From Methanosarcina spelaei (GTDB lineage Archaea > Halobacteriota > Methanosarcinia > Methanosarcinales > Methanosarcinaceae), in NCBI RefSeq assembly GCF_002287235.1, contig NZ_LMVP01000212.1, forward strand, positions 1 to 38,704: a DNA stretch of 38,704 nt, given 5' to 3'. Position 1 is the first letter of the stretch, and every line of letters begins with the position of its first letter. The translations under genes were made by a program, and so were the position numbers. The notes under the pieces were generated by a model, which was not told where the DNA came from, did not search any database, and was given only the letters and a program-made list of their open reading frames with translations. Positions 1 through 38,704 of this stretch are shown here, one piece after another.

Positions 1-84
1 TTAACCGAACCGACAAAATCCTCGTCAGACAGGAAAAAACTCCTGACTCCATTAAAAGATGAAAGAGATTTGTGATTTATTTAC

Positions 85-285
85 CTACGCAATCAGTTTG
101 CGCAGGATCATATATAAGGTATTTCTTGTATATAAAGCTTTGTGTTATTCACCTCGACACAATAGCTTTGTGTGAGGGATACATACAAGGCATTTCTTGT
201 ATATAAAGCTTTGTATTGCTTTTCTCAGAACATTGAATATGTACGAGGAAAATATACAACGCATTCATTGTATATAAAACTTCTC
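85..285 (+). repeat. Three diverged ~71-bp units, each with a palindrome over a TATA box
   Basis: Three units end in similar blocks at about 110-135, 183-207 and 252-277. Each block is an inverted repeat whose right arm runs into tatataaa. The clearest is TATACAA-N8-TTGTATA at 253-274, and the second is TACAAG-N6-CTTGTA at 184-201. A small hairpin precedes the first two blocks (CGCAA...TTGCG near 89-103, CACAA...TTGTG near 157-171). Palindromes over TATA boxes are what an archaeal operator looks like, but no regulator can be assigned. Confidence 0.5.
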
Positions 286-627
286 CTGCAAAGGAGATTG
301 AACAATTTTGAAAGAGGGAAATGAGAAGAGTTAAAAGGTTTCAAAAGAGTTGTACTTTCGAATCTTTAACTTTATCCGTTTTTATGAGCCACTGTTTCAA
401 AAAACAATGCCTACAGGCGCCTTCTGTTTCCGTTTTTCAGATTCGTTTTTTCGGCACCTTTGAATTCGTTTTTCAAGTCCCGTTTTTCAAGTTTCGTTTT
501 TCATTCTCTTAGTTGTCGTGTGACACCTTGAGAAGCAACCCTAGAATGGGGCATCTATTATAAATAATTTTCCGTCGAGAAATTAGAAAACAAAACCTAA
601 ACTTAAACATTAAAAAACTCTCGTGGG

Positions 628-713
628 ATTTATATACTAGAAATCTACATTCAACTAGATGATTACCATGAATGTAACAACTGAAAGAAGGGATCGATTT
701 TTACATCGAACCT
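628..713 (+). promoter_or_regulatory. Promoter and leader of the LeuA-type gene, with leader ORF and hairpin
   Basis: A TATA-like tttatata lies near 629-636, so transcription would start around 655-660. The leader contains an 18-codon ORF starting at ATG 669 and stopping at 723-725, overlapping the main ATG at 714. A small hairpin (TCGAT / ATCGA, about 694-709) sits directly before the start codon. The only purine-rich Shine-Dalgarno-like stretch (gaaagaaggg) is 5' of this hairpin. The leader peptide has one Leu only, so it is not a classic leucine attenuator. Translational coupling is an inference. Confidence 0.4.
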
Positions 714-2222
714 ATGAGGAATAAAAAAGTAACTGTTTTTGACACAACACTGCGTGACGGAGAACAGACCCCTGGAGTATCTCTAACTTCTGCCCAGAAG
801 CTGGAAATTGCCTATCAACTTGACAAACTCGGGGTAGACATTATAGAAGCTGGATTTCCTATCTCATCAGAAGGAGATAAAGAATCCGTAAAATCTATTT
901 CTAATGCCGGACTTGGCCTTGAAGTTTGTGGACTTGCCCGTGTATTGAAAAAAGATATCGATGCTTGTTTTGATAGTGAAGTAGGACTTGTGCATACCTT
1001 CGTTCCCACTTCTGAAGTACAGCGGACATATACCATCAAAAAGAGCCAGGAAGAAGTAATTCAAATGGCTGTGGAAGCTGTCCAGTACATTAAAGATAAT
1101 GGGAGAAAATGCATGTTTTCTGCAATGGACGCTACGAGAACCGAACCTGAATATCTCAGAAAGGTTTTCAAAGCAGTGCAGGAAGCAGGATGTGATATCA
1201 TTAACGTGCCGGATACTGTTGGGGTTATGGTTCCATCAGCAATGTACAGGCAGATAAAGGATATCGCGGCTGAGATAACTATTCCTATTGATGTACACTG
1301 CCATAACGATTTCGGGCTTGCTGTAGCAAACAGTCTCATGGCAGTAGAAGCAGGCGCATCGCAGGTTCAGGTTACAATAAACGGAATAGGTGAAAGGGCA
1401 GGAAACGCCGATCTTTCCCAGACAGTTATGAGTCTGACTTCAATCTACGGGGCAAAGACGAATATTCACACTGAATATCTTGTAGAAACCTCGAAAATGA
1501 TTGAAAACTATACTGGAATCAGGCTGCCTCCAAATACACCTGTCGTAGGTCAAAACGCTTTCTCCCATGAGTCGGGAATCCACAGTCAGGGAGTACTCGA
1601 AAAATCCGATACTTTTGAACCGGGGATAATGACACCGGAAATGGTAGGACACAGACGGCGTATTGTTCTTGGTAAGCACACAGGTAAACATGCAGTCAAG
1701 CAGTCTCTTGAGTCTGCAGGCATAATCAGCAATGACAAGCAGCTTGATGAGATTGTATCAAGAATTAAGGAGATTGCAAATAAGGGGAAGCAGATCACAG
1801 ATGCAGACCTTTATGCTGTTGCTTCTGCCGTGCTTGGGAAAGCAAGTTCGGAAGATGAACTGATTAAACTCAAAGAAGTTTCCGTGATGACAGGAAATAT
1901 CCTGACACCAACTGCAGTAGTCAAAGCAGATATCGAAGGCAAAGAAATAATTGCAGCAAAGACAGGAGTTGGCCCTGTAGATGCCGCCCTCAAAGCAGTA
2001 AGAGACATCCTGGGAGAAAGTAATCATTTCAAACTCCAGGAGTTCAGGATCGATGCAATTACAGGTGGAGCAGATGCCCTTGCAGATGTATACATAGGTC
2101 TCGAAAATGAGAAAGGCAGAGTTGTAACTGCAAGGTCTGCAAACCCGGACATAGTTATGGCCTCTGTAGAAGCCCTTGTAAACGCTATGAACCTGCTGTA
2201 TAAGAGAGAAGAAAAAAGCTAA
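714..2222 (+). CDS. leuA: 2-isopropylmalate synthase / citramalate synthase family (LeuA-type)
   Basis: Claisen-type condensing enzyme using acetyl-CoA and a 2-oxo acid, the first step of leucine (2-oxoisovalerate) or citramalate-route isoleucine synthesis; cytosolic. The N-terminal TIM barrel begins with FDTTLRDGEQTPGVS near residue 9. The metal-binding HCHNDFGLAVANS lies near residue 196 and NGIGERAGNA near 224. Residues from about 375 form a LeuA-dimer regulatory domain, so feedback inhibition by an amino acid is expected. The 502-residue length fits archaeal LeuA and CimA. Homocitrate synthase AksA is less likely because it usually lacks the regulatory domain. The start at ATG 714 is set by the family N-terminus, not by a clear ribosome binding site. 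LeuA versus CimA cannot be separated by eye. Confidence 0.85.
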   Translation: MRNKKVTVFDTTLRDGEQTPGVSLTSAQKLEIAYQLDKLGVDIIEAGFPISSEGDKESVKSISNAGLGLEVCGLARVLKKDIDACFDSEVGLVHTFVPTSEVQRTYTIKKSQEEVIQMAVEAVQYIKDNGRKCMFSAMDATRTEPEYLRKVFKAVQEAGCDIINVPDTVGVMVPSAMYRQIKDIAAEITIPIDVHCHNDFGLAVANSLMAVEAGASQVQVTINGIGERAGNADLSQTVMSLTSIYGAKTNIHTEYLVETSKMIENYTGIRLPPNTPVVGQNAFSHESGIHSQGVLEKSDTFEPGIMTPEMVGHRRRIVLGKHTGKHAVKQSLESAGIISNDKQLDEIVSRIKEIANKGKQITDADLYAVASAVLGKASSEDELIKLKEVSVMTGNILTPTAVVKADIEGKEIIAAKTGVGPVDAALKAVRDILGESNHFKLQEFRIDAITGGADALADVYIGLENEKGRVVTARSANPDIVMASVEALVNAMNLLYKREEKS

Positions 2223-2358
2223 ATTGACAATTTGGGCCGGCTAAAACAGACTGGCTGTCTTGGATACTATAATTAAAAAACAAAAAACCGGATAAGAGCT
2301 GTATGCTCATTTTCGGGTCTGTATTCCATAATCATGTGTAAAAAGTAAATAAAATGAG

Positions 2359-3132
2359 ATGGAATACAGATCCATGCCTTATCCAATTATTGATTCTCAT
2401 TGTCATCTTGATTTTCCTAAATTTAACCGTGATAGGGAAGAGACTATTCTCCGAGCCAGAAAGGCAGGAATTGTCGGAATGGTCAACTCCGGAATTTCCC
2501 TGAAAGGAAATCGTATTAGCCTTGAACTTGCTGAAACAAATGAAGATATTCATGCTACACTTGGCCTAAGTCCTGATATTGGCAGGGAAGGTACGGATGA
2601 AGAGATAAATGACATTCTTGCCCAGATTGAAGCCAATGCAGAAAAAGCAGTTGGAATCGGAGAAGCAGGACTGGATTTTCAAGACTGTAAAACAGAAGAG
2701 GAACGTAAGAGACAGACTGCTGCGTTCGAAAAAGTTATTGAACTTGCAAAAGATCTTGACAAACCTCTTATAGTGCACGCCCGACTGGCTGAAGCAGAAG
2801 TTCTGAAGCTTATCAAAGACGTGGATATGGTTATCTATCACTGCTATAGCGGTTCTGTTGAGACCATGCGGGAAATTGTGGATATGGGATACTATATCTC
2901 CCTGGCAACTCTTGTCTGCTTTTCAGAACATCACCAGACTCTTGCAGAAGCCGTGCCGCTCGAAAACCTGCTTCTGGAAACCGACAGTCCCTTCCTTTCT
3001 CCCCGCAAAGGCAGAAACGAGCCTGCCTTCATAGTAGATTCCGTGCCGGTAATAGCACAACTTAAAGATATGGAGCCAGCAGAAATTGCAAAATCCACTA
3101 CCGAAAATGCACGAAGAGTTTTCAATATGTAA
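2359..3132 (+). CDS. TatD-family metal-dependent hydrolase
   Basis: Amidohydrolase-superfamily TIM-barrel protein. Members are metal-dependent deoxyribonucleases or uncharacterised hydrolases. Visible metal ligands in order are DSHCHLD near residue 13, the Glu of GEAGLDF near 100, His of LIVHAR near 136, His of VIYHCYSG near 158, and Asp of LLETDSPF near 208. At 257 residues it has the usual length. The ATG at 2374 (MPYPIIDSHCH) is an equally good start, since the family normally begins just before the DSHCH motif. It is co-directional with the LeuA-type gene but separated by 136 bases. The substrate is unknown. Confidence 0.85.
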   Translation: MEYRSMPYPIIDSHCHLDFPKFNRDREETILRARKAGIVGMVNSGISLKGNRISLELAETNEDIHATLGLSPDIGREGTDEEINDILAQIEANAEKAVGIGEAGLDFQDCKTEEERKRQTAAFEKVIELAKDLDKPLIVHARLAEAEVLKLIKDVDMVIYHCYSGSVETMREIVDMGYYISLATLVCFSEHHQTLAEAVPLENLLLETDSPFLSPRKGRNEPAFIVDSVPVIAQLKDMEPAEIAKSTTENARRVFNM

Positions 3133-3363
3133 ATTTTCAGACACAATTCTCAAACATTAATTCCCAGACATCCAGACATTAGTTCTTAGATGTATTAACC
3201 GCAAAGAATGGACTACCAGTAAAGAGAATGTAAGAAAGGGAAGTAATATAGAAAGTGTAAGAAAGAGAAGTAACAAGGAAAGTACAGGAAAAGGAAGTAA
3301 CAAGGAAAGTACAGGAAAGGGAAGCAAGAAAAAAAGGAAAAGAGAAGTGAAAGAGGAAGAACT
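3133..3363 (+). repeat. Purine-rich gap with a 27-bp tandem repeat
   Basis: A 27-bp unit (aagtaacaaggaaagtacag plus a purine tail) starts at 3241, 3268 and 3295, with a partial fourth copy at 3322. The stretch ends in the gagga ribosome binding site (about 3350-3354) of the next gene. No ORF is present. Confidence 0.7.
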
Positions 3364-4005
3364 ATGGAAGTCCGGTACATTTGCCCTACAGCTTACGATT
3401 CAAGTGTCTATCTGGTAAATGGAAAAATCCTGATCGATGCAGGAATGAACAGCGACCTGATTATCAAGCAACTGGAGAAATATATAAAGCTAACCGACAT
3501 TGAATTAATAGTCCTCACACATTGCCATTATGATCATACCGCAGCAGCCGCAGCTATTGCAGAAAGAAGCGGTGCAAAAATCGGAATACATAAAGCTGAC
3601 CTTGAAGGCATAAACGATGAGTATCTTAGCGTGGCCGTGATTTTCGGAGAGCGAGCTCCTGAGGTCAGGCCCACAATTACATATGAAGAAGGAGATAAAA
3701 TTGATATCGGAAATGGGGAATATCTGGAAGTGATTCATACGCCGGGTCACTCAAAAGGAAGTATCTGCCTCTATGAGCCGATCTCAAAAAGTCTTTTTTC
3801 AGGAGATACTGTATTCCCAGGTGGGGGTTTCGGAAGAATGGACTTTGAGGGCTCGGAACCTGAAAAGATGGCTAGCTCAATAGAAAAACTCACAAAACTG
3901 GATGTAAAAGCTCTGTATTCTGGACATGGAGCTCCTACGGATAGAGATGGAAACAACCAGATTATGGCCTCGTACAGAATGTTAAAAATGATGATGGGAG
4001 AATAA
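3364..4005 (+). CDS. Metallo-beta-lactamase-fold hydrolase (glyoxalase II-like)
   Basis: Zinc hydrolase of the MBL superfamily. The signature THCHYDHTA is at about residues 57-65. Further ligands are His of HTPGHSKGS near 129, Asp of LFSGDTVF near 148, and His of YSGHGAPT near 194. The 213-residue length matches small single-domain hydroxyacylglutathione-hydrolase-like proteins. The substrate in methanogens is unknown. A gagga motif lies about 10 bases upstream of the ATG, supporting this start. It ends 32 bases before the radical SAM gene, so the two are probably co-transcribed. Confidence 0.85.
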   Translation: MEVRYICPTAYDSSVYLVNGKILIDAGMNSDLIIKQLEKYIKLTDIELIVLTHCHYDHTAAAAAIAERSGAKIGIHKADLEGINDEYLSVAVIFGERAPEVRPTITYEEGDKIDIGNGEYLEVIHTPGHSKGSICLYEPISKSLFSGDTVFPGGGFGRMDFEGSEPEKMASSIEKLTKLDVKALYSGHGAPTDRDGNNQIMASYRMLKMMMGE

Positions 4006-4037
4006 AAATACGAGAATAAGGAACCTTAAAGCAAATT

Positions 4038-6332
4038 ATGAACAAAGATATAGCAGTTACAAAAAGAAATAAGAGCTTAAACTCTGAAAAGCCGAATAAA
4101 GAAAAATCAAGCAGGAAAACTGGTTTTTTGGAGGCAAAAAAAGCTGAATTAAGACAAAAAACGAAAAACGGAGTGGAACTCAGGGCAGAATCGGGGATAA
4201 AACCTGAAAAAGCCGACGGAAAAGAAACAGAAATAAAATTTTCAGAAATCAAGCTTTCAAAAGTAAGATCATCGAGTAAAGCAGGAAAAACATCGAGAGA
4301 AGCAGGGAAATCACCAAAAGGAGCAGGAACAAAACCCGGAAAAAAATCAGAAACCAAACAAAGAAAGAAGGAAAGAAAAGAAAAATCTGTTTCTCACCGC
4401 ATACCTGCATCGAAATTTCTTCCGATGAGCCTTGAAGAAGTGAAAGCTCGAGGCTGGAAAGAACTTGATATTATTCTGATTTCTGGGGATGCTTATGTAG
4501 ACCATTCCAGTTTTGGCACGGCAATAATAGGAAGAGTTCTTGAAGATGCCGGTTTTAGAGTAGGAGTAATTGCCCAACCGCGCTGGGACAGCCCTGAAGA
4601 TTTCAAAAAACTTGGAAAACCCAGACTCTTTTTTTCCGTAAGTGCAGGAAATACCGATTCGATGGTCAGCAACCTGACTCCAGGCCTGAAGCCGCGAAAT
4701 AAGGATGCTTATTCCCCTGGAGGCAGAGCAGGGATTCGTCCGAACCGCGCCGTGATAATTTACTCAAACAAGATAAAAGAGGCTTTCCCTGAAGTGCCTA
4801 TAGTTCTTGGGGGCATTGAAGCTTCCTTACGTCGTTTTGCTCATTATGATTATCTTTCGGATAAGGTCAGGCAATCCATTCTGGCTGACGCACCTGCTGA
4901 CCTTATAGTCTACAGCATGGGAGAGCTTCAGATCGTGGAGATTGCAAAAAGGCTGCAAGCCGGAGAAGATATCAGAAATATCAGAAATATTCCGGGTACA
5001 GTCTGGAAAACGGAAGTTAAAGCCTGGAAGGAGCTCAAAGAAAGGGCCGAAAAGTCAGATAACAGGTTGAATGAAAAGGAACAGGAAAAATCGGAACAGG
5101 AAGTAACGGAACAGGAAAAATCGGAACAAAAAGACGAAAAAATAGCTGAGGACGCAGCCACATTTTTAAAACAATATCTCGAAATTCCCTCCTTTTCAGA
5201 GGTTTCTCAGGATAAAACGGCCTTTGCAAAAGCTTTTCGTATATATTTTGCGGAACAGAACCCTGTTACTGGAAAAGGAGTCGTTCAGCCTCACCCGAAA
5301 ACCGTAATCGTGCAGAACAGGCCAATGCGCCTTTTGACCGAAGCTGAAATGGACCATGTATATGAACTGCCATTCACTGGCGAAACCCATCCTTCCTACA
5401 CCGAACCCGTTCCTGCCCTGGAAATGGTTAAATTTTCCCTGACAACGCACAGGGGATGTTTCGGAGGCTGCGCTTTCTGTGCAATTACGGAGCACCAGGG
5501 GCGTATGATTGCAAGCCGCAGCATCGAATCTGTCCTGCGTGAAGCAAAAAAGCTAACGGAAAAACCTGATTTCAAGGGCATTATAAACGGAGTCGGCGGC
5601 CCAAGCGCAAACATGTACGGCATGGAGTGTAAAACCTGGGAGAAAAAAGGAGCCTGCCTGGACAAGTCCTGCCTTTATCCTCGCGTTTGCCCTGCTCTGG
5701 ATACCAGCCACAAAAAGCTGCTCGAACTCTTACGCCGCCTGCGCGAACTTCCTGGAGTCAAGCAAGTCTTTACAGGTTACGGCGTGCGCTATGACCTGGC
5801 TCTTAAGGACGAAGAATACCTCGAAGAACTTTGTGCTTACCATATAAGCGGCCAATTGCGAATCGCACCTGAACACTTTTCAAGGCAGGTCACGAATGCG
5901 ATGTGCAAGCCAGGAAGGGAAGTTTACGAGAAGTTTACCCAGAAATTTACAGCTCTCAACCGGAAGTGCGGCAAAGAACAGTACATCGTAAACTACCTTA
6001 TGTCAGGACATCCGGCTTGTACTCTTGAAGATATGATAGAGATGGCAGAGTATGTACGGGACCATGGAGGCTACACCGAACAGGTACAGGACTTCACTCC
6101 AACACCTATGACCGTATCGACATGCATGTATTATACAGGACTGGACCCGTTCACAGGTAAAAAAGTATACGTTGCAAAAGGCAAGAAAGAAAAAGCAATG
6201 CAACGAGCCCTTATGCACTACAGGAACCCTGCAAATTACGAGCTTGTATATGAAGCTCTGGAGAAGGCAGGAAGACTTGACCTTGTGGGAAATGCACATA
6301 AGTGTTTGATAAGAAGGAAAGGTAAGTGGTAA
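4038..6332 (+). CDS. YgiQ-family (UPF0313) radical SAM protein
   Basis: Radical SAM protein with the YgiQ arrangement. The family core begins near residue 120 (IPASKFLPMS, then SGDAYVDHSSFG near 150). The iron-sulfur motif CFGGCAFC starts at residue 474, giving Cys474, Cys478 and Cys481. Conserved blocks VLGGIEASLRRFAHYDY and LRIAPEHFS are present, and a Cys-rich C-terminal half follows. The reaction of the family is not established. Two oddities are seen: a lysine-rich, low-complexity N-terminal extension of about 115 residues absent from typical members, and a charged Glu/Lys/Gln insertion around residues 335-375. The start has no strong ribosome binding site, so part of the extension could be untranslated. 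Probably in an operon with the upstream MBL gene. Confidence 0.85.
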   Translation: MNKDIAVTKRNKSLNSEKPNKEKSSRKTGFLEAKKAELRQKTKNGVELRAESGIKPEKADGKETEIKFSEIKLSKVRSSSKAGKTSREAGKSPKGAGTKPGKKSETKQRKKERKEKSVSHRIPASKFLPMSLEEVKARGWKELDIILISGDAYVDHSSFGTAIIGRVLEDAGFRVGVIAQPRWDSPEDFKKLGKPRLFFSVSAGNTDSMVSNLTPGLKPRNKDAYSPGGRAGIRPNRAVIIYSNKIKEAFPEVPIVLGGIEASLRRFAHYDYLSDKVRQSILADAPADLIVYSMGELQIVEIAKRLQAGEDIRNIRNIPGTVWKTEVKAWKELKERAEKSDNRLNEKEQEKSEQEVTEQEKSEQKDEKIAEDAATFLKQYLEIPSFSEVSQDKTAFAKAFRIYFAEQNPVTGKGVVQPHPKTVIVQNRPMRLLTEAEMDHVYELPFTGETHPSYTEPVPALEMVKFSLTTHRGCFGGCAFCAITEHQGRMIASRSIESVLREAKKLTEKPDFKGIINGVGGPSANMYGMECKTWEKKGACLDKSCLYPRVCPALDTSHKKLLELLRRLRELPGVKQVFTGYGVRYDLALKDEEYLEELCAYHISGQLRIAPEHFSRQVTNAMCKPGREVYEKFTQKFTALNRKCGKEQYIVNYLMSGHPACTLEDMIEMAEYVRDHGGYTEQVQDFTPTPMTVSTCMYYTGLDPFTGKKVYVAKGKKEKAMQRALMHYRNPANYELVYEALEKAGRLDLVGNAHKCLIRRKGKW

Positions 6333-6520
6333 AGGTAAAGTTGTTCGCATAGAAATTAGGGTAAATCAATGGTAGTTACTGAAAGTTCTGTAAATTCTAA
6401 TTTGCGATACGTAGGCTTTGTTGTAAAATCTGTGTATTTCTAGGGAATTTTGAGAAGAATTCTGGTGAAGAGTCGCATACCTATTCTATTTCTAAGAAAT
6501 TTGCTCGACAATCTCTAAAT

Positions 6521-7135
6521 TCACTTGGTTATTACTTTTTTAACGATGTTTTTATCAATGTAACTAAAAGTATGAGGAGGCCTGAAGTTTTCTTTTATTT
6601 CTTTAGGATCAATTGGATTTTTGAATATATTGAGTTCTTCAATTGAAACTGCAAAACCTCTTTCCTTGTTCTCAAAATATTTAAAAAAATCTTCTTCATC
6701 TATACCCGCAAAATCCTTAAGCTCTTGCCATAATACTCTTGGGTGTTCTTCCAAGATTTTGCCGACTTTAAAACATCCAACGATTTTTTTTCACGGGGGA
6801 AGACTCAGTACCAAAACCTAGTGATGAATTTAAAGTTCAAAATCACTAGGTTTTGTAATTAGTCATGATCCTTGTGACATAACTTAAAAATTGAAGTCTT
6901 TAGATGTAGAATATTGATTTTGATGATAACTGGACTCTTCTTGCTAACTCAGGTCTTCAATTAAAAAATACGAAAATCACTGGATTTTGGAACAGAGTCC
7001 GGGGGAACTTGAATATATAAATACTCTATTTGTGTCTTCGAACAATTTGAAAACACATTTTCTAAATTCATATTTTTTAGTTCTCTTTTCTATTTCTTCG
7101 ACGTATTTTGGTTTAATCGATAGTAAGACGTCCAT
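6521..7135 (-). pseudogene. ASCH (PUA-like) domain protein, broken by an inserted element and a frameshift
   Basis: The 3' part (6521 to about 6792) reads in frame as a typical ASCH C-terminal half (GCFKVGKI... then FRPPHTFSYI near the end). Upstream on the minus strand, from ATG 7135, reads MDVLLSIKPKYVEEIEKRT... to IYSSSPV, the usual ASCH N-terminus. Between them lies a 198-bp inverted-repeat element (6802-6999) flanked by an 8-bp direct repeat. Removing the element and one repeat joins the halves at SSSPVKK, but a run of eight A (6783-6790 on the plus strand as T) is one base too long. So two independent lesions are present. ASCH domains bind nucleic acid or modified nucleosides in characterised members. 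The intact product would be about 138 residues. Confidence 0.75.
6802..6999. mobile_element. MITE-like element, 198 bp, with 24-bp inverted repeats and 8-bp target duplication
   Basis: The left end begins gactcagtaccaaaacctag and the reverse complement of the right end begins gactctgttccaaaatccag; the two 24-bp ends agree at 20 positions. CGGGGGAA occurs directly outside both ends (6794-6801 and 7000-7007) in the same orientation, as expected of a target-site duplication. An inner 14-bp perfect inverted repeat (6812-6825 with 6842-6855) and a weaker one (about 6886-6900 with 6951-6968) are also present. There is no ORF, so it is non-autonomous. The parent transposon family is not identified. 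Confidence 0.8.
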
Positions 7136-7672
7136 CTAACTTTCCACACTTTTTTATTTTTTTGTATTTATCATGGTCAATTTCACTAATCGACATCGGA
7201 GAGGAGATTCCAATGGATCTGAGATATTTAATACCAAGTCCTTTACTAAAATAAGTTTGATGCGTAAATAAAATTACAGTTGTGGGTTTTTCAGCAATTT
7301 TTTTTATTCTTTCTTTATCGAAAGCAGTTCTTTTTCTAACAAGATTGTATATTTCTTCAAAATTGTTTAATCCAACTTTGATAGATTCTACAACTCCTAG
7401 AGCTATTATACTTTTAAAATCCTTTGATCTATAGCGTAATATGCAATCTCATTTAGATATTTATGGTAATGTATCTCTAAAAGCAGTAAACAAAAATTCA
7501 GTGCGGAGACAAGAATGAATACAAAACCTGAGTATTGAAAAGCGAAGCCTAATATTACTATTATGGCTGTTATGTCTAAAGATCTAACGTTTGATAATAT
7601 GTGATCAAATTCTACTATTGTAGATCTGACAACTTTCCACTCTTCTATTTTATTCTGTATGCTTTCTTCCAT
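7113..7672 (-). pseudogene. Frameshifted two-transmembrane protein of unknown function
   Basis: The first part (7672-7406, 88 codons) starts MEESIQNKIEEWKV and carries two hydrophobic segments near residues 33-68. It stops at 7406. A second open frame, shifted by one, continues without a stop from a TGA near 7430 to TAA at 7113 and encodes about 100 charged residues that look coding (VVESIKVGLNNFEEIYNLV, later TTVILFTHQTYFSKG). The join is in an A/T-rich run around 7405-7430, so a frameshift in one original gene of about 185 residues is the simplest reading. Two overlapping genes remain possible. Its end overlaps the ASCH gene start (7135) by 23 bases, implying one operon. Family not recognised. 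Confidence 0.5.
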
Positions 7673-7768
7673 ACTACCATGATTTAAAAATAGTATCTCC
7701 AGTTTTGCGCTTTCAATAAATAACTTTTTCGTAAAGTGGATCTTACAAATTCATGAAAAAAATAAATG

Positions 7769-7800
7769 AATATATATTGTATGAATAAACTCTCTGAATC
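7769..7800 (+). promoter_or_regulatory. Promoter of the DUF4145 gene, probably leaderless
   Basis: The TATA box atatatatt is centred near 7773, about 27 bases before ATG 7801. There is no Shine-Dalgarno sequence. In archaea this spacing places the transcription start at or next to the start codon. Confidence 0.5.
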
Positions 7801-8448
7801 ATGAATCTGTACATAGCTCCTTCATTTAAATTAACAGCTTTTTCATGTCCTCATTGTAGTGCCATTGCTCACCAGTCATGGATTGATGTTTATGAGTACA
7901 ATGAGTATAGTGGTAATTTTGGAGCCGTTGAATGTATATGGTTAAGTCAGTGTGAAAATCCTAACTGCGGTAAACGATGTATATGGATTAACGAAAAACT
8001 TGTGTATCCCGGCCTATCTACAGCTCCGTTTCCTGAAGATGACATGCCCTCAGATGTGAAAGAGGATTTCTTAGAAGCTAGAGAGGTAGTAGAAACATCT
8101 CCAAGATCGGCAGCAGCGTTGTTAAGGCTTGCATTACAAAAGCTCATGAAACATTTAGGGCAAGAGGGAAAAGATATTAACAAGGATATTGGGGAGCTGG
8201 TAAAAAAGGGTTTACCAGTGAAGATTAAATTAGCACTTGATTCTTTACGAGTTTATGGAAATGAAGCGGTTCACCCAGGAGAAATTGACTTAAAAGATGA
8301 CAAGGAAACTGCTTTAAAATTATTTAAATTATTGAATATAATCGTACATGATATGATAACTCAGCCTAAAGAGATTGAAGAATTATTTTATCGCCTCCCT
8401 CAATCAAAACTAGAAGGAATCAAAAATAGAGATAACAAATTATCTTGA
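7801..8448 (+). CDS. DUF4145 domain protein with N-terminal zinc-ribbon-like cysteines
   Basis: Residues 18-21 form CPHC, and a second pair (CENPNCGKRC, near 51-60) completes a likely zinc-binding module. Residues from about 85 match the DUF4145 pattern: FLEAREVVETSPRSAAALLR followed by a helical region with YGNEAVHPGEID near 154-165. The function is not established; the domain often occurs alone or fused to restriction and other defence-type genes. It stands divergently from the decayed ASCH/two-TM operon, so the pair may be an accessory module. It appears intact at 215 codons. Confidence 0.8.
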   Translation: MNLYIAPSFKLTAFSCPHCSAIAHQSWIDVYEYNEYSGNFGAVECIWLSQCENPNCGKRCIWINEKLVYPGLSTAPFPEDDMPSDVKEDFLEAREVVETSPRSAAALLRLALQKLMKHLGQEGKDINKDIGELVKKGLPVKIKLALDSLRVYGNEAVHPGEIDLKDDKETALKLFKLLNIIVHDMITQPKEIEELFYRLPQSKLEGIKNRDNKLS

Positions 8449-9016
8449 TTATTCTTACTTCTATTAGGTTTCTTGACACTGTCATGAATTTGCTGTAAAT
8501 TCGAAGTCAAATTTTTGTATTCTCTGGTAAAAATTGATCTTCTGACATGAAATCTTCTACCAATTACTTTCTGAAACTTGTTATTTTACAGAAAATCATG
8601 CACACTGATGTAAGAGTATATAATATAAAGTTAAGTCTTCAAAAGTTTTGGAATTCATAAAATCGAATAGAAGCTACTCAATAACTCAAAAGATGGTATT
8701 TCTATCTTACAGTTGCAAAAAATAAATGCAAGAGGATTTAAAAACGTATACTATCTTATTGATACGATCTATCTGAAATAGGAAGCTAAAACTTAAATTA
8801 TCCACATGAAATAGCGAAGAGCCATATTAAAATTTACTTTCTATTTGTTGTTATTTCAGTCTGTCTGTTTCTAAAAGATACTTTTCTTCCTTTTCTGTGA
8901 ATTAGAAATCCTCATAAGTTTGTGTTTTGAGAATCAAACATCAAGATAGCTGAATTTTACTTAGTATACAAGATTTGACGTTTGAATTTACAGAAAATTC
9001 AATAAATTACCAAATG
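8449..9016. other. AT-rich gap between convergent genes, containing one dispersed repeat copy
   Basis: It lies between the 3' ends of the DUF4145 gene and the Gly-rich protein gene. Apart from the dispersed repeat at 8475-8609, nothing was recognised: no ORF, RNA gene or clear terminator hairpin. Confidence 0.5.
8475..8609 (+). mobile_element. Dispersed ~134-bp inverted-repeat element, copy 1
   Basis: This is closely similar to 13184-13315. Shared blocks include atgaatttgctgtaaatt (cacgaatttgctgtaaatt in copy 2), gtcaaatttttgt, aaaaattga, caattacttt and ttttacagaaaatcatg. Both ends carry CTGTAAA / TTTACAG in inverted orientation, so the ends are imperfect inverted repeats. No ORF is present, so it resembles a MITE or an IS end remnant. 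Confidence 0.6.
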
Positions 9017-10360
9017 TTAATATGAATTCGCCTCTATCGATGTAGAACCACCGTCTGCATTACCGCCGTTTCCACCCTTTCCTCCGGGCATTCCAATATT
9101 CAACCCAACGTGTCCTCCATTACCACCACTGCTGCCTCCTCCATTTGCAATATCTTTATTTCCATAAATATTTCCATTTCCACTGATATGGATACTTCCA
9201 CCATTTGAAGAGCCGCCGTTACCGCCATTACCGCCATTACCACCGACTCCACTACCAGTTGCGTCACCGCCATTGCCGCCGACTCCACCTTTCGAAATCC
9301 CACCAATTGCTAAGTTCAGGTTTTGTAGTGCATTTCCACTGTTGCTGATGCTTCCACCATTTGAAGAGCCGCCGTTACCGCCATTACCGCCATTACCACC
9401 GACTCCACTACCAGTTGCGTCACCGCCATTGCCGCCGACTCCACCTTTCGAAATCCCACCAATTGCTAAGTTCAGGTTTTGTAGTGCATTTTCACTGTTG
9501 CTGATGCTTCCACCATTTGAAGAGCCGCCGTTACCGCCATTACCGCCATTACCACCGACTCCACTACCAGTTGCGTCACCGCCATTGCCGCCGACTCCAC
9601 CTTTCGAAATCCCACCAATTGCTAAGTTCAGGTTTTGTAGTGCATTTCCGCTGTTGCTGATGCTTCCACCATTTGAAGAGCCGCCGTTACCGCCGTTACC
9701 GCCATTACCACCGACTCCACCATCAGTTGCGTCACCGCCATTACCACCGTTACCACCGTTTGCGGAGCCTCCATTTTCTGTTTTGTTATCACCAATTGCA
9801 ATTCCACCATTTGCATTACCGCCATTACCGCCGACTCCACCTTTTCCTCCATTTGTACCAGCACCATCAGATCCAGAATCTCCACCGTTGGCAGATCCAC
9901 CGTTAGCACTGCTACCAGTACCGACAACAAGGCCGCCATTAGCAAAACCAGCGAGTCCACCATTACTTCCATTTCCATTAACTGCGCTTCCGCCGTTAGC
10001 AAAACCTTCACCTACGACAATACCGCCACCTCCGGTAACACCATTACCGCCATTAGCAGAACCTTCACCTACAACAAGACCACCAGTTGCACCACCAGTT
10101 CCACCGTCAGCAGATCCATCGCCATATACAATTCCAGCAGGTGTACCGTCAGGTCCAGCATTTGCAGAACCGTGACCGATAACAAGACCACCACTTCCGG
10201 TAGTTAAGATAAAATTTTCAGGTGTGTTGTTTGCTAGAACGCGTCCATCTACAGTAAAACTATTAGCACTTACTGCAGACACTGTTACTGATACCATTAA
10301 AAAAGCCGTAACACAAACTGTCACCATTTTTGTTATCCAATCAAATCCCCGTCTCTCCAT
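9017..10360 (-). CDS. Secreted glycine/asparagine-rich tandem-repeat protein
   Basis: The start is ATG 10360 (MERRGFDWITKMVTV), preceded by a good gatgagg ribosome binding site; an upstream ATG would add 26 residues before the signal peptide. A signal peptide of about 32 residues (VTAFLMVSVTVSAVSA) is followed by a long chain of GGNGG, NGGSANGG and GGVGGNGG motifs with no cysteine or membrane anchor. Residues of the C-terminal half contain a 52-residue repeat ending NLAIGGISK in near-identical copies. This suggests an extracellular fibrous or matrix protein. The start of the mature part (SFTVDGRVLANNTP) looks non-repetitive. The neighbour at 10486-12348 has a similar signal peptide and a GGNGG tail, so the two are likely functionally linked. 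No family is recognised. Confidence 0.75.
   Translation of the reverse strand: MERRGFDWITKMVTVCVTAFLMVSVTVSAVSANSFTVDGRVLANNTPENFILTTGSGGLVIGHGSANAGPDGTPAGIVYGDGSADGGTGGATGGLVVGEGSANGGNGVTGGGGIVVGEGFANGGSAVNGNGSNGGLAGFANGGLVVGTGSSANGGSANGGDSGSDGAGTNGGKGGVGGNGGNANGGIAIGDNKTENGGSANGGNGGNGGDATDGGVGGNGGNGGNGGSSNGGSISNSGNALQNLNLAIGGISKGGVGGNGGDATGSGVGGNGGNGGNGGSSNGGSISNSENALQNLNLAIGGISKGGVGGNGGDATGSGVGGNGGNGGNGGSSNGGSISNSGNALQNLNLAIGGISKGGVGGNGGDATGSGVGGNGGNGGNGGSSNGGSIHISGNGNIYGNKDIANGGGSSGGNGGHVGLNIGMPGGKGGNGGNADGGSTSIEANSY
9207..9690 (-). repeat. 156-bp tandem repeat inside the Gly-rich protein gene
   Basis: The same gaagagccgccgttaccgcc stretch recurs at 9207, 9363, 9519 and 9675, exactly 156 bases apart. 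Three full units are nearly identical at DNA level, with single-base changes only. This encodes 52-residue protein repeats and points to recent unequal recombination. Confidence 0.9.
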
Positions 10361-10485
10361 AATCCTCATCCTTTGCTTGTTAATTGTCAAACAAAACAAG
10401 AGTGGTGAGAATGCAGTCTCACCCACTTTTAACATCAATTTTTAATAAATCATCTTAACAGATCCACCTCAATTATGAGAGGTGC

Positions 10486-12348
10486 CTATAAAACCAACAT
10501 ATTTCCACCGTTTCCACCATTCGCTTGCCCGCCACTGGCGTCTAAAGTGTTTCCGAATACCAATACTGGAGCACTGTTATCTATAGTGGAGGTTGCACTG
10601 CTGGTTGGAGTGTTTGTTACAGTGGATGCAACGTTGCCACCAGTTGCATTTCCTGCATTAGCATTCTGGGAGGCTGTCTGATTATTTGAAACGGCGCCGC
10701 TAGTTGCATTTCCTGCTGCACCACCAGTTTGATTATTTGATACATTGGCTGTATTGCCTCCAACAGTTGCAGTTCCTCCTGCACCACCAGTTGCAGTGGC
10801 TGTCTGATTAGCTGCATTGGTTCCAGTTACAGTTGACGCACCACCAGTTTGATTGGCTGTTTGAGTATTTGTAAGAGCGCCGCTAGTTGCAGTTCCTGTA
10901 CCAGCAGTTTGATTCAAACTGGACGTAGAGGCGCCACCAGTTGCATTTCCTGCTGCACCACCAGTTGAATTGGCTGTCTGAGTATTTGTGAGAGCCTCAC
11001 CAGTTGCATTCGCTGCACCACCAGTTGAATTGGCTGTCAGATTGGACGTAGAGGCGCCACCGGTTGCATTTGCTGCACCAGCAGTTTGATTGACTGTCTG
11101 ATTACCTACAAGGTCGCCACCGGTTGCATTTGTTGCACCAGCAGTCTGATTGATTGCTGGATCATTTGTAAGGGCGCCACCGGTTGCATTTGCTGCACTA
11201 GATGAATTTGCTGTTGCTGCACCACCTGTATTGTTATCTGCAGTGGATGTTATATTCACTGTACTGTTGTCGACTGTAATGTTACCGACTGTAATGTTAC
11301 CGACTGTAATGTTCACCGGGTCCACCGGAGCGGGTCCGGACACAGAACCACCGGTTGCATTTCCTGCTGCACCACTAGATAAATTTGCTGTTGCTGCACC
11401 ACCGGTTGCATTGTTTGTCTGAGTGGCTGTATTGCTGCCACTAGTTGCATTTGCTACACCAGTTTGATTATTTGGTAGATCGGCTGTATTGCTGCCACCA
11501 GTTGAATTTCCTGCACCGCCAGTTGAATTGGACGATCCAGAATTTGTACTGCTGCCACCAGTTGCATTTGTTGTACTAGTCTGATTGGATGATGGAGTGG
11601 CCGAAGAGGCCCCACCAGTTGAAGTTGATGCACCACCAGTTGAATTGGACGATCCAGAATTGCTGCCACCTGTTCCATTTGCTGCACCACTAGTTTGAGT
11701 GGCTGTCGGATTGGCTGCATTGCTGCCACCAGTTGAGTTTACTGGACCATTTTGATTGGTTGAAGTTAGATTAGCTGCAGCGTTGCCACCAGTTGAATTT
11801 GCTGCATTTGCCGTACCACCAGTTTGAGTGTTTGGTAGAGTGGCTGTATTGCTGCCACCAGTTGAATCTGCACTGCTAACTGCAATGGATGACGGATTGG
11901 CCGTATTGCTGCCACCAGTTGAACTGACTGCACCGCCAGTTGTAGTGGTTGATGGATTAGCTGTAACGTTGCCGCTATTTGTTGCACTGGAACTGACATT
12001 GTTTACCGAGGGAGCTGAAGTTGCGACTATGGAGGCAGTGCCGCCAGGAGCGCTTCCGCCGTTTCCACCGTTATTATTCACGATTGTCGTGCCTGGGATT
12101 GTCATGACTGGGGTTTTGTCTTTGCCTATATTCAGATTATTGCTTCCAAAACTGCTTCCGAAACTTTTTCCAAGAAGGTCTCCGAGATTGCTTTTAATAT
12201 TGTTGTTATTGGATTGTTTCAAAGAGCTCTGGAGGCTCTGAAGATTTATTTCTTTTGCACTCGCAGATGCAACAGTAACCGATACTAAGAAAAAGGCGAC
12301 CATCAATAGAACAAGTGCCTTCTTCACTTTTCCAAGTGTTATTCCCAT
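10486..12348 (-). CDS. Secreted Asn/Thr/Gly/Ala-rich protein with about 40 N-glycosylation sequons
   Basis: The start is ATG 12348 with gaggtaat just upstream. A signal peptide of about 31 residues (ALVLLMVAFFLVSVTVASAS) is followed by a short Ser/Asn-rich section. Then come about 480 residues built from NATGGA, NSTGG, NQTGG and similar units. I count about 42 N-X-S/T sites with X not Pro, an extreme density. One part reads VNITVGNITVGNITVDNST near residues 345-363. The tail (GGQANGGNGGNMLVL) resembles the neighbouring Gly-rich protein. There is no C-terminal anchor. By composition it resembles a mucin-like, heavily glycosylated surface or matrix protein. The role is inferred, and no family is recognised. 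Confidence 0.75.
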   Translation of the reverse strand: MGITLGKVKKALVLLMVAFFLVSVTVASASAKEINLQSLQSSLKQSNNNNIKSNLGDLLGKSFGSSFGSNNLNIGKDKTPVMTIPGTTIVNNNGGNGGSAPGGTASIVATSAPSVNNVSSSATNSGNVTANPSTTTTGGAVSSTGGSNTANPSSIAVSSADSTGGSNTATLPNTQTGGTANAANSTGGNAAANLTSTNQNGPVNSTGGSNAANPTATQTSGAANGTGGSNSGSSNSTGGASTSTGGASSATPSSNQTSTTNATGGSSTNSGSSNSTGGAGNSTGGSNTADLPNNQTGVANATSGSNTATQTNNATGGAATANLSSGAAGNATGGSVSGPAPVDPVNITVGNITVGNITVDNSTVNITSTADNNTGGAATANSSSAANATGGALTNDPAINQTAGATNATGGDLVGNQTVNQTAGAANATGGASTSNLTANSTGGAANATGEALTNTQTANSTGGAAGNATGGASTSSLNQTAGTGTATSGALTNTQTANQTGGASTVTGTNAANQTATATGGAGGTATVGGNTANVSNNQTGGAAGNATSGAVSNNQTASQNANAGNATGGNVASTVTNTPTSSATSTIDNSAPVLVFGNTLDASGGQANGGNGGNMLVL

Positions 12349-12967
12349 ATTACCTCTCCAAACGAATTTTATCCAAACGAATTTTATCCAAACGAATTTT
12401 ATCCAAACGAATTTTATTCGTCACATTCGTCATCTCTTTTTTATTATCGATAAATATGTTTTTTATTTTTCTAATTGGATTATTTTATTATATAATAGAC
12501 TTTTTTTTATAGAATTTTTATTTATTTAATTATTCAAGAATAACAAATTATTATTCTTGCATATATTTATCTAATACCAAAATGCATTTCAGTACGAAAT
12601 GAAAATAAATCTACAAGTATATAAGATTAATAGAATAGTTTCTCCTTAATAATTGTACTTTTTCGTAATTTAACTTTATTTATCTAAATTATACCATTAA
12701 TTAATAATAATAGACATGATGGAACTTTAATGGATCATAACTAGCAATATTCCGGACTCTGACCTTTCAATTTAAAAGGGCCAAATCTGGGTATTTTTGA
12801 CCAACCTGCGAAAATGTAAAATAAGAAATGAATTTATAAATTGTTTTTAATTAATCATACAACCTTTAGGTTCCGTTGTAAAAAATATCAAAATCAGCAT
12901 GTAAATCTACAGATAACGAACAAAAGCCAAAATATTCAAGAAGATTTCTCAATATTATAGAACTATT
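12349..12967. other. AT-rich gap with a 15-bp tandem repeat in the leader of the sequon-rich gene
   Basis: The unit ccaaacgaattttat is repeated four times without change at 12358-12417. On the minus strand it lies immediately before the ribosome binding site of the 12348 gene, so it would be in the mRNA leader. The rest (12420-12967) is very AT-rich with no ORF or RNA gene recognised. Confidence 0.7.
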
Positions 12968-13219
12968 TCAAATAATTGATTTATATATTTTAGCTTCATC
13001 ACACATTGCATCAGCTGTTACTTTGTAAGGCCTGTTAACAGGCCTTCCTGTATGTGGTTTATGTGGAGGAAGATAAAGTTCTATAGAATTCCATAGAATG
13101 TCATAGATTTCACGAAATGACATACAAGTAAATTTATAATTTAAACAAAATATTACTTTTGGGATAGGCTCAATGTAATTAACGGCAGTTTCACGAATTT
13201 GCTGTAAATTAGAGGTCAA
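12968..13219 (-). pseudogene. N-terminal remnant of an IS5-like transposase
   Basis: Residues from about 33 (MSFREIYDILWNSIELYLPP, then HKPHTGRPVNRPYK) resemble the N-terminal DUF4096-type region of IS5-family transposases, where W-x-x-I-x-x-x-LPP and TGRP are typical. The catalytic DDE part is missing. The first 30 codons run through a dispersed non-coding repeat (13184-13315) and are unlikely to be original coding sequence. A decayed fragment. Confidence 0.5.
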
Positions 13220-13360
13220 ATTTTTGTCTACTATGATAAAAATTGAGCTTCTGATATATCACTGCCCAATTACTTTATGAGATTTATTATTTTACAGAAA
13301 ATCATGTACACTGCCAAAACTGGCAGTGTCACGAACTTGCTGAAATAAAAGTCAAATTTT
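13184..13360 (+). mobile_element. Dispersed inverted-repeat element, copy 2, plus a partial third copy
   Basis: The element at 13184-13315 starts ggcagtttcacgaatttgct and ends catgtacactgcc, giving imperfect inverted ends. A second start (ggcagtgtcacgaacttgct) follows at 13322 and breaks off near 13360. The junction forms a 9-bp perfect inverted repeat, ACACTGCCA at 13308-13316 with TGGCAGTGT at 13321-13329. Copy 1 is at 8475-8609. Confidence 0.6.
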
Positions 13361-13373
13361 GCATTTATTTAAT

Positions 13374-13898
13374 TTACTGTTCTACGTGGTTGTCCCGATC
13401 CCTTTCAAAAGTCTTATTACGAGCGCGATGAAGACAACGATCACTAGAATCCCTACGATTTTTCTCCGGTTCGATTTTTAGTGCTTTCTCAAATGCTTGC
13501 AAAGCTTCATTGTACTTTTTAAGTATTCCCAGAATAATTCCTTTATTGTGCCATGCCTGTGCATTTGAGGGTTCGAGTTCTGTCACTTTATCAAACACTT
13601 GCAGAGCTTCATCATATTTTCCGAAATTTCTCAGATTTACGCCTTTCTCAATCAAAGCATCAATGTCATCTGACTTACGTAGAGATAGTTTGAGAGCATT
13701 GTCGTTAATCATTGTATCATGCTCTTGATCCATTTTGATTTCCTTAACGAAGATCCTCACATCATATCGTGTTTTACCGTTTTTAGGGATATAATCCCGT
13801 CCAACGTAGCAATTACCAGTAACGCCTATTACCCTATCTGGAACCTCAATCCAAACATCGGCATCAAGGCAATAAAATCGGTTAGGAGATTCGGACAT
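13374..13898 (-). CDS. TPR-repeat protein, probably frameshifted near its C-terminus
   Basis: The start is ATG 13898 with ggagatg upstream. Residues 1-60 form an unrecognised beta-rich domain. Residues from about 80 carry two tetratricopeptide repeats (NLRNFGKYDEALQVFDKVTE and GILKKYNEALQAFEKALKIE), so it is probably a protein-binding scaffold. After KIEPEKNRR the annotated frame is strongly polar and unlike a TPR protein. A one-base shift gives GILVIVVFIALVIRLLKG, a good membrane helix, ending at TAG 13382-13384. A frameshift or membrane-anchored original is therefore likely. It ends right beside the dispersed repeat at 13322-13360. Confidence 0.65.
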   Translation of the reverse strand: MSESPNRFYCLDADVWIEVPDRVIGVTGNCYVGRDYIPKNGKTRYDVRIFVKEIKMDQEHDTMINDNALKLSLRKSDDIDALIEKGVNLRNFGKYDEALQVFDKVTELEPSNAQAWHNKGIILGILKKYNEALQAFEKALKIEPEKNRRDSSDRCLHRARNKTFERDRDNHVEQ

Positions 13899-14309
13899 AT
13901 TTTTACATCTCCATAGTACTCATGTGTTTTAAAGATATATAAATACTAGTATCATTGTATATAAAGAATTAAAACAAAATAATCATGAAAAGTAGACATT
14001 CAAATAACAGACAAAAAACAAAGTGAAAAAGAAGTGTGAAGAAGACATGTGAAGAAGACATGTGAAGAAGACATGTGAAGAAGACATGTGAAGAAGACGT
14101 GTGAAGAAGACATGCGAAGACATGCGAAGAAGACTACGAAACATGCGAAGATGTGTGAAAAAGACGTATTAAGTATCTCAACGAAGAATTTAAAACACTT
14201 CTCGCTTTTACTTTAAAAAACATTTCTGAATTCATTTATCTCAAATAAATACGCGGTTTTAAGGTAAAAACACACATAATCCTGATATAGGCATGACTAG
14301 GGTTCAACT
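13899..14309. other. Gap with TPR promoter and a 13-bp tandem repeat
   Basis: A TATA-like tatttatata on the minus strand near 13936-13945 would serve the TPR gene. From about 14034 to 14160 a 13-bp unit (gtgaagaagacat) is repeated about five times and then decays. No gene was recognised. Confidence 0.6.
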
Positions 14310-14591
14310 TCATAAACCCTGACACTCACGCCAGAAAGCCCTGAATTTCCCACTTACCTGCCCGCAGTAAGTGTCCAGAGGCCTTTCTTTGATCTCAATT
14401 GACAGGTTTGCCTCACCATCCCAGCTAAAATGGGCAATTATTCCCTTTCCTTCAAGAACACCGGAATTTCCGGATTGAACTTCGATTCCATAGTTCCGAA
14501 ATTTTTTCTTCATGCAAGAAAATACATCAGGAGTTACATTTTTGAATTTAATCCCCTGGCAGCCCTCTGTGTCCAGTTTCCTTTCGCCCAT
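14310..14591 (-). CDS. Small conserved protein of unknown function, paralogue of the next gene
   Basis: A 93-residue protein. It shares an alignable pattern with the gene at 14687-14943: FKNVTPDVFSCMKKKF, a Gly-rich turn, LEGKGI, and WDGEANLSIEIKERP. The shared C-terminal block is about 25 residues long (CGQVSGKFRAFWREC here). Three or four cysteines are present, without a clear metal-binding pattern. The family is not recognised, but two tandem related copies with conserved motifs argue that it is a real gene. The start is only weakly supported. Confidence 0.6.
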   Translation of the reverse strand: MGERKLDTEGCQGIKFKNVTPDVFSCMKKKFRNYGIEVQSGNSGVLEGKGIIAHFSWDGEANLSIEIKERPLDTYCGQVSGKFRAFWRECQGL

Positions 14592-14686
14592 AGTCTTAAT
14601 CCAAAACTAATTCCTATGATATGAAACTGATTCTTATATTAGTCCTAAGCCAATTTCTAAATTTCCTAAAGAGTTGAGGCAAAATA

Positions 14687-14943
14687 TTACGAGCCATGGC
14701 AAGCTCTTACGAAAGCTCTCATTTTCTGGGCTGCAACTTCACAGCTGACAATGAAAGGTTTTCCGTAATTGTAATGGTAAGATTAGACTGTCCGTCCCAT
14801 TCGAAACTCGCAGTAATTCCTTTGCCAGATAGTTCTCCTCTATATCCTCCAGGGACGTAGATTCCATTGTCCTGAAGCTTTTTCTTCATACAGTTAAACG
14901 TATCAGGCTTAACGTTACGAAATATTATCGGTCTACAACTCAT
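14687..14943 (-). pseudogene. Tandem paralogue of the previous small gene, with a one-base frameshift
   Basis: The start ATG 14943 has a strong aggagg ribosome binding site nine bases upstream. The annotated frame (74 codons, ending at 14719) matches the neighbour through WDGQSNLTITITE and then diverges into unrelated residues. Adding one A at the AAAA run (14759-14762) restores EKPFIVSCEVAAQKMRAFVR, which aligns with ERPLDTYCGQVSGKFRAFWR of the neighbour and ends at TAA 14687-14689. So the original gene is about 84 residues long, broken by a single base. A sequencing error is an alternative. Confidence 0.65.
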
Positions 14944-14957
14944 TATCCTGTCCTCCT

Positions 14958-15019
14958 AACAGATCTCTAAATACCCTTAACAGATCTCTAAATACCCTTA
15001 ACAGACCTCTAAAACTCTT
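14958..15019 (-). repeat. 21-bp tandem repeat in the leader of the small paralogue
   Basis: The unit aacagatctctaaataccct (21 bp with the final t) starts at 14958, 14979 and 15000; the last copy is partial with one change. It lies just upstream of the ribosome binding site of the 14943 gene. Confidence 0.8.
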
Positions 15020-15203
15020 ACTCAACCGTAAAATCCAGTAAATAAGAATCTTATTTTCCGGAAATAAAAGTGTGATGTAATATGCCGTAAAAAAAGAATG
15101 AGTTGGGTCGAAGGCTGACCCTTAGTAAATTAACTGAGAAGCAGCAGTTGAACTTAAAAGTAGCCGGACTTTGAAGTTAGCCAGACTTTGGAAGTTAGCC
15201 AGA

Positions 15204-16385
15204 CTACTCTATTGCCATTGCTACGAGTTCTACAATATCTATAACCTCGATATTCCCGCCTGCATCCCTGAGGTTCCTTACGCAGAGAGGACAGGAAGTA
15301 ACAATATAATCCACACCTTCCGGCACGTCTTTAAGCCTGTTTCTTGCAAGCTCAAGGGAGATGTCAGGATAACCTGTCCGCACTCCACCTCCGCCGCCGC
15401 AGCAACGTGCGTTTTCTTTAATGTTTTTCATTTCCTTGAGAGTACAGATCGACTGGATAACCTTCCTTGGAGCGTCATAGACCTTGTTATGCCTGCCCAG
15501 GTGGCACGGATCGTGATAAGTAACTGTAAGGTCAAGTTTCTTCAAATTAAGTTCTTCCAGGTGTTCGGCAAGGAATTCAGGGAGACTTATGACCTTAAGT
15601 TCTTCAGGATAGTTATTCTTAAGCGTTGTATAACAACCTGCACAGCTAGTGATAATTGTGTGCGCCCCTACTTTCCTGATCTGCTCAAGATTGTGCTGCA
15701 TAACCTTTTCTGCATCCTCCCTAAATCCGGTACGTAGGAGTGGAGAGGCACAGCAATGCTCGTCAGGCAGAAGAGTTACGCCAAAACGCTGCAGAATATC
15801 AAAGGTTTTTTTGGCAAACTCCGGATAGCGGTAGGAATCGAAACAGCCCACGAAATAAACATAATCTGACTTTTCAGGAAGTTTTGAACGTTCTGTTCCG
15901 GAGAGCCAGTGCTTTCGAGCTCTTGTTTCGCCAAAAGAGTTACCATATGTTATAATAGCCGATTTCAAGTTTTTCTGGGCATCAGTTGTGATACCGCATT
16001 TCACAAGCTGAGCACGAGCAGCTTCCACAACCTCAGGTGGGTTTGCTCCTGCAGGGCATTTGGAAGCGCAGATTCCGCAGGTTGTACAGGAAGCAAGGCT
16101 TGAGAGGACATCTTCGGAAGGAGGTCTTCCTTCAAGCAGGCTTTTAATAATGAGCATTCTGCCTCGTGTGTTGGCAGATTCCCAGCCTACTACGTCAAAC
16201 ACAGGACAAACAGAGCGGCAGGTTCCGCACTGTACGCATCTATAAACCGACCTGCGATCAACCTCAAAGGACTGCTTTTCGCTTTCACTCTCGTTCTCGT
16301 TTATGTTTTTGGGGGTTATTTTGATTTTTTCTGTCTCTTTTGTCTGTTCAGTTTCCTTTTTTCCTTCGTTTTTCATTGTTCTCAC
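15204..16385 (-). CDS. Fe-S subunit of a GlcDF-type 2-hydroxyacid dehydrogenase (CCG-domain protein)
   Basis: Electron-transfer partner of the upstream FAD subunit. Two 4Fe-4S ferredoxin motifs are seen: CVQCGTCRSVCPVF near residue 50 and CTTCGICASKCPAG near 98. Two CCG (HdrD/GlcF-like) domains follow, the first with VGCFDSYRYPEF and EHCCAS, the second with HDPCHLGRHNK and ARCCGGGGGV. These bind non-cubane or additional clusters in HdrB/HdrD relatives. The GTG at 16385 overlaps the stop of the FAD subunit (GTGA), and ATG 16376 is an alternative start. Either way the two are translationally coupled. The in vivo acceptor is unknown. Confidence 0.85.
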   Translation of the reverse strand: MRTMKNEGKKETEQTKETEKIKITPKNINENESESEKQSFEVDRRSVYRCVQCGTCRSVCPVFDVVGWESANTRGRMLIIKSLLEGRPPSEDVLSSLASCTTCGICASKCPAGANPPEVVEAARAQLVKCGITTDAQKNLKSAIITYGNSFGETRARKHWLSGTERSKLPEKSDYVYFVGCFDSYRYPEFAKKTFDILQRFGVTLLPDEHCCASPLLRTGFREDAEKVMQHNLEQIRKVGAHTIITSCAGCYTTLKNNYPEELKVISLPEFLAEHLEELNLKKLDLTVTYHDPCHLGRHNKVYDAPRKVIQSICTLKEMKNIKENARCCGGGGGVRTGYPDISLELARNRLKDVPEGVDYIVTSCPLCVRNLRDAGGNIEVIDIVELVAMAIE

Positions 16386-17752
16386 AACCCCAGTTTACCC
16401 GGATTCAGTATACCTTTCGGGTCAAGGACGTTTTTAATCGCACGCATTACCTCAAGTGCGGGGCCCCATTGGGCTTTCATGTATTCGGCCCTGGCTGCAC
16501 CTATCCCATGTTCGGAGCTAACTGTGCCTTCAAGCTCAATCGCTGTCCTGTGGACCAGGTCTGCAGCTTTATTCAGGCGATCCCATTCATCTTTATTTAA
16601 AACATCAATGAATAGGGCGAGATGCAGGTTTCCGTCTCCTATATGCCCATATTTCATGGCAGGAAGGTTGAATTTCTCAGCGATTTCCTGTACTCTTTTT
16701 AGCAGTTCCGGGATTTTCTTTATAGGAACTCCAACATCTTCTCCTACATAGATGCGACTCTTTGTAGGGTCCAGACGAGAAACCGCAGCCCCTACGAGTT
16801 TTCTAGCTGCCCAGATATCTGCCATTTCCTTTTCACTTTCCGCAAGCCTTATGGAAAGAGCCAGAGGAGCACAGACTGCCATTATTTGTTCTGCGGCTTC
16901 ACGTGCCGAGTTTTCTGTGCCATCAACCTCAAAAAGAATTACATCACCTTCTGAAGGAAGCACAAGTTTCGGGTCGTAACGTTTGAGAACCTGCAAGGAA
17001 ACTCTGTCCAGAATCTCGCAAGCTGAGGGAATAACCCCGTGTGAGAAGGTTTTTACAACTGCCTGTCCTGCAGTTTCTGCATTCTCAAAGGAAGCAATTA
17101 CCAGTTTTCGAATTTTGGGGAGAGGGGCAATCTTTAGTCTGGCTTTTGTGACAATGCCTAATGTGCCTTCCGAACCTACAATAAGCTGGGTCAAATCATA
17201 TCCTGCTGCGGATTTAAGCATCTTTGAACCGGTATGGATAACTGTTCCGTCCGCAAGCACTACTTCAAGGTCGCGAACATAGTTTCTGGTAGTGCCATAC
17301 TTAACGCAACGCATTCCGCTTGCATTGTAAGCTATCATACCCCCGATAGTGCACATGGCTGAACTGCCAGGATTGGGAGGAAAGAAAAAACCATACGGTT
17401 TTAGTGTTTCATTTAAAGTATCCTGAATAATCCCGGGTTCTACCAGGACCTGAATATTATCAATATCGATTTCAAGAATCCGGTTCATGCCCGACATATC
17501 CAGCACAATGCCACCTTTAACAGGAACTGCACCACCTGCAAGTCCGGTGCCTGCTCCCCTTGCAGTCACAGGGATCCTGTTTTCATAGGCAAGCCTGACA
17601 ATCCGGCTTACTTCGTCTGTGCTTTTCGGGCGTACCACGTAATCAGGTATTCCCTTGACCTGGGATGCGTCAGAAGAATAACAATAAAGTTCCGAAGGAG
17701 AGACAGAAAGTCGTCCACCAACGATCTTTTGAAGTTCTGCAGTTATATCCAT
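16382..17752 (-). CDS. FAD-linked oxidase, GlcD/D-lactate dehydrogenase type
   Basis: Oxidises a 2-hydroxy acid such as D-lactate or glycolate to the 2-oxo acid with FAD. The N-terminal FAD-binding PCMH domain shows TARGAGTGLAGGAVPVKGG near residue 65 and NPGSSAMCTIGGMIAYNASG near 125. The C-terminal FAD-oxidase domain carries KYGHIGDGNLHLALF, SSEHGIGAARAEY and ILNPGKLGL. The start is set at ATG 17752 (MDITAELQ) because a ttgaggt motif sits seven bases upstream; an in-frame TTG lies 12 bases further up. It is the first gene of a two-gene operon with the Fe-S subunit. Substrate specificity cannot be read from sequence. Confidence 0.88.
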   Translation of the reverse strand: MDITAELQKIVGGRLSVSPSELYCYSSDASQVKGIPDYVVRPKSTDEVSRIVRLAYENRIPVTARGAGTGLAGGAVPVKGGIVLDMSGMNRILEIDIDNIQVLVEPGIIQDTLNETLKPYGFFFPPNPGSSAMCTIGGMIAYNASGMRCVKYGTTRNYVRDLEVVLADGTVIHTGSKMLKSAAGYDLTQLIVGSEGTLGIVTKARLKIAPLPKIRKLVIASFENAETAGQAVVKTFSHGVIPSACEILDRVSLQVLKRYDPKLVLPSEGDVILFEVDGTENSAREAAEQIMAVCAPLALSIRLAESEKEMADIWAARKLVGAAVSRLDPTKSRIYVGEDVGVPIKKIPELLKRVQEIAEKFNLPAMKYGHIGDGNLHLALFIDVLNKDEWDRLNKAADLVHRTAIELEGTVSSEHGIGAARAEYMKAQWGPALEVMRAIKNVLDPKGILNPGKLGL

Positions 17753-18166
17753 TCTAGACCTCAAATTGGAATTCAGATGTGAAAAATAGGATTTCTGTCA
17801 CAGCTTGAGACAGACAATGACAGATAAATGAAAGATGAGTTGCAGCAGATATCAAGATTAATAATATATAAGAATATACCATCCTCCTTCCCGCTAAAGA
17901 GTACCATTCTTCTTCTGAAGAGTACTATTCTCCTTCCAAAGAATATCATTTTCTGAAGAATATCATTTTCCTTCTGAAGAATGTCATTTTCCTTCTGAAG
18001 AATATCATTTTCCTTCTGAAGAATATTATTTTCCTTCTGAAAAGTTACCGTATAATAAACCGTAAAATTGAGCATCCTTCAATTTCAGAAAAATGGGAAA
18101 TAAAAGAAACTTTAGGAGAAAGTGCAGGACAAACCTTTACATTCTGGTAGACATAAGAGGACAAAC
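17753..18166. repeat. Divergent promoter region with a 21-bp tandem repeat
   Basis: From about 17940 to 18041 a 21-bp unit (ttctgaagaatatcattttc plus c) is repeated about four and a half times. Read on the minus strand it encodes a perfect heptad (QKENDIL) in a 100-codon ORF at 17773-18075. That ORF has no ribosome binding site and loses coding character after the repeat, so I do not call it a gene. The region lies between the divergent FAD-oxidase and arcS genes. Confidence 0.7.
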
Positions 18167-20047
18167 ATGACACGATACTTTGAGATAGAACAAAGAGACG
18201 GAGCAGCAAGGATCGGAAAACTTCTGCTGTCTCCCGAGCTTCGTACGCCCTGCATTTTAAGTACGGCAGAACTCGGAAAGCTTGAAAACCCTGGCCCTGT
18301 TGTTGATGCAGGGAGTTTCTGGGGTGTGAAATCCGATGTAGAGCTTGAAACGCACATAAAGCAAATCCGTGAAAAAGCAGGAAATGGAACTCTCATAATC
18401 CTGCCGCATCAAGCTTACCCACCTGCAATTCCAATCGAATCCCTCCGAAAAGTCGAAAAATTTACTGCCTTTAATAGCGAAAACACCGAAGATACAGGCC
18501 CTACAGGCTCTCTTCTGAGAGTAGGAGGAAAGCCTGAGAAAACAGATCTGTATATAATGGAAGGGGCAGGTACTATGGAAAACAACGCACGAAGATTTCT
18601 CAAGACCGTAATAGAGCTTAGAAACCAGATTCCCCCTGATACAGCTCTTTATGCCCCAAACCTCGCACTTCCTGAAAATATAGCTATGCTGGTCTACTTC
18701 GGAATTGATGTTCTGGACGATACCAGAGCGGAAATCGCAGCTTATTCTGACATCTACCTGACAGCAGCAGGTAGATTCTATCTCGACTCCCTAACAGAGT
18801 TTCCTTGCAGATGCAGGGTATGTGCTGAAAGTACGCCCGTAGAAATTGGGAAGCTTCCAAAAATTGAGAGAGCAAAATTCCTTTCAGCTCATAACAGGAA
18901 TACTCTCGAAGCCGAACTTTCCCTTGTGAGGGAAAGGATCAGGGCCGGAACATTGAGGGAATATATCGAAGGCCAGTGCAGGGTCAGGCCCTGGCTCACA
19001 GCCCTGTTAAGACTTGGAGATTTCGAATACTCTTACCTTGAAGAAAGGGTTCCTGCTTTTCGACAAAACCAGTTACTTGCAGATACCTCAGAGGCCCTAT
19101 CCCGAATCGAAGTGGCAAGATTTGCACAGCGCATACAGGAAAGGTATACACCTCCAGAGCTTGAGATTCTCGTACTTTTCCCCTGTGCAGCCAAAAAACC
19201 TTATTCAATATCCCAGTCTCATCAAAAGTTTATTCTGGCCCTGGGAAAGTATCGGAAATTTGTCCATGAAGTTATTTTAACATCGCCTCTTGGAATAGTG
19301 CCGAGAGAACTGGAATTAACATACCCAGCAGCCCATTATGACACTGCGGTTACAGGACACTGGGACGAAGAAGAAAAAGCCTGGGTTTCCGGCTGTCTTG
19401 AGGCATATCTCTCAAAACACAGATACAAGGCCATAGTTGCTCATGTAGAAGGGGCATACAGGGAAATCTGTGAACGAGCGGCAAGCAAGCTTGGGATTGA
19501 AATAGTCTATACTGCCACAGGAAGCCTTGTGTCTATGGAAGCGCTTTCGAATCTCAAGAGGACAGTTGAGTCTATTTGCACATCCGAAAGCTTCAGCAAG
19601 AAAAGCTTGAATGCTGAAGAAGACAAGAAGAATTTCGTGAGAGCGATTGCAGAGTATCAGTTCGGAGAAGATGCTGCACTTCTTTTCTGTGAGGAAACCG
19701 GAAAGCTTGCAGTCAAAGGCCGATTCCCCAAGCATCAGCTCTTTTCCGGGAAAAAACAACTTGCAACTCTGGTTCCGCAATACGGAATGCTTGCTCTTTC
19801 CCTTGAAGGGGCTGAACTGATGCTAAAAAATGAAAAATACCTTGTAAAAATTGATGATTTTCTCCCACGCGGTTCCATCCTTGCCCCAGGAGTTACTGAA
19901 GCCGATCCGGGAATACGGCCTAATGATGAGGTAATTGTACTCGGGAAAAAAGCGCTCTGTGTGGGGAGAGCTGTGATGAGCGGAGAGGAAATGGTGAAAT
20001 CCAGTAGAGGAGTTGCAGTGGATGTCAGACATATCAAGAAACTTTGA
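18167..20047 (+). CDS. arcS: Archaeosine synthase ArcS (TGT-like with PUA domain)
   Basis: Acts on tRNA in which preQ0 has been placed at position 15, in the archaeosine (G+) pathway. The N-terminal two thirds are related to tRNA-guanine transglycosylase but lack its complete active site. The ArcS hallmark PC-x3-KPY-x2-S-x2-H is present as PCAAKKPYSISQSH near residue 338. A Cys cluster (CRCRVC) lies near 215. The last 75 residues form a PUA RNA-binding domain (GMLALSLEGAELM to AVDVRHIKKL). The start is ATG 18167 with agagg six bases upstream; an in-frame GTG at 18122 would add 15 unlikely residues. The product is 626 residues. Confidence 0.9.
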   Translation: MTRYFEIEQRDGAARIGKLLLSPELRTPCILSTAELGKLENPGPVVDAGSFWGVKSDVELETHIKQIREKAGNGTLIILPHQAYPPAIPIESLRKVEKFTAFNSENTEDTGPTGSLLRVGGKPEKTDLYIMEGAGTMENNARRFLKTVIELRNQIPPDTALYAPNLALPENIAMLVYFGIDVLDDTRAEIAAYSDIYLTAAGRFYLDSLTEFPCRCRVCAESTPVEIGKLPKIERAKFLSAHNRNTLEAELSLVRERIRAGTLREYIEGQCRVRPWLTALLRLGDFEYSYLEERVPAFRQNQLLADTSEALSRIEVARFAQRIQERYTPPELEILVLFPCAAKKPYSISQSHQKFILALGKYRKFVHEVILTSPLGIVPRELELTYPAAHYDTAVTGHWDEEEKAWVSGCLEAYLSKHRYKAIVAHVEGAYREICERAASKLGIEIVYTATGSLVSMEALSNLKRTVESICTSESFSKKSLNAEEDKKNFVRAIAEYQFGEDAALLFCEETGKLAVKGRFPKHQLFSGKKQLATLVPQYGMLALSLEGAELMLKNEKYLVKIDDFLPRGSILAPGVTEADPGIRPNDEVIVLGKKALCVGRAVMSGEEMVKSSRGVAVDVRHIKKL

Positions 20048-20229
20048 GATTAAACACGGATCTTTAAAATAAGTTCTATTGAAATTAGTAAAACTAATTT
20101 CAGTTTTACAAAAACAAGTTTTACAACAGTTAATTTTATAGAAATCTGGACTGAAGAACTTCGGAAAGAGTCTATAAGAAACTTTTTCTTTAGAAGAAAT
20201 AATAAAATGGCAGGAATATATTAGATATT

Positions 20230-20760
20230 ATGATAAGGCGTTTTGCACCTGAGGACTTCCAGGAAGTAGTTGAAATTGAAAGTGAGGCCTTTTCGGAGCA
20301 CAACTCCCTCTTGTACATGAGCTTTTATGAAACCGTGGGAGATAGTTTCCTTGTAGCGGAGCAGCATGGAAAAGTCGTGGGGTATGTAGTAGGCTACCGT
20401 TCTGGAGAAAACGAAGGGCATATTTTTTCTGTCGGTGTCAAAGAAGAACATCGGGGGAGAGGAATAGGTACATCACTAATTCACACTATCTGTGACATAT
20501 TTGTTGCAAACGGACTTCGATACGCAAGGCTCGAAGTAAGAAACAGTAACAAAGGAGCACAAAAATTATATAGGTCCATAGGATTTGTATCCTGCTGGAC
20601 CGAAAAGAAATACTACTCAGATGGAGAGGACGGGGTGGTGATGAAGATGCACCTTCACCCTTATCGCCTCTTAATTTCAAAACAAAAATATCTGGAATCT
20701 ATAATTTCAGATAACGAATTCTTTGTCACCTTCAAGGGCCCTATCAGTTATTACCCATGA
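20230..20760 (+). CDS. GNAT-family N-acetyltransferase (RimI-like)
   Basis: Acetyl-CoA-dependent N-acyltransferase. The acetyl-CoA-binding loop EEHRGRGIGTSLI is near residue 78, and the C-terminal beta-bulge NSNKGAQKLYRSIGF is near 107, both typical of RimI/Naa10-like enzymes. The N-terminal motif IRRFAPEDFQEVVEIESEAF also fits. The last 30 residues after MKMHLHP are an unusual tail that runs into the 3' end of the convergent UPF0058 gene by 17 bases. The substrate may be protein N-termini; this is an inference from RimI likeness. Confidence 0.85.
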   Translation: MIRRFAPEDFQEVVEIESEAFSEHNSLLYMSFYETVGDSFLVAEQHGKVVGYVVGYRSGENEGHIFSVGVKEEHRGRGIGTSLIHTICDIFVANGLRYARLEVRNSNKGAQKLYRSIGFVSCWTEKKYYSDGEDGVVMKMHLHPYRLLISKQKYLESIISDNEFFVTFKGPISYYP

Positions 20761-21022
20761 GTTTGATGACTGAATTCAGCGAATCCCTCACGTGAGCTGG
20801 TGTTTCCTCAAAGATAGGGTCGTCCCGGGACATGAGAGTCGCAAGCTCGCCTCCTAAAATAAAAATTGCGCGCTTGTGATCCGCCTTGCTCCGGTGAATG
20901 TGTACAGGACTTATGGATAAAGCCTTGTAGTCGTCGAATTCGTGTGTTACCCCGTGTCTTTCAAAATATCTCTTCATCTGGGCCATATACGTGTGTAGTT
21001 GTATTAGCTCTTCCTTGTGCAT
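20744..21022 (-). CDS. UPF0058 family protein
   Basis: A 92-residue protein matching the archaeal UPF0058 family: MHKEELIQLHTYMAQMKRYF at the start, SPVHIHRSKADHKRAIFILG near residues 37-56, and a helical C-terminus. The family is widespread in euryarchaea and its function is unknown. Its 3' end overlaps the convergent acetyltransferase gene by 17 bases. Confidence 0.85.
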   Translation of the reverse strand: MHKEELIQLHTYMAQMKRYFERHGVTHEFDDYKALSISPVHIHRSKADHKRAIFILGGELATLMSRDDPIFEETPAHVRDSLNSVIKLMGNN

Positions 21023-21578
21023 AGCGAACAGACCTACAATTTTACAAGATCAATTTAATATTATCTTGAATCGGATAAAAGAATTATCCGAGGAAATGAA
21101 CTTCCTAGTTCTACATCATAAACTTTTCCATATAATGTATATGATAAATAATGAAGGATTATGGCAGAAAGTGTGAAGTTTAACACTATGGTGTGAAACA
21201 ATACCAAATCGTAGTGATCCTATGAGTTCCATGTATAAATATTACATATGGGATGACACTCCAGACGAAATTGACTTTAGAAGATGGAAAGTATAGGAAT
21301 ATTAGTTATAGAAAAGCTAGAGTGGAAAAGTCAAGATACATGGAAAAAAGCCGGGTTTTCAAAAAATAAAAACATTTGAGTTAAGAAAGTGAAAAGGAAG
21401 GGAAGATTAAGAGAAGAGAAGTAAAAAGGAGTGGAAATTAAGAGAAAGGTACTAAAAGGAGTGGAAATTAAGAGAAAGGTACTAAAAAGAGTGGAAATTA
21501 AGAGAAAAGTACTAAAAAAAGGAGAAATTAAGAGAAAGGTACTAAAAAAGAGGGGAAATTAAGAGAAATATGGGTCTC
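21023..21578 (-). repeat. Gap downstream of dnaG with a 30-bp tandem repeat
   Basis: From about 21398 to 21570 a purine-rich 30-bp unit (ggagtggaaattaagagaaa then ggtactaaaa) recurs at 21428, 21458, 21488 and 21518, with decayed flanking copies. It abuts the dnaG stop at 21579. Between 21023 and 21390 nothing was recognised beyond possible promoter AT runs. Confidence 0.75.
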
Positions 21579-23135
21579 TCAAAGCATGCTTGCGGTCAAA
21601 ACTTCCATATCAGCAGGAACCTTGGCTATGTTTCCTATCTTTACACCTATAAGGTTCTTAATTGCGTTACTTGAGGCAATATCAACGAGTCTCTGAGTAA
21701 TTACGCCATCAAAAACTACACTCTGGATATTGTCTTTATAAGTTTTCAGCCTGCTCGCAAGGTCCCTAACTGCAATCTCCTCTATTATTTTATCCTGAGA
21801 GTCAAGAATTCTGGCCGTTAAAGTTCCTTTTAGAGCTTCGACATGAGATCTGAACCTGGCGGCTTCACGCGAAACCGGGACAGTTTTTACTGGGGCAGGA
21901 GAGACCCTGACCGCCTCACCTCCAGGAACTTTAACGGTTGCCGGAACTTTCTCAACAGGCTTTTCTCTGGGAACTCTGACAGCAGTAGTAACTGCCCTTG
22001 CTGAAATCTGAGGTTTTGCGACAACATATCTTGTTTTGACTTTTTCTATAGTCGCAGGAACTATTTCCGAGACTTTTTCAGCAGTTTTTTCAGTAACCTT
22101 TTCAAAAGCTTTTACAGGCACTGTTCCTTTCGTTTCTTCTTCCTGGAGTTCCTCCCCATAAAGATCTGGCTTTGAAGAGACTCTGTGAACTTTAATACGC
22201 TTGTGCAACTTCTTTTCTGCAATCCTGGGAGCAATTTCAGGTGCCCTGATCTTTCTTTTAGAGCTCCTCTCCACTCTGCAGGGGCTTTCTTCATTTTCTC
22301 TCTCCTGGATTCCGTATTTCTCGATAATCTGCTCTACAGGAACTTTCCGACGAAGAGCTCGTATAACTTCTTTCTGGACAAGATCTTCAACGCATTTTCC
22401 GTCGGGGGCACGGGAAACATAGTCAATGTCTGCCACTTGAAGGAGTTCACGTATTATAAGTTCTCCTCCACGGTCTCCGTCAGTAAAAGCTGTTACTGTT
22501 TTCTTTTTAGTTAGCTCTGCAACTTCCGGAGGAATGTTTGTCCCTCCTACACAAATGGTATTCTTTATACCATAACGGAGCAGGTTCAGAATGTCAGCTC
22601 TCCCCTCAAGAATAATGATAGCGTCTGAGTTAAGTACATTCGGTCCACAGGGAATTCTGGACTTTCCATAGTAAGTAAGTTCATCAACTCTTACAGACTG
22701 TCGGACTTCATCCGCCAATTCCTGGGATTCGGGCACGGTTTCATCAAACATCTTGGTAAAAATGAGTTTTGCCCTTTCGATAATCTTCTTTCGCTTTACA
22801 GCTCTTACATCTTCTACCTGGAAAACCTCGATTTTGGCGCTGCATGGCCCCACTCTGTCAATAGTCTCAAGTGATGCGGCAAGAATTGAGGTTTCGACTT
22901 TATCAAGGCTTGAGGGAACAAAGATATTTCCTTTGGTCTTTCCTCCTTTAGCCGTAACCATTACCTCGATCCTGCCAATCCTGCCAGTTTTTTGCAGGTC
23001 ACGGAGATCAAGATCAGCCCCAAGTAATCCCTCAGTTTGCCCAAAGATCGCACCTACGATATCAGGACGTTCAATTACCCCATCCGCATTAATCTTAGAA
23101 TGAATGATGTATTTTGTAGTATCTGTATTTTGCAT
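21579..23135 (-). CDS. dnaG: DnaG-type primase / exosome-associated DnaG
   Basis: Archaeal DnaG homologue. Known family members are found with the RNA exosome and have some primase activity in vitro. The TOPRIM domain shows the catalytic Glu in ILEGRAD (residues 175-181) and the acidic DGDRGG at 219-224. The N-terminal archaeal DnaG region ([20 protein letters not shown]) is present. Residues from about 260 to 400 are a long charged, Val/Pro-rich linker before a C-terminal domain of about 100 residues. The start is ATG 23135 with gaggag seven bases upstream; an in-frame ATG at 23150 lies inside that ribosome binding site. Confidence 0.92.
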
Positions 23136-23367
23136 GTGAATTCTCCTCATATATTGTGAATGATTTATCGTGATAATTTTATTAAATTAAATTCACTAGG
23201 AATTCCATTCCTAACAATTATAATCATCGCAATTGTGAACTTGTTCTGATAATTGTGCCTTTTGGTTTTGTGAATTATATCCGCCGAGTTTCCCGACATT
23301 ATAAACTATTCGCTAGATTCCGAAAACTCGTAAAGCTCTGAACAATGCAAAAATAGTAAAAAATCAG

Positions 23368-23590
23368 ATTTATATCAGATCAGGGATAAAACACCCTTGA
23401 AGGAGCAGGTTTGAGAATTAACTATGGCTGTAGCCGGAAGGATAGTTCCGAACCTGCCTGGAATTTTCATTATACTTATGTCAGGAGACCTGATCCTAGT
23501 ATAGTGCCAGAAATTTATGCTATCGAGTGGAAGCCCTTACCTTATGGGAACCTGGTAAAGTTCCAGACCTGAATTAGCCTGGCTTAAGTC
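23368..23590 (+). ncRNA. Candidate structured RNA with its own promoter
   Basis: A TATA box (atttatatc, 23368-23376) predicts a start near 23398. Directly downstream are two nested helices. Helix one pairs GCAGGTT (23405-23411) with AACCTGC (23451-23457), encloses AACTAT/ATAGTT, and has a GGCT-AGCC tip. Helix two pairs CTGG (23458-23461) with CCAG (23507-23510), TATACT with AGTATA (23471-23476 / 23498-23503), and TCAGG with CCTGA around a three-base loop. A third weak hairpin lies near 23537-23560. It is not recognisable as SRP or RNase P RNA. The 3' end is not defined. Confidence 0.4.
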
Positions 23591-23747
23591 TCTCTTAGAT
23601 CGACAATTTCTTAACTTTCAAGTGAGCAGACAATAACCTTCGCTGTTCCTAAAGCTTTCCAATGTCTTCCCGAAAGCCCTTTCCCTAACATAAGTTTTTA
23701 TTATGACCCTAAGATAAATTTCAGAGCCAGAAGTCAAAAAATGTGTT

Positions 23748-23807
23748 AACTTTTCAATTAACCTGATAACTTTTCAATTAACCTGATAACTTTTCAATTA
23801 ACCTGAT
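23748..23807. repeat. 20-bp tandem repeat, three copies
   Basis: The unit aacttttcaattaacctgat occurs three times in a row without change, within the dnaG upstream intergenic region. Confidence 0.85.
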
Positions 23808-24429
23808 TCTGCGATTCTCAAGAAATACCCTTAAAAACGGGTAATTCGGGCACGAAGCCGATATATGCCAGATACCTTATCCCGTGGTTTAGGGGCTCTG
23901 TAGTGGTAACTGATAAGCGGTAAGTGAAGTGAAATTTATATCAGGTTTATCGAGAGTACTTTTTGACTTAGCACTTTTTGACTTTTACTTCATGGGTGAA
24001 GATATATGAATTAAAGTTCTACGTTGAGTGGTTATTTTAACCCTGAGTATAATGTAGTTAATCTGAAGTTTTTATTATATTTGCATGTGAATTAATTACA
24101 TTGGATTATCTTTACGAATTTAGCAATGGTGATTAGGTGAAGTTGTTAATCAATGATATAATCTGACAGAACAGTTCCTCCCACCTTTAAAGGAGTCTTG
24201 GCAACTGAGGAAACCTGTGCGTCACGTATTTTTAAATTCATGTAATTAATGCCTGCAGGATTTAAGAACTTTGTGGTTATTTAAAAAGTTTTATCAAATT
24301 AAAGTCATTTTTCATGCCGATGTCTTGAAGATAAGATACTTTCAAAACAACTCCAGAAGAAGTCCTTTAGAATAGGTCAGAAGAAACTCAAAAAATTTAA
24401 AGAATAATAGAGTCGAAAATTTAGAAAAG

Positions 24430-24540
24430 TATATATAAAAAAAAAGACTTGTAAAAAATTGAACGGGCGAGACATAGAAACTTTTTTATGTACTAACCCC
24501 CCACTCCCAAACTCGCTCGTTCAGCCCCCCTGAACACTAT
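24430..24540 (+). ncRNA. Candidate small RNA with competing hairpins and a C-rich loop
   Basis: A strong TATA box (tatatataa, about 24430-24438) predicts transcription from about 24461. There GAACGGGCGAG (24461-24471) can pair over 11 bp, with one G-U, to CTCGCTCGTTC (24512-24522). The enclosed loop has a small ACATA/TATGT hairpin and a single-stranded C-rich stretch (accccccactccc), which could bind G-rich ribosome binding sites. GTTCAG (24519-24524) can instead pair with CTGAAC (24530-24535), and this excludes the outer end of the long stem. The next gene has its own TATA-like sequence near 24703, so an independent RNA is favoured over a leader. Confidence 0.45.
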
Positions 24541-24738
24541 AGGTCCTTTTCACGATTTTCCGGATTATGCCAGAGACCTATTTTCATGTCGGAGAGATAG
24601 ATTTTTAAGTAGTTCATCCTTCAAAAATTCCTGATTAAATAATCTTGATAAATCGCTTTGAGATTTTCCACTTACTAACCTCAAAATTTTCGGTCACTTA
24701 AAAACTTATAATAGGTGTGAAACACAATTACTGAGAGT

Positions 24739-26262
24739 ATGGGAAGCGATTTTGGCACAGAAAGTATTATACATGAAACCCAGAAACCAGCCGAAATTGA
24801 TGGAAAATTTCAGGGAGTAGTATCTGCACAGAAACTAGAAGAAGATCCTGTAAAAGTGGTTATTATAGGAGGGGGAGCCTGTGGCATGGCGGTTGCTACC
24901 AAAATTCGAAGACAGAGCGATTTTAAAATTACAGTGATTTCAAGGGATTCACATACTGCTTATAGCCATTGCGGAATCCCTTTTGTTCTGGGACGGGAAA
25001 TTGAGAGTTTTGAAAAATTAATAGTGAAACCAAAAGATTTTTTCAAAAGAAGTCAAATAGATGTCAGGCTAAACGAGTGCGCCAACTCAATAGATCTGGA
25101 TTTAAAAGTTGTTCGGACAGGAGAAGGGATTTATCCTTTTGACAAACTCGTTATCGCCACAGGCAGTCTACCCTTTATACCTCTAACAGGCAGCACAAAT
25201 GTTCTCCCTTACGGTGTTTTTACTCTGAGGAGTCTTGATGATGGAGTACTTTTCGAAAAAGCCATGGAAACTGTTAAGAGAGTCTGCATAATAGGTGGAG
25301 GGACAATAGGAATAGAGTGTGCAGTGGCACTTTCAAGAAGGAGAATTAAAACCTACCTCATAAGCCGAAGTAAAAACCTGCTTTCCAGGCAACTGGACCC
25401 AGACATTTCCGAAATCGTAAGAGAACATTTGAAAAGTCTCGGGATTGAAGTCGTTTCTGGGGAGCCTGCAGCTTTTCCTGAAAATTTTCGGAAAGAAAAA
25501 ACACTATATGTAGGGAATAGGCAGCTTCCTGCAGATCTTGTACTTCTTGCAAGTGGAGTTAGACCTGAGATATCCCTTGCCCTAGATGCTGGTATCGAAA
25601 TAGGAAAGGCAGGAGGAATAATTGTAAATGAAATGCTCCAGGTTAAGGCAAGAAATAAGGCAGGAGAAGAATTTCTTCCCTACGTGTATGCAGGTGGGGA
25701 ATGTGTAGAGGTAATAGACCTTATAACAGGGGAAGCAAAACTAGGTCAGCTGGGTACAACAGCTCGGCATATGGCCGATATAATCGGCAATAATATCACA
25801 GGAAAATATACTCCTCTCGGGCCGCTTGTCAACCCCTGGGTAGCCGTGGCAGGAGACTTACAATTTGGCGGAGTTGGTATTACCTCAAAAGAGGCTGAAA
25901 GCCATGGAATAAAGATAAGCACAGGATTCTCCACTGGGCGTACAAGAGCTTCCTATTATCCGGGCTGGAAAGATCTGTACATTAAACTTCTGTTTAAAGA
26001 CGATGTTCTGGTAGGTGCACAGCTTGCCGGAGGAGAAGGGATAAAGGAAAGGATCGATACCTTTTCCCTTGCAATTCGAAAGACAACTACAATTAGAGAC
26101 CTTCTTGACCTGGAGACTTGCTATGCACCACCCGTCTCTATGCTTGTGGACCCTCTCAGACCAGCTGTAAAAGCTGCAGTTCGAAATAAAAAAGAAAGGA
26201 AAGGAAACAGAAGAAAGGTAAAAAAGGAAACAGAAGAAAGGCAGTCGGATAACGTAAGATGA
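24739..26262 (+). CDS. CoA-disulfide reductase / NADH oxidase-like flavoprotein
   Basis: Pyridine nucleotide-disulfide oxidoreductase of the single-cysteine group (CoA-disulfide reductase, NADH oxidase, NADH peroxidase). The FAD-binding VVIIGGGACGMAVATKI is near residue 39 and the redox Cys78 lies in YSHCGIPF. The NAD-binding CIIGGGTIGIECAVAL is near 180. The second FAD motif YVYAGGECVEV is near 315, and a C-terminal dimerisation domain is present. It has a 35-residue N-terminal extension and a basic low-complexity tail after residue 475. It may reduce CoA or other thiol disulfides or oxygen, an oxidative-stress role by inference. rtcA follows after 25 bases, so co-transcription is likely. 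Confidence 0.8.
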   Translation: MGSDFGTESIIHETQKPAEIDGKFQGVVSAQKLEEDPVKVVIIGGGACGMAVATKIRRQSDFKITVISRDSHTAYSHCGIPFVLGREIESFEKLIVKPKDFFKRSQIDVRLNECANSIDLDLKVVRTGEGIYPFDKLVIATGSLPFIPLTGSTNVLPYGVFTLRSLDDGVLFEKAMETVKRVCIIGGGTIGIECAVALSRRRIKTYLISRSKNLLSRQLDPDISEIVREHLKSLGIEVVSGEPAAFPENFRKEKTLYVGNRQLPADLVLLASGVRPEISLALDAGIEIGKAGGIIVNEMLQVKARNKAGEEFLPYVYAGGECVEVIDLITGEAKLGQLGTTARHMADIIGNNITGKYTPLGPLVNPWVAVAGDLQFGGVGITSKEAESHGIKISTGFSTGRTRASYYPGWKDLYIKLLFKDDVLVGAQLAGGEGIKERIDTFSLAIRKTTTIRDLLDLETCYAPPVSMLVDPLRPAVKAAVRNKKERKGNRRKVKKETEERQSDNVR

Positions 26263-26287
26263 AATCAGTAAAATATGGGAGAAGCAA

Positions 26288-27283
26288 ATGTTAGAAATCG
26301 ACGGCTCTTATGGTGAAGGAGGAGGGCAGTTGGTCAGAACGGCTGTTGCTCTTTCCGCAGTTACTGGAAAAGGGATAAGAGTTACGAATATCAGGAAAAA
26401 CCGACCAAATCCTGGCCTGAAACAACAGCATTTAAAAGCTCTGGAAACAGCGGCCAAGATCTGTCAAGCTCAGATCTCGGGACTTTTTCCAGGCTCTACT
26501 GAATTTTCTTTTGTTCCAGTCGAAATAAAGGGGGGTAAGTATGATATTGATATCGGGACTGCAGGAAGCATAACCTTGTTTCTCCAGTGCATTATGCCAG
26601 CCTTGCCTTTTGCGAAAGAGGAAGTCGAACTAACGATAAAAGGAGGAACTGACGTTGCCTGGTCTCCGACAATGGACTACCTGCAGCATGTTACCTTCAG
26701 CGCTCTGAAGCAGCTTGGATACTCAGGCAGCGTAACCCTGAAAGAACACGGGTACTACCCTAAAGGGGGAGGAAAAGTTTCAGCTTATTTTAAACCGTGC
26801 AGGCTGCAAGGATTTCATTTTTTAAAAGAAGAAGAAAAAATCAAGGGAATTTCTCATGCTTCAAATCTTCCGGCTCATGTACCTTTACGCCAGGCCGAAG
26901 CTGCCAGTACAAGATTAATGGAAGCCGGATACCCATCTCAAATTGGAACTCAATCCTTTGAAGCCTTTTCCACTGGAAGTGGGATAACCGTCTGGACAGG
27001 CTATATGGGTGGGAGTGCCCTTGGGAAAAGAGGACTTCCAGCAGAAAAAGTAGGCAAAGATGCTGCAGACGAAATTATTCTTGAACTTAGAGCAGGAGCC
27101 TCTGTTGACACATATCTGGCAGACCAGCTAATACCGTACATGGCTCTTGCAGGAAATAGTTCTTACACTGTCCGTGAACTCTCTCTTCACACTAAGACAA
27201 ATATTTGGGTTACTGAACAGTTTCTGGATGTTAACTTCAGGATAGAAAAAAAAGAAGGGCTTTTTGAAGTGTCCGTGAGTTGA
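26288..27283 (+). CDS. rtcA: RNA 3'-terminal phosphate cyclase RtcA
   Basis: Converts an RNA 3'-phosphate to a 2',3'-cyclic phosphate using ATP. The start MLEIDGSYGEGGGQLVRTA is typical. The family signature HGYYPKGGGKV lies near residue 150. The expected catalytic His of the adenylated intermediate is in LSLHTKTNIW near residue 302. At 331 residues it has normal length. A gggagaa ribosome binding site lies just before the ATG. It is directly downstream of the flavoprotein gene and convergent with tpt1/kptA, another RNA-end repair enzyme. Confidence 0.92.
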   Translation: MLEIDGSYGEGGGQLVRTAVALSAVTGKGIRVTNIRKNRPNPGLKQQHLKALETAAKICQAQISGLFPGSTEFSFVPVEIKGGKYDIDIGTAGSITLFLQCIMPALPFAKEEVELTIKGGTDVAWSPTMDYLQHVTFSALKQLGYSGSVTLKEHGYYPKGGGKVSAYFKPCRLQGFHFLKEEEKIKGISHASNLPAHVPLRQAEAASTRLMEAGYPSQIGTQSFEAFSTGSGITVWTGYMGGSALGKRGLPAEKVGKDAADEIILELRAGASVDTYLADQLIPYMALAGNSSYTVRELSLHTKTNIWVTEQFLDVNFRIEKKEGLFEVSVS

Positions 27284-27436
27284 AAGAGAATAGGAAAGGT
27301 AGATACAGAAAAGAAGAACAATAGGTAAAAGAGAAAAGAAAAGGAGAAGAAAAAGAAAGGAAAGAAAAGTATCACAAATAACTTACTGGAAGTTTAATAA
27401 GTATCTTAAAGCTATTTTTTAAGGGCAGCTTCAAAA

Positions 27437-28060
27437 TCAATCTTCAACGACAAAGAGGTATTCAGAAGGTATCTTTTCCGCAAGTACGATGTCATCAGTT
27501 GCAAGTTTGAGAGAGATCCCATCTTCTTGAGCTTTAAAGGCGTCGATTTGAAGGATGACAGGACTTTCAGTATGAATAAGAGCCACTTCTACTGCTTTTT
27601 CATACGAAGTGCTGAGGTGGACATACCTTTGCTTTATTGGGAAAATTCCGTTCTCCATCAGGACATCAACTTCTTCAGGGCTTGCACCATAATACAGATA
27701 TTGAGAATCACTTTCCCTATAATCCAGATCAATGTTGACAGAGTGCCCGTAACGTGCCCTGATTCTTGAATTGCGGATCTCGTACCTTCCTTTTTCATCA
27801 GATTCTACAAGCGCGTAAAGGTACTCCTTCCTCATCCAGCTGTATCGCTTTCTCATAATGTCACAGAAAGCATTGATATTGACCCAGCCGAATCTGTCCA
27901 TTTCAACTCCTACAGATTCTGGGAAATGCCGGAGAGTACCAGATACAAACCTACCAAGTTTTTCTTCCTTGTTATCGTCCAGCAGGTATCTTCCAGGGCG
28001 TTTACACTGCAGACAGCTGCCTCCTCTAAAATAGCCGTGCTCAGTGCATTTTCGAATCAT
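27437..28060 (-). CDS. kptA: RNA 2'-phosphotransferase Tpt1/KptA with zinc-finger N-terminus
   Basis: Transfers an internal RNA 2'-phosphate to NAD, giving ADP-ribose 1'',2''-cyclic phosphate. Family motifs in order are SGTLRHFP, IRARYGHSV, YLYYGASPEEV and YVHLSTSYEKA. YYGA stands where bacterial and eukaryotic members usually have HGT. An N-terminal C-x-x-H...C-x-x-C segment (CTEHGYFRGGSCLQC) is a likely zinc site seen in archaeal members. The start is taken at ATG 28060; an in-frame TTG at 28123 would add 21 residues that span the promoter. A TATA-like tttatagta on the minus strand (about 28086-28094) implies an almost leaderless mRNA. Confidence 0.85.
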   Translation of the reverse strand: MIRKCTEHGYFRGGSCLQCKRPGRYLLDDNKEEKLGRFVSGTLRHFPESVGVEMDRFGWVNINAFCDIMRKRYSWMRKEYLYALVESDEKGRYEIRNSRIRARYGHSVNIDLDYRESDSQYLYYGASPEEVDVLMENGIFPIKQRYVHLSTSYEKAVEVALIHTESPVILQIDAFKAQEDGISLKLATDDIVLAEKIPSEYLFVVED

Positions 28061-29016
28061 GGTATCACGTACATAACGAAACTTTACTATAAATAAGGTT
28101 TGTTTTAAGTTTTGTTTTGACAAAGCTACAAAGCTAAAATTTTATGTCTCTCAATTATCCTCTACCCCAATTTATTCCCTGGTTTTTTGTATAACAGGAA
28201 GCCTCTGAATTCTTTAGCAGGATGACCAAGGAGAAATAGAAAAGTATCAAGCATCAAGCTTTAATTTTAGATTATCTTTAGCTCGAAAGCCTGAAAGAAG
28301 CATAACAGATAAGCATGGGCATAGTTTATTATATTGATTCTACTTTGTTGAGAAACACTTTCATCGGGTACACGGTAATTTTTAGTAGGACCGCTTGCAT
28401 ACCCGTAGCGTATATACCTAAAGTAATTTTACGACAGCTATATTTAAAGTAATTTTACGATAGTTATATTTAAAGTAATTTTACGATAGCTATATTTAAA
28501 GTATCTTACCAGGACTTTGGAAAGGACTATTAGAGCCTTGATTTCCGGTTGAAGTTCAATTTAACAGTCTATTGAGGAATATTTGTGGACTTAATTTCAA
28601 ACTTACTGTCAGGTTACAATCCGTAAGCTTTATAGTAGAAAAATTGGTGGACTGCTTGCAGTACGTTGCCGAAGCTGAAAGAAAAGGAACACGAAACACA
28701 ACTTAAAAAATTAAACTTATAAAAATAAGCTTAAAATAGCTGGAATTTAGAATCAAAAAGAATAAAAGAGACTTCACAAGATATTTGGTTATTACCGTTT
28801 TTATCATTCATTAAATGATGCGATTTAAGAATTAATGTGCTCAGGTCTGTAAATTTATATTTACTAGCTGCAATTTACTGGTCTCTTAAAACAGCTTTTG
28901 AATTTTATGCCATAATGATGAACTGAATTCAAGGTAGCAACACACTAACAATTATTAATTAGAGTTGAAGCAAATAATAGACACTGAAAACAGAAATTAT
29001 ACATTAAGGGGATAAT
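28061..29016. other. Gap upstream of RPA with a 26-bp tandem repeat
   Basis: A 26-bp unit (aaagtaattttacgatagct then atattt) is repeated three times at 28420-28497. An aagggga ribosome binding site for the RPA gene lies at about 29004-29010. No ORF or RNA gene was recognised in the 950 bases. Confidence 0.6.
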
Positions 29017-30471
29017 ATGACAGATATCGAATCAATCTATAAGAAGCTCAGCCACGTTATCAGTAAAGAAGACTTCCTGCAGCATGTACAGGAAAAGGTC
29101 GAAAGCATGGGAGGGCTTTGCGATGAACCCATGGCTGCCATGCTAGTTGCCAACGAACTTGGGTTTTCAGATGTAGGTCGAGACAGTGTGAAAATTGAAA
29201 ACATTACAGCTGAAAGCGGACAAATAAATTTTATTGCAAAAGTTGTGTCGGTTTTCGACACCAAAGAATTTACTCGAAATGATGGGACGATAGGTAGAGT
29301 CGGAAATATAATTGTTGGAGATGAAACCGGAAAGATTAGGATAACGCTCTGGGATAACATGGCAGATCTTATAAAAGCTGAAAAAATCAAAGTAGGGCAA
29401 ACCCTCCAGGTTAGCGGTTATGCGAAGCAGGGGTACTCAGGAGTAGAGGTCAATGTAGGAAATAATGGAGTCCTGGCCGAGACCGAAGAAGAAATCGATG
29501 TGGCTGCCAGCAGCCAGAAAATAAAGGATATAAAAGACGGCATGGGAGACCTGAATTTGACAGGAAAAATCCTGGAAATTTCAGAAGTAAGGACCTTCCA
29601 GCGGAAAGATGGTACTAGCGGACAGGTAGGAAACCTGCTTCTCGGGGATAGTACAGGCACAGTCAGAGTAACCCTTTGGGACGACAGAACCGAGTTCCTG
29701 AACCAGGTAGAATACGGAGACACTATTGAACTGGTCAATGCTTATGCGCGAGAGAACGCCTTTACTCAGAAAGTTGAACTACAGGTGGGAAATCGAAGCA
29801 TAATAAGGAAAAGTGAGAAAAAAGTCGAGTACGAAGAGGAATTTATTCCAATTGAGGACATCAAGGCTGATATGAGCAATATAAACATTTCAGGTAGAGT
29901 ACTCGATATAGGAGAAATCCGGACTTTTGAGAAAAAAGACGGGGCTACCGGAAGAGTTGGAAATCTTCTTCTTGGAGATTCCACTGGAAAAATCAGACTG
30001 ACTCTATGGGATGAAAAAACCAGTTTTCTGGATGAAGTCGATTTTGACGAGACCATAGAAGTACTTCATGCTTACTCTCGGGAAAATGCATTCAGCCAGC
30101 AGATAGAACTCAATCTGGGAGGGCGAGGAATAATCCAGAAGAGTGAAAAGGAGATTGAGTACAGAGAAAAGTTTACGGATATTGCTGATATTATCCCTGG
30201 GGAAAGCTATTCGGTTCAGGGTAAAGTTTCCGAAATAGGGGAACTCAAAGAGTTTGAAAGGGAAGACGGAACCGAGAATGTAGTTGCAAACCTTCGATTA
30301 AAAGACGAAACCGGCAGCATAAAAATAACTCTCTGGGGAGAACAGGCTTATGTGATCGAAGATCTTGATATTGACTCCGAAATCCAGATCATTAATGCTT
30401 ATGCGAAATATGGTCTGAACGAAGAAATTGAACTGAGCATCGGGAATCGGAGCAGAGTAATTATGCTCTAA
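29017..30471 (+). CDS. Replication protein A, four-OB-fold single-subunit type (RPA1-like)
   Basis: Single-stranded DNA-binding protein for replication and repair. After an N-terminal helical region (residues 1-60), four OB-fold domains of about 100 residues follow. Each carries the same core: V.....F.RKDGT.G.VGN...GD.TG.IR.TLWD, seen near residues 75, 180, 290 and 395. The 484-residue length and four folds match the RPA1 protein type described in Methanosarcina. There is no C-terminal zinc finger. The start has aagggga six bases upstream. Domains two and three are the most alike, suggesting internal duplication. Confidence 0.9.
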   Translation: MTDIESIYKKLSHVISKEDFLQHVQEKVESMGGLCDEPMAAMLVANELGFSDVGRDSVKIENITAESGQINFIAKVVSVFDTKEFTRNDGTIGRVGNIIVGDETGKIRITLWDNMADLIKAEKIKVGQTLQVSGYAKQGYSGVEVNVGNNGVLAETEEEIDVAASSQKIKDIKDGMGDLNLTGKILEISEVRTFQRKDGTSGQVGNLLLGDSTGTVRVTLWDDRTEFLNQVEYGDTIELVNAYARENAFTQKVELQVGNRSIIRKSEKKVEYEEEFIPIEDIKADMSNINISGRVLDIGEIRTFEKKDGATGRVGNLLLGDSTGKIRLTLWDEKTSFLDEVDFDETIEVLHAYSRENAFSQQIELNLGGRGIIQKSEKEIEYREKFTDIADIIPGESYSVQGKVSEIGELKEFEREDGTENVVANLRLKDETGSIKITLWGEQAYVIEDLDIDSEIQIINAYAKYGLNEEIELSIGNRSRVIML

Positions 30472-31225
30472 TCGTTTTCCTTTTTATGCTTTAATCGTTC
30501 TCCTTTTTCAGTGTCTTCTTTCTGGTTTATTTCTTAAACCATGCTTTTCACGGTAAAAGCTTGTGAAGTATTCTCCAGTGGAAATGAGGGGGTCTGAAAA
30601 ATTTACTGTGAGAAAAATAGAAAGCATTACAAATATAATTTTGATTTTTTTAAACTGTATAAACCTGTTTTCTAAGATATACTTCTCTTCTGCGCTTCTT
30701 TCTAATACTTCTTCCAGATAATGGAGCATTTTTCATTCTCAGCAAAAATCTCCAGTGGAAACATGGGGGTACTTAAAAAATTCCTGTGTATATCTTATAA
30801 ATTTTTTTATTATGAATTCGCCATAAACAAGCTAACTGGAGATTTAAAGTGAATGTCCTTGATTTCATAAAGATTTATGTGTTTTATGAAAAATGCAAAT
30901 GCCGTTATCATTATGTACCATTGACTCGTATATATAGATGCTGTAAAAAAATCCGAAAATTATGGGGAAAACATCTTAGAGGATGCGGACAAAAATAGAT
31001 TCGGGATAACGAGCTTCTCCAGAGTATCGTCTCTAAAAAACTAATAGTTTCAGAGTCTAGACTAGAAAGAAAACTAAACCAATATGGAGCGTTTTCCTAG
31101 AGAGTGGATACTTAAAAAGCTTCAATCGTAAATTCTACATTTTGGCTTTTTATACTGTGAATTTTATACTGTGAACTTTGTATTATTAATTGCCGACATA
31201 CAGGACAAAGGGGGAATGGCAGTAG
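30472..31225. other. Gap before the CBS cluster
   Basis: A diverged 40-bp direct repeat (ctccagtggaaa...gggggt core) lies at 30571-30610 and 30748-30788. The minus-strand ORF 30508-30729 spans the first copy, has no ribosome binding site and was not accepted. A 14-bp tandem (tatactgtgaattt) lies near 31151-31178. The gggga at 31210-31215 serves the next gene. Confidence 0.5.
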
Positions 31226-32494
31226 ATGGCAGATGGGCCTGAAAAGGACATAGATGCTGACAGGGGAAAATATGCTGGCATTCATAATAAAGAGATTGAA
31301 AGAGAGCTCTCAGTTGCTGAGGTTATGAATAAAGCAGTAATAGTAATGGATATCAACTCAGATATTCCTTCTATTGCAAGAGAAATAGTCAGTCGTGATG
31401 CAGGAAGCGTTATCGTCACAGAAAATGGTAAAGCTATGGGGATCATAACTGAAAGAGATCTTATTAAAAACATTGTTACAGAGAATAAAAAACCAAGTGA
31501 ATTGGAAGCGAAAGAAGTCCTCTCAAGTCCTCTTATAACCATAGAGCCTGAAAATAGCATAATAGAAGCTTCCGAAATCATGCTAAAAGCAAAAATTAAA
31601 AGACTACCAGTCCTGAAAGATAGGACAGTAATAGGAGTAATTTCGAATACAGATATCCTGATGGTAGCACCTGGACTTAATACTATTCTTCGAGATCTTA
31701 TTGATATGAACAGAGAGGCCCTACTCTCTATTCCCTCGAGAGACGAGATTCCAGATTTAGAGAATTCCAGAATGAATGTATGTGAATCGTGTGGTTCTAC
31801 TTCCATTGACCTCAGGTATGTAGATGGCAGATACTTATGCGGAAACTGTCGGCACGAAAAGGATGTAGAGGCTGACAGGGGAAAATATGCCGGCATTCAT
31901 AACAGAGACATCAATAAAGTTTCGGTTACTAGGGCTATGAATAAGGCAGTAATAGTAATGGATATCAACTCAGATATTCCTTCTATTGCAAGAGAAATGG
32001 TCAATCGTGATGCAGGTAGCGTTATCGTCACAGAGAATGATAAAGCTATGGGGATCATAACTGAAAGGGATATTGTTAAAAATATTGTTACCGAAAATAA
32101 AAAACCAAGTGAAGTGGAAGCGAAGGATATTTTTTCGAGCCCTCTCATAACCATAGAACCCGAAAAAAGTATTGCAGAAGCTTCCGAAATTATGTTAAAG
32201 GCAAATATCAAAAGACTGCCAGTCCTGAAAGACAGGACAGTAATAGGAATAATTTCGAGTACTGATATCCTGGCAATAACACCCGGACTTGATACTATCC
32301 TCAGAAACCTTGTTGATATGAATAGAGAAGCCCTATTCTCTATTCCCTCAAGAGAAGAGATTTCAGAAGATTTAGAGGATTTTATAACTGGTATATGTGA
32401 ATCCTGTTTAGTTTTTTCCGTTGACCTCAAGTATGTACACGGTAGGTATTTATGCAGAAACTGCAGGCAGGAAGAAGGTGAGGACTACGAATAA
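31226..32494 (+). CDS. Four-CBS-domain protein with two zinc ribbons, internally duplicated
   Basis: The protein is two copies of the same module: two CBS domains followed by a C-x2-C...C-x2-C zinc ribbon. The first module runs about residues 10-210 with CESC and CGNC; the second about 214-420 with CESC and CRNC. CBS pairs bind adenine nucleotides such as AMP, ATP or SAM in known proteins. The ribbon may contact nucleic acid or protein. The copies are 612 bases apart and nearly identical over long DNA stretches, for instance around 31325 and 31937. No effector domain is present. It is the first gene of a five-gene CBS cluster. Confidence 0.85.
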
Positions 32495-32555
32495 CTCACA
32501 ATCTTTATCAATTTCCAGAGACATCTTTTTTAAAGAGAGTATAAGGAGGTATACA

Positions 32556-33371
32556 GTGAACGTTAGTGAGATTATGACAGATGAGCCTGTGAGTATCAAA
32601 GAAGGAGAGTTTGTGACTCGTGCCCGTCAGCTGATGCGCGATTACCTTCTTCGAAGTCTTGTTGTTGTTGACGAAGAGAACAGGCTTGTGGGAATGCTGA
32701 GTGACCAGGATATCTTGAGGATTACCTCTACACGCTCGAATGTCACAGTAGGCGGGTATGCAAGCCAATCCCCTACAGTCACTCCGGATATGGATATTAT
32801 AAAGGCCGCAAAACTGATGGTGCAATCGAAGCAGAACAGAGTTCCCGTTGTTAAATCAACTACGGATCGTACGGTGGTTGGAGTCCTGAGTAATGTGGAT
32901 ATTCTCAGAAATGTCGAAGTCCCAAAAAATGTTCCTAAAACACTGCAGACCATGATGACGAAAAAAGTCAAAACGTGTTCACAAGAGGACAAAGTCAGTG
33001 TAGTCTGGGCGCATATGCTCGAGACCGATTATACGGGTATTCCTGTAGTTTCAAAGAAAGGCGAGCCCGTTGGAATGATAACCCGCAGGGACATAATCAA
33101 ATCAGGTGCTGTGCGCACTGAAACGGAAGACGAAAGGCGAACGAGGCCTAATGAGAGCCCAAAAGTTGAAAAGATAATGTCAACCCCTACGTATACACTG
33201 TCAGAAAATGATTCCATTCAAAGTGCAATTAAGATGATTATTTACTATGATATTGGAAGGGTTACCATAGTAAATGAAAAGGACAGGGTATCTGGACTCG
33301 TCGACAGACAGGACCTTCTGGAATCTATCGTCAATTTATGGCCTGAAAAAACCTTCGAAAATCGCCTTTGA
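32556..33371 (+). CDS. Four-CBS-domain protein
   Basis: The start is GTG 32556, chosen because a very strong aaggaggt lies six bases upstream and the CBS motif begins at once ([17 protein letters not shown]). Four CBS domains fill the 271 residues, with repeats of the pattern VSEIM...A..LM...R.LVV...G.LS..DIL. A charged linker ([16 protein letters not shown]) separates domains three and four. There is no other domain. The ligand is probably an adenine nucleotide, by family; the partner is unknown. It follows the duplicated CBS/zinc-ribbon gene by 61 bases and may be co-transcribed with it. Confidence 0.85.
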
Positions 33372-33758
33372 AAAAAAAACTGTATAATGAAGGTATCCGG
33401 TGAAAGAATAACAGATAATCGCAAAATTAAACAAAGAATTAACTGAGAATTAAACAAACAATTAACTGAGAATTAAACAAACAATTAACTGAGAATTAAT
33501 GCAATGCGAAAAACAGCAGCAAGTTTTCACGCAAAAAGATTATAACATCAAAGATCATCATTAATAATAATTATAAATCTAAAATAAAGGAAACCTTTCG
33601 GAAAGATTCGGGAAAAATTGCTTTCAGGTTTTATTTTTTCCGGGAGCAAATCTGGGTCTGTTGAGGAATGAACTGCAGATTCCAGGGAAGTTTCCGCAAG
33701 AAAGCAGGAAAAGAAGAAATGGAATACTAAAAAAGCAATTAACTGCAACTCGAATTCG
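33372..33758. repeat. Gap with a 23-bp tandem repeat
   Basis: The unit aattaaacaaacaattaact (23 bp with gag) starts at 33425, 33448 and 33471, with a partial copy at 33494. The rest has no recognised gene; a minus-strand ORF 33548-33775 looks like a shadow with no ribosome binding site. Confidence 0.7.
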
Positions 33759-34766
33759 GTGGTCCTATTGAACAAAAATACGACATTTTCGTCCGTCGAT
33801 AAGATGAAAGTTCAGCCAGGCGTGAGCAAATCCAAGAAAGCACAGCAGAAAGACCCGCACATGATTAGCAGCATGGGCACTATGCGAATAGGTCCTGAGT
33901 TTAAATCCCGTATTTCAGAACATGAAGGAAAAATCCTGGCCCTGGCAACGAGGAGTGTAGTAACCCTTCCTCCTACTGCAACAATTATGGAAGCAATCAA
34001 GATTATGACTGAAAAGAGGTTCAGACGCATTCCTATTACAAACGCCGGAACGCGGAGGCTGGAAGGAGTTGTTACTTCCGTAGATATTATCGATTTCCTG
34101 GGGGGCGGAAGAAAGAATCTGCTCGTTGAAAACCGCTTCAAAGGTAACCTTCTGGCTGCAATCAACGAAGAAGTACGGCAAATCATGGAAACTAATATTC
34201 CCTACCTTAATGACCAGGCTGATTTTAAAGATGCTGTTTCAATGATGATTGAAAGAAAAAGAGGCGGCCTTCCAATCGTGAACAATGACATGCAGGTCGT
34301 TGCAATCTTTACCGAAAGGAATGCAATTGAACTGATGGGCGGAATCGTGACAAGCCGAACTGTTGATGAATATATGACCAAGAACGTCAAGATGGTGTCA
34401 ACTGAGACATCCATTGGACAGGCAGCAAAAGTAATGGTAGATAACTGGCTCCGAAGACTTCCTGTAGTTAAAGATGGCATCTTCGCAGGAATTATCACTT
34501 CCACTGATATTGTCCATTTCCTTGGAAGGGGAGACGCTTTCAGTAAGCTGACAACAGGAAACATTCATGAAGCGTTTGACCAGCCTGTAGGATCTATTGT
34601 CTCAAAAGAACTGATATGGACTGAACCGGGTACAGACCTGGGAAAAGCGATGGAAATAATGCTTGAGAAAAAGATAGGTTCACTTCCAATTTTGGAGAAT
34701 GGACTGCTCCGTGGTATCATTACTGAAAGGGATTTCCTTAGATCTCTGAATGAACCTGGTAAATAA
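33759..34766 (+). CDS. Four-CBS-domain protein with basic N-terminal extension
   Basis: After about 60 residues rich in Lys and Gln, four CBS domains follow, starting near residues 65, 140, 205 and 275. Typical endings are [28 protein letters not shown] and [11 protein letters not shown]. The start is uncertain. GTG 33759 is the longest; TTG 33768 has ggtggtcc just upstream, close to the archaeal 16S-complementary ggtgatcc; and ATG 33804 has no ribosome binding site. The third member of the CBS cluster, separated from its neighbours by repeat-bearing gaps, so it probably has its own promoter. Confidence 0.82.
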
Positions 34767-35404
34767 CCAATTGAACAGAACTGGTTTCAATTGATCAAAA
34801 CCGTCATGCTAGTTCAAGCTAGCTCAAACTATCCTGAAACTTAACAAAGTTTAGTGAAACTAAAGTCTAACTGAGCCTTAAGTTGACTGAGCCCGAAAAA
34901 GCTTCGGGCTTAAGCTTTCAAGAGTTTGAGGTTTAAAGAAACTAAGTTTTCAGGAGTTTAAAATTTAAGGAGATTAAGCTTTCAAGAGTTTAAAGTTTAA
35001 GGAAATTAAGCTTTCAAGAGTTTAAGGTTTAAGGAAACTAAGTTTTCAGGAGTTTAAAGTTTAAGGAGATTAAGCTTTCAGGAGTTTAAGGTTTAAGAAG
35101 ACTAAGTTTTCAGGAGTTTTAAAAAAGAAAAATTCTCTAGCTGGACCTGCCAGGAAATAAGCCTACTTTGTAGATAGGTCGAGAAGTAATCTGTACATTG
35201 AATATTCAGGATTTGGAGTGTAGTCTATTTTAAAACAAGGATTTTCAAAAATAAGAACTTTTAAAATAGCTCTCACTTCAACAAGAGGTACTGGTTACTT
35301 CCCAAAAAATTTACAGCCTATAGTTAAAAGTTGTAGCTTTCACATCCAATTCAAAAAGTATAATTATTGATACTTATATATTGTAAAAGTGAAGGAGGTA
35401 CTTC
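34767..35404. repeat. Gap with a 7-bp-stem hairpin and a 32-bp tandem repeat
   Basis: GCCCGAA (34891-34897) pairs with TTCGGGC (34903-34909) around a five-base loop, possibly a terminator or processing site. Immediately after it, a 32-bp unit (aagctttcaagagtttaaag then tttaaggaaatt) starts at 34912, 34944, 34976, 35008, 35040, 35072 and 35104. A TATA-like cttatatatt near 35371-35380 precedes the next gene. Confidence 0.75.
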
Positions 35405-36250
35405 ATGAATGTGGCGGACATCATGAGTTCACCTGTGTATATCCTAAACGCAGACGAACCCGTGTCACGTGCAAGAAATCTGATGTTAAGGCATAGAATC
35501 AGTACATTGCTTGTCCTCAATGAGGGCAAGATGGTGGGAATCGTTACAAAATCAGACATCACTAACCGTCTGGCTCAGGCCGAACCTCTCTGGAGGAGAA
35601 GACCGATAGACCAGATCCCTATTAAGTTACTGATGACGGAATCGGTTATTACCATCTATCCTGAAGCCTCTATTTCCCAGGCAGCTGCCTTAATGCTTGA
35701 GAACGGGGTGCATAACATTCCGGTGGTAAAGAACGATATTGTAGGCATTATCACTAGGACAGATCTTGTGCGTTATGTTGCGGAAAATAGCGAGGAAATG
35801 AAAACAAAAATCCCCAAGTTAATGTCTGAAGATATTGTTTCTGTTCACAGGCATCACACTATTAACCACGTAATTGATGAAATGAACAGGAATGAGATCG
35901 AAAGAGTAATCGTCAAAGATGATGCAGGAAATCCTGTAGGGATAATTTCCAGCAAAAGCCTTGCTTTAAATCTCTTAACTGATTTTCAAGGCGAACTTTC
36001 CACGAAAAACATCAAAATGGCACGTAAATCCTCACCTGGAGGCCAGAAAACCTTTAGATACGTAAAAGAGGTGCCTTTAATCGCAGAGGACATCATGGTT
36101 TCTCCGATAAACTCCATTGACGTAAATGAAAATGTCAGTGAAGCTGCTAAAAAAATGATAGAGGAAGGAGTGACTGCATTACCTGTCAGTGACGGAGAAA
36201 ATATAGTGGGAATATTAAGCAGAACCGATATCATGAAAGCCATCCTCTAA
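35405..36250 (+). CDS. Four-CBS-domain protein
   Basis: The start is ATG 35405 with ggaggt five bases upstream and a TATA-like box near 35375, so it has its own promoter. Four CBS domains: [19 protein letters not shown] at residue 1, [17 protein letters not shown] near 76, [17 protein letters not shown] near 140, and [17 protein letters not shown] near 230. A linker of about 35 residues ([20 protein letters not shown]) separates domains three and four. Nothing else is fused. It resembles the gene at 32556 in layout, so the cluster probably arose by duplication. Confidence 0.87.
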
Positions 36251-36439
36251 CCATTATCTGGCAGTGTGGAGGTATATACTGCAAAAGTAGCAATAGAAAG
36301 CAATAGAGAGCGATAGATAAAACAGCTAAGAGCAAGAGAAGGATGCGAAATTGAAGTAAAGGAAAAACGGATGAAGAAAACACGCAAAAAATTGCGAACA
36401 TTATGATTAAAAGTTCTGGATACGCATGAGGTGAATTGC

Positions 36440-37216
36440 ATGCAAGTTAAAGATATAATGGTACAGCCATACAGGATTGACAAGTCAGACACCATATCTC
36501 ACGCCCTGGATCTAATGGAAAAGAAAGATACAAAGCGCTTACTGGTAGTCCACGATGATCAGATACTTGGTGTACTTACAATGAGAAGTCTGACAGAGCA
36601 GCTCGGAACTCGCAAGAAACTGAGCAAACCTGCATCCTCTCTGCATGTTGCAACAGCCGTATCCGACAATTTCGTAAAGGTTCTGCCTGATACCGATACC
36701 AGGGATGTTCTTACCCTGATGAAAAAGAGTGGGGGCGTAATTATTGTCACTGATAATGGAAAAGCCCTGGGCTGGGTGACACCCCAGGAATTCATGAAAC
36801 GAAACCACTTCACAGGCTTTGTCGGGGAAATAATGGAAAAAAACCCTATAGTTATCAGTTCATCTGATAGGGTTAGCCACGCTAGGCGACTTATCCTTGA
36901 CAAAAACGTAGGAAGGCTGCCAGTAATTGAGAGCGGAAAACTTGTAGGCATTATTGCTGAAGACGATATTGCCTTTGCTATGCGTTCTTTTAGGGATCTA
37001 GTCGCTGATAATCAGCAGGATTCAAGGATCAAGAACCTATTGGTAGGGGATATTATGACCCGTAGTGTGATTAGTGTCTATACCAATACACCGCTTGAAG
37101 AAGCTGTTAGGATAATGTTGGAACGTGATGTCGGAGGTGTTCCAGTCCTTAGCTTGGATGATGAACTTGCTGGTTTTCTAGCTCGCAGAAATATAATAAG
37201 TACGCTTGAAGAATGA
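36440..37216 (+). CDS. Four-CBS-domain protein
   Basis: The start is ATG 36440 ([13 protein letters not shown]) because gaggtga sits six bases upstream; the in-frame GTG at 36431 is within that ribosome binding site. Four CBS domains occupy all 258 residues. The second is weaker ([18 protein letters not shown] ending GWVTPQEF), the third and fourth are canonical ([17 protein letters not shown] and [17 protein letters not shown]). It is the last gene of the five-gene CBS cluster and is followed by a clear hairpin terminator. Confidence 0.87.
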
Positions 37217-37280
37217 GCTCTAGTCTAGTGAGAAAGAGCAGAAAAAACTTGATTGGAATCCTGAAACCAGTAATTAAAAG

Positions 37281-37311
37281 AAGGCCTGCTTCTTAAAAAC
37301 AGGCCTTTTTG
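37281..37311 (+). terminator. Hairpin plus T-run after the CBS cluster
   Basis: AAGGCCTG (37281-37288) pairs with CAGGCCTT (37300-37307), and a run of T follows. It lies about 65 bases after the last CBS gene and before the convergent AIM24-like gene. Confidence 0.65.
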
Positions 37312-37505
37312 AATTTCTAACTTTCTTTTGGATTTATTTCTTGTTTTAGAATAAATTCTACTTTAAAATGAGTTTCTCTTTAGTTTGATTTACAATTAAT
37401 TATCATTTAGAGTAGTTTTATTTAGAGTAGTTTTATTTAGAGTATTTTTATTTAGAGCAGTTTCTTATTTTTAACGATTTTTTCATTTAGGACAGTTCCC
37501 AATTT

Positions 37506-38294
37506 TTAGAATGATCTATCTCCGCCAATGATGCCTCCAAGAATACCAGTCCCGGCAACGCCAGTTTGTTCGTCTCGGCGGCCATAAACAGAGGCTGCAA
37601 AGATTCTGTCAGCAAGGCGAGAGAAAGGAAGGCTCTGCATATACACTGTGCCTGGACCTGTAAGGGTTGCAAGAACAACTCCTTCACCACCGAAAAGGGC
37701 ATTTTTAAAGTTCCTTGACCAGGTTATATCATATGTTACGGTCTCGGTGAAAGCTGCCACACAGCCTGTGTCGACACGATAAGTTTCACCAACTGCCAGA
37801 TCTTTTCTTATAACTGTGCCCCCTATATGGAGAAAGGCCAGACCGTCACCTGTCAGCCTCTGCAGGATAAAACCTTCGCCACCGAAGAACCCTGCTCCGA
37901 GCTTGCGGGTGAAAGCTATTTCTATATCTACTCCACGCGCAGCACAGAGAAATGAGTCTTTCTGACAGAGGAGACTGCCTCCGAACTTTGTGAGGTCAAG
38001 GGGAATAATCTTTCCCGGATAAGGAGCCGCAAAAGCTACATGCCCTTTTCCGGAACCTTTGTGAACAAAGCTTGTAATGAAGAAACTTTCTCCTGTAAGA
38101 GCCCTTTTAAGTCCTTTTTTGAGACCTCCGAAAAATCCACCACCTTCATTACCCATACTGGTCTGCATCTCAATTCCGGGCCCCATGTATGCCATAGCCC
38201 CAGCTTCTGCCTGAACAGCTTCATTTGGATCAAGCTCAACTTCGACGATCTGCATATCGTCACCGATAATTTCGTAGTCAATTTCATCTGCCAT
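37506..38294 (-). CDS. AIM24 / TIGR00266 family protein
   Basis: A 262-residue protein of the AIM24 (TIGR00266) family, a Gly-rich beta-sandwich of unknown biochemical role in prokaryotes. Typical features are VEVELDPNEAVQAEAGAMAY near residue 17, GGGFFGGLKKGLKRALTGES near 52, repeated GGEGF/GGEGV blocks, and the tail ILGGIIGGDRSF. A ggagag ribosome binding site precedes ATG 38294. It is convergent with the CBS cluster. Confidence 0.88.
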   Translation of the reverse strand: MADEIDYEIIGDDMQIVEVELDPNEAVQAEAGAMAYMGPGIEMQTSMGNEGGGFFGGLKKGLKRALTGESFFITSFVHKGSGKGHVAFAAPYPGKIIPLDLTKFGGSLLCQKDSFLCAARGVDIEIAFTRKLGAGFFGGEGFILQRLTGDGLAFLHIGGTVIRKDLAVGETYRVDTGCVAAFTETVTYDITWSRNFKNALFGGEGVVLATLTGPGTVYMQSLPFSRLADRIFAASVYGRRDEQTGVAGTGILGGIIGGDRSF

Positions 38295-38443
38295 ATTTTA
38301 CTCTCCAACCTTTTTGCAAGCTTAGATATAACAGACAATATAAGCCAAATACTTAAAAACATTTTCAATGTACTGAGACATTCTTTAATTTTTTGCCCAA
38401 GAAACAGGTGAAAATAGGTTATTATAAAGATGTACTGATACTC

Positions 38444-38704
38444 ATACCTGAGAATCATACCACATATTCATACCTGAAAGTCATACCACATATTCATACC
38501 TGAGAATCATGCCACATATTCATACCTGAAATTCATACCACATATTCATACCTGAGAATCATACCACATATTCATACCTGAAAGTCATACCACATATTCA
38601 TACCTGAGAATCATGCCACATATTCATACCTGAAAGTCATACCACATATTCATACCTGAGAATCATACCACATATTCATACCTGAAAGTCATACCACATA
38701 TTCA
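38444..38704. repeat. 26-bp tandem array running off the window end
   Basis: About ten contiguous copies of a 26-bp unit (tcataccacatattcatacc then tgagaa or tgaaag). The two variants alternate, giving a 52-bp higher-order period. There are no unique spacers, so it is not a CRISPR array. It lies upstream of the AIM24-like gene, from about 150 bases before its start codon. The remaining stretch 38295-38443 holds that gene's promoter region only. Confidence 0.85.

Follow-up and report, generated by a model that had tools for sequence, protein, structure and literature searches.

Does the intergenic region in front of a disulfide-reductase-like gene of Methanosarcina spelaei encode a small RNA, and if so, what would its loop do? 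The question was raised by an annotation of the window, i.e., the whole 38,704-nt stretch of contig NZ_LMVP01000212.1 analysed here. This sequence-only reading proposed a small RNA that starts with an 11-bp stem behind a TATA box, has mutually exclusive hairpins and exposes a loop resembling an anti-Shine-Dalgarno sequence.

Closing stem and promoter

The strands GAACGGGCGAG (24461-24471, plus strand) and CTCGCTCGTTC (24512-24522, plus strand) form 11 bp including one G-U, just as the sequence-only reading had described, and U24460-A24523 is a possible additional pair of this closing stem. The hairpin has a folding z-score of -6.1, with equal stability reached by none of 200 dinucleotide shuffles, and the stem has a probability of 0.98-1.0 in the window ensemble. 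When the whole intergenic region is shuffled, a comparable G+C-rich 11-bp stem arises in 1/100 cases. Folding also gives an inner hairpin of 8 bp (24472-24491, plus strand), which comparison restricts to the lineage near the window, i.e., it is not conserved in the family. ARAGORN reported no tRNA.

Compensatory changes, proposed earlier as a check on the stem, are found across its relatives. We aligned 45 diverse relatives with MAFFT, i.e., without fitting to structure, and observe that 9 of the 11 pairs changed on both sides with pairing kept, the covariation score being reached in 0/500 shuffles. In the same alignment 91.5% of the positions concerned are paired (0/500 shuffles as good), a percentage inflated by selecting rows by their match to a model containing the stem, although this selection does not create two-sided changes. 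RNAalifold recovers the same stem unaided from this MAFFT-alone alignment, with double changes in 9/10 pairs. The model-fitted alignment shows two-sided changes in 9/12 pairs (102 such cells; 0/500 shuffles as high). Sliding the partner strand by one column reduces the pairing to about 36-40%. Within the genus, one stem position alternates between G-U, A-U and G-C.

Upstream of the stem, a BRE-like TTTAGAAAAG (24420-24429, plus strand) is kept across Methanosarcina and is followed by the TATA box TATATATAA (24430-24438, plus strand), whose first and last bases lie 31 and 23 nt before the stem, respectively. The spacing recurs in the family: among 124 distinct hairpins, gathered by motif (including ACTCC) and stem, the TATA-to-stem distance peaks at 28-32 nt, and the interval -50 to -15 holds a TATA-like sequence matching at 7/8 or better in 104 of them vs. 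18 for a control interval. The conserved unit spans about 24460-24523, plus the promoter from about 24420.

These observations support a small-RNA gene with its own promoter and a predicted transcript start at or next to 24461. Many family copies are opposed by a convergent gene 30-200 nt away, from which short RNAs are to be expected; a run of at least 5 T is found within 60 nt downstream of just 52/124 hairpins, such that termination would proceed without a clear mark. The predicted RNA probably has a length of 65-100 nt. Taken together, covariation, promoter spacing and the class-wide conservation given below strongly support the small RNA as proposed, its transcript being a prediction.

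Distribution and copy number

With a 201-nt query, we recover the element from 29/31 Methanosarcina genomes and from 24/24 of the good ones. The Methanosarcina alignment shows conservation of the loop, of the stem and of the promoter from TTTAGAAAAG on, while family-level matches show the same loop with diverged flanking stems. Two covariance models were built from family members (ten and fifty sequences, respectively), so that matches to those sequences follow by construction, but the wider matches do not. With the first, we find members in 100/112 genomes of the family and 172/186 of the order, including 117/118 of the order's high-quality genomes. With the second, 87 of 393 phylum genomes have matches. 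Of these, 70 belong to the order and 14 to a single additional family within the class; the remaining three lie elsewhere and match weakly (E 4e-4 to 9e-3), and two of them, on inspection, are without the C-motif. The inspected members from the sister family show the same TATA box, stem, U-tract and loop. Given this evidence, the hairpin very probably belongs to a genuine, conserved RNA family.

Copies per genome range from 1 to about 25. The window's genome itself carries one further copy with a double motif (contig C533) and two with repeated C-tracts (C175), besides two copies of a related type with a GGGCATCTGG stem (C52 and C190). The upper end is given by two genomes of family f5 with 17 and 25 matches at E <=0.1, among which the weakest are uncertain and several are without a clean C-motif. 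By the make-up of the GTDB class, f5 would be Methanoperedens-like, f3 and f4 ANME-like, and f6 Methanothrix-like. The C-loop family covers methanogens as well as other families of the order, among which the scope of GTDB should place ANME-2 and Methanoperedens-type methane oxidisers. It is expanded in one family of the order, which suggests that it has a role there.

A search of Rfam 15 gave no family above the gathering threshold, and a relaxed threshold yielded weak chance matches outside the hairpin only; the C-loop family is thus absent from Rfam 15. The papers that we searched contain no description of such a family either, though single members may sit as anonymous entries in published RNA-seq tables. 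Conservation beyond one genus is known for few archaeal sRNA families.

Two variants were seen as well. A related subfamily (inspected at six loci) with the stem GGGCATCTGG/CCGGATGCCC and a C-rich loop occurs in 22/31 Methanosarcina genomes with 1-3 copies, some of which have an extra inner hairpin. One Methanosarcina MAG (four loci) contains four diverged window-type copies, some with damaged stems.

Loop design and candidate modes of action

The design of the family is constant, i.e., a stem, a U-tract, a single-stranded UAACCCCCACUCCCCAA and again a stem, with stems that differ between copies. In the window, the U-tract UUUUUU covers 24482-24487 and the conserved single-stranded motif UAACCCCCCACUCCCAA covers 24494-24510 (both plus strand). 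A run of at least four U in the 5' half of the loop is present in 119/124 relatives vs. 35 expected from shuffled loops. The C-rich part is unpaired with a probability of about 1.0 in the window and a mean of 0.97 over the 124 relatives, which confirms the exposure claimed for it. Across the 124 hairpins, the CCCCCACUCC core shows C at 96-100% and A, C and U at 100%; since this core, though not the flanking UAA and CAA, belonged to the search pattern, the covariance-model alignment and the flanks are the fairer basis for judging conservation. The near-invariant loop motif coexists with 75 distinct 5' stem strands. In several members it is doubled or repeated, and a loop mostly has 1 to 4 C-tracts.

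How would such an RNA act? The stem would hold two single-stranded elements open, namely the U-tract and UAACCCCCACUCCCCAA. The former could plausibly be bound by an Sm-like (SmAP/Lsm) protein, and for the latter the likeliest mechanism would be recognition by a protein that binds single-stranded RNA in a sequence-specific manner. In that case, the RNA would work either within a ribonucleoprotein or as a decoy controlling how much of the C-binding protein is free, with a dose given by the number of genes (1 to about 25) and of motifs per loop. A small RNA with its own promoter and these open elements, whose C-element would be protein-bound, is our best explanation of the whole, with a probability of about 0.45. 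It is favoured by a single strand that is near-invariant across paralogues with differing stems, by motifs that are duplicated inside loops and by the variation in gene number. On the other hand, an invariant seed can likewise be maintained among the paralogues of base-pairing sRNAs in bacteria, which counts against it.

The strongest alternative, tentative but to be taken seriously, is a family of trans-acting base-pairing sRNAs, whose C-rich loop would serve as the conserved seed for G-rich stretches of selected mRNAs. It would pair with ribosome binding sites (RBSs) or other sites and block translation or alter stability, perhaps with an Sm-like protein at the U-tract. The loop is open as such a seed needs to be, and PMC3510493 and PMC5867862 report that archaeal sRNA162, sRNA154 and sRNA41 mask RBSs. 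We compared the pairing energies of the loop with 389 gene-start regions from many genomes. The loop prefers gene starts to coding windows (-5.75 vs. -4.82 kcal/mol), and for a few of the starts the energy falls to between -15 and -20 kcal/mol, but these strong pairings are single cases. For 200 sampled regions, the loop reaches -5.67 kcal/mol, while shuffled loops of the same composition reach -5.69 +/- 0.38 kcal/mol, i.e., there is no gain, in a test that would miss a few specific targets. Furthermore, the anti-Shine-Dalgarno core CCUCC is present in 0/124 family hairpins, a count that is partly circular given that members were chosen by the ACTCC motif. Of the anti-Shine-Dalgarno-like loop proposed earlier, accessibility thus stands while a pairing with RBSs above that of shuffled loops does not. 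Since shuffled loops pair equally well and CCUCC is absent from these hairpins, generic Shine-Dalgarno masking is not favoured.

Target prediction with the C-rich loop, another of the proposed checks, points in the same direction. In 12 genomes, the 12-nt loop complement shows no clear enrichment, with roughly 85 matches vs. 70 for the control after hand-removal of family antisense. The inspected perfect complements are the opposite strand of C-loop hairpins, and other near-complements are not much commoner than those of a reversed control pattern. We discarded perfect and near-perfect complements as targets, being mostly family antisense or scattered sites, some of them inside coding sequence. 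The RNA may still have specific mRNA targets. Because the loop is not tuned to RBSs and its complements are not clearly enriched, we slightly favour a protein-bound RNA (ribonucleoprotein or decoy) over a base-pairing sRNA.

As a separate observation, genome G004 contains GAGGAGTGGGGG or GGGCAGTGGGGG (L212, L213 and L215, near 1222), each one mismatch off the loop complement. In several copies, such a site follows the stop codon of a PKD-type surface-protein gene by some 60 nt; the sites are either possible targets or mere gene duplication.

For the protein-bound reading, the closest analogy is given by the decoy RNAs CsrB and RsmZ, which repeat an identical single-stranded motif displayed by stems and vary in copy number. 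Some C-loop members likewise repeat their motif, and copy number varies as well. In contrast, the CsrB/RsmZ motif is GGA while the C-loop motif is C-rich. It is conceivable, though we would not wager on it, that the C-loop RNAs, with 1 to about 25 per genome, are a global post-transcriptional regulator of methane-cycling archaea. Together with a putative protein that binds the C-motif, and perhaps with an Sm-like one on the U-tract, they would then be what corresponds in archaea to the Csr/Rsm decoy system. Owing to the fixed design, the partner can be fished out with one short RNA bait.

Known small RNAs and neighbouring genes

C-rich loops are also known from bacterial sRNAs, e.g., the UCCC types of Staphylococcus and Listeria and the CCUCC types of rhizobia and Rhodobacter, which are often multi-copy. 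Both groups share the unpaired C-rich loop and, often, multiple copies; the C-loop family differs in having no CCUCC, in belonging to another domain of life, in carrying a U-tract in the same loop and in not being tuned to Shine-Dalgarno sequences.

Within the archaea, one genome of 3,072,769 bp (G074), which we take to be Methanolobus psychrophilus R15, has 5-6 C-loop members, with only three copies of one subtype. For this strain, nine conserved cold-induced sRNAs are described in PMC5378194. The cases are alike in that a multi-copy conserved sRNA set occurs in a genome carrying C-loop members, while the numbers differ; the cold-induced sRNAs may or may not be members of the C-loop family.

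The sRNA154, sRNA162 and sRNA41 of M. mazei are likewise intergenic small RNAs with stem-loops and single-stranded regulatory regions. According to PMC3177094, the promoter of sRNA154 carries the NrpR operator GGTA-N6-TACC; reading the sequence of 24380-24460, we find this operator absent from the window copy. Moreover, sRNA154 has about 130 nt, compared to about 65 nt for the core of the C-loop family. sRNA162 has 191 nt and is reported in three Methanosarcina species only, while the C-loop family spans a class. An identity of the window RNA with sRNA41 was considered as well, which comes from the same genus and, according to PMC5867862, is a regulatory RNA that masks the RBSs of acetyl-CoA decarbonylase/synthase mRNAs. 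However, the RBSs at the cdhB and cdhC starts (the cistrons compared) are mostly of AGGAGGC or GGGGGCC type and only weakly complementary to the loop. We give this identity a low probability.

We judge it similarly unlikely that the RNA is a cis-acting leader, rather than a free RNA, of the downstream gene (24739-26262, plus strand), which we named FAD/NAD-linked disulfide-reductase-like from its sequence. The hairpin lies on the same strand about 100-270 nt upstream of the gene in most Methanosarcina, and the arrangement recurs in further genera of this family as well as in a single genome from a different family of the order. The window-type copy has the same downstream gene in 41 inspected loci reaching that other family; in 13 of these, DnaG is recognised upstream (in the window a DnaG primase-like gene, again named from sequence, at 21579-23150, minus strand). 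Nevertheless, comparison shows that the gene has a separate promoter ACTTAAAAACTTATAATAGG (24696-24715, plus strand) right before its start that is kept in Methanosarcina, and many other copies of the family have unrelated or convergent neighbours.

Finally, the mutually exclusive hairpins of the sequence-only reading did not hold up. The alternative hairpin GTTCAG/CTGAAC (24519-24535, plus strand) is present in the window, but with -4.7 kcal/mol on its own it has a probability of 0.0004-0.024 vs. 0.98-1.0 for the main stem; the genus alignment diverges immediately after CTCGTTCA, the second arm is present in the closest relatives only, and most Methanosarcina have lost the downstream half. 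We thus reject a two-state switch as highly improbable, its second structure being neither comparably stable nor conserved.

Some further arrangements were noted around family members. In genome G152 of family f5, two members (L165 and L189, minus strand near 1500) precede paralogous ORFs (MAEYP..., MAEYQ...) by about 60 nt, separated from them by a GAGGTGA ribosome site, an arrangement resembling that of a 5' UTR. In Methanosarcina, the double-motif copy (four loci) has a membrane pyrophosphatase-like gene close by, and this gene is also adjacent to members at three other loci. In the window, upstream of dnaG, a 20-bp unit aacttttcaattaacctgat is repeated three times in tandem at 23748-23807.
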